This document shows, piece by piece, positions 1-33,452 of a stretch of DNA of 33,452 bases (its first letter is position 1; the number at the start of each line of letters is the position of its first letter). Both the position numbers and the translations under genes were made by a program. Source of the stretch: Candidatus Methanosuratincola sp. (lineage in GTDB: Archaea; Thermoproteota; Methanomethylicia; Methanomethylicales; Methanomethylicaceae). The notes under the pieces are model-generated. The model worked only from the letters and a program-made list of their open reading frames with translations, searched no databases and was not told the DNA's origin. The stretch spans positions 1 through 33,452 of the forward strand of contig JBBFLR010000011.1 of assembly GCA_037478935.1 (NCBI GenBank). Reading direction: 5' to 3'.

Positions 1-695
1 GCATCACCTTCCCGTACACGTTACAACCAGGGGAAACCCTGAAGGGGACCTATACCGCCGCGCTGCCCGACGCCAGCCCCAGAACAAATTACGTAACGAT
101 ACAGGTCGAGTATATGGAGCAAAGCTTCGAATACACTGCAGAAGCGGACGTCATATTCGGCGGTCCAACTACCATCGTCAATGACGAGATAAACGTCGAT
201 GACACCAACGGCTATTCGTGGGTATTTAACTCGAGCGGGTCTGCCACTTACGATAAGACATTCTCCGTAGCAGGCACATATGAAAACACGGCGACAATCA
301 GGGAGACCGGACAGAGCGACAGCGCCTCGGTTACAGTTTATGTCTACGAACTTGAAGTCGGAAAGGACGCAAAAACCTCGTACACCCGGACATACCACTG
401 GACTATAGACAAAGGAGGCAACGAGACCTCTCTGACCCTGCGAGTCGGAGAAACATCCACGGTCGATTATGAAGTGACCGTAGACGCCACATACACCGAC
501 AGCGACTGGGCTGTCTCCGGCAACATAACCGTGTATAACCCTGCGCCCATCGCGGCGAACATAACCTCCATCACCGACATCGTCTCGCCAGACATCGTCG
601 CCAGCGTCGACTTCGGCGGCATCACCTTCCCGTACACGTTACAACCAGGGGAAACCCTGAAGGGGACCTATACCGCCGCGCTGCCCGACGCCAGC
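1..695 (+). repeat. Exact 77-base direct repeat (1-77 and 619-695)
   Basis: Bases 1-77 are identical to 619-695, an in-frame spacing of 618 bases within the surface-protein gene; the copies diverge at base 78 versus 696. The repeat encodes the motif around ITFPYTLQPGETLKG. Since the window begins exactly at the repeat, its left extent is unknown. Confidence 0.95.
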
Positions 696-1790
696 GCCCG
701 CATTAACACGGCAACCGTGACTCTGCAGAATTATGCCCGCTATGCGGAATCTGCTGAACCTCTTGGGACAACGGACTTTACGGCTACGGCTGGTGTCGAT
801 TTCAGCTCTGCAGAAGTCACCGAGATCGACGAGTGCATAGACGTGACCGACGACATTTACGGGAGCCTTGGCACCGTCTGCTACTGCGGTGCGCCGGAGA
901 CCTTCACGTATTCTCTCACTGTAGGGCCGTACGCCTCTCCCGGTAACTACGAGTTCGTCAACACCGCCTCTTTCGCTACCAATGACCGTAATGAGAAGGG
1001 AAGTGATTCTTGGACCGTTGAAGTGACAGTCACGGCTTTAAGAATATGCGGTTACAAGTACTACGATGCCAACGTGAACGGCGTTTGGGACGAGGGCGAG
1101 CCGGCAATCGAAGGCTTCAGGATCGAGCTAAGCGACGCTTACGGCAACTTGCTGGACACCACCCACACAGACGACTCTGGCTATTACTGCTTTGAGTTAT
1201 CCAATGCAGGCACTTACGTCGTCAGCGAGGTGATGCCTTCCGGCTGGTGGGTGAACACCACCGCAGCCGTACGCGAAGTCATAGTCTCGGGCGACGAAAC
1301 CAGTTGTATAAGAGTCGACTTCGGGAACGTCTGCCTCGAGGAGGGATACGGCGGAAGGACAATCGGTTTCTGGTCTAACAAGAACGGACAGGCACTCATC
1401 ACATCCGATGACATAGATGAACTCAACGGACTAAACCTCTACAAGCCTTCCGGATGGGCTTACCCGCCTTTCACTGACAAGTCCCAAATCAGGACGTATC
1501 TGCTCAGCGCCAACGCAAAGGAGATGAAGTGGATGCTCTCTGCCCAGCTGATAGGGACAGTGCTGAACGCACGCCACGGTCTAGACGGATCGACTGTCGT
1601 GTACGTGGGCCCCTCTGCCTACGTGCCATCGGGTTTCATAACTATACATGCGATTGTTGAGAACGCAAACGCCGCGCTTCTCGGGAGCAATAAGAGTGAG
1701 CAGGGCTACTGGAAGTCGCTCCTTGACTATGTGAACAACAACCAGCTTCCATTCGTCTGCAGAGAGCCGTGCGAAGTAGTATACCCGTAG
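3..1790 (+). CDS. Secreted repeat protein with SdrD-B-like domain, 5' end missing
   Basis: The frame is open from the first bases of the window, so the Met codon at 114 is internal and the true start lies upstream; 595 residues are visible. Residues about 38-300 are beta-rich, Thr/Ser/Asp-rich modules of the kind found in bacterial and archaeal surface proteins (motifs TRTYHWTIDK, DSDWAVSGNITVYNPAP). One module recurs with a period of 618 bases (206 residues): its tail at the window edge matches the tail near base 619-695. Residues about 347-443 form an SdrD-B-like domain with a calcium-loop pattern DANVNGVWDEGE. A C-terminal region with TIGFWSNKNG follows. No membrane anchor or sorting signal is seen at the C-terminus (ending CEVVYP). 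A signal peptide cannot be judged because the N-terminus is absent. An extracellular, adhesin- or surface-layer-associated role is inferred from the domains only. A T-rich run at 1809-1821 may end transcription. Confidence 0.85.
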   Translation: MTFPYTLQPGETLKGTYTAALPDASPRTNYVTIQVEYMEQSFEYTAEADVIFGGPTTIVNDEINVDDTNGYSWVFNSSGSATYDKTFSVAGTYENTATIRETGQSDSASVTVYVYELEVGKDAKTSYTRTYHWTIDKGGNETSLTLRVGETSTVDYEVTVDATYTDSDWAVSGNITVYNPAPIAANITSITDIVSPDIVASVDFGGITFPYTLQPGETLKGTYTAALPDASARINTATVTLQNYARYAESAEPLGTTDFTATAGVDFSSAEVTEIDECIDVTDDIYGSLGTVCYCGAPETFTYSLTVGPYASPGNYEFVNTASFATNDRNEKGSDSWTVEVTVTALRICGYKYYDANVNGVWDEGEPAIEGFRIELSDAYGNLLDTTHTDDSGYYCFELSNAGTYVVSEVMPSGWWVNTTAAVREVIVSGDETSCIRVDFGNVCLEEGYGGRTIGFWSNKNGQALITSDDIDELNGLNLYKPSGWAYPPFTDKSQIRTYLLSANAKEMKWMLSAQLIGTVLNARHGLDGSTVVYVGPSAYVPSGFITIHAIVENANAALLGSNKSEQGYWKSLLDYVNNNQLPFVCREPCEVVYP

Positions 1791-1808
1791 CCTGTTGCGC
1801 GCAATCCC

Positions 1809-1821
1809 TTCCTTCTTTTTT
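1809..1821 (+). terminator. T-rich termination signal after the surface-protein gene
   Basis: A pyrimidine tract ending in seven T residues lies about 20-30 bases after the stop codon at 1790. Archaeal RNA polymerase terminates at such U-runs. No stem-loop is needed or seen. Confidence 0.45.
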
Positions 1822-1899
1822 TATCTGCACCGATTAACCAACTGGTCTGTTTAATTCTTAATCATGAAAGTATTAATTAACGTAAATAGGTCGGCTTGA

Positions 1900-1931
1900 A
1901 CTTCCAGGCCAAAGGGCTGCGAGGTGGAAGT
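1900..1931. repeat. Inverted repeat beside the tRNA-Thr 3' end
   Basis: ACTTCCA at 1900-1906 pairs perfectly with TGGAAGT at 1925-1931 around an 18-base loop, five bases beyond the encoded CCA of tRNA-Thr. It could be a 3' processing or termination structure for the minus-strand tRNA transcript, or chance. No T-run follows it on the minus strand. Confidence 0.35.
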
Positions 1932-1935
1932 CAGG

Positions 1936-2012
1936 TGGAGCCTTAGGGGGGATTTGAACCCCCGACCAACGGTTTACGAAACCGTCGCTCTGCCGGGCTG
2001 AGCCACTAAGGC
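1936..2012 (-). tRNA. tRNA-Thr (anticodon CGT)
   Basis: Read on the minus strand, the sequence folds as a full cloverleaf: acceptor GCCTTAG/CTAAGGC, D-stem GCTC/GAGC, anticodon stem ACGGT/ACCGT around loop TTCGTAA, T-stem GGGGG/CCCCC with loop TTCAAAT. The anticodon CGT reads the Thr codon ACG. The discriminator is U and CCA is encoded. There is no intron. A TATA-like element (read TTTATTTT on the minus strand, about 2040-2050) lies about 30 bases before the 5' end. Confidence 0.97.
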
Positions 2013-2096
2013 ATTCCCCTCGGTCTAAAGCAATGCCAAAAAATAAATCCTTTTCCATACCTTTTGTAAGTGCAGGCTTGAAGGGGGTTCCGGGCG

Positions 2097-3101
2097 GTGC
2101 TTCGGCGAGCGGGGGACATCGGCGAGAGGGGGCTGGTCGAGATGATCTGGCGGCTTGTAGACCGGAAGCTCGCGGGAGCACGCATGGACGGCCCGCTGCC
2201 GCACCCGGATGACGCCTCGGCTATTCGACTTCCTGACGGCCGATACTTGGTCCTAAAGGCTGATATGTTCGTGAGGAGAACGGACGCCCCGCGGGGGATG
2301 CGCCACTCCCAGATGGGGAGGAAGTCCGTTGTGATGTGCGCAAGCGACCTCGCAGCCAAGGGCGCCAGACCCTGCGCGTTTTTGCACTCAATCGGGGTCC
2401 CCCCGAACTACCGGTCCGATCAGATCCTTGAGCTTGCGGACGGCGTCCTCTCCGCCTGCAGGGAGTACGGTCTGAGCTTCCTCGGCGGCGACCTCGGCGA
2501 GTCCAGAGACCTGGTCGTTGCTGGCTTCATGGTCGGTTTTGCAAGCCGCCTCGTCGCGAGGTCTGGGGCTTCCCCGGGAGATCTCCTGGCTGTGACCGGG
2601 CCCTTCGGCGAGACAGCCTCCGCATTCGAGATCCTCATGAAGGGCAGAGGCGCGCCCCCTGACCTGAGGGCGAGGCTGCTAAAAAGCGTCTACAGGCCTA
2701 GGGCGAGGGTGGACCTCGGGGTGGCGCTCGCAGAGTCCGGGGTGGTGACCTCCTCGATGGACTCGAGTGACGGGCTGGCCTTCACCCTCCACGAACTTTC
2801 CAATTCCAGCGGCGTCCGTTTCGTCATCTCCAGCCTTCCAGTCTCCGATGCCGCCGCTGAGTTCGCCTCGATCCACCGGCTGCGTGCCGAGGACCTCGCC
2901 CTCTACGGCGGCGAGGAGTACGAGATCGTCCTCACGATCAAGCCGGAGGCGTTCGAGAAGGCCCGGGAAATCGCCGAGATGTGCGGGGGCAGCCTTTTGC
3001 CCATAGGCAGGGCCGAGTATGGGCGTGGCGTATTCCTGAGCGACGGATCCTCGGAGCGACCCATGGAGGCGAGGGGATGGGAACACCTCCGGCATCCATA
3101 G
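2097..3101 (+). CDS. thiL: Thiamine-monophosphate kinase (ThiL)
   Basis: ThiL phosphorylates thiamine monophosphate with ATP to thiamine diphosphate, the last step of cofactor synthesis. The 334-residue protein has the family landmarks in order: N-terminal GERGLVE, the metal-binding HPDDAS, the SDLAAKGARP helix, FLGGDLGES, the glycine-rich GDLLAVTGPFG, SSDGL and the C-terminal YGGEEYEIVLT. It belongs to the AIR-synthase/PurM-like fold. The GTG start at 2097 is chosen because it gives the usual ThiL N-terminus and has a G-rich Shine-Dalgarno sequence (around 2080-2087) about ten bases upstream. It is followed after 13 bases by the radical SAM gene on the same strand, probably co-transcribed. 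Confidence 0.9.
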   Translation: MLRRAGDIGERGLVEMIWRLVDRKLAGARMDGPLPHPDDASAIRLPDGRYLVLKADMFVRRTDAPRGMRHSQMGRKSVVMCASDLAAKGARPCAFLHSIGVPPNYRSDQILELADGVLSACREYGLSFLGGDLGESRDLVVAGFMVGFASRLVARSGASPGDLLAVTGPFGETASAFEILMKGRGAPPDLRARLLKSVYRPRARVDLGVALAESGVVTSSMDSSDGLAFTLHELSNSSGVRFVISSLPVSDAAAEFASIHRLRAEDLALYGGEEYEIVLTIKPEAFEKAREIAEMCGGSLLPIGRAEYGRGVFLSDGSSERPMEARGWEHLRHP

Positions 3102-3114
3102 GGGCTGTCTCAAT

Positions 3115-4818
3115 ATGCGCGTCCTCATAATTGACGGGTACACCGACGAACCCGCAGGCCTTGGCGTCCCTCCCTTCATCGACATCTACCCCAGGTACGT
3201 CGCCGGCGCTGTATGGTCCGCCTCTCCCAGTGCCGAGGTCCTCTACGTAACGATAGACGACGCCAGGCGCGACCCGGAGAGGATCAGGGCCGTATCGCAG
3301 TCCTCCGACCTCTCCGTCCTCATCGCCGGGGTCACGGTGCCCGGGAAGTACCTCTCCGGAGCGCCGGCAACGCACAACGACGCCGTCCGCCTCCCCGATA
3401 TCCTAGCGTCTAGGTACAGGGCGATATGCGGCCCTGCCGTACGATTCGGCTTCGGGCGGGGCGGCTGCAGCAGGAGTACCGTGGGAGACCTCTCCGCCCT
3501 CTACGACTTTGTCATCACCGGGGACCCTGAGGTCGTCGTCCACCGGCTCATAAAGGATAAGTTCGGCGAGCGGGCGGACTTAGACGCGGTCCGCGAGAAC
3601 GCCGGCAGCTCGGACGCCTTCGCAGAGCGGGGTGCGCGGGTGGTCAGGCAGCACCCGTTCTTCCCGGACGGGCTTGTCTGCGAGATAGAGACTTACCGGG
3701 GCTGCCCGAGGTCCGTCATAGGGGGGTGCTCCTTCTGCACAGAGCCGCTCCACGGCTACCCTGAGTTCAGGAGCGTGAGGGGGATCGCCCGCGAAGTCGC
3801 TGCCCTCCACTCCGAGGGCGCCGTCAACTTTAGGCTGGGGAGGCAGCCCGACCTCCTCGTGTACGGGTCCCGGGACAGGGGCCTGGCCTACCCCGCGCCC
3901 AACCCTCCGGCGATAAGGCGCCTCTTCTCCTCGATCCGAAGGGCTGCCCCCTCCCTCCGGGTGCTGCACATAGACAACTGCAACCCGGCCACGATCGCCG
4001 AGCACCCCGAACTGTCCGAGCAGGCGCTGAGGGAGATAGTCAGGTACCACACCCCGGGGGATACCGCGGCGCTTGGTATCGAATCGGTGGACGAGGAGGT
4101 GATCAGGAGGAACAACCTGAAGGTCGGTTACGACGGGGCCATGAAAGCGGTTTCGCTGATAAACCGGGTGGGGGCTGAGAGGGGGGAGAACGGGATGCCC
4201 CACCTCCTCCCGGGGCTCAACTTCGTCTACGGTCTTCCGGGTGAGACGAAGGGCACATACGAGGCCAACTTCGAGTTCATGAAGGACGCCCTCGACTCCG
4301 GGCTGCTCTTCAGGCGCGTGAACCTGAGGCAGTTGATGGTCATTCCTTCGACCCGTGTGGAGTCATCAGGAGACTACCTAGTGAGGAAGCACCACCATTT
4401 CTTCCTCTCCCACAAGCACAAGGTAAGAGAGGAGATCGACCTGCCCATGATGAGAAGGGTCGTGCCCGCCATGACAGTCCTCAGGGGGGTCCGGACGGAG
4501 CTCGTCCAGGGCGGGATGACCTGGGGCCGGCAGGTCGGGTCATACCCTGTCCTCGTGGGGATACCGCGGCAGCTCGAGGTGGGGCAGTTCATCGACGTCC
4601 TAGTGGTCTCACATGGCCCTAGGTCGGTCGGCGGCCTTCGATATCCGGTGAGGATAAACGAGCTCGAGCTCAGGGAGCTAGAGAGCATACCTGGTGTAGG
4701 GAAAAAGAGGGCAGCATCGGTCGTGCTGGCACGCCCATTCCCGGACCTCGGGTCATTCATGGAGAGATTCGGCGACGTCCCTGAAATCGCTCGGATGGCG
4801 CGGTTCCTCGAGTTCTGA
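3115..4818 (+). CDS. Radical SAM protein with C-terminal helix-hairpin-helix (COG1031-like)
   Basis: This 567-residue protein resembles the archaeal COG1031 group of radical SAM Fe-S proteins, whose reaction is not known to me. An N-terminal Rossmann-like part (residues 1-180, B12-binding-like fold) precedes the cluster motif at C197, C205 and C208. The spacing is CX7CX2C (CPRSVIGGCSFC) rather than the canonical CX3CX2C. The core ends around residue 440 and is followed by a beta-rich region. Residues about 520-550 form a helix-hairpin-helix DNA/RNA-binding motif (ESIPGVGKKRA). The HhH suggests that the substrate is nucleic acid, but this is inference. It starts 13 bases after thiL with ATG at 3115 and probably shares its transcript. 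Confidence 0.82.
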   Translation: MRVLIIDGYTDEPAGLGVPPFIDIYPRYVAGAVWSASPSAEVLYVTIDDARRDPERIRAVSQSSDLSVLIAGVTVPGKYLSGAPATHNDAVRLPDILASRYRAICGPAVRFGFGRGGCSRSTVGDLSALYDFVITGDPEVVVHRLIKDKFGERADLDAVRENAGSSDAFAERGARVVRQHPFFPDGLVCEIETYRGCPRSVIGGCSFCTEPLHGYPEFRSVRGIAREVAALHSEGAVNFRLGRQPDLLVYGSRDRGLAYPAPNPPAIRRLFSSIRRAAPSLRVLHIDNCNPATIAEHPELSEQALREIVRYHTPGDTAALGIESVDEEVIRRNNLKVGYDGAMKAVSLINRVGAERGENGMPHLLPGLNFVYGLPGETKGTYEANFEFMKDALDSGLLFRRVNLRQLMVIPSTRVESSGDYLVRKHHHFFLSHKHKVREEIDLPMMRRVVPAMTVLRGVRTELVQGGMTWGRQVGSYPVLVGIPRQLEVGQFIDVLVVSHGPRSVGGLRYPVRINELELRELESIPGVGKKRAASVVLARPFPDLGSFMERFGDVPEIARMARFLEF

Positions 4819-4832
4819 TCAGGACAAAACCC

Positions 4833-4838
4833 TTTAAT
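4833..4838 (+). promoter_or_regulatory. TATA box of uspA (leaderless transcript)
   Basis: TTTAAT is centred 27 bases before the ATG at 4862, which predicts transcription starting at the start codon itself. No Shine-Dalgarno sequence precedes that ATG, consistent with a leaderless mRNA. Confidence 0.6.
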
Positions 4839-4861
4839 CCGATGCGTACAACTCATTACTC

Positions 4862-5317
4862 ATGGAGATAAAGAAAATACTCGTGCCCGTAGACGGTTCT
4901 CCTGTGACCGTCAAGGTAATAGACTGGGCCTGCCACTTCGCGAAAAAGTTCTCATCCGAGCTGATCCTGCTCCACGTGGTCTCTATCCCGCCGGTCTCTG
5001 ACGTGGGCGGGATCCAGGTGGCTGCCAAGGAGCTGGAAGAGGCGGGTCAGTCGATACTCAACAGCGCCGTGAAAGCCGCCGAGGAGCGATCGGTCAGCCC
5101 GACCGCGTTACTCGACTTCTCGGTCGGGAACGCCGGGATGCGGATCGTCCAGATAGCCAAAGAGAAGTCGGCCGACATTATCGTGATAGGTGCGCGCGGG
5201 CAGAGCAGGATAAGGGCGCTGCTGATGGGCAGCGTCGCCAACAGCGTCGTGAACAACGCCCCTTGCCCGGTGTTCGTCGTGAGAACCTCTGCAGACCAGG
5301 ACGCATCTGTATCGTAG
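4862..5317 (+). CDS. Universal stress protein UspA family
   Basis: The 151-residue cytosolic protein is a single Usp domain. It starts with the strand KKILVPVDGS and ends with the ATP-binding signature G-2x-G-9x-G-S (GARGQSRIRALLMGS), followed by CPVFVVR. ATP-binding Usp proteins usually dimerise and act in stress physiology; the specific partner is unknown. The length is normal for a one-domain Usp. The ATG at 4862 fits the TATA box at 4833. The uppP gene follows 12 bases downstream on the same strand, so both are likely on one transcript. Confidence 0.92.
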   Translation: MEIKKILVPVDGSPVTVKVIDWACHFAKKFSSELILLHVVSIPPVSDVGGIQVAAKELEEAGQSILNSAVKAAEERSVSPTALLDFSVGNAGMRIVQIAKEKSADIIVIGARGQSRIRALLMGSVANSVVNNAPCPVFVVRTSADQDASVS

Positions 5318-5329
5318 GCGGTTTTTGGC

Positions 5330-6097
5330 TTGGACCTCGTGCAGGCATTCTCCTTGGCTATAGTCCAAGGGATCACCGAATGGCTCCCGATATCCAGTTC
5401 AGGGCACCTGGTGATTATTAAGGAGATATGGGGGGTAAGCGCACCGATCTCATTCGATCTCACACTCCACCTTGGCACGCTCGTGGCCGTCTGCTTGTAC
5501 TTCCGGAAAGATCTGCTCGAGATCGCCCGTTCCGTCTTCGGGCTGGAGACGAAGTCTGAGCACTTCAGGACAGCGGTGCTGGTTGCCGTCGCCTCGGTCC
5601 CGGCTGCCTTGGCTGGCTACCTCCTCAATGACCTCTTCGAAAGCCTCTTCCATAACCTCTTCGCAGTCGGGGCAGGTCTGCTCGTCACCGCCTCGACGCT
5701 CCTGGTCTCAAGAATAGGAAAGGGCGGGAGGCGGCTGGACGTTGCCAGGGCTCTGCTGATCGGGGCGTTCCAGGCGGTAGCGATCGCGCCGGGCGTATCA
5801 CGGAGCGGGATGACTATATCCTCCGCCCTCCTCTCCGGCGTCGAGAAGGCATCAGCGTTTAGGTTTTCCTTCCTTCTCTCGATCCCAGTGATCCTCGGGG
5901 CTTTCCTCTACGAGCTCCCTGGAATCCAGTCCGCCTCTTTAGGGTCGGAATACGCCGCCGGCTTCTTGACATCCGCACTGGTGGGGTACGCGTCGATCGG
6001 GATCATGAGGCGGGCGGTCCTCTCCAACCGCCTGTCCTTGTTCTCGGTTTACTGCGCGCTACTCGGCATTACACTGCTCGTGTACTCGATTTTATGA
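5330..6097 (+). CDS. uppP: Undecaprenyl-diphosphatase-like UppP/BacA family membrane protein
   Basis: UppP-family enzymes remove a phosphate from polyprenyl diphosphates to recycle the lipid carrier at the membrane. The 255-residue protein carries both family signatures: QGITEWLPISSSGHL near residues 13-27, with the catalytic Glu pair region and SSSGH, and PGVSRSGMTIS around residue 150. Several hydrophobic helices follow (six to eight by eye). In archaea the substrate is probably dolichyl-type rather than undecaprenyl diphosphate. The start is TTG at 5330, preceded by GGCGG as a ribosome-binding site, 12 bases after uspA. Confidence 0.88.
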   Translation: MDLVQAFSLAIVQGITEWLPISSSGHLVIIKEIWGVSAPISFDLTLHLGTLVAVCLYFRKDLLEIARSVFGLETKSEHFRTAVLVAVASVPAALAGYLLNDLFESLFHNLFAVGAGLLVTASTLLVSRIGKGGRRLDVARALLIGAFQAVAIAPGVSRSGMTISSALLSGVEKASAFRFSFLLSIPVILGAFLYELPGIQSASLGSEYAAGFLTSALVGYASIGIMRRAVLSNRLSLFSVYCALLGITLLVYSIL

Positions 6098-6111
6098 CAA
6101 TAACCCTCGGC

Positions 6112-6423
6112 TCAGAGCCTATGCAGCTCGATCTTCCTGCCCTCGAAGAAGGCTGAGATGACCTTCTCCTTCCCACTCTCGACCAGCCGCCATATGGTGT
6201 TCCTGGACACCCCCATGATCATCCCCGCCTCGTCGTAGGAGCGCTTCTCCAGTTCCACCAGGCGCATCGCCTCGAGCTCCGCCAGGTCCAGCTCTATCGG
6301 AGGGGCACTCCCTTCGGGGACCGGCACCAAAGCCTCTGCTGCTGGCATCTTAGCGATGTGGACGTTCTTGGGCCTCCTGCCCACGCAACCCCTCCTGCAC
6401 CTCTCGCAAAAGCCTCTGGGCAT
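6112..6423 (-). CDS. DUF134/UPF0251 helix-turn-helix protein
   Basis: This 103-residue protein matches the DUF134 (UPF0251) family of small putative DNA-binding proteins. It has an N-terminal cysteine cluster (MPRGFCERCRRGC: C6, C9, C13), the conserved LDLAELEAMRLVELEKRSYDEAG and a sigma-70-region-4-like helix-turn-helix (MGVSRNTIWRLVESGKEKV). The family is often found near metal or redox proteins and its targets are unknown. The ATG at 6423 is preferred over the upstream GTG at 6441, because the TATA box (6447-6452) is centred 27 bases before 6423, giving a leaderless message. It faces uppP tail to tail. Confidence 0.85.
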   Translation of the reverse strand: MPRGFCERCRRGCVGRRPKNVHIAKMPAAEALVPVPEGSAPPIELDLAELEAMRLVELEKRSYDEAGMIMGVSRNTIWRLVESGKEKVISAFFEGRKIELHRL

Positions 6424-6446
6424 GAATATGTGATCTATCACGCAAC

Positions 6447-6452
6447 TATAAA
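6447..6452 (-). promoter_or_regulatory. TATA box of the DUF134 gene
   Basis: TTTATA on the minus strand is centred about 27 bases before the ATG at 6423. This decides the start codon, since the GTG at 6441 would lie upstream of the predicted transcript. Confidence 0.6.
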
Positions 6453-6462
6453 TCGCTTATCT

Positions 6463-6490
6463 AAAAAATAAAATAAAATAAAATAAAATT
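6463..6490 (-). terminator. AT-rich pentamer repeat acting as a T-rich terminator
   Basis: The plus strand holds about five copies of a five-base A4T unit. On the minus strand this reads as successive T4 runs ending in T6, directly behind the stop of the 134-residue membrane protein gene. Multiple U-runs terminate archaeal transcription efficiently. The same stretch lies upstream of the DUF134 TATA box. Confidence 0.55.
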
Positions 6491-6893
6491 AGGGGTATGA
6501 GATCCTGTACTTCACGGCCTTCCCGCCGTCGGTGACGAGGTACAGGAAGTAATCCGCCCCCTCCGGGTCCAGGCCAAAACCTATCGGGACGTACGACTGG
6601 GAATTCGCCGGTATATTCCTCGCCGGCGAGAAAGTCGTCGATGCCACTGTAATCCCGGACTGGATCTTGACCAGGCTGGCGGACCTTATCCCTACATCGG
6701 AACCCAGCGACGAGGTCACATTCACGCCCACGAGGGTATGCGTCCTCCTGTTCAACTCGACGCCCGTCACGCTGAGCCCAGTCTCCTCGGGGAGCGCGGA
6801 CTGCTGCCCCCTGAAGTAAACTATCGCTACCGCCGATATGACGAGCCCTGCTATCACCGCCGCGACTATTGCCACCGCGCGCTTTGATGCCAT
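6489..6893 (-). CDS. Single-pass membrane protein with beta-rich extracellular domain, unknown
   Basis: I do not recognise this 134-residue protein. Residues 6-28 form a hydrophobic membrane segment (AIVAAVIAGLVISAVAIVYF) after a short basic start, so the remaining 105 residues should face outward. The exodomain is beta-rich with no cysteine (VTGVELNRRTHTLVGVNVT, SYVPIGFGLDPEG). It resembles the compact Ig-like exodomains of archaeal surface proteins only in general terms. The ATG at 6893 has a strong GGTGGTGA site upstream. It follows the polytopic gene at 6905-7696 by 11 bases, so the two are co-transcribed, divergently from the ABC exporter genes. The longer frame reaching 7076 is rejected because it overlaps the polytopic gene. 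Confidence 0.75.
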   Translation of the reverse strand: MASKRAVAIVAAVIAGLVISAVAIVYFRGQQSALPEETGLSVTGVELNRRTHTLVGVNVTSSLGSDVGIRSASLVKIQSGITVASTTFSPARNIPANSQSYVPIGFGLDPEGADYFLYLVTDGGKAVKYRISYP

Positions 6894-6904
6894 CCCATCA
6901 CCAC

Positions 6905-7696
6905 CTAGTGTAACAGCGGCCCTCCGCTCAGCACCTGGATTATCGCCGGGATTAGCGCGATCGTCCCGATCACGGCGAACGCAAGCGCAAGAGTGACGAG
7001 CCTCCTCATTGCGTCGTTCCCGACCGTCTCCATCTCGCTTATCCTGACAGTGTAGTGCCTGACAACAAATCCCCACAGCACTAAAGCTATCGAGAGCCCG
7101 TAGCTGACTATCACCACTAGGAACATCGGGGCGTCATGGAAGACGAAGCAGTAGGGGCAGGGGACCGGCGATGCCTCGGTGAAGACCGTCCTGCAGCACG
7201 GGACCGTCACGGGGCTCACAGTGAAGTAGAATGCGAGGTCGAGTAAGGTGTCCAGAAGCAGGAGGGGGACTAGCAGTATGAATATCTTAGAGAGGGACGA
7301 CAGCAGCGGGCTGCCCTTCACCCTCCGGTTGAGGAGATCAAGCACAAGCCAGATCCCATAAGCAAAGATCACCACCAGCTTTACCCCGGTGTCTATCCAG
7401 GAGTAGGGGCTCCCGGCCTGGCTCACCCCGAACTGGCACATCGCTCCTGGGATAAGAGGGATGAGGCTCTCGTTGGTAGCCCAGAAGAGTCCACTTGCGG
7501 CGATCCTAGATACCAGTATCACCCAGACCACTGTCGACAGTAGGTAGTAGTTCTTCTCGAGGAGGTACTTCTCCTCGAGCCCGGCCCTTGCTATCCTCCG
7601 GTTGATAGCGTAGGCCTTGCTTGATGCGTATACTACAAGCACCAAACCGAAGATTCCCAGCACTGTCATGACCGTGGTCAGAGGGGTCCATATCAT
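6905..7696 (-). CDS. Polytopic membrane protein with outward-facing Cys clusters, unknown
   Basis: This 263-residue protein has about six membrane helices (roughly 5-25, 51-72, 104-122, 137-157, 181-201, 221-247). Basic loops (INRRIAR, NRRVKG, RHYTVR) place residues 26-50, 123-136 and 202-220 inside. All five cysteines then lie on the outer side: C87 (GAMCQFG) and C157, C158, C170, C173 (VPCCRTVF and CPYC). Such an arrangement suggests metal binding or thiol chemistry outside the cell, but no known family is assigned. The ATG at 7696 has an AGGAGG ribosome-binding site; the longer frame from 7789 lacks one. Its promoter faces that of the exporter operon at 7836. Confidence 0.75.
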   Translation of the reverse strand: MIWTPLTTVMTVLGIFGLVLVVYASSKAYAINRRIARAGLEEKYLLEKNYYLLSTVVWVILVSRIAASGLFWATNESLIPLIPGAMCQFGVSQAGSPYSWIDTGVKLVVIFAYGIWLVLDLLNRRVKGSPLLSSLSKIFILLVPLLLLDTLLDLAFYFTVSPVTVPCCRTVFTEASPVPCPYCFVFHDAPMFLVVIVSYGLSIALVLWGFVVRHYTVRISEMETVGNDAMRRLVTLALAFAVIGTIALIPAIIQVLSGGPLLH

Positions 7697-7732
7697 GATC
7701 TTTTTTCCTCCTGCTAGGAGAGATACATGCAA

Positions 7733-7741
7733 CGAATAAAT
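7733..7741 (-). promoter_or_regulatory. TATA box for the minus-strand membrane gene pair
   Basis: On the minus strand the element reads TTTATTCG and lies about 40 bases before the ATG at 7696, leaving a leader of roughly 15 bases that contains AGGAGG. Confidence 0.45.
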
Positions 7742-7797
7742 GCTTAGTGTTATGGTCTTTGGAATTGAACTCTGAAACAAAGGAAGCATGTGGAAGG

Positions 7798-7807
7798 TTT
7801 ATTTATT
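7798..7807 (+). promoter_or_regulatory. TATA box of the ABC exporter operon
   Basis: TTTATTTATT is centred about 33 bases before the ATG at 7836, predicting a leader of about six bases. It and the minus-strand box at 7733 lie in the same 139-base divergent spacer. Confidence 0.55.
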
Positions 7808-7835
7808 GTAATCGCCAATCTATAGCTGAAATAAA

Positions 7836-8318
7836 ATGAGACAGATCTCACAACCCCTGAGGGCGATGTTCTTAGTGCTCACGGTCTCCACGGTAGGGGT
7901 GGTGGCGCTCCTAGCCGTCTTCCTGAGCGCGCATCCCTACTTCAGCCCTTTCCAGCCTGTTGTCCTGCCGAGGGGTTGGATCGATGCGAACACGTACGTC
8001 TCGGACAACTTCACCATCGCCTCGGGCGAGACTGTAAAGGACATATTCGGCTACGCTGGCGCTGGGGGGCAGTCGATAATGATCCTCGGCGTACAGCCCC
8101 TCTCGATCAGGACCCCCGGGAACATCGACGTGACCTTCAACGGGATCCCGTTCGGTGAAACCTACGTTAACCAAACGCTAGTCACGAACACCTCGATAGC
8201 CTCCTGCTGCTTCGTCACACTCATCCAGGCTGGTGTAGACAACGTGGTCGAGATCAGGTCAAAGGGGTTTGAGGGGGACTTCAGGTACCTGATAGTGATA
8301 CCTACGGGGGGAAGATGA
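7836..8318 (+). CDS. Single-pass extracytoplasmic protein of the ABC cluster, unknown
   Basis: The 160-residue protein has an N-terminal basic stretch and one membrane helix (about residues 10-31, LVLTVSTVGVVALLAVFL), then an outward domain. The exodomain is beta-rich (NFTIASGETVKDIFGYAG, VDNVVEIRSKGF), suggestive of a jelly-roll or cupredoxin-like sandwich. It contains one adjacent cysteine pair (C124-C125, SIASCCFV) and a few N-x-S/T glycosylation sites. I do not recognise the family. It is the first gene of a plus-strand operon; its stop overlaps the next start as ATGA at 8315-8318. The ATG at 7836 follows the TATA box at 7798. Confidence 0.75.
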   Translation: MRQISQPLRAMFLVLTVSTVGVVALLAVFLSAHPYFSPFQPVVLPRGWIDANTYVSDNFTIASGETVKDIFGYAGAGGQSIMILGVQPLSIRTPGNIDVTFNGIPFGETYVNQTLVTNTSIASCCFVTLIQAGVDNVVEIRSKGFEGDFRYLIVIPTGGR

Positions 8319-8641
8319 TGAGAAGGATGATTGTGCTGCCCTTGTTTGCGATCATTTTCACCGCCGCCCTCATCTCTGTCGGACTTTACAGCGAAGTCCA
8401 GTGGTCAGGGCGCGAGCACGACAGAGCCATCCGTGAGGTTCTGGGGTTCCCCAGCATCGCTATCGGGACGAACTACGAAGGGACGAGGAACCCACTGCTG
8501 GAAGTCTTTGTCAGGTCCCTCTATGACGTCCCGGGAGGCTACGACTACATAGTCTCGTCCAGCTTCATTGACACGCCGATGCGTCTGAGGGAGTACAGGG
8601 AGCATATACCCGGGTTCAATTTCACCGCGGTAAAGGGATGA
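8315..8641 (+). CDS. Small single-pass extracytoplasmic protein, unknown
   Basis: This 108-residue protein starts with two Met codons and a basic pair, then one membrane helix (about residues 6-26, VLPLFAIIFTAALISVGLY). About 80 residues follow outside (REVLGFPSIAIGTNYEGTRNP, YDYIVSSSFIDTPM). There is no cysteine. It is not recognised. Its start overlaps the previous stop by four bases and its stop overlaps the permease start by four bases (ATGA at 8638-8641). This implies translational coupling and a fixed stoichiometry with the exporter. Confidence 0.72.
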   Translation: MMRRMIVLPLFAIIFTAALISVGLYSEVQWSGREHDRAIREVLGFPSIAIGTNYEGTRNPLLEVFVRSLYDVPGGYDYIVSSSFIDTPMRLREYREHIPGFNFTAVKG

Positions 8642-9837
8642 TCAGCATGATAAAGAAGCACAAGAACCTGTTGAACTACTCTTTTGACTGCATCAAGAGG
8701 TACAGGATGAGGACTGCCGTGATCCTGATTACATTCCTGGTGGCGACCACCATGATCTCTGCCGTCCTGTTCACGAAGGACGGACTCGAGAGGGAGGCAG
8801 AGCTCAGCGTGGAGGCCGCGCCCGATCTCACCTTGCAGTACCTAAAGGGGGGGCGGATCGAGCTCATGCCCTACTCCTATGCGGACGTGGTGTCCGGGAT
8901 CCCGGGAGTCGAGAAGGTACTCAAGCGGACCTGGGGCTACGCCGGCATCGGGCAGTACACCTTCGTCGTCGTGGGACTGGACCCAGAGGGGTTGGACTAC
9001 TCGAGGGGAGTCATCACCAGTCTTGAGGAGGGGAGGTTCCTGACCCCTGAGGACGAAGGCACCGGGAACATCGTGATCGGCAAGCTGCTGGCTTACATGC
9101 TCAATGTCCGGGTGGGGGACGACATAATCCTCCTCAGCGAGTCGGTCGAGGTGAACAAGTTCCACGTCGTCGGGGTCTTCTCAGACGCCTCCTCGATCTA
9201 CACCGCAGACATGATCATTATGTCGCTCAGCGACGCTGACAGTTTCTTCAGCATGCCAGAGGGGTACTGCACAGACCTGTGCGTATACGTCAGCCCCGCC
9301 GAGGACCCTGTTTCGGTCGCATCCAAGATGAATTCCATCCCGAACCTCCGGGTGCTCGACCAGGACCTCCTCCTCAGGGGTTACAAGGCGGCCTACGGCG
9401 CCCGGGGAGGCATCTTCACCACCCTCTGGACGATCCTGCTCGTCGCAATCGCGCTGATTGCCTTCAGCCAGGCTATAGTGGTCGGGCACGAGTCTCAGTT
9501 CGAGGTCGGGCTCCTGAAGACCTTCGGCTTCTCGACTCTGGACATAATCGAGGTTAGGCTAGTGGAGAGCCTCGTCCTCGGGTTCTTCGCGACATCGCTG
9601 GGGATGCTCCTAGGGTTCTCGTACGCCGCCTTCTTCAACGCCCCCGGGCTGGTGGACATACTCTTAGGGTGGGCGTACCTCCCTAGGGAGTTCCGCCTCC
9701 CCGTGTACGCGAGCCTCCAGTCGATCTCCTCGATCTATGCCGTGACGGTCATACCACTCCTGATAACGACCGTGGTCCCGGCCTGGCTCAACGCGATCAC
9801 CGACCCAGAGCTTGCGATGAGGAGGGCTGCCGCATGA
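8638..9837 (+). CDS. FtsX/MacB-like ABC transporter permease
   Basis: The 399-residue permease has the MacB/FtsX layout. A first helix (about residues 26-46) is followed by a large outward domain (about 47-260, with the PEDEGTGNIVIGKLLAYMLNV and GDDIILL segments typical of the MacB periplasmic core). Three C-terminal helices follow (about 262-283, 310-335, 364-387) around the coupling segment GLLKTFGFSTLDIIEVRLVES. The outward domain carries a CX3C pair (C211, C215; YCTDLCV). MacB-type systems work by mechanotransmission, driving extrusion of substrates or lipoproteins. The ATPase start overlaps its stop by four bases. The substrate is unknown. Confidence 0.88.
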   Translation: MISMIKKHKNLLNYSFDCIKRYRMRTAVILITFLVATTMISAVLFTKDGLEREAELSVEAAPDLTLQYLKGGRIELMPYSYADVVSGIPGVEKVLKRTWGYAGIGQYTFVVVGLDPEGLDYSRGVITSLEEGRFLTPEDEGTGNIVIGKLLAYMLNVRVGDDIILLSESVEVNKFHVVGVFSDASSIYTADMIIMSLSDADSFFSMPEGYCTDLCVYVSPAEDPVSVASKMNSIPNLRVLDQDLLLRGYKAAYGARGGIFTTLWTILLVAIALIAFSQAIVVGHESQFEVGLLKTFGFSTLDIIEVRLVESLVLGFFATSLGMLLGFSYAAFFNAPGLVDILLGWAYLPREFRLPVYASLQSISSIYAVTVIPLLITTVVPAWLNAITDPELAMRRAAA

Positions 9838-10496
9838 TCGAAGTAAAGAACCTGACAAAGATCTACAACAGGGGCAAGTTCAACGAGACCGCAGCTGTCG
9901 TGGATGTGAGCCTGAAGGTCAAGGACAAGTCGATAGTCGCCTTAACCGGGCCGAGTGGCTGCGGCAAGACGACCATACTCAGCATGATCGGGCTCATACT
10001 AACTCCGACCTCAGGTGAGATCCTCTACGACGGAGAGAACGTCCTCCTGGCATCTGACTTCTGGAGGACAATTTACAGGAGGCAGAACTTCGGTTTCATA
10101 TTCCAGCACATAAACCTGCTGCCGCAGTACACGACGCTCGAGAACATACTCCTCCCGCTCTACTCCTCGGACATCGAACCCTGGGATTACGAGGGGAAGG
10201 CTAGGGAGTGGCTCGCGAAACTCGGCATTGCGGACCGGGCCGAGCACCTCGTAGAGCAGCTCTCCGGAGGGGAGCAGCAGAGGGCGGCCTTCGTCCGCGC
10301 GCTGATCAAGGAGCCGAAGTACATCTTTGCGGACGAGCCGACTGTCTTCGTGGACGAAGAGACCTCACGGATAATCTACAACGTCTTCTCCTCGCTTAGG
10401 GACAGCGGCAAGACCGTTCTGCTCTCTACGCACGACCCTGAGCTCATGAAGATAGCGGACGACACATACCGGTTCTGCAAGGGCAGGCTGGTGTGA
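9834..10496 (+). CDS. ABC transporter ATP-binding protein (MacB/LolD-like)
   Basis: The 220-residue cytosolic ATPase pairs with the permease just upstream. Visible motifs are Walker A GPSGCGKTT (residues 39-47), the Q-loop in IFQHINLLPQYTT, signature LSGGEQQR, Walker B YIFADEPT and the His switch STHD. The D-loop reads VDEETS rather than the usual LD-type sequence, and the segment after Walker B is short on the common LDP pattern; both are mild oddities. The start ATG overlaps the permease stop (ATGA at 9834-9837). Length and motif order match LolD/MacB-type exporters. Confidence 0.93.
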   Translation: MIEVKNLTKIYNRGKFNETAAVVDVSLKVKDKSIVALTGPSGCGKTTILSMIGLILTPTSGEILYDGENVLLASDFWRTIYRRQNFGFIFQHINLLPQYTTLENILLPLYSSDIEPWDYEGKAREWLAKLGIADRAEHLVEQLSGGEQQRAAFVRALIKEPKYIFADEPTVFVDEETSRIIYNVFSSLRDSGKTVLLSTHDPELMKIADDTYRFCKGRLV

Positions 10497-10556
10497 GCGG
10501 GAAGGATCGATCCGCAGGTTCAAAGTCCTGGTACAAAAATTTGCGAATGTTTAGGA

Positions 10557-10633
10557 TGGCGGGCCTGAAGGGATTTGAACCCTTGGCCAATGGGTTAAGA
10601 GCCCATCGCTCTACCGTACTGAGCTACAGGCCC
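10557..10633 (-). tRNA. tRNA-Lys (anticodon CTT)
   Basis: The minus strand folds fully: acceptor GGGCCTG/CAGGCCC, D-stem GCTC/GAGC, anticodon stem ATGGG/CCCAT around CTCTTAA, T-stem AAGGG/CCCTT with TTCAAAT. Anticodon CTT reads the Lys codon AAG. The discriminator is G and CCA is encoded. No intron is present. A T5 run lies about 15 bases past the 3' end on the minus strand (10536-10542) as a terminator. Confidence 0.97.
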
Positions 10634-10661
10634 GTCCGACTTTTCCATTTGGGAGGTGTAA

Positions 10662-10667
10662 TTTAAA
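10662..10667. promoter_or_regulatory. Palindromic TATA box shared by tRNA-Lys and dphB
   Basis: TTTAAA is a perfect palindrome. Its centre is about 27 bases from a plus-strand start near 10691 (14 bases before the dphB ATG) and about 31 bases from the 5' end of tRNA-Lys on the minus strand. No other TATA-like element is seen between the two genes, so one box probably serves both. Confidence 0.5.
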
Positions 10668-10703
10668 AGTATCGCTCTATGGATATCCAATGGGTGGTTG
10701 TAT

Positions 10704-11495
10704 ATGCCTCCGCTTACGTTCATTGGGCTCGGCCTGCACGATGAGAAGGGGATCAGCCTGCGCGGCCTCGAGCGTGCCCGGGCGGCGGACCTCGTCCTCT
10801 TCGAGCACTACACGAACGTGATGCCGGGGCTGAGCCTGGAATCGCTGGGCAGGATCGTCGGAAAGGAGATCAGGACAGTCGGGAGGAGGGAGGTCGAAGA
10901 CGGCAAAGCGATACTTGATGCCGCCTCTCATGGCGAGGTTGCCCTTCTCGTGGCCGGAGACCCGTTCGTGGCCACGACGCACGTCGATCTGAGGCTTAGG
11001 GCGATCAAGAGGGGCATAAAGGTCGAGGTTGTGAACGCCCCTTCGATCATATCGGTGGCGCCTGGGGCTGTGGGGCTGCAGAACTACAAGTTCGGGAAAT
11101 CTGCGACGATAACCTTCCCAGAGCCGATCTCAATGGTACCATACGAGACTCTGAAGACGAACAGGGGCCTCGGTCTGCACACGCTCTTCTTCCTCGACCT
11201 CCGGGTGGAGGAGGGGCGTTTCATGAAGGCGGGGGAGGCGATCAGCCTCCTGCTCGAGATGGAGGAGGAGCAGAGGGGAGGCGTGGTCTCAGGCGACACG
11301 CTCATGGTAGTTCTGGCAAGGGCAGGCTCCCCCTCCCAGCTGGTCAGGGCCGGCAGGGCTTCCGACCTTCGCCCTCTGGAGTTCGGCCCCCCTCCCCACT
11401 CCCTGATTGTTCCTGGGCGCCTCCACTTCATGGAGGCAGAGGCCCTGACGCTCATAGCCGGGGCGGATGAGGATCTCGTGAGGGGATGTCTTTGA
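10704..11495 (+). CDS. dphB: Diphthine synthase (DphB/Dph5)
   Basis: DphB methylates the modified histidine of elongation factor 2 with S-adenosylmethionine to form diphthine. The 263-residue protein is a typical tetrapyrrole-methylase-fold member: N-terminal LTFIGLGLHDEKGIS, FEHYTN, the glycine-rich ALLVAGDPFVATTH, the middle INAPSI-type VVNAPSIISVAP, the YKFGKSATI segment and C-terminal LIVPGRLHFMEAEAL. ATG at 10704 is chosen because GGGTGG lies six bases upstream and it gives the family's usual N-terminus; a TTG six bases earlier is less likely. The DUF357 gene overlaps its end. Confidence 0.94.
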   Translation: MPPLTFIGLGLHDEKGISLRGLERARAADLVLFEHYTNVMPGLSLESLGRIVGKEIRTVGRREVEDGKAILDAASHGEVALLVAGDPFVATTHVDLRLRAIKRGIKVEVVNAPSIISVAPGAVGLQNYKFGKSATITFPEPISMVPYETLKTNRGLGLHTLFFLDLRVEEGRFMKAGEAISLLLEMEEEQRGGVVSGDTLMVVLARAGSPSQLVRAGRASDLRPLEFGPPPHSLIVPGRLHFMEAEALTLIAGADEDLVRGCL

Positions 11496-11782
11496 GCTTC
11501 GAGGAAGAGGCAAGGAAGAAACTAGAAAGATACATTGCAGCGACGGAGAGGGTGTTCAGGACGATGGAGGTCTCCCTGCCGAATGAGGATTCACTGCGTA
11601 GGCAGGCAGAGGAGAACATAAGGCTGTCGAAGATCTACTTCGAGGACAGCAAGTATTATTTCGGAAAGCAGGACTATATTACAGCGCTCGTCTGCATCGC
11701 TTACTGTGAGGGGATAATCGATGCTTGCAGGAACATGGGGTGGCTCAGATACGAGTGGACCTTCGGATCCACGCCCGGCTGA
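11486..11782 (+). CDS. DUF357 family protein
   Basis: The 98-residue, mostly helical protein matches the archaeal DUF357 (COG1849) family of unknown function. Visible family features are the amphipathic start EEEARKKLERYI, NIRLSKIYFEDSKYY and the conserved ALVCIAYCEGIIDACRNMGW. The predicted fold is a helical bundle resembling TPR/HEPN-like small proteins. The ATG at 11486 overlaps the end of dphB by ten bases. A TTG at 11492 would sit six bases behind GAGGGG and overlap the stop as TTGA, and may be the real start. A role in RNA or translation is suggested only by the neighbour dphB. Confidence 0.85.
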   Translation: MSLSFEEEARKKLERYIAATERVFRTMEVSLPNEDSLRRQAEENIRLSKIYFEDSKYYFGKQDYITALVCIAYCEGIIDACRNMGWLRYEWTFGSTPG

Positions 11783-11810
11783 GCGGCAGCCAGGAATGTC
11801 GGGGGTGTGA

Positions 11811-12275
11811 CTGACGGGCAAGATCGTCCTCGCTGCCGGATGCTTCGACCTGCTCCACTACGGGCACCTCCGCTACCTCGAGGAGGCAAAGAAGCTGGCG
11901 GGGCCGGGCGGCGAGCTCGTCGTCGTCGTGGCCAGGGACGCGACGGTACTGAAGAGGAAGGGGAGGCCGCCTGTCATGAACGAGGAGCACAGGAGGGAGC
12001 TCGTCGAGGCGCTGAAGCCCGTAGACAGGGCAATCCTGGGGGGAGTCGACTTCGACACCAAGGCGATCCTCGATTCGCTCACGCCGGACATAGTCGCCCT
12101 CGGGTACGACCAGGAAGACCTCGCCGATGTGATCCGCCGGGAGGGGTTCCGGGGCGAGATAATCCGGCTCGGCAAATACGGAGACATAAGCTCCTCTAAG
12201 ATCAGGGCCCTCCTGAACTCTGGCCTGGCAAAGCGCCTCAGCGAGGGCGAAACTCGGGCGGATGGTCGCGGTTAA
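11811..12275 (+). CDS. ribL: FAD synthase (RibL), non-canonical start
   Basis: RibL transfers AMP from ATP to FMN to make FAD in archaea. The 154-residue protein shows the nucleotidyltransferase motif GCFDLLHYGHL (HYGH at residues 16-19), the KRKGRPPVMNEEHR segment, ALGYDQED and the second ATP-site motif SSSKIRALL. The frame has no ATG, GTG or TTG before the HxGH motif. It opens right after a TGA (11808-11810) with CTG at 11811, five bases behind a GGGGG ribosome-binding sequence, and I take that CTG as the start. An in-frame ATG at 11796 lies before the TGA. The first canonical start, ATG 11928 reached by frame scanning, would delete the catalytic motif. ribK, the preceding step in the pathway, ends inside it on the other strand. 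Confidence 0.8.
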   Translation: MTGKIVLAAGCFDLLHYGHLRYLEEAKKLAGPGGELVVVVARDATVLKRKGRPPVMNEEHRRELVEALKPVDRAILGGVDFDTKAILDSLTPDIVALGYDQEDLADVIRREGFRGEIIRLGKYGDISSSKIRALLNSGLAKRLSEGETRADGRG

Positions 12276-12939
12276 GGAATACCTTCAGCTGGACCATGTC
12301 CCCGTCCCTCAGCCCGAACCTCTTCCTCAGGTTCTCCGGGGCAATTATCTCCAGCACTTCCTTCCCGTAGTGGGTCCGGTGTATCATCAGGATAGCCCCG
12401 TCCGCAATGTCGTTCACCTTCGCTAGGAAGCACTTCACGTCCCCGTAGGTCCTCTCGGAATTCGTGAAGCCCTTTATTGTGATCCCGGGAAGCGCCTCGA
12501 GCTCGGTCCTCGCTTTTATGTCTGCCGCGGACCTGAGCCTCAGGTTCAGCGTGCCCGGAAAAGGGGCGAATCCGAGCTTCTCCGAGAACTGTTCCCTGTA
12601 GCCGCTCTTGGTGACATAATAAGCCCCTTCACCGAATCCGGAGAAGACGTAGCCGTTGAGGAACTTGACATTGTCGATCCCCTCGAGCCCCATCCTTAGC
12701 GCGTCGTAGACCTCCCTTATCGCGCCCATACCCTTCTCGGTTATCATCACGAGCTGCCCGTCCGGGGTCAGTTCCCGCGCGACGTACCCCATCTCAGCGA
12801 GCTCGAGGAGGCGCCTGGATGCCGTCTGCTGCGAGACGCCGATCATCCTGCCAAAGTCCGAGGTGCCGAGCAGTATCTGCCTTGTGTGCCCCCCCATCTT
12901 GAAGATCTGGAGGAGTGCGAACCAGAGATCACCTTCCAA
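12238..12939 (-). CDS. ribK: CTP-dependent riboflavin kinase with HTH domain (RibK)
   Basis: RibK phosphorylates riboflavin with CTP to give FMN. The 233-residue protein has an N-terminal winged helix (residues about 15-90, FGRMIGVSQQTASRRLLELAEMGYV) and the archaeal riboflavin-kinase barrel, marked by GYVFSGFGEGAYYV, FPGTLNLRL and LRKRFGLRDGDMVQLKV. The HTH fusion is common in archaeal RibK and may allow autoregulation. The start is TTG at 12939, one base behind the stop of the EndoV-like gene. Its 3' end overlaps ribL tail to tail by 38 bases. Both FMN and FAD steps are thus adjacent on opposite strands. Confidence 0.92.
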   Translation of the reverse strand: MEGDLWFALLQIFKMGGHTRQILLGTSDFGRMIGVSQQTASRRLLELAEMGYVARELTPDGQLVMITEKGMGAIREVYDALRMGLEGIDNVKFLNGYVFSGFGEGAYYVTKSGYREQFSEKLGFAPFPGTLNLRLRSAADIKARTELEALPGITIKGFTNSERTYGDVKCFLAKVNDIADGAILMIHRTHYGKEVLEIIAPENLRKRFGLRDGDMVQLKVFLNRDHPPEFRPR

Positions 12940-12940
12940 T

Positions 12941-13573
12941 TCAGGATCTGCCCTCCATGGCCCTCTTACTGTATAGGTCCGCGAGAAATAAAGGCTCTGG
13001 TAGCCTGTGCCCCCTCATGCAACTGATCACGATCCCGATCGCGCTCTCCGGGTTCATCCTGTGTCCCGCACTGACGAATAGTCTGCCCCCGCCGGCGGTT
13101 CGGATCACCCTCCCGACCTCTTTTCCGTATGCAATAAGGCGGTCGCCCGACACCTCCCCGCCCTCGAACGATAGCGGAGATAGGCAGACCCCTAATGTGG
13201 GGACGTCGAAGGCGACCCCGAAGTGCGAGGCTGCGCCGAGCCCCTCAGGATGGAACGCGCCGTGCCCGTTCACCATGTATACCGATGCCTTTGTTTTCAG
13301 CTTCCTGAATAGCGCGGCAAAAAACCGCATCTCCCTGAACCCGAGGAAGCCGGGCATGTAGGGTATGGGCGCAGCCCCGGATGCCGTCTCCGCCTCGACC
13401 TCCTCCATGGCAGGCAAGCTCAGCACGACCGCCGCGGCGCACCCCTCTTCCCCCCTGTAGGAGACGTCCACCCCGCAGACCAAACGGACCTCTCTAGGCG
13501 GTTCGAATGAGACCTTCCTGGCTAAGGAGCGCTGCGCCCTCTTGGCCTTTTCGGTGTCGAAAGGGTGTTTGAT
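12941..13573 (-). CDS. Endonuclease V-like protein with altered active site
   Basis: Endonuclease V cleaves DNA or RNA next to deaminated bases such as inosine. The family landmarks are present: CGVDVSY, PYMPGFLGFRE, GHGAFHPEGLGAASHFG, VPTLGV and EPLFLADLYS. The second metal-binding Asp (VDG in relatives, D110 in Thermotoga) is Asn here (MVNGHG), and the usual GVAKS lysine is Leu (GVCLS). The first canonical start, TTG at 13483, would remove the conserved N-terminal helix and strand (DTEKAKRAQRSLARKVSF). The frame stays open to 13597. I place the start tentatively at ATC 13573, nine bases behind GGAAGGGGG, giving 210 residues. It lies between sepS and ribK, one base before ribK. Confidence 0.78.
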   Translation of the reverse strand: MKHPFDTEKAKRAQRSLARKVSFEPPREVRLVCGVDVSYRGEEGCAAAVVLSLPAMEEVEAETASGAAPIPYMPGFLGFREMRFFAALFRKLKTKASVYMVNGHGAFHPEGLGAASHFGVAFDVPTLGVCLSPLSFEGGEVSGDRLIAYGKEVGRVIRTAGGGRLFVSAGHRMNPESAIGIVISCMRGHRLPEPLFLADLYSKRAMEGRS

Positions 13574-13610
13574 GCGCTGCCGCCCCCTTCCCGCGCCTCA
13601 ATGGCTTCGG

Positions 13611-15191
13611 CTACTGCCTGCCACTCGCCAACTCGGATCTGACGCCGATGAAGGCAGGCCCCCTCACGTCTATCTTCCCCTGCCTGCTCGAAATGTACCT
13701 GAGCCCGACGTCCGATACCCTCAGGTTTATGTCGCTGAGCAGCTTCACCATCCTGACCCTGATTTCTGCCTGCCCGTCCCTCTCGATCCTGGCAGCCGCC
13801 ATCTTGGCCACTGCATCTATGTACCTTATGCCAGTCCTGACCCCTGATTCCCTGGCCCCCCTTATGATCTCGACGTTTTCCATCCCCTGCGGCGGTACGC
13901 CGAGCACGTTCGCCCTGTATACGACCAGCTCGTTGAATGCGGCCGGCCCGACCAACCTCACACCCGGATCCGGTTCGTATACCAGCACCCTGAGGTCCCT
14001 TCCTGAGACCTTGCCCTCGAAAGCCACGAACTCGCAGGGGCTATCCGCATCCCTGTGCCTCTCGATCGCCTCGACTATGGCCCTCTCGACCGCCTTGCCC
14101 TCCTCGGTCAGCGGCTCCTCAATGAAGGAGATCTGCCTCACCAGTGAGGCGTCGGAGAGCACCCACTCGCCGTAGAACTGCGGGTAGGCGAGCTCCCTGA
14201 CGTCCCTGTAGCCATGGAGGAGCATCGCAACCCTCTCAACCCCTATCCCTATGTTCAGGACGGGGTACTCTATCCCGTAACGCGCAAGAGCGACGGGGCT
14301 GTAGAGCCCGAAGTCCATCAGCTCCACCCAGCCCGTCCCGCTGACCTTCGCGAAGACCTCGTGCTCGGTTCCGGGCGCGTAGTACTTGGCAGTCACCTTC
14401 TTCCTCTCGACCCTGACCTCTCCAAAGCCGAGCCTCTTGATAACCTCCTCAGAGACCCGCTTCCCGTCCTCGATCGAGACCTCCTCGTCCATGATTATCG
14501 AGGAAGCGGCGTGGTGAAACCTGAGGTGCGTCGCGTCCTCCTGCTGCTCCCTCCTCGCCCTCAGCCCCACGGAGAAGAGCATAACGGGCATCTCCAGCTT
14601 GTGCTGGACAGCCGCACAGGTGAGGAACCAGGCACTCGTCATGTGCGACCTCAGCAACAGCTTGGTCGGCACCGGCTCGAGCATCCTGAGCTCGGGGAAG
14701 ACCTCGTTGAGCACCCTGAGCGCGGTCGTGTCCGGAACCCCGAGCCCCTCCGCAACCGCCTCGACGAGATCATCCCCGTCCACCCTCCCTTTCTTGTAGT
14801 CGTGGAAGATTCCCTTGAGCCTCTCGAGCGAAGCCTCGTCGGCCGGTCCCCCTGCCTCTCTTATCTTCGCGACTTTCTCCGCGCCGATCCCGATGTCCGG
14901 ACGTGGGAGCGCCGCCAGGTAGTAGCACCTGTCGAGTATCGCAGGCGCCTCATGCCCGTACTGCTTGTAGATGTCCGCCTCATCCACGATCATCGGGTTC
15001 ACAGCCTCATCGAACCCGAGCTCAAGGTAAATCTCCCTGAGCCTGTTCGCGGTCTCGACTAGGACATGCTTGGTCCCCTTCTTCCCGAGTGCGAAGACCC
15101 CCTTGCCCCCGACCATCTGGCCTGTCTCCTTCCAGGCATCCTCAAAGTCCTTCTCGGCCTTCTCAAGCACTTCTTTGATCCTGATCTTCAT
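13611..15191 (-). CDS. sepS: O-phosphoseryl-tRNA(Cys) synthetase (SepRS)
   Basis: SepRS charges tRNA-Cys with O-phosphoserine, which SepCysS then converts to cysteine. The 526-residue class II synthetase has the SepRS-specific block AVNPMIVDEADIYKQYGHEAPA followed by LDRCYYLAALPRPDIG (residues about 63-101). The catalytic core shows LRSHMTSAWF (H183, T185), motif 2 around LRARREQQEDATHLRFHH, and motif 3 GIGVERVAM (about 325-333). A C-terminal tRNA-binding part follows. It could be mistaken for PheRS alpha, but the N-terminal block and the HMT phosphate-site motif decide. One of two phosphate-binding serines appears to be Ala (A228 in FHHAASS). It starts with ATG, 22 bases behind the translin-like gene. 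Confidence 0.9.
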   Translation of the reverse strand: MKIRIKEVLEKAEKDFEDAWKETGQMVGGKGVFALGKKGTKHVLVETANRLREIYLELGFDEAVNPMIVDEADIYKQYGHEAPAILDRCYYLAALPRPDIGIGAEKVAKIREAGGPADEASLERLKGIFHDYKKGRVDGDDLVEAVAEGLGVPDTTALRVLNEVFPELRMLEPVPTKLLLRSHMTSAWFLTCAAVQHKLEMPVMLFSVGLRARREQQEDATHLRFHHAASSIIMDEEVSIEDGKRVSEEVIKRLGFGEVRVERKKVTAKYYAPGTEHEVFAKVSGTGWVELMDFGLYSPVALARYGIEYPVLNIGIGVERVAMLLHGYRDVRELAYPQFYGEWVLSDASLVRQISFIEEPLTEEGKAVERAIVEAIERHRDADSPCEFVAFEGKVSGRDLRVLVYEPDPGVRLVGPAAFNELVVYRANVLGVPPQGMENVEIIRGARESGVRTGIRYIDAVAKMAAARIERDGQAEIRVRMVKLLSDINLRVSDVGLRYISSRQGKIDVRGPAFIGVRSELASGRQ

Positions 15192-15213
15192 GCCCTTTTG
15201 TACCCTCTTTCAC

Positions 15214-15840
15214 TCATTCATTATCCCTTTGCCTTTCCATCTTGGCAGACGCCTTCTCGATCCCTCTCCTGATCAGGAGGCCTTGGTGTGCAAGCGTGAC
15301 GTCCCCCCTCGTTTCCTCCACAAGCCTCCTCATCACGTCAACCTTCCTCCTCAAGTTCGGGACCACTGCCCGGGGGTAGTCCATCGCCTTCAGCAGCGTA
15401 TATGATTCCTCCATCAGCTCGAGGGCCCTCCACGCCTCCTCGATACTGTCCTTCCTTATCGCGTCCAGGGCGTACCTCCTCAGCTCCCCCGCCGCGTCGG
15501 CCACCCCCGTGAGGTAAGGCTCGGGCGGGACGCCCAATTCTGCCGGCTTCGGGACCTCCAGGTCCCTGACGAGGGCGAGGAGGATCATCGCCTCGGCATA
15601 CTCCTGGAATGCCTGGGGTAGAGGTCCTGTGTAATAGAACTCGGGGAAGTCCCTGCAAACTTTGAGCGCGCCCTCCAGCGCTCCCCTCGCTGCCTTGAGG
15701 CCCTCCTCCGCTGCTGCGAACTCCCCCCTGTGGATCGAGAGTACCGCACTCCCCGACCTCCTTATTATCTCCCTGGACAGGGAGATGACCTCCTCCCTCT
15801 TCATGTCCTTTGCCTTGAGGGAATGTGCGATCCCTTCCAT
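15214..15840 (-). CDS. Translin family protein
   Basis: The protein (208 residues from ATG 15840) is all-helical and matches archaeal translin (COG2178), a group of RNA/DNA-binding and RNase-related proteins. Family features are SREIIRRSGSAVLSIHRGE near the N-terminus, EYAEAMILLALVRD in the middle, GVADAAGELRRYALDAIRK and LRRKVDVMRRLVEETRGDVTLA near the end. The longer GTG start at 15867 has no ribosome-binding sequence, whereas ATG 15840 has GAGGG five bases upstream and gives the usual family start. Eukaryotic translin-TRAX takes part in tRNA processing, so a place between taw1 and sepS is fitting, but this is inference. Confidence 0.86.
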   Translation of the reverse strand: MEGIAHSLKAKDMKREEVISLSREIIRRSGSAVLSIHRGEFAAAEEGLKAARGALEGALKVCRDFPEFYYTGPLPQAFQEYAEAMILLALVRDLEVPKPAELGVPPEPYLTGVADAAGELRRYALDAIRKDSIEEAWRALELMEESYTLLKAMDYPRAVVPNLRRKVDVMRRLVEETRGDVTLAHQGLLIRRGIEKASAKMERQRDNE

Positions 15841-15872
15841 TATGCCCTCGAACTTCAACGAAGCCACCTTGA

Positions 15873-16847
15873 TCAGATGGATGCGGAGACCTTTTTAGGT
15901 TTGCCTATCCTGCTGAGCAGCGCGACCCTGCTGATGGGTACCTCCCCCACCAGCTCGTAGCCGGTCCTCTCCGCGATCCCCTTGGCGAACTCGACGATCT
16001 CCTCATGGCTGGGCATTCTCTCGTAGCCGAGCCTCGTCACCGAAAAGCCGACGTGCATGTACGCCTTGACCTCGACGTACGTGGGCGATGCGCTAGAAAT
16101 TATTCTGGAGTATCCCCCTATGTCGTCCATGTTCAGGCCCTTGACCGCAGTCATCCTGACCACGGTTGGGCAGGAGAACGACTTGAGCAGCGAGAGCGAC
16201 TCCATCAGGCTCCTCCAGTTATCGCCGGAAGCCGGTCTGCAGACCGAACGGTACACCTCTTCCGAGGGCGCGCTCAGCGACACATACAGCTGGGTCGGCT
16301 CGGGGATCTCCCCGAGCTTCTTCGGGTTGGTGCCGTTGGTGACGAGAAACGTGGTCATTCCCCTCCTCCTGAACTCGCAGAGCAGCCCGTCTACCATCGA
16401 GTACTCGGTGGGCTCGCCGATGAGGCTTATTGCCGCGTGCTTTGGATCCAGCGCCTCCCTGAACCGGTCGGGATCCGTCTTCGGGTTGCCTTTGTACCCG
16501 CTCAACGCCCTCCTCTGGGCCGCGATCGCACCTTCGACGATCTGCTCTGGAGGATCCTCCGCGCCGACCTCAATAGAGGGGTATCCGTGCTCGTGCGGGA
16601 GCACCCGCCAGCAGTAGAGGCACATGTTCGAGCACCTACTCACCGCAGGAGTCATCTGGAGGCACCTATGGCTCTCTATACCGTAGAACTTGCCCTTGTA
16701 GCAGTGCTCCCTCCCGAGGATGGCCTCCCTTGTCCAGTGGCAGGTCTTCACCGCCGAGTGCCTGCCCACTATGTGGTAGCCCTGCGACCTGAGGACCCCG
16801 TACTCCACTTCCAAGTCGCCCGCCGCCCGCTTTAAGGTTTCATTCAT
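15873..16847 (-). CDS. taw1: 4-demethylwyosine synthase (Taw1/TYW1)
   Basis: Taw1 is a radical SAM enzyme that condenses pyruvate with N1-methylguanosine 37 of tRNA-Phe to build the tricyclic wyosine base. The 324-residue protein has both iron-sulfur clusters: C36, C49, C62 with CX12CX12C spacing, and the radical SAM triad C72, C76, C79 (CSNMCLYC). It also has the pyruvate/Lys region HVGFSV and typical GEPTEYSMV and VTNGTNP motifs. No flavodoxin domain is present, as usual in archaea. The ATG at 16847 overlaps the psmB1 stop as ATGA, so the two genes are translationally coupled. Confidence 0.94.
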   Translation of the reverse strand: MNETLKRAAGDLEVEYGVLRSQGYHIVGRHSAVKTCHWTREAILGREHCYKGKFYGIESHRCLQMTPAVSRCSNMCLYCWRVLPHEHGYPSIEVGAEDPPEQIVEGAIAAQRRALSGYKGNPKTDPDRFREALDPKHAAISLIGEPTEYSMVDGLLCEFRRRGMTTFLVTNGTNPKKLGEIPEPTQLYVSLSAPSEEVYRSVCRPASGDNWRSLMESLSLLKSFSCPTVVRMTAVKGLNMDDIGGYSRIISSASPTYVEVKAYMHVGFSVTRLGYERMPSHEEIVEFAKGIAERTGYELVGEVPISRVALLSRIGKPKKVSASI

Positions 16848-17458
16848 TTCGCGGGTAGGGTCTCCTCTCTTGCACCTTGACTGGAGATGACCAGCACGTC
16901 CACGCCGTCGCCCGAGGCAACGTCCCTGGCTATTGCTGCCCTGACCGCCTTAACCGCCAAGTCCTTACCCGCATCAAGGCTCATATCCGGGGAGTAGGCA
17001 GACTCGACTATGCCGATCGCTATGGCACCCCCAGTCCCGAGCGCGGCGTACTTGTCCTCAATCATCGATCCCAGCGGATCCAGCACGAAGAGCTTGGCGC
17101 CCTCCTCGTCGACGCCCCCGACCATTGTTTCGGTGTAAACCGGGTAGACCCTCTGTGCGTAAAGCAGGTTGGCGAGTATCTTCGCCGTAGCCCTGACGCT
17201 CATTGGCTTGTGGGTCTCGAGCTCGTAAAGGTTTGTCTCTGCGGAGATCCTCCTCAGCACCGCCTGAGAATCTGAGATGAGCCCTGCGAACGCCACGCCA
17301 AGTCTGTCGTTTATCGCAAAGACCTTCTTGCCGGCCTTCGTCATTATGGAGAATCCGTAGGTCACCCTCTTCTCGGAGGCCAGGATCACGCCATCCCTGC
17401 AGGCTATCCCGACGGTTGTGGCTCCGGTGACTGGGTATCCGAACTGCGCCTCAGGCAA
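16844..17458 (-). CDS. psmB: Proteasome beta subunit, non-catalytic type (Thr1 to Ala)
   Basis: The 204-residue subunit belongs to the 20S proteasome beta ring. The segment where cleavage normally exposes Thr1 reads TG-ATTVG instead of G-TTTVG, so the nucleophile position (residue 13) is Ala. Glu17 and Lys33 (mature numbering) are kept (ASEKRVTYG and KAGKKVF). LDPLGSMIEDKYAALGTGG and SGDGVDVLVI complete the fold. Crenarchaeal beta-1 subunits, as I recall them, also have Ala there and act structurally beside an active beta-2; such a partner lies at 29000-29650. The start is TTG 17458, about eight bases behind GGAGG. It is the first gene of the minus-strand operon reaching ribK. Confidence 0.92.
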   Translation of the reverse strand: MPEAQFGYPVTGATTVGIACRDGVILASEKRVTYGFSIMTKAGKKVFAINDRLGVAFAGLISDSQAVLRRISAETNLYELETHKPMSVRATAKILANLLYAQRVYPVYTETMVGGVDEEGAKLFVLDPLGSMIEDKYAALGTGGAIAIGIVESAYSPDMSLDAGKDLAVKAVRAAIARDVASGDGVDVLVISSQGAREETLPAK

Positions 17459-17498
17459 CTTTTAAAACCTCCACTTGCACTCTCTCGTTGAGAAGCGA

Positions 17499-17507
17499 AT
17501 TAAATAA
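17499..17507. promoter_or_regulatory. TATA box shared by psmB1 and the DUF504 gene
   Basis: ATTAAATAA is centred at about 17503. On the plus strand this is about 27 bases before a start at the ATG 17527 (leaderless). On the minus strand it is about 27 bases before position 17475, leaving a 17-base leader with GGAGG before TTG 17458. No second TATA-like element is needed. Confidence 0.5.
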
Positions 17508-17526
17508 GCTTTTACCCGTGTTCCAG

Positions 17527-17781
17527 ATGACTACAATAAGGGATATGCTTAACAGGATAAAGTGGTCCGGCGAGGGCGGTCTCAGCGGGTATGGGATAGT
17601 GATCGTCCACCGCGGTGCCCCTTCCAACCGGAGGGTGATTAAGGGAGAGGACGTCACCGACATCGCGCCTAGGGCGTTGGTCTGCAGCGAAGGGGGCGAA
17701 GAGGTGGTGATCCCCTACCACCGCGTAGTGGCATTAATCAAGGACGGGAGAGTAGTATGGGATAGGAGGGTCAGAGGGTGA
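17527..17781 (+). CDS. DUF504/UPF0248 (MJ1316-type RNA-binding domain) protein
   Basis: The 84-residue protein matches DUF504 (UPF0248), related to the MJ1316 RNA-end recognition domain. It shows the family start RDMLNRIKWSG, IVIVHRGAPSNRRVIKGEDV, and the conserved VVIPYHRVVALIKDGRVVWDRR. The biochemical role in archaea is not established; binding to RNA ends is proposed for the family. ATG 17527 matches a leaderless start predicted from the TATA box; the upstream TTG at 17488 lies before that box and is rejected. The next gene starts within its stop (GTGA at 17778-17781), which couples it to the NOG1-type GTPase. Confidence 0.87.
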   Translation: MTTIRDMLNRIKWSGEGGLSGYGIVIVHRGAPSNRRVIKGEDVTDIAPRALVCSEGGEEVVIPYHRVVALIKDGRVVWDRRVRG

Positions 17782-18809
17782 AGCAGCCTTTCGAGACGAT
17801 GCCGACAGTCCTAACTGCCGACGAGATCGTGGGAAAGATGCTACGGGAATCTGAGAAGGTCGAGGTCGAGCTGCCGAAGCGACTCCCCGCGATAATGAAG
17901 GCGAAGCGGAGGGACGCCTCAAGGGTCAAGGCATGCGAACGCGTCTCTGCAGGGTACTTGGAGGCGCTAGTCCATTCGGTCCCGACGATCGAGCGACTCC
18001 ACCCGTTCTACAGGGAGATCCTCGAACTCCATTCCGGCGTAGCCGATGTGCGATCTGCGCTGGGGAGGATCAGCCGCGCAGCCAGGGTGATCCGCGAGGT
18101 CGCAAAGGATAGCCAGAGGAGGATCCGGTTTGCTAAGACTCCTCAGGAAGCGGGTATCGCAAGGCGGGCGTTCCTGGGCAGGGCAGCGTCTATTATCAGG
18201 GACGCCAGGGGGGACCTCCAACTGATCGCGGACATGCGGGAGAAGATGAAGGACCTGCCTGCCGCCGACCCGTCCGTCCCCACGGTGGTTCTTGCGGGAT
18301 ACCCCGGTGTCGGCAAGTCCACGATCCTCCGCTCGATATCAAGGGCAAAGCCCGAGGTGAGGCCATACCCGTTCACGACAAAGGAGCTGATGATAGGCCA
18401 CGTCCTCGTAGGCAGGCGGCTCATACAGGTGGTGGATACCCCAGGGATCCTGGACCGCCCCATAGGGGAGATGAACCAGACCGAGCGCCTTTCGATAACC
18501 GCCCTCGGCAGGCTTGCCAACCTGATGGCTTTCATTGTGGACACATCGGAGGCGAACGGCTTCTCACTCGAGAGCCAGCAGTCGCTGAGGGCCGGGATCT
18601 CAGCCGCCTTCCCGGGGCTGAAGGTCCTGACATTCTTGAACAAGGCCGACGCCGCAAGCAGGGAACAGCTGGAGCGGGCAGCCGCCCTCTTCGGGGAGTC
18701 TGACCTCCTCTCCGCAGCAAAAGGCGAGGGTCTGGAGACGTTCAAAAACAGGTTGCTTGAGGGCGTCGGGCCGATTGAGGGTCCAGAGTGGAGGGGCGAG
18801 GGCGTATAG
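17778..18809 (+). CDS. NOG1-type GTP-binding protein
   Basis: NOG1 GTPases act in assembly of the large ribosomal subunit in eukaryotes, and the archaeal homologues are thought to do likewise. The 343-residue protein has an N-terminal helical domain (about 1-165) and a G domain with G1 GYPGVGKST, G2 region YPFTTKELMIGHV, G3 DTPG, and G4 NKAD; the G5 region is near LLSAAKGEG. Length is normal for archaeal NOG1. GTG at 17778 overlaps the DUF504 stop by four bases. Confidence 0.92.
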   Translation: MKQPFETMPTVLTADEIVGKMLRESEKVEVELPKRLPAIMKAKRRDASRVKACERVSAGYLEALVHSVPTIERLHPFYREILELHSGVADVRSALGRISRAARVIREVAKDSQRRIRFAKTPQEAGIARRAFLGRAASIIRDARGDLQLIADMREKMKDLPAADPSVPTVVLAGYPGVGKSTILRSISRAKPEVRPYPFTTKELMIGHVLVGRRLIQVVDTPGILDRPIGEMNQTERLSITALGRLANLMAFIVDTSEANGFSLESQQSLRAGISAAFPGLKVLTFLNKADAASREQLERAAALFGESDLLSAAKGEGLETFKNRLLEGVGPIEGPEWRGEGV

Positions 18810-18873
18810 GCGGCATGATAAGTAAACTAGTGAATTGAGAGAGTTCCCGCCGCTCAGAACGCCGGCTGTCCTG

Positions 18874-19929
18874 TCAGGGCCTCGGAGGTGCCTTTCCTTC
18901 GACCTCTATTGCGGCCCCGCCGCCCTTTAGCTTCTCGACCTCGAAGTCGCTCCCGGTGAATTTGGAGCAGAGCCAGATCATCGTCTCCGAGTGGGGCGTG
19001 AGCCTCGAGACTCCGATCCTCGATACACCATTCGCCAGGGCTATTAAAGGGATCAGCATGTCCCCAAGGTGCGAATCCAGCGCCATCCCGCTCTGGAGCT
19101 CCTCCAGGAGCTTTCTCGCCGCGATCTCCCCCACCTCCTCTGCCCTCCTCTCCTTCGATCCAAGCGCGTCAGCCCCGACCCTGAACCCCGTGCCCGCCTC
19201 CGCCCAGATCACGATCCCGCTTCCTGGTCCCCCTGCGGGGTTAGATCCCGCCTCGCTAAGTATCCTTATGTTCTCGTAACCCGCGCTCCTCAGAAAGCGC
19301 TCCGCGGAGGATGCCTGCCGCGAGGCTATGTGGGAAGGCAGGTTCGTGCAGTGCGAAATTCCCCTGATCGTCTCGACCTTCCCCCTCTCAACAGCCCTCA
19401 CCGGGTTCAGCGCCTTCACTGGCGCCACCTCGACCCGCACCTCGCCCCCGCCCCTCGGGAAGTGCCCCCTCCTTACCAGCTCCACCGCTGCCTCGATGCC
19501 GATTATCTTGAATGCAGGGATCGCAACATTCCTGAAGTAGTCCACGGGGGGGCTCCAAGGGACGTCTGTACCCCCGAGTATCCTCACCTCAGATCGCCCC
19601 TCCGCGAACGCAAGTATCGGTATCAGTTCTTGGGCTATCAGCATGGTGCTCCCGGCGGTCCCAATCTCAAAGGTATAGTCGCCCCCGGTCACGGTGCCGG
19701 GTGAAAACCTGACCTCGTAACTGCCCGGCTCGGCCCCCTCGAGCACGCCGCCAGAGACTCGGGCAGCCGCCCTCAACCCGGCAAGGTGCTGCGGCTGCAG
19801 CCCTGGTTTGGGGCGCTTTGCCCTTATGTTATAGACCCTAACGGGAGTCCGCGTGACGCAGGAGAGGAAGACCGCCCCCCTGAGGATCTGCCCTCCCCCC
19901 TCCCCGTATGATCCGTCCACCTCGATCAT
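18874..19929 (-). CDS. rtcA: RNA 3'-terminal phosphate cyclase (RtcA)
   Basis: RtcA converts RNA 3'-phosphates to 2',3'-cyclic phosphates with ATP, via a covalent enzyme-AMP. The 351-residue protein opens with the signature DGSYGEGGGQILR and shows RAKRPKPGLQPQHL, IGTAGST, the central HFPRGGGEV and the C-terminal DSHLGDM, whose His287 is the expected adenylated residue. ATG 19929 is chosen over GTG 19938 because GGTGAT sits directly before it at normal spacing and the protein then begins with MIEVDGSYG. It is convergent with NOG1 (64-base spacer, no clear signal) and divergent from ogt. RtcA may serve RNA repair or tRNA splicing side reactions. Confidence 0.94.
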   Translation of the reverse strand: MIEVDGSYGEGGGQILRGAVFLSCVTRTPVRVYNIRAKRPKPGLQPQHLAGLRAAARVSGGVLEGAEPGSYEVRFSPGTVTGGDYTFEIGTAGSTMLIAQELIPILAFAEGRSEVRILGGTDVPWSPPVDYFRNVAIPAFKIIGIEAAVELVRRGHFPRGGGEVRVEVAPVKALNPVRAVERGKVETIRGISHCTNLPSHIASRQASSAERFLRSAGYENIRILSEAGSNPAGGPGSGIVIWAEAGTGFRVGADALGSKERRAEEVGEIAARKLLEELQSGMALDSHLGDMLIPLIALANGVSRIGVSRLTPHSETMIWLCSKFTGSDFEVEKLKGGGAAIEVEGKAPPRP

Positions 19930-19944
19930 ATGGATCACCTGATC

Positions 19945-19968
19945 TTATAACCCGCTAGGCGATATATC
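19945..19968. promoter_or_regulatory. Crossed TATA boxes between rtcA and ogt
   Basis: Two palindromic AT elements lie in the short divergent spacer: TTATAA at 19945-19950 and GATATATC at 19961-19968. TATA-to-start spacing of about 27 bases assigns the left one to ogt (start near 19975, leader holding GGTGG) and the right one to rtcA (start near 19938, leader holding GGTGAT). The two promoters would thus overlap. Confidence 0.4.
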
Positions 19969-19992
19969 TGGCTCTTGATAAGGTGGACCGGA

Positions 19993-21070
<1,078 letters not shown>

Positions 21071-21145
21071 TTAATCCTCCGCAGGGCAAATAAAAGAGTT
21101 CTTGTGGCATTGCAACACCGCTGGGATATCTCAGCACCCCCTCAC

Positions 21146-21168
21146 GCCGCAGCTGGCGTACCTGCGGC
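21146..21168. repeat. Seven-base-pair stem-loop downstream of the SAM hydrolase gene
   Basis: GCCGCAG (21146-21152) and CTGCGGC (21162-21168) form a perfect stem with a nine-base loop, eight bases behind the stop of the minus-strand SAM hydrolase. No T-run follows on the minus strand, so a bacterial-type terminator is not supported; RNA stability or chance are alternatives. Confidence 0.35.
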
Positions 21169-21175
21169 TGGGTCT

Positions 21176-21940
21176 TCACCACTTCACGCCGACCCTGCTC
21201 CCGACCGCGGCGCCGGTGACCATGCGCGCGCTGCCCCTGTTCACTACGACCTCATAGAAGCCGGCGCTCCCCACGAGAATTCCCAGGCCGCCCCCAAGGT
21301 CCGAGAAGGTCTTGACCGTTCTGGCCGGGAACGACCTCCCGTCCACCACCAGCCCCACATCGCCGCTCAGCCCCACATCGCCGCAACGGAGGCTCAGCGT
21401 CAGGTTCCCGAACCTGTCGGCATATACCACCTCGCACTCAGCAGACCTGTGCCCTACCCTCCTCCAGAATGCAAGCCTCTCCCAGTCCTCGACCCGCCGC
21501 CCCGAATCAGCTATGTCCCTGCCGGACGCGATCAGTGCCGCAGCCGGAGAAAAGACGTCCCTCCCGTGAAACGTGCTTGAGACTTCTTCGAGCATGAACT
21601 CGCGGTTGCTTATCTCGTATGCCGCCTCCACGCCGTCCTCTTCGGACGCAGGGGAAAGGACGCCGTTGTCCGGACCGATAAAGAAGTACCTCCGCGTCTT
21701 AACCGCGAGCGCCCTCCTCCTTGACCCTACCCCGGGGTCGACCACCGCGACGTGGACGGTCCCCTCTGGGAAGTACTTGTAGGAGGACAGGAGAACAAAT
21801 GCTGCGGACCTGACGTCCCAAGCCTCGATCTCATGCGCGAGGTCGATGACCTCCACTTGCGGGGCAATTCTCTTCATCACCCCCTTCATTATCCCAGCGT
21901 AGTGCCCTCCAAAGTCCGTGGTCAGCGTCACAATGGTCAT
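21176..21940 (-). CDS. SAM hydroxide adenosyltransferase (DUF62/COG1912)
   Basis: Enzymes of this family hydrolyse S-adenosylmethionine to adenosine and methionine, and are relatives of fluorinase and chlorinase. The 254-residue protein carries the family blocks LTTDFG (N-terminus), VDPGVGS, GPDNGVLSPA, FHGRDVFSPAAA and ADRFGNLTLS, then a C-terminal beta-barrel. The FHGRD block matches hydrolases; I see no halogenase-specific insertion. ATG 21940 is preceded by purine-rich GAAAGAAG. A six-residue in-frame duplication (GDVGLS then GDVGLV) lies in the C-terminal domain. The gene is divergent from the aminotransferase gene and close to nadM; a role in cofactor salvage is only a guess. Confidence 0.92.
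   Translation of the reverse strand: MTIVTLTTDFGGHYAGIMKGVMKRIAPQVEVIDLAHEIEAWDVRSAAFVLLSSYKYFPEGTVHVAVVDPGVGSRRRALAVKTRRYFFIGPDNGVLSPASEEDGVEAAYEISNREFMLEEVSSTFHGRDVFSPAAALIASGRDIADSGRRVEDWERLAFWRRVGHRSAECEVVYADRFGNLTLSLRCGDVGLSGDVGLVVDGRSFPARTVKTFSDLGGGLGILVGSAGFYEVVVNRGSARMVTGAAVGSRVGVKW
21350..21383. repeat. 18-base in-frame tandem duplication in the SAM hydrolase gene
   Basis: A 16-base sequence (CAGCCCCACATCGCCG on the plus strand) occurs at 21350-21365 and 21368-21383, a period of 18 bases. It encodes a duplicated GDVGL segment. Confidence 0.85.
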
Positions 21941-21965
21941 CTTCTTTCCATGCCCCTTTCGAAAT

Positions 21966-21976
21966 GTATATTAAAA
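21966..21976. promoter_or_regulatory. AT-rich promoter element between SAM hydrolase and aminotransferase genes
   Basis: The stretch TATATTAAAAG, centred near 21971, is about 28 bases from both a minus-strand start near 21943 and a plus-strand start near 21999. The ATG codons are at 21940 and 22008. It could act in both directions. Confidence 0.4.
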
Positions 21977-22007
21977 GATCATATGATATTACGTTGAGGT
22001 TTGGTTT

Positions 22008-23159
22008 ATGAGCTTACCCCAACTCATCATGCTGCCGGGTCCTACCAACGTACCGCCACGCGTTTACGCGGCAATGTGCAAGCCGATGATAAACCACAGG
22101 GGGTCGGAGTTCCACCAGCTCCACTCGAGGATCCTAGAGAACTCGAAGAAGGTCTTCCAGACGGAGAACGACCTTTTTGTGCTCACATCGTCTGGCACTG
22201 GAGGGGTGGAGTGTGCGGCGAGCAACTTCCTCCTTCCTGGTGAGAAGATAGTCGTTCCGGTCGGGGGGACATTCGGCGAGAGGCTCGCCGAGGCTTTCCG
22301 CACATACGGCGCCGATGTAGTGCCGATCCAGGTCAGGATGGGGTCCGCGCCGACTGCCGATCAGGTGAGCGAAACCCTGGCAAGAGAGAAGGACGCAAAG
22401 GCTGTCGCGGTGATTTACAACGAGACCTCTACAGGCACGACCGTTAGGGAGATCCAGAAGATAGGAGAGGTCGCCAAGTCATTCGGGGCCCTCTTTATAG
22501 TCGATGCGATCTCCGTCTTGGGCGGCGACGACCTCCCTGTGGATAAGTGGGGGATAGACGTCTGCATCACCGCCTCCCAGAAGTGCCTCGCGACCCCGCC
22601 GGGCCTCGCGCTGATCTCGGTCAGCAAGGATGCCTGGAGGCTTGCCGAGAGGGCGAAGCCCAGGAGCGAGTACTTCAGCCTCATAAAGTGCAGGAAGTTC
22701 AGGGACGAAAAGATGGAGACCCCGTTCACCCCTGCGGTCAGCCTCTTCTTCGCCCTCGACGAGGCCCTCCAGATGATACTCGAGACCGGGCTGGACCGGT
22801 GGATAGGCAGGCACAAGAAGGCGTCTGCGGCATACTACTCTGCATTCGGCAGGATGGGCCTCAGCTTCTTCGCTGAGGAGGGCAGCAGATCCACCGTGGT
22901 AATTGCTATCAACATGCCCCAGGGTATCGCCGCTAAGGACCTGAGGGAGCGGCTGAGGACAAAGTACGGTGTGGTAGTCGCGGGTGGTTTCGGTTCACTC
23001 AAGGACGCGATCTTCAGGATAGGCAACATGGGGATCGTCACCCAGAGGGAGGTGCTGACCACCGTCTCTTCGGTCGGCGCAGTCCTGGAGGAGCTCGGCT
23101 ACAAGGGCCGCCTGGGGACAGCCCTAGATGCAGTTCTCCCTATGGTCTCCGAGATCTGA
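22008..23159 (+). CDS. Class V aminotransferase (alanine/serine-glyoxylate or -pyruvate type)
   Basis: The 383-residue PLP enzyme is of the alanine-glyoxylate/serine-pyruvate aminotransferase family. It shows LPGPTNVPPRV, HRGSEF, TSSGTGGVE (PLP phosphate region), YNETSTGT, DAISVLGG, and the Schiff-base lysine in TASQKCLATPPGLA. C-terminal VVVAGGFGSLKDAIFRIGNMG is also typical. Archaeal members may serve serine/glycine metabolism; the exact donor cannot be read from sequence. It is not SepCysS, which lacks this AGT-type pattern. ATG 22008 has TGAGGT seven bases upstream. Its last 20 bases overlap the 3' end of hypD. Confidence 0.92.
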   Translation: MSLPQLIMLPGPTNVPPRVYAAMCKPMINHRGSEFHQLHSRILENSKKVFQTENDLFVLTSSGTGGVECAASNFLLPGEKIVVPVGGTFGERLAEAFRTYGADVVPIQVRMGSAPTADQVSETLAREKDAKAVAVIYNETSTGTTVREIQKIGEVAKSFGALFIVDAISVLGGDDLPVDKWGIDVCITASQKCLATPPGLALISVSKDAWRLAERAKPRSEYFSLIKCRKFRDEKMETPFTPAVSLFFALDEALQMILETGLDRWIGRHKKASAAYYSAFGRMGLSFFAEEGSRSTVVIAINMPQGIAAKDLRERLRTKYGVVVAGGFGSLKDAIFRIGNMGIVTQREVLTTVSSVGAVLEELGYKGRLGTALDAVLPMVSEI

Positions 23160-24246
23160 GTTTTAGGTTCGAGTACTTGAAGGCTATGGCGCAGGTCCCC
23201 TCTATGCTCACCATACAGGGCCCCACGGGGCTCTCTGGTGTGCACTCCCTGCCGAAGAGGGGGCACTCCTCCGGCCTAAGGGTTCCGAGAAGCACGTCGC
23301 CGCAGCTGCAACCCTCTGGCATCGTATCGCCACTAGCCACTTTGACTCCGTACTTCTGAGCAGCGTCGTATTTGGAGTACTCTCCGCGGAGTTGTAGCCC
23401 TGAATCCGGGATCTTACCGATTCCGCGCCAGTCGGCGTCCGAGACACCGAAGGCTTTCTCCATGGCCCGGAGCGCAACTTTGTTTCCTTCCGCCTTGACT
23501 GCCCTCGCGTACTCGTTGTAGACCTCTGCTACGCCCCTCTTCCTCTGCATGGCGATGTCGAGGATGGCCAGCATGATGTCGAGCGGTTCGAAGCCGGCCA
23601 CTGCCATCGGCTTGGCGTACCTCGACGCGAGGTCCTTGTAGGCGTCCGCTCCGATGATTGTGGAGACGTGCCCCGGGCATATGAAGCCGTCTATCCTGGC
23701 CCCCGACTCGAGCAGGAACTCCATCGCAGGAGGTATCAGCTTGTGGGAGGTGAAGACGCTGAAATTTCCGGGAGGGCCCTTGATCACTTCAACCGCAGTT
23801 GTGGGGGCGGTCGTCTCAAACCCGATCGCAAAATGGACGAACTCCCGGTCCGCCTCTTGCCGGGCCATCCCTACCGCGTCCGAAATTCCGTAGACCACCC
23901 TGATATCCGCGCCCGAAGCCTTTGCCTCTGCCAGCGACCCCTTCCTGCCAGGCACCCTAAGAACGTCGCCGAAGGTGGTGATGGTAATGCCACGCTCCAG
24001 CGAGAGAGCGCAGAGCGCATCTATCTCGCCACCGGGAGTCACGCACACCGGGCAGCCAGGGCCTGCCACGACTTGGACGCCCTCCGGCAAGAGCTCCCTC
24101 AAGCCGTTGTGGGTTATGGCCCACTCGTGCGTCCCGCAGACGTGCATTATTCTAAGCGGCTCCCCGCCAGCGACCTCCGCTATCCTCTCCGCCGCCTTCC
24201 TCACGAGACCCCTGTCCCTGTACTTGGAGAACAAAGGAGATACCAC
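23140..24246 (-). CDS. hypD: Hydrogenase maturation protein HypD
   Basis: HypD, with HypC, assembles the Fe(CN)2CO group of [NiFe]-hydrogenases. The 368-residue protein carries the hallmark blocks: HVCGTHEWAI, VVAGPGCPVCVTP, TFGDVLRVPG, AIGFETTAPTTA, FICPGHVSTIIG and the C-terminal cluster cysteines in MPEGCSCGDVLLG, PEECPLFGRECTPESPVGPCMVS. The GTG start at 24246 lies four bases behind hypC, so they form one transcript. No hydrogenase structural gene is in the window. The 3' end overlaps the aminotransferase gene by 20 bases. Confidence 0.96.
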   Translation of the reverse strand: MVSPLFSKYRDRGLVRKAAERIAEVAGGEPLRIMHVCGTHEWAITHNGLRELLPEGVQVVAGPGCPVCVTPGGEIDALCALSLERGITITTFGDVLRVPGRKGSLAEAKASGADIRVVYGISDAVGMARQEADREFVHFAIGFETTAPTTAVEVIKGPPGNFSVFTSHKLIPPAMEFLLESGARIDGFICPGHVSTIIGADAYKDLASRYAKPMAVAGFEPLDIMLAILDIAMQRKRGVAEVYNEYARAVKAEGNKVALRAMEKAFGVSDADWRGIGKIPDSGLQLRGEYSKYDAAQKYGVKVASGDTMPEGCSCGDVLLGTLRPEECPLFGRECTPESPVGPCMVSIEGTCAIAFKYSNLKLRSRRP

Positions 24247-24250
24247 CGCT

Positions 24251-24484
24251 TCATCCTTCGAGCTCGTTTTGGGCGACGTCTCTCCATGCCATAAGGATCT
24301 CTTTCGCCTCTGCCTCGTCCAGCTTCGTTATGGCGTATCCGGTATGGATCAGGACATAATCCCCTATCTTAATGCCTTGGTCGCCCACGAGCTCCAGCGA
24401 TGCCTCCCTCCTGATCCCACCAATGTCGACCTCGGCCCTCTTGCCCTCAATCTTTGTTACCTTTCCGGGGACTGCTAGGCACAA
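24251..24484 (-). CDS. hypC: Hydrogenase assembly chaperone HypC
   Basis: HypC is a small chaperone that carries the Fe-cyanide/CO unit with HypD and docks on the hydrogenase large subunit. The 77-residue protein begins with the essential MCLAVPGKV (Cys2) and keeps VDIGGIRREASLELV and GDYVLIHTGYAITKLDEAEA. The start is TTG at 24484, which keeps Cys2 as the second residue. hypD follows four bases later. A palindrome at 24519-24538 lies upstream. Confidence 0.96.
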   Translation of the reverse strand: MCLAVPGKVTKIEGKRAEVDIGGIRREASLELVGDQGIKIGDYVLIHTGYAITKLDEAEAKEILMAWRDVAQNELEG

Positions 24485-24518
24485 TTCCCAGCACCTGCCT
24501 TGATAAATCCCTTGGTCG

Positions 24519-24538
24519 GTTAGATAAGCCTATCTGAC
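24519..24538. promoter_or_regulatory. Imperfect 20-base palindrome between hypC and the phosphoesterase gene
   Basis: GTTAGATA and TATCTGAC flank the four bases AGCC, seven of eight positions being complementary. It lies between two divergent genes, upstream of hypC and near TATA-like elements, so it could be an operator. The binding protein is unknown. Confidence 0.4.
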
Positions 24539-24611
24539 CCGTCCATTCTGCACCATAGATCATTTTTATGAGACTGAAGCGGCTGACTCAATTAAAGTGG
24601 TGAGCTATTTG

Positions 24612-25280
24612 GTGAAGATCTTAGCCCTCTCTGATATCCACGGGAAGATCTCGAGCCTGGAGTCCATCGTGGAAAAAGTATTGGGGACACACAGGGTAGA
24701 AGCTATAACCATCTCGGGCGACATATCACACTACGGAGACAGGGGCGAAGTGAGGCGCATTTTGGACACGCTCGGAAGCATAGCCCTCCCAGTCTTCTTC
24801 GTACTAGGCAACTGCGATCCGCCGGAGGCATCGGATCTCTCCACTGAGAGTGCAGTACAGCTCGAGACCAGGTGCGAGCGGTGCGGCGGCCTCCTTTTCA
24901 CAGGCGCCGGCGGTTCTACGCCTACGCCCTTTGGCACCACCTTCGAGAGGGAGGAAGACGAGATAATAGGCCGGATCAAGGCGAATCTCGGATCATGCAG
25001 CTCCGGGGCAGATCGTCTGTACCTGCTTGTGCACAACCCGCCGTACGGTACTTCCTTGGACAGGACCTCGTTCGGACGGCACGTCGGGAGCAGGAGGCTC
25101 AGGGAGCTCATCATGACAGTCTCGCCCACGGTGGTTCAGTGTGGCCACATCCACGAAGCAGCGGGCGTCGAGCGGATCGGAGAAACCGTGGCCTTTAACC
25201 CCGGCCCTGCGATGAAAGGGAACTATGCGCTGGTGGAGGTGGATGCCGGTGGCGTCTCAGTCTCGATCGATAGGGCTTGA
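24612..25280 (+). CDS. Calcineurin-like metallophosphoesterase
   Basis: The protein (222 residues) has the metallophosphoesterase motifs in order: LSDIHG, ISGDISHYGD, VLGNCDPP (the usual GNHD His is Cys), VHNPPYG and CGHIHEAAG. It resembles small archaeal phosphodiesterases of the YfcE/Rv0805-like kind; the substrate is unknown. GTG 24612 is chosen because it gives MKILALSDIHG and has GGTGAGC seven bases upstream; the GTG at 24597 lies too early for that site. A TATA-like TTTTTATG (24564-24571) would give a 16-base leader. The HD gene overlaps its end by 32 bases. Confidence 0.88.
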   Translation: MKILALSDIHGKISSLESIVEKVLGTHRVEAITISGDISHYGDRGEVRRILDTLGSIALPVFFVLGNCDPPEASDLSTESAVQLETRCERCGGLLFTGAGGSTPTPFGTTFEREEDEIIGRIKANLGSCSSGADRLYLLVHNPPYGTSLDRTSFGRHVGSRRLRELIMTVSPTVVQCGHIHEAAGVERIGETVAFNPGPAMKGNYALVEVDAGGVSVSIDRA

Positions 25281-25875
25281 CCGCGACATCTCACTCTACA
25301 ACAAGCTGATCCCCTCCCTCGAGGCCCTCTGCAAAGGCCTCTTCAATGAGATAGGGTGCCACGGCTGGGAACACGTCCAGAGGGTGCGTGCCCTCTCCCG
25401 ACGGATAGGGCTTGAAGAAGGTGCCATCCTCGAGGTCATAGACCTGGCTGCACTCTTCCACGATTCGAAGAGGGGCGAGGACGATCATGCCCGGAGGAGC
25501 GCCGAGTACGCCGAGGCAGTCCTCAGGTCGGAGGGTTTTTCTGAGGGGTTCCTGAAAGCCGTGGGCAATGCGATAGACTGCCACAGCTACACCTGCAGGC
25601 GGATCCCGGAATCGATCGAAGCGAAGGTCCTCTCTGACGCGGACCGACTGGACGCCATGGGTGCAATCGGGATCTACAGGACAGTCCAGTACAACCTTGA
25701 GAAGGGGTATCCAGCTGTACGGGTTGCGGAACACATATCCGAGAAGCTCCTTCGCCTATCCGAGGGGATGCACACGGTGACCGGGAGGAAGATGGCAAAA
25801 GAGCGGGAAGCCATCCTAAGGCTCTACTTGGAGTCGATGCTCTGCGAACTCCGGGACTCGAGCAGTTCCACGTAG
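25249..25875 (+). CDS. HD-domain phosphohydrolase
   Basis: The HD domain is visible from HGWEHVQRV (first His), AALFHDSKRGEDDH (HD pair), through IDCHSY to SDADRLDAMGAIG. Such enzymes hydrolyse nucleotides or cyclic nucleotides with a metal; the substrate is not predictable here. The 208-residue form from GTG 25249 is chosen: GGAGGT (25235-25240) sits eight bases upstream, while ATG 25225 and 25243 lack usable spacing. It overlaps the phosphoesterase gene by 32 bases and the CYTH gene at its 3' end by 52 bases. Three adjacent phosphohydrolase or phosphate-binding genes form a small group. Confidence 0.85.
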   Translation: MASQSRSIGLDRDISLYNKLIPSLEALCKGLFNEIGCHGWEHVQRVRALSRRIGLEEGAILEVIDLAALFHDSKRGEDDHARRSAEYAEAVLRSEGFSEGFLKAVGNAIDCHSYTCRRIPESIEAKVLSDADRLDAMGAIGIYRTVQYNLEKGYPAVRVAEHISEKLLRLSEGMHTVTGRKMAKEREAILRLYLESMLCELRDSSSST

Positions 25876-26375
25876 GACTTTGTCGTGAACCGCTCCTTAC
25901 CCACCCCGATCAGGTTAGCCACGCTCTCGATCAGAGACTCCCTATCCGATTCGCCCCCTGCCCGGGGCGCTTCAATCTCTACAAAATCCCCGAGCCCCTC
26001 GACCCTGTCAATCGCAACATTCGCGTTGTTCAGTCTGTACTCCCTCCTGACCTTGCAGACCCTCGCCCCGACCTTGAAGCCGAGCCTTGCGAAAACCTCC
26101 ATCGCCGTGTCCCCGTCGCCGACCGTGAACTCTAGTTCCTCCCTGGCCTTCAGGCCGCCCTTCATCCTTGGTCCCTTAAATGTGATTACGCACCTCCCCT
26201 CTTCCAGCCTGAGCCTCAGGGCTTTGTCCGCTGCCCTCATGTCCATACAAGGGTGCGAGAGGTAGATGTCGACCTGGACTTTTTCGCCTAGGAATTCGCC
26301 TCCCCCCTCCCTGACCTTGCTTTCGGCCTGGCGGGCATCCTCCACAGGCGCCTTGATCTCAATCTCGTAGCTCAA
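25824..26375 (-). CDS. CYTH-domain protein (class IV adenylate cyclase CyaB / thiamine-triphosphatase-like)
   Basis: The 183-residue protein is a single CYTH tunnel-fold domain. It begins with the signature EIEIKAPV and shows the basic/acidic strand pairs RLRLEEGRCVITFKGP, REELEF, RREYRLNNANVAIDRVEGLGDFVEIE and a C-terminal KSYVELLE. CYTH enzymes act on triphosphates (ATP to cAMP, thiamine triphosphate or inorganic tripolyphosphate). Many archaeal members are tripolyphosphatases, so adenylate cyclase activity is not assured. The start is TTG at 26375. It overlaps the HD gene tail to tail by 52 bases. Confidence 0.9.
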   Translation of the reverse strand: MSYEIEIKAPVEDARQAESKVREGGGEFLGEKVQVDIYLSHPCMDMRAADKALRLRLEEGRCVITFKGPRMKGGLKAREELEFTVGDGDTAMEVFARLGFKVGARVCKVRREYRLNNANVAIDRVEGLGDFVEIEAPRAGGESDRESLIESVANLIGVGKERFTTKSYVELLESRSSQSIDSK

Positions 26376-26441
26376 GCGTAAACCCCTGTGAGGAAATATG
26401 CCCCACCAAGTAAATCCCTTTCCCCCGCCTTAGGCAAAAGA

Positions 26442-26448
26442 TTTTAAA
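26442..26448 (+). promoter_or_regulatory. TATA box of the FKBP gene
   Basis: TTTTAAA is centred about 37 bases before the ATG at 26482, predicting a start near 26472. This rules out the in-frame GTG at 26470 as the start. Confidence 0.5.
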
Positions 26449-26481
26449 GAGGATGAGGTTTAGCCGTTTGTGGTGTCATTG

Positions 26482-27270
26482 ATGGCTATTAAGAGTGGAG
26501 ATTTCGTACTCATAGACTATCTCCTCAAGGTGAAGGAGACCGGGGAGATCTTCGATGTCACGATGGAGGATCAGGCAAAGGAGAACAACGCTTACGCCCC
26601 TGACCAGATCTACGAGCCCAGGCTTGTTGCAGTAGGGCAGGGCTGGACTATTAAGGGCATAGACGAGGCCCTCATCGGGATGGAGGAGGGTGGAGAGAAA
26701 GAGTTCGAGATCCCTCCGGAGAAGGCATTCGGGGAGAGGGACCCGGCGAAGGTGAGGATCATCCCTGCCCGCGACTTGACCCGGCAGGGCGTGACTCCGA
26801 AGGCCGGTGCACGGATAGAGGTTGGAGGTTCGCTCGCGACGATCAGGAGTGTTGGGAGCGGGCGTGTCACGATCGATTTCAACCACCCGCTGGCGGGTAG
26901 GGCGCTGCAGGCAAAGGTCTACGTCAGGAAGGTGATCGAGGACCAGGCGGAGAAGATCCGGGAGCTGATCCACAGGAGGGTCCGGAACGTACCGAAGGAG
27001 AAGTTCCTCATAACCAGCCTTGGAAATATCATAACGATCGAGATGCCCGAGGAGTCGTTCGTGCTCGAGGACATACAGTTCGCAAAGAAGGGGCTTGCAC
27101 GGGAGATATCCAAATACTTCCCCGAGGCGACAAGCGTCCAGTTCATAGAGACGTATGTCCTCAAGTCGCCAAAGCCGGAAGCTGCGACTGAACCTGCAAA
27201 AGAGGCAGCACCCAGCTCACCAGAGGCATCCGAAGGGCCGAAGACAGGCGAGGGCACAACAAAAGAGTGA
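26482..27270 (+). CDS. FKBP-type peptidyl-prolyl isomerase (SlyD-like, long archaeal form)
   Basis: This 262-residue protein should speed proline isomerisation and assist folding in the cytosol. The FKBP domain begins GDFVLIDYLLKVKETGEIFDVT and is followed by the VGQGWTIKGIDEAL and GEKEFEIPPEKAFGERD segments, an inserted flap domain (about residues 90-140) and DFNHPLAGRAL. A second helical/beta domain (about 145-230) is found in long archaeal FKBPs. The last 30 residues are Ala/Glu/Pro/Ser/Thr-rich and disordered. ATG 26482 fits the TATA box. The gene converges with the UPF0179 gene across a 13-base spacer. Confidence 0.93.
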   Translation: MAIKSGDFVLIDYLLKVKETGEIFDVTMEDQAKENNAYAPDQIYEPRLVAVGQGWTIKGIDEALIGMEEGGEKEFEIPPEKAFGERDPAKVRIIPARDLTRQGVTPKAGARIEVGGSLATIRSVGSGRVTIDFNHPLAGRALQAKVYVRKVIEDQAEKIRELIHRRVRNVPKEKFLITSLGNIITIEMPEESFVLEDIQFAKKGLAREISKYFPEATSVQFIETYVLKSPKPEAATEPAKEAAPSSPEASEGPKTGEGTTKE

Positions 27271-27283
27271 TGAGCGGGCCCCC

Positions 27284-27760
27284 TCAGGTCCCGTCCATTG
27301 TCATCCCTGCAACTTTTTTTAGTTTTTTCCCGCAGACTGCTCTGTCAGATACATCCTCGATGACCTGGCAGATCTTGATTTTGACCTTCTTCCCCGGCTC
27401 CGCCCATTCCGGGCTGCAGAATGTTTTGAGCGTGCATTTCTTCCCGCACTCCTCAATCAGCGGCTCCACCGTCGCCCCCTCCACGGCGAGGTTTGACTTC
27501 ACAACCGCCTCGACAGGCGCCTCCGCCACCTTGACAACCTTCACGCTCCCCTCGTAAAGGGGGCAGTAGTGCTCCTTTTCTTTTACCTCTACAACCTCGT
27601 AGACCTTGCCTGGCTTGAGTTTCGACATGCACGCCAGGAAGAGCTTACAGCCCCTGCAGATCTCCGGGGGCTGGGATGCGACAAACCTGAAGCCCACCCT
27701 TGCTTGGACGTCGCCTACAAAGGTTACGATTTCTCGCCTCTTGATTTCGCCCTCGGACAT
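27284..27760 (-). CDS. UPF0179 family cysteine-rich protein
   Basis: The 158-residue protein matches the archaeal UPF0179 family of unknown function. It has many cysteines in pairs (EICRGCKLFLAC, EHYCPLYEG, EECGKKCTLKTFCSPEW, KICQVIEDVSDRAVCGKK), which suggests zinc or Fe-S binding. The N-terminus VTFVGDVQARVGFRFV and the YEVVEVKEKEHYC block are family-like. The start ATG overlaps the egsA stop by one base (TGATG at 27758-27762), so the two are coupled. Placement behind egsA gives no clear clue to its role. Confidence 0.88.
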   Translation of the reverse strand: MSEGEIKRREIVTFVGDVQARVGFRFVASQPPEICRGCKLFLACMSKLKPGKVYEVVEVKEKEHYCPLYEGSVKVVKVAEAPVEAVVKSNLAVEGATVEPLIEECGKKCTLKTFCSPEWAEPGKKVKIKICQVIEDVSDRAVCGKKLKKVAGMTMDGT

Positions 27761-28812
27761 CAGTCTATCACGCCCGTTATCCTTGCGAGGTCTTCAGCCG
27801 CCTTCCTTGAGACCCCGCTCTCCCCAAGGATCGTGTATCTGTCCGGCCTCATCGTATGAGCGATCGTCAGGGCCTCAAGCACCTCGTCATCTGAGACCCC
27901 GAGCTGCCTTGCGGTCGTCGGCGCCCCTATCTTGTTGAGCACCGTCTTGATCCCCTGCCAGTCGCCCCCGTGCATATACATCATCATTATGGTTCCGACG
28001 CCGCACCTCTCCCCGTGCAACGACCCGTTCTTGCTGACCTTCTCGAGCGCGTGGCTGAAGAGGTGCTCGGAACCGCTGCACGGCCTGCTGCTGCCCGCGA
28101 TGCACATCGCATAGCCACAGCTTATCAGCGCCTCTATGACCGTCCTGACGCCCACTTCCAGCCCCCTCGCTATCAGATCGACGTTTCTCTTGAGGAGTTG
28201 GGCTGACATCAGCGCGAGGGAGGCCGCGTACTCCCCGTAATACTCCCCCCTCAACCTGTGTGCGAGCCTCCAATCCCTCACAGCGGTGAACTTTGCGATG
28301 ATGTCACCACAGCCGCTTATTATCAACCTCCTGGGAGAGCTAGCAATTATCTGGATGTCCGCTATGAGTGCTACCGGGGGCTGTGCCATTACTGATGCCG
28401 AAACCTTCCCGTCCTTGATCGATGCAATCGGCGATGCTATCCCGTCGTGGGCTGCGGAGGTGGGTATGCTGATGAAGGGGATCCCCTGCTGGTGGGACGC
28501 TATCTTCGCGACATCGATTATCTTCCCGCCGCCGACGCTGATGACCATACACGACCTCGTCTCTTTGATGGCACACTCGACCTCACTGACCATGTCCACA
28601 GTCGGGGATGAGACGCAGACCTCATGGACTGGGAGCCCCATCTCCATGACATTCTCCTTTACCAGCGAAGCAGGGCCCTTGGTGAACCCCTCCCCTCTGA
28701 GCAGCAGGACGTCCTCCCTGACGAGCAACCTGCTCAGCAGCTCGTCTATCTTCGGCAAAACGTTGTCTCCAACGATCACAAACCTAGGGAGGTTAATCGC
28801 ATGGATGTGCAT
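27760..28812 (-). CDS. egsA: sn-Glycerol-1-phosphate dehydrogenase (EgsA)
   Basis: EgsA reduces dihydroxyacetone phosphate to sn-glycerol-1-phosphate, the backbone that defines archaeal lipids, with NAD(P)H and a zinc ion. The 350-residue enzyme shows VGGGKIIDVAK, the metal and substrate region SIPTSAAHDGIASP, GCGDIIAKFTAVRDW, and zinc ligands in SEHLFSHALE and SLHGERCGVG. ATG 28812 is chosen because GAGGTG lies six bases upstream; the frame extends to TTG-type codons further 5' without such support. A TATA-like element (minus-strand TTTTGATAAACG, about 28848-28860) fits a 14-base leader. It is an archaeal marker gene. Confidence 0.95.
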   Translation of the reverse strand: MHIHAINLPRFVIVGDNVLPKIDELLSRLLVREDVLLLRGEGFTKGPASLVKENVMEMGLPVHEVCVSSPTVDMVSEVECAIKETRSCMVISVGGGKIIDVAKIASHQQGIPFISIPTSAAHDGIASPIASIKDGKVSASVMAQPPVALIADIQIIASSPRRLIISGCGDIIAKFTAVRDWRLAHRLRGEYYGEYAASLALMSAQLLKRNVDLIARGLEVGVRTVIEALISCGYAMCIAGSSRPCSGSEHLFSHALEKVSKNGSLHGERCGVGTIMMMYMHGGDWQGIKTVLNKIGAPTTARQLGVSDDEVLEALTIAHTMRPDRYTILGESGVSRKAAEDLARITGVID

Positions 28813-28999
28813 CGCCTGCACCTCTTTTGAGTTCGATGAGCCAAACACGTTTATCAAAAGGGCGCCACATCTATTTTATCTTAACCGATGTCTTTCCTAA
28901 CCGCATATCCGATTCCAAGCTCAGGGAACCCTTAAATACTTGGATCTGTTGGATTTATTTAACTTCGCTCATTCTCCCACGTCAGCGGAGGCAAAAAAT

Positions 29000-29650
29000 T
29001 TGTTACCCCAAGAGCTAAACGAAAAGAATGCGCTGTACGAGAAGCTGAAGCATGGGACCACAACTGTTGGCGTGGTCTGTGTTGACGGCGTAGTCCTGGC
29101 TACCGACAGGAGGGTCACCTCGGGCACTTATGTAGCCCACAAGAGGGGAAGGAAGCTCTTCATGCTCGACGATATGCGCGTCGCAACCATTGCAGGACTG
29201 GTCGCAGACGCTCAGATGATAATGGACTTCTTGAAGTCTCAGATCTCGCTCATGAAGCTCACGAACCGCGGTCCTGTAACAACCAAGTCAATTGCAACCT
29301 TCGCCTCAAACATACTCTTCAGCTCAAGGTACTACCCGTACATCGTCCAGTTCATAATCGCCGGGTACGACGAGAAGGGTCCGTCTATGTATGTCTTGGA
29401 CTGGTTCGGCTCGCTGACCGAGGAGCGGTTCATAACCACCGGCTCGGGCTCCCCGTACGCGATAGGAGTGCTCGAGGCTAATCTGAAGAAAGACCCGCGC
29501 GTCTCTGAGGCCCTCCAGGTAGTCGCGAGGGCAGTCCGTTCCTCGATCGAACGGGATCCGGGCAGTGGCGAAGGCATAGACATAGTCACGATAACTGAGC
29601 GTGGTGTAAAGGAGCTTAATGATACTGAGATAGCAAAACTTCTCGCATAA
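29000..29650 (+). CDS. psmB: Proteasome beta subunit, catalytic
   Basis: The 216-residue precursor has a 19-residue propeptide ending HG, followed by TTTVG: Thr20 is the expected Thr1 nucleophile. Asp17 and Lys33 equivalents are D36 (ATDRRVTSG) and K52 (HKRGRKLF); GSGSPYAIGVLEA and GSGEGIDIVTI complete the family pattern. The longer frame from TTG 28940 begins before the predicted transcript start (TATA CTTAAATA at 28931). TTG 29000 has GGAGG eight bases upstream and gives a normal propeptide. It likely assembles with the non-catalytic subunit at 16844-17458. fttA follows 31 bases later on the same strand. Confidence 0.93.
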   Translation: MLPQELNEKNALYEKLKHGTTTVGVVCVDGVVLATDRRVTSGTYVAHKRGRKLFMLDDMRVATIAGLVADAQMIMDFLKSQISLMKLTNRGPVTTKSIATFASNILFSSRYYPYIVQFIIAGYDEKGPSMYVLDWFGSLTEERFITTGSGSPYAIGVLEANLKKDPRVSEALQVVARAVRSSIERDPGSGEGIDIVTITERGVKELNDTEIAKLLA

Positions 29651-29681
29651 TGCTCCCCCACATCAGGAGAAGGTGCAGTGG

Positions 29682-31604
29682 ATGGTCAATTCGAGTACTG
29701 TAGACACTTTCGGATGGATAAAGGGAGTTATAGAGAGGGAGATCCCGAAGGAGGCCGGACTGACTAAGGTCGACTTCGAGGGGCCCTCGATAGTAGTGTA
29801 CGTCACGAACCACAACCTGCTGCTTGAGAACAGTGAGCCGGTCAAGCGGATAGTTCGGGAGATCAAGAAGCGGGTCATAATAAGGGCGGATCCATCCTCG
29901 CGAAAGAGACCAGAGGAGGCCAAGAAGATCATTGAGGGCCTTATACCGCCTGAGGCCGAAATCTCGGAGATGAACTTCGACGACGGCACAGGCGAGGTCA
30001 CAATAATGGCAAAGAAGCCCGGCCTCGTCATCGGCAAAGGTGGGGCCACGCTGAGGGACATCGCATCCTCTACCGGGTGGCGCCCGACAATAATAAGGTC
30101 GCCTCCGATAAAGTCCAGGATAATCGAGCAGACCCTTTACTTCCAGAGCAGGGAGACTGAGTACCGATTAGAGTTCCTCAGGAACGTAGGTAGAAAGATC
30201 CACCGCCCCCTCGTTTACACTAATAACATGGTAACAATCTCCGCCTTGGGCGGCTTCCGCGAGGTCGGAAGGCAGTCGATCTTTGTCCAGACCCTCGAGA
30301 GCAGGGTCCTCATAGACTGCGGCGTCAGGCCAGGCGCCCAGTCCGCGTTCGACGAGTTCCCACGCCTCGACGTCGGTGACTTCAGGGTGGAGGATCTCGA
30401 CGCCGTGGTCGTGACCCACGCCCACCTCGACCACTGCGCGCTGGTTCCGCTCTTATTCAAGTACGGCTATGCCGGTCCTGTCTACTGCACAAAGCCGACT
30501 AAGAGCCTAATGACCCTCCTCCAGCTCGACTACCTCGACGTGGCGGTCAAGGAGGGGCGCCCCGTTCCCTACGGTCTGAAGGACGTGAAGAAGGAGCTAT
30601 TCCACACAATACCGCTCGAGTACGGCGAGGTGACTGACATCGCCCCTGACGTCCGCCTGACCCTCCACAACGCAGGGCACATACTCGGGTCTGCGATGGT
30701 CCACCTGCACATAGGCGAGGGTCTGCACAACATCGTCTACACCGGCGACTTCAAGTACGCGAAGACCCGACTCCTCGAGCAGGCGACCTGTCAGTTCCCG
30801 AGGGCGGAGACGCTGATAATGGAGAGTACCTACGGTGCCCCCAATGACGTCGTGCCGTCTAGGGAGGAGACCGAACGGCAGTTCCTCGAGATAGTGAGGA
30901 ACACGATAAGCAACGGGGGGAAGGTACTGATACCGATCCTCGCCGTCGGGAGGGCACAGGAGATAATGCTGGTCCTTGACGAGGCTCTTAAGGCAGGGAT
31001 GATACCGCAGGTCCCAGTTTACATCGAGGGGATGCTCCAAGAGGTCACCGCAATCCATACTGCTTACCCGGAGGAGCTGGCGAGGGACCTTAAGAACAGG
31101 ATCTTCCACAAGGGGGAGAACCCGTTCCTATCGGAACACTTCATCAGCGTGGACGACAGGAGCGCCAGGCCCGAAATAGCCGAGGGAGGGCCGTCGATCA
31201 TAATGGCGACCTCTGGCATGCTCACGGGCGGACCAGCGCTCGAGTACTTCAAGCTCCTCGCGCCAGATCCGAAGAACACCATGATGTTCGTCAACTACCA
31301 GATTGAGGGCACTCTCGGGAGGTCCGTCCTGCGCGGGCTACGAGAGATACCGCTCAGCGACCCGTCCGGGAAGATAGACGTCGTCCAGGTGAAGATGGGC
31401 GTGGAGTCCGTTGACGGTTTCTCAGGGCACAGCGACCGGAAGCAACTCCTCAGGTTCGTCAGCAACCTCTCCCCCCGCCCGAAGCAGGTATTCATGGTCC
31501 ATGGGGAGGAGAGCAAATGCCTGAGCATGGCAGACGCGGTGAGGCGCTTCTTCAAGGTTGAGGCGTCAGCCCCAAGCATAGGGGACAGGATGAGGGTAAA
31601 GTAG
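29682..31604 (+). CDS. fttA: Transcription termination factor FttA (aCPSF1), KH/beta-CASP ribonuclease
   Basis: FttA is the archaeal homologue of CPSF73. It is an endonuclease and 5'-3' exonuclease that ends transcription at U-rich sites. The 640-residue protein has two N-terminal KH domains (about residues 1-150; IGKGG near 117-121), then a metallo-beta-lactamase core with THAHLDH (about 245-251), NAGHILGSAMVH, VYTGDFKY and a beta-CASP domain with ILAVGRAQEIM and ATSGMLTGGPALEYF. C-terminal SGHSDRKQL and MVHGEE are also conserved. ATG 29682 has AAGGTG six bases upstream; GTG 29673 is less likely. It follows psmB closely. Confidence 0.95.
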   Translation: MVNSSTVDTFGWIKGVIEREIPKEAGLTKVDFEGPSIVVYVTNHNLLLENSEPVKRIVREIKKRVIIRADPSSRKRPEEAKKIIEGLIPPEAEISEMNFDDGTGEVTIMAKKPGLVIGKGGATLRDIASSTGWRPTIIRSPPIKSRIIEQTLYFQSRETEYRLEFLRNVGRKIHRPLVYTNNMVTISALGGFREVGRQSIFVQTLESRVLIDCGVRPGAQSAFDEFPRLDVGDFRVEDLDAVVVTHAHLDHCALVPLLFKYGYAGPVYCTKPTKSLMTLLQLDYLDVAVKEGRPVPYGLKDVKKELFHTIPLEYGEVTDIAPDVRLTLHNAGHILGSAMVHLHIGEGLHNIVYTGDFKYAKTRLLEQATCQFPRAETLIMESTYGAPNDVVPSREETERQFLEIVRNTISNGGKVLIPILAVGRAQEIMLVLDEALKAGMIPQVPVYIEGMLQEVTAIHTAYPEELARDLKNRIFHKGENPFLSEHFISVDDRSARPEIAEGGPSIIMATSGMLTGGPALEYFKLLAPDPKNTMMFVNYQIEGTLGRSVLRGLREIPLSDPSGKIDVVQVKMGVESVDGFSGHSDRKQLLRFVSNLSPRPKQVFMVHGEESKCLSMADAVRRFFKVEASAPSIGDRMRVK

Positions 31605-31634
31605 ATTTAAATCATCTGCCGTGCGGATGCCTGA

Positions 31635-32132
31635 TCAGATCCTGAGCATGTTCTTCCAGATCTCGTCCCCGACGTGGTGGACGTTTTTCACTGCCTTGCC
31701 CTTCTCCCTGCTGAGGATCTTCTCCCTATCCATGACGAGCACCCCCACAGCCAGGACCTTGTTGTGCCTCTCGTCCGACACTGCAACCACGTCCCCTGGC
31801 TTCGCCCCTTCAGGCACGGATCTTATCCCGGGCGCCATGACATCTGCGCCGTTGCATATGTAAGGCACAGCGCCCATGTCGACGACAACCTTGGGTATTT
31901 CTGAGAGCACCCCCTCGGATGCCGTCAGGGCTGGCATCAGCTTCCCCTCCAGCTCAATCAGAACCGGCCTCTTCTCTTGGAGATAGACCCTCTCGCCGCT
32001 GCTTAGCTCGACCACTTCGAGCCCCTTCTTCCTGTCGATCGTCTCGGGCAGCTTGTGGGCGATCTCACCTGCCCTCTCGAGGATCTCCTTCATCTCCTTG
32101 GTGCTCACCGGATGCCGCTTCTTGATCAGCAA
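31635..32132 (-). CDS. PUA-domain RNA-binding protein (MCT-1/Tma20-like)
   Basis: The 165-residue protein matches archaeal COG2016, related to the eukaryotic MCT-1/Tma20 translation recycling factors. The N-terminal part (LIKKRHPVSTKEMKEILE) is the DUF1947-like domain. The C-terminal PUA domain is seen in VVVDMGAVPYICNGADVMAPGIRSV, KPGDVVAVSDERHNKVLAVGV and GKAVKNVHHVGDEIW. It probably binds tRNA or the ribosome. The start is TTG at 32132, with an AT-rich TATA region on the minus strand near 32147-32158 (read TTATTTAAG). It converges with fttA and diverges from the Sm gene. Confidence 0.9.
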   Translation of the reverse strand: MLIKKRHPVSTKEMKEILERAGEIAHKLPETIDRKKGLEVVELSSGERVYLQEKRPVLIELEGKLMPALTASEGVLSEIPKVVVDMGAVPYICNGADVMAPGIRSVPEGAKPGDVVAVSDERHNKVLAVGVLVMDREKILSREKGKAVKNVHHVGDEIWKNMLRI

Positions 32133-32213
32133 AATCTCATTCTCCGATAAACTTAAATAACGTTTTCAATACACTCCCAGAATGCTAATTAACCTTTACG
32201 GCTGGAATCCATT

Positions 32214-32444
32214 ATGAGCGAAATTGGCGCAACAGAAATGCTGAGCGAGTCTCTCGGATCTTTCGTCCTAGTAAAGCTCAAGGGAGGCAGGGAGGTCCGG
32301 GGCCTGATGAGGAGCTTTGACCAACACCTGAACCTAGTCCTCGAGAACGCCGAGGAGCTCTTCCCCGATAAGGAGCCGAAGAAGCTCGGTGCGATTATAG
32401 TCAGGGGCGACAACGTAGTCATCGTTTCGCCTTCTCCGAGGTGA
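32214..32444 (+). CDS. Sm-like archaeal protein (LSm/SmAP)
   Basis: Sm-like proteins form seven-membered rings that bind U-rich RNA. The 76-residue protein contains Sm1 (SFVLVKLKGGREVRGLMRSFDQHLNLVLENA) and Sm2 (GAIIVRGDNVVIVSP) with the usual RGDNV. The ATG at 32214 lies close to 27 bases after an AT-rich element (TAATTAAC, 32186-32193), which would make the transcript leaderless. The ribosomal protein L37e gene begins six bases after its stop. This pairing is a conserved archaeal arrangement. Confidence 0.96.
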   Translation: MSEIGATEMLSESLGSFVLVKLKGGREVRGLMRSFDQHLNLVLENAEELFPDKEPKKLGAIIVRGDNVVIVSPSPR

Positions 32445-32449
32445 GCTGA

Positions 32450-32593
32450 ATGAAGGGCACGACTTCATTCGGGAGGAGAAACAGGGGCAAAACACACGTG
32501 TCGTGCAGACGCTGTGGCAGGCACTCCTACAACGTAAGGGACAAGTTCTGTTCTGCCTGCGGCTTCGGCAAGACGCCCAAGATGCGGAACTAG
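32450..32593 (+). CDS. rpl37e: Ribosomal protein L37e (eL37), short form
   Basis: A 47-residue frame encodes [34 protein letters not shown] and [13 protein letters not shown]. This is eL37, a zinc-ribbon protein of the large ribosomal subunit. The four cysteines (C19, C22, C34, C37) form two CxxC knuckles. The protein stops after KMRN and lacks the aromatic tail common in relatives, which run to about 55-62 residues. ATG 32450 lies six bases behind the Sm stop with GGTGAGC just upstream, and the two share a transcript. Confidence 0.95.
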
Positions 32594-32795
32594 GCTCGCC
32601 TTCCAGAACTGTACTCTGCAACCGTTTCTCTCGCCATCTTGTTTTATAGCTCCCTCCATTTCCAAATCCGTTGATGCCCGCAAGCCTTGGGATTGATCGG
32701 CTTTCCGCTCCAACCAAATCGAAAATCCTTGGGGATTTGTGGCAATACGCTAAGGATATTTAGCCCTCTGACAACTCCTTTCCTGAGGTGAAATT
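32594..32795. other. 202-base gap with two stem-loops and no clear gene
   Basis: No coding frame or RNA gene is supported here. A perfect six-base-pair hairpin AAATCC-TTGG-GGATTT lies at 32723-32738. GCTAA and TTAGC (about 32749-32764) flank GGATAT, which includes a TATA-like element about 35-40 bases before the next gene. TTTTATAG at 32641-32648 could end the L37e transcript or act as a TATA box for a short RNA. CTGA and TGATG triplets occur but not as a C/D-box set. Confidence 0.4.
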
Positions 32796-33056
32796 ATGAC
32801 TGAAGTGCCAAACGAAGAGAAGCTCCCGACCAACGAGATGATCAAAGTGATAGAATACGTCACGATCTCTAAGACAGACAGCTGGTGGACGGCAGTAGTC
32901 CTAGCCGGTGAGGGGAGCAGGAAGCACGTGATTCTTTACATGTGGAATAAGAGGGGGGACCGGTGGTCAAGGAGGCAGAAGTTCACCATTGGGAGGAAGA
33001 GCGACTGGCCGAAGTACAAGGATGCGATCGAGAAGCTCCTTGAGAAGGTGGACTGA
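32796..33056 (+). CDS. Small conserved-looking protein of unknown function
   Basis: I do not recognise this 86-residue protein. It is acidic at the start (TEVPNEEKLPTNEM), then has alternating strands (KVIEYVTISKTDSWWTAVVLAG and KHVILYMWNKRGDRWSRRQKF) and a C-terminal helix (WPKYKDAIEKLLEKVD). The compact beta-beta-helix pattern with many Trp and basic residues suggests a small nucleic-acid- or protein-binding domain, but that is inference. ATG 32796 has GAGGTG seven bases upstream, and a TATA-like sequence precedes it. It sits between L37e and tRNA-Ala. Confidence 0.7.
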   Translation: MTEVPNEEKLPTNEMIKVIEYVTISKTDSWWTAVVLAGEGSRKHVILYMWNKRGDRWSRRQKFTIGRKSDWPKYKDAIEKLLEKVD

Positions 33057-33069
33057 CAGCCAATAACCT

Positions 33070-33078
33070 TTTTTAACC
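33070..33078 (+). promoter_or_regulatory. TATA box of tRNA-Ala
   Basis: TTTTTTAAC is centred about 28 bases before the tRNA 5' end at 33103, the expected archaeal spacing. Confidence 0.55.
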
Positions 33079-33102
33079 CCCTCATATTGTCTAATGCACT
33101 GT

Positions 33103-33210
33103 GGGCCGGTAGCTCAGCCTGGAAGAGCGCCCGCTTGGCAATGCGGGCTTGCGAGCCCTTCCGCACCAAAGTGCGGGAGGCCACGGGTTCAAATCCCGTC
33201 CGGTCCACCA
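33103..33210 (+). tRNA. tRNA-Ala (anticodon GGC) with intron at 37/38
   Basis: The acceptor GGGCCGG/CCGGTCC contains the G3:U70 pair that marks alanine, with discriminator A and encoded CCA. D-stem GCTC/GAGC and T-stem ACGGG/CCCGT are intact. The anticodon stem CCCGC pairs with GCGGG only after a 31-base intron (33141-33171) is removed, leaving loop TTGGCAT with anticodon GGC. A canonical bulge-helix-bulge is visible: TTGG pairs with CCAA, bulges CAA and AGT, and the intron helix TGCGG/CCGCA. Cuts would fall at CA|A and AG|T. Confidence 0.95.
33141..33171 (+). other. tRNA-Ala intron (31 bases)
   Basis: The intron lies between positions 37 and 38 of tRNA-Ala. It folds on itself by TGCGG/CCGCA and an inner GCT/AGC hairpin. 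The tRNA splicing endonuclease and ligase needed are not in this window. Confidence 0.9.
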
Positions 33211-33215
33211 ACGAA

Positions 33216-33231
33216 ACTTTTTCCCTCATTT
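33216..33231 (+). terminator. T-rich terminator of tRNA-Ala
   Basis: A T5 run and a following T4 run occur within 20 bases of the tRNA 3' end, fitting archaeal termination. Confidence 0.5.
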
Positions 33232-33234
33232 TAA

Positions 33235-33452
33235 CTTATTCGGCGGGAAGCCCAGTCCGAAAGGGCGGGGCGGGACATAACCGAGATAAAGCGCCTCGAG
33301 GAGGGGTTGGAAAGGCTGGTCGAGGAGAGGACCCGAAAGCTCCGGGAAGCTGAGCGGCTGGCAACAATAGGTCAGATAGCTGCCTCGGTGGGGCACGACT
33401 TGAGGGCACCGCTCCAGTCCATAATCAACAGCACTTACCTGATTGGAGTGAC
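33235..33452 (+). CDS. Histidine kinase, 5'-abridged and cut by the window end
   Basis: The frame opens after a TAA at 33232 and reads through to the window end. It encodes the tail of a PAS/PAC domain (GRDITEIKRLEEGLERL), a coiled linker (VEERTRKLREAERLATIGQ), and the dimerisation/phosphoacceptor H-box SVGHDLRAPLQS, whose His would be phosphorylated. The ATPase domain would follow beyond the window. No ATG, GTG or TTG occurs before TTG 33307, and the protein begins in mid-PAS. This looks like a 5'-truncated or broken gene placed 24 bases behind tRNA-Ala. A short kinase starting at TTG 33307 remains possible, though its ribosome-binding site spacing is poor. Confidence 0.7.

Follow-up and report, generated by a model that had tools for sequence, protein, structure and literature searches.

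The window analysed here, a stretch of 33,452 nucleotides, comes from a 1.52-Mb archaeal genome of Candidatus Methanosuratincola, methyl-reducing methanogens of the Thermoproteota. Six open reading frames, here called A to F, lie around a divergent promoter region (Table 1), and a seventh gene, X, lies elsewhere in the source genome. All six reading frames reported in an initial annotation of this DNA are present in the window, as are the divergent gap between A and C and the ATGA overlaps of C with D (8315–8318), D with E (8638) and E with F (9834), some of which are lost in relatives. One correction concerns B, for which a start at 6893 is likelier than the start of a 195-aa reading frame. 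Hydropathy analysis predicts six transmembrane helices for A and a single-pass topology for B, C and D, each with its C-terminal domain outside.

Table 1. Features of the A–F block in the window, and the detached gene X.
Feature	Position	Strand	Description
B	6489..6893	−	134 aa; single-pass, domain outside; no Cys; accessory
A	6905..7696	−	263 aa; six TM helices; five invariant Cys in two outside loops: MC (86–87), CC (167–168), CPYC (180–183)
Divergent promoter region, A versus C	7697..7835		139 bases; flanked by the starts of A (7696, minus) and C (7836, plus)
Shared element GGAATTGAACTCTGAAA (family form GGAATTGAAYTC; core GAATTSAATTC)	7761..7777	+	Presumed regulator site; second location upstream of X
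TATA-box-like TTTATTTAT, conserved	7798..7806	+	About 30 bases 5' of C start, position judged by eye
C	7836..8318	+	160 aa; single-pass; outside beta-sandwich-like domain; family-invariant CC (124–125) within NTSIASCCFVTL
D	8315..8641	+	108 aa; single-pass; outside domain; PSIAIGTNYEGTRNP...YDVPGG highly conserved; no Cys
E	8638..9837	+	399 aa; MacB/FtsX (Type VII ABC) permease; four TMs; CX3C (211–215) not conserved
F	9834..10496	+	220 aa; ABC ATPase, LolD/FtsE/MacB type
X	G000:C9:31646-32296 (source genome, away from block)		NosL/MerB-like membrane-anchored protein

The distribution of these genes was followed in relatives. A and C were found in an identical set of 17 of 61 genomes, all belonging to one family, and an orthologue of E adjoins them in every case except one (G002), where the contig ends at that point. 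Five genomes of the same family, two of them 97–98% complete, lack A, C and the E orthologue alike, so that gain or loss affects the block as a whole. Gene order and orientation are constant in every genus that carries the block, and the outer neighbours vary; B is absent in G008, and none was seen in a distant genome, G439. The association is far beyond chance: the block keeps its synteny across 17 genomes and is found again in a second family of the phylum. The claim of the initial annotation that the genes form one conserved unit is therefore borne out by the co-occurrence of A, C and E in this neighbourhood comparison.

Its suggestion of an undescribed system also stands, as the partner proteins belong to no Pfam or NCBIfam family: A, C and D gave no match in either library even at E = 1, and B gave chance-level matches only. 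A literature search, from which subscription papers were largely out of reach, returned no paper describing the gene set. Among the papers and family libraries searched the set is new, and it is of the Type VII ABC kind.

Assignment to that superfamily comes from E, which scores 47.9 bits against MacB_PCD (cut-off 27) and 28.4 bits against FtsX (cut-off 25.5) and has four transmembrane helices, and whose best solved relatives in the PDB are LolC/LolF (E 3e-14). Pfam and NCBIfam profiles identify F as an ABC ATPase. E and F thus constitute a permease and ATPase of the MacB/Lol type, and the parts are inherited together. Neither protein falls within the NCBIfam LolCDE equivalog, E scoring 77 bits against a cut-off of 362 and F 174 against 308, and no MacA adaptor of the MacAB-TolC kind was found by Pfam or NCBIfam among A, C and D, or in B beyond chance level. 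The “exporter” label first given to the system is unsupported, because Type VII ABC proteins typically perform mechanical work outside the membrane rather than passing a substrate through it, a mechanotransmission established for the characterised members only (PMC12646458). The function of such systems is set by their partner proteins (PMC12646458). A role in anti-phage defence was considered and dropped, since PADLOC models gave only a weak match of E to CARF-LolE_TM, through its permease part, and matched none of the partners.

The initial annotation had drawn attention to paired cysteines, predicted to lie outside, in three components. In the permease, C211 and C215 do lie within the large outside domain of the window protein; the complete CX3C is found in the window only, and relatives carry one of the two cysteines or neither. 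Being missing from almost every orthologue, the pair was rejected as a functional site, so that the idea of paired cysteines in three components fails for E.

The cysteines of A behave differently from those of the permease. All five (87, 167, 168, 180 and 183) fall in two loops containing 0 and 1 Lys/Arg residues, the opposite loops containing 6, 4 and 4, and this distribution, read by the positive-inside rule, puts them outside, in agreement with what had been proposed. They are invariant in 18 of 18 sequences (16 family members and the two distant proteins, from G379 and G439), and this invariance persists down to 41–46% identity. The CC of C is invariant in all 16 sequences from Methanosuratincola's family and absent from the C-like proteins of the distant genomes. 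The early expectations that the genes would co-occur and that the outside cysteines would be conserved have thus mostly survived: the genes do travel together, the cysteines of A are conserved throughout and those of C within the family but not in distant copies, and those of the permease are not. An AlphaFold model of A built with 7 sequences reached a pLDDT of 47, and one of C a pLDDT of 66 with structural matches to a generic jelly-roll only; A has no significant match among PDB sequences.

The arrangement of A, with paired cysteines in two loops of its outer face, one pair forming CPYC, which we take to be a glutaredoxin-like motif, raises the possibility of a surface thiol-disulfide relay. 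Such a relay would employ A in the manner of DsbB or VKOR, passing electrons between CC and CPYC. X and C would be its substrates or its redox partners, and the cycle would be driven or gated by the ABC engine; the vicinal CC of C, family-invariant like the cysteines of A, would fit it. We nevertheless regard it as improbable: at E 1 neither Pfam nor NCBIfam matches A to DsbB or VKOR, or to any other family, the first of its two loops (that with MC) holds one cysteine only, the CC of C is missing in the distant copies, and X matches metal-protein folds and not thioredoxin folds.

X was overlooked in the initial annotation. In the four other genera it occupies a place between A and C and shares the strand of A. 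When 398 genomes of the phylum were searched with its profile, it turned up in exactly the 17 genomes with A and C, plus the distant G379. The genes flanking the detached X of Methanosuratincola (a symporter, an AAA ATPase, a DUF2117 protein, a CBS protein and others) are those that surround the whole block in G008. The simplest history would accordingly be relocation of A-B and C-F in Methanosuratincola, with X retained at the old locus.

A further link between X and the block, one that owes nothing to gene order, comes from the promoters. An alignment from six Methanosuratincola genomes revealed conservation midway along the divergent region. The family form of this core, GGAATTGAAYTC, is close to the palindrome GAATTSAATTC; the shared promoter element is also written GGAATTGAAYTCTKANA. 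Exact copies number 17 in 397 kb, where a first-order model predicts 0.2. Each is situated either within a divergent promoter of the block or immediately 5' of the detached X, and the remainder of the 397 kb has none. This sequence was chosen around the genes in question and from related genomes, so the 17 copies are not independent, and the strict pattern leaves out variant forms in some relatives. The element is a predicted regulator site, presumed common to X and the block.

X consists of an N-terminal transmembrane helix, an outside domain in which CxxCGM...CCxGC is accompanied by another invariant cysteine, and a C-terminal transmembrane helix; both CxxC pairs and the additional cysteine are invariant across two families. 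With NosL it shares a CxM motif, within the invariant CxxCGM, and a similarity of profiles that is collinear over the domain (hhalign probability 89–91%, with E-values that refer to a single comparison). The CxM motif of NosL is the likely Cu(I) site (PMC6530538), and a common fold, which arose by duplication of TRASH-like treble clefs, is described for NosL and MerB (PMC4999995). No genome of the family reaches the Pfam cut-off for NosL (PF05573), to which the members of X are unmatched at E 1, and the archaeal TRASH domain (PF08394) was matched below family level, by 1 of 15 members at E 0.17. X has no significant match among PDB sequences and none in a plasmid search. It looks like a member of the TRASH/NosL/MerB lineage with a predicted intact metal site, and its treble-clef-type cysteine motifs lend the first real support to the idea of metal chemistry; metal or disulfide chemistry may be the business of the gene set as a whole. 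The CxxC pairs of X could also bind structural zinc, and this, the position of X below the Pfam cut-offs for NosL and MerB and the loss of CC from distant copies of C speak against a soft metal.

Among the weak Pfam matches of X, MerB (PF03243) comes up most often, in 11 of 15 members with a best E of 7e-4, and X also weakly matches SaoL (E 0.07). These matches would suit a surface MerB-like protein that breaks or binds alkyl-metal compounds, including those of mercury; A, C and the ABC engine would then move the product, in line with a proposal made for the SAO system, in which a MerB-like SaoL is paired with an ABC transporter and small cysteine-rich proteins (PMC13188914). Every MerB score seen (11.9–19.3 bits) lies below the curated cut-off of 27, the similarity of X to NosL is at least as good, and the SAO transporter is of the substrate-binding-protein type and not the MacB type. 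Moreover, X lies outside, whereas the usual place of MerB is the cytosol, where it acts together with MerA. We judge organometal handling very unlikely.

More distant copies of the system bear on the identity of the metal. G379, which has A and X together, was the sole further positive for either protein among the 398 genomes, and A was subsequently found in G439, of the same family. In G439 the genes form one co-directional run, X-A-C-D-E-F, with identities to Methanosuratincola of 46% for A, 24% for C (E = 6e-5), 39% for D, 44% for E, 55% for F and 34% for X; X is tandemly duplicated in both G379 and G439. Just upstream of the run lies TatC and just downstream two multicopper oxidases; one of them matches a Tat signal weakly, and an RR motif was recognised by eye in the other. 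A multicopper oxidase can be discarded as the general client, since no Cu-oxidase_3 protein was found in the genomes of Methanosuratincola's family and G379, with A and X, has no Cu-oxidase_2; most oxidase-bearing relatives of G439 lack A. A cupredoxin client was likewise sought, and no Cupredoxin_1 protein was found in any genome of Methanosuratincola's family, which leaves no copper client known there. CbiM-like cobalt/nickel transport genes, recognised by eye, adjoin the block in another genome, G011. These neighbours count against copper, as do the missing Cu-oxidase_3 and cupredoxin proteins of the family and the missing Cu-oxidase_2 of G379.

Could the system simply be a conventional Type VII machine that extracts lipids, lipoproteins or amphiphiles, with cysteines that do no more than stabilise its surface proteins by way of disulfides or structural zinc, as would be expected in thermophiles? 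The resemblance of E to LolC/LolF and the extraction of lipids or lipoproteins by related engines (PMC12646458) would favour this, CxxC pairs without other evidence are often structural, and M. petrocarbonis is a thermophile with an optimum of 55 °C (PMC12244365). Set against it are the absence of any recognised lipoprotein carrier or adaptor in the block, the similarity of X to metal carriers, the multicopper oxidases that adjoin the G439 run and, in our judgement, the lone M-C of A and the CC pairs, which are atypical as structural sites. An extractor of this sort therefore seems to us an unlikely explanation.

A, C and X expose conserved cysteines at the membrane's outer face. Surface proteins with cysteine pairs, among them a relative of copper carriers and mercury lyases, are here coupled to a MacB/Lol engine, which makes the handling of a soft metal outside the cell the most likely function, and the relatives of X, the layout of the thiols and the oxidase neighbours in G439 put copper first. 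We thus favour a seven-gene envelope machine (A-F and X) in which a Type VII ABC engine acts on an extracytoplasmic soft metal, probably Cu(I), an account to which we give nearly, though not quite, an even chance. ATP hydrolysis by F would move the outside domain of E, by mechanotransmission, and this motion would act on the membrane partners C and D and move a soft metal bound to thiols, most probably Cu(I), between the loops of A (MC, CC and CPYC) and the NosL-like X. From there the metal would pass to a surface client or be kept from doing harm; both metal and client are inferred. In G439 the likely clients would be the multicopper oxidases encoded beside the operon, and in the methanogens the role may be one of protection.

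A bolder version of the soft-metal proposal, which we consider rather doubtful, would make this an unknown class of Type VII ABC system driving surface thiol-metal transfer, with X a surviving intermediate between TRASH and NosL/MerB that retains the full four-cysteine site, and the host a strict anaerobe with a dedicated soft-metal pathway and no known cuproenzyme. Partner proteins are what defines a Type VII ABC engine, and here five unannotated families are co-inherited with one engine. If the soft-metal proposal is true, metal or thiol handling would join cell division, lipoprotein sorting, efflux and lipid extraction among the jobs of the superfamily and would point to a surface soft-metal biochemistry in methanogens of the Thermoproteota; X may in addition illustrate the origin of NosL and MerB from TRASH-like treble clefs. 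Since one methanogen of this phylum, M. petrocarbonis LWZ-6, has been isolated (PMC12244365), the soft-metal idea is testable.

Among known systems, the Type VII ABC machines (MacAB-TolC, LolCDE, FtsEX-EnvC and YbbAP-TesA) resemble the block in E and F, with MacB_PCD and FtsX domains, four transmembrane helices and a separate ATPase. Their partners MacA, TolC, LolA, EnvC and TesA are not recognised in the block, whose own partners are two single-pass proteins, the six-TM, five-cysteine A and the NosL/MerB-like X, all outside any named family. The SAO (Sec-assisted organometallic) system differs in its ABC type and its selenoproteins and has no recognised counterparts of A, C, D and E, but it too ties a MerB-like protein, SaoL, to an ABC transporter and small Cys-Cys proteins (PMC13188914). 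Compared by sequence, X shares the CxxC...CxxC spacing of the TRASH/treble-clef and NosL/MerB folds, and differs from them in being an outside membrane protein that appears to combine both CxxC pairs with the second lobe. Finally, NosL-NosDFY assembles the copper site of nitrous oxide reductase. Its NosFY is of an ABC type other than MacB/FtsX, to which the permease of the block belongs; X, unlike NosL, has two transmembrane helices and a second CxxC, and the methanogens have no NosL-family protein above the Pfam cut-off. The likeness lies in a membrane-anchored outside protein with CxxCxM that is encoded with an ABC transporter and, in G439, in a run that stands beside exported copper enzymes.

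In Methanosuratincola the seventh member of the block, the NosL/MerB-like membrane-anchored cysteine protein X, lies detached from the other genes, and its flanking genes are those that flank the whole block in the relative G008. Given these shared neighbors, the other block genes appear to have moved off, leaving X in place at the detached locus, where a separate copy of the promoter element accompanies it. tRNA genes are a common kind of integration site, and the tRNA-Lys gene next to the ATPase gene F, as a candidate site of this type, could be connected with the relocation.

The gene that adjoins B in Methanosuratincola, also found near the block in some other genera, encodes a DUF134 protein, a possible regulator. 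CbiM-like cobalt/nickel ECF transporter genes immediately follow F in G011, and homologues of the ATPase they encode are also located close to the block in three other genomes, G015, G019, and G021. In the distant genome G439, a TatC gene is found immediately upstream of the X-A-C-D-E-F run, and the NosL-like domain of X is tandemly duplicated both there and in G379.

Positions of features in the window, its genome (G000), and relatives
Feature	Location	Strand	Remark
SdrD_B-like domain protein	window 114-1790	+	close to left window edge
DUF134 gene	window 6112-6417	-	predicted DNA-binding type
tRNA-Lys	window 10557-10633	-	shortly downstream of F
Detached X	L115:7650-8309 (L115 = G000:C9:24000-40000)		Methanosuratincola
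Second MacB-like permease	G000:C5:87058-87705		distantly related to E, same genome
E, G003	L071:5168-6404		broken into two reading frames
C, G021	L087:6978-7456		broken into two frames near 5' end
CbiM-like ECF transporter genes, G011	L078:2498-5137	that of F	recognized by eye
Two multicopper oxidases, G439	L141:455-6878		immediately downstream of X-A-C-D-E-F run
Tandemly duplicated X, G439 and G379 respectively	L141:10966-12081; L114:332-1849		

The split permease gene E of G003 reflects either a frameshift or an assembly error, as does the split single-pass protein gene C of G021. Within the window, the SdrD_B-like protein is probably a surface protein. The second MacB-like permease of the genome shares ~23% identity with E.
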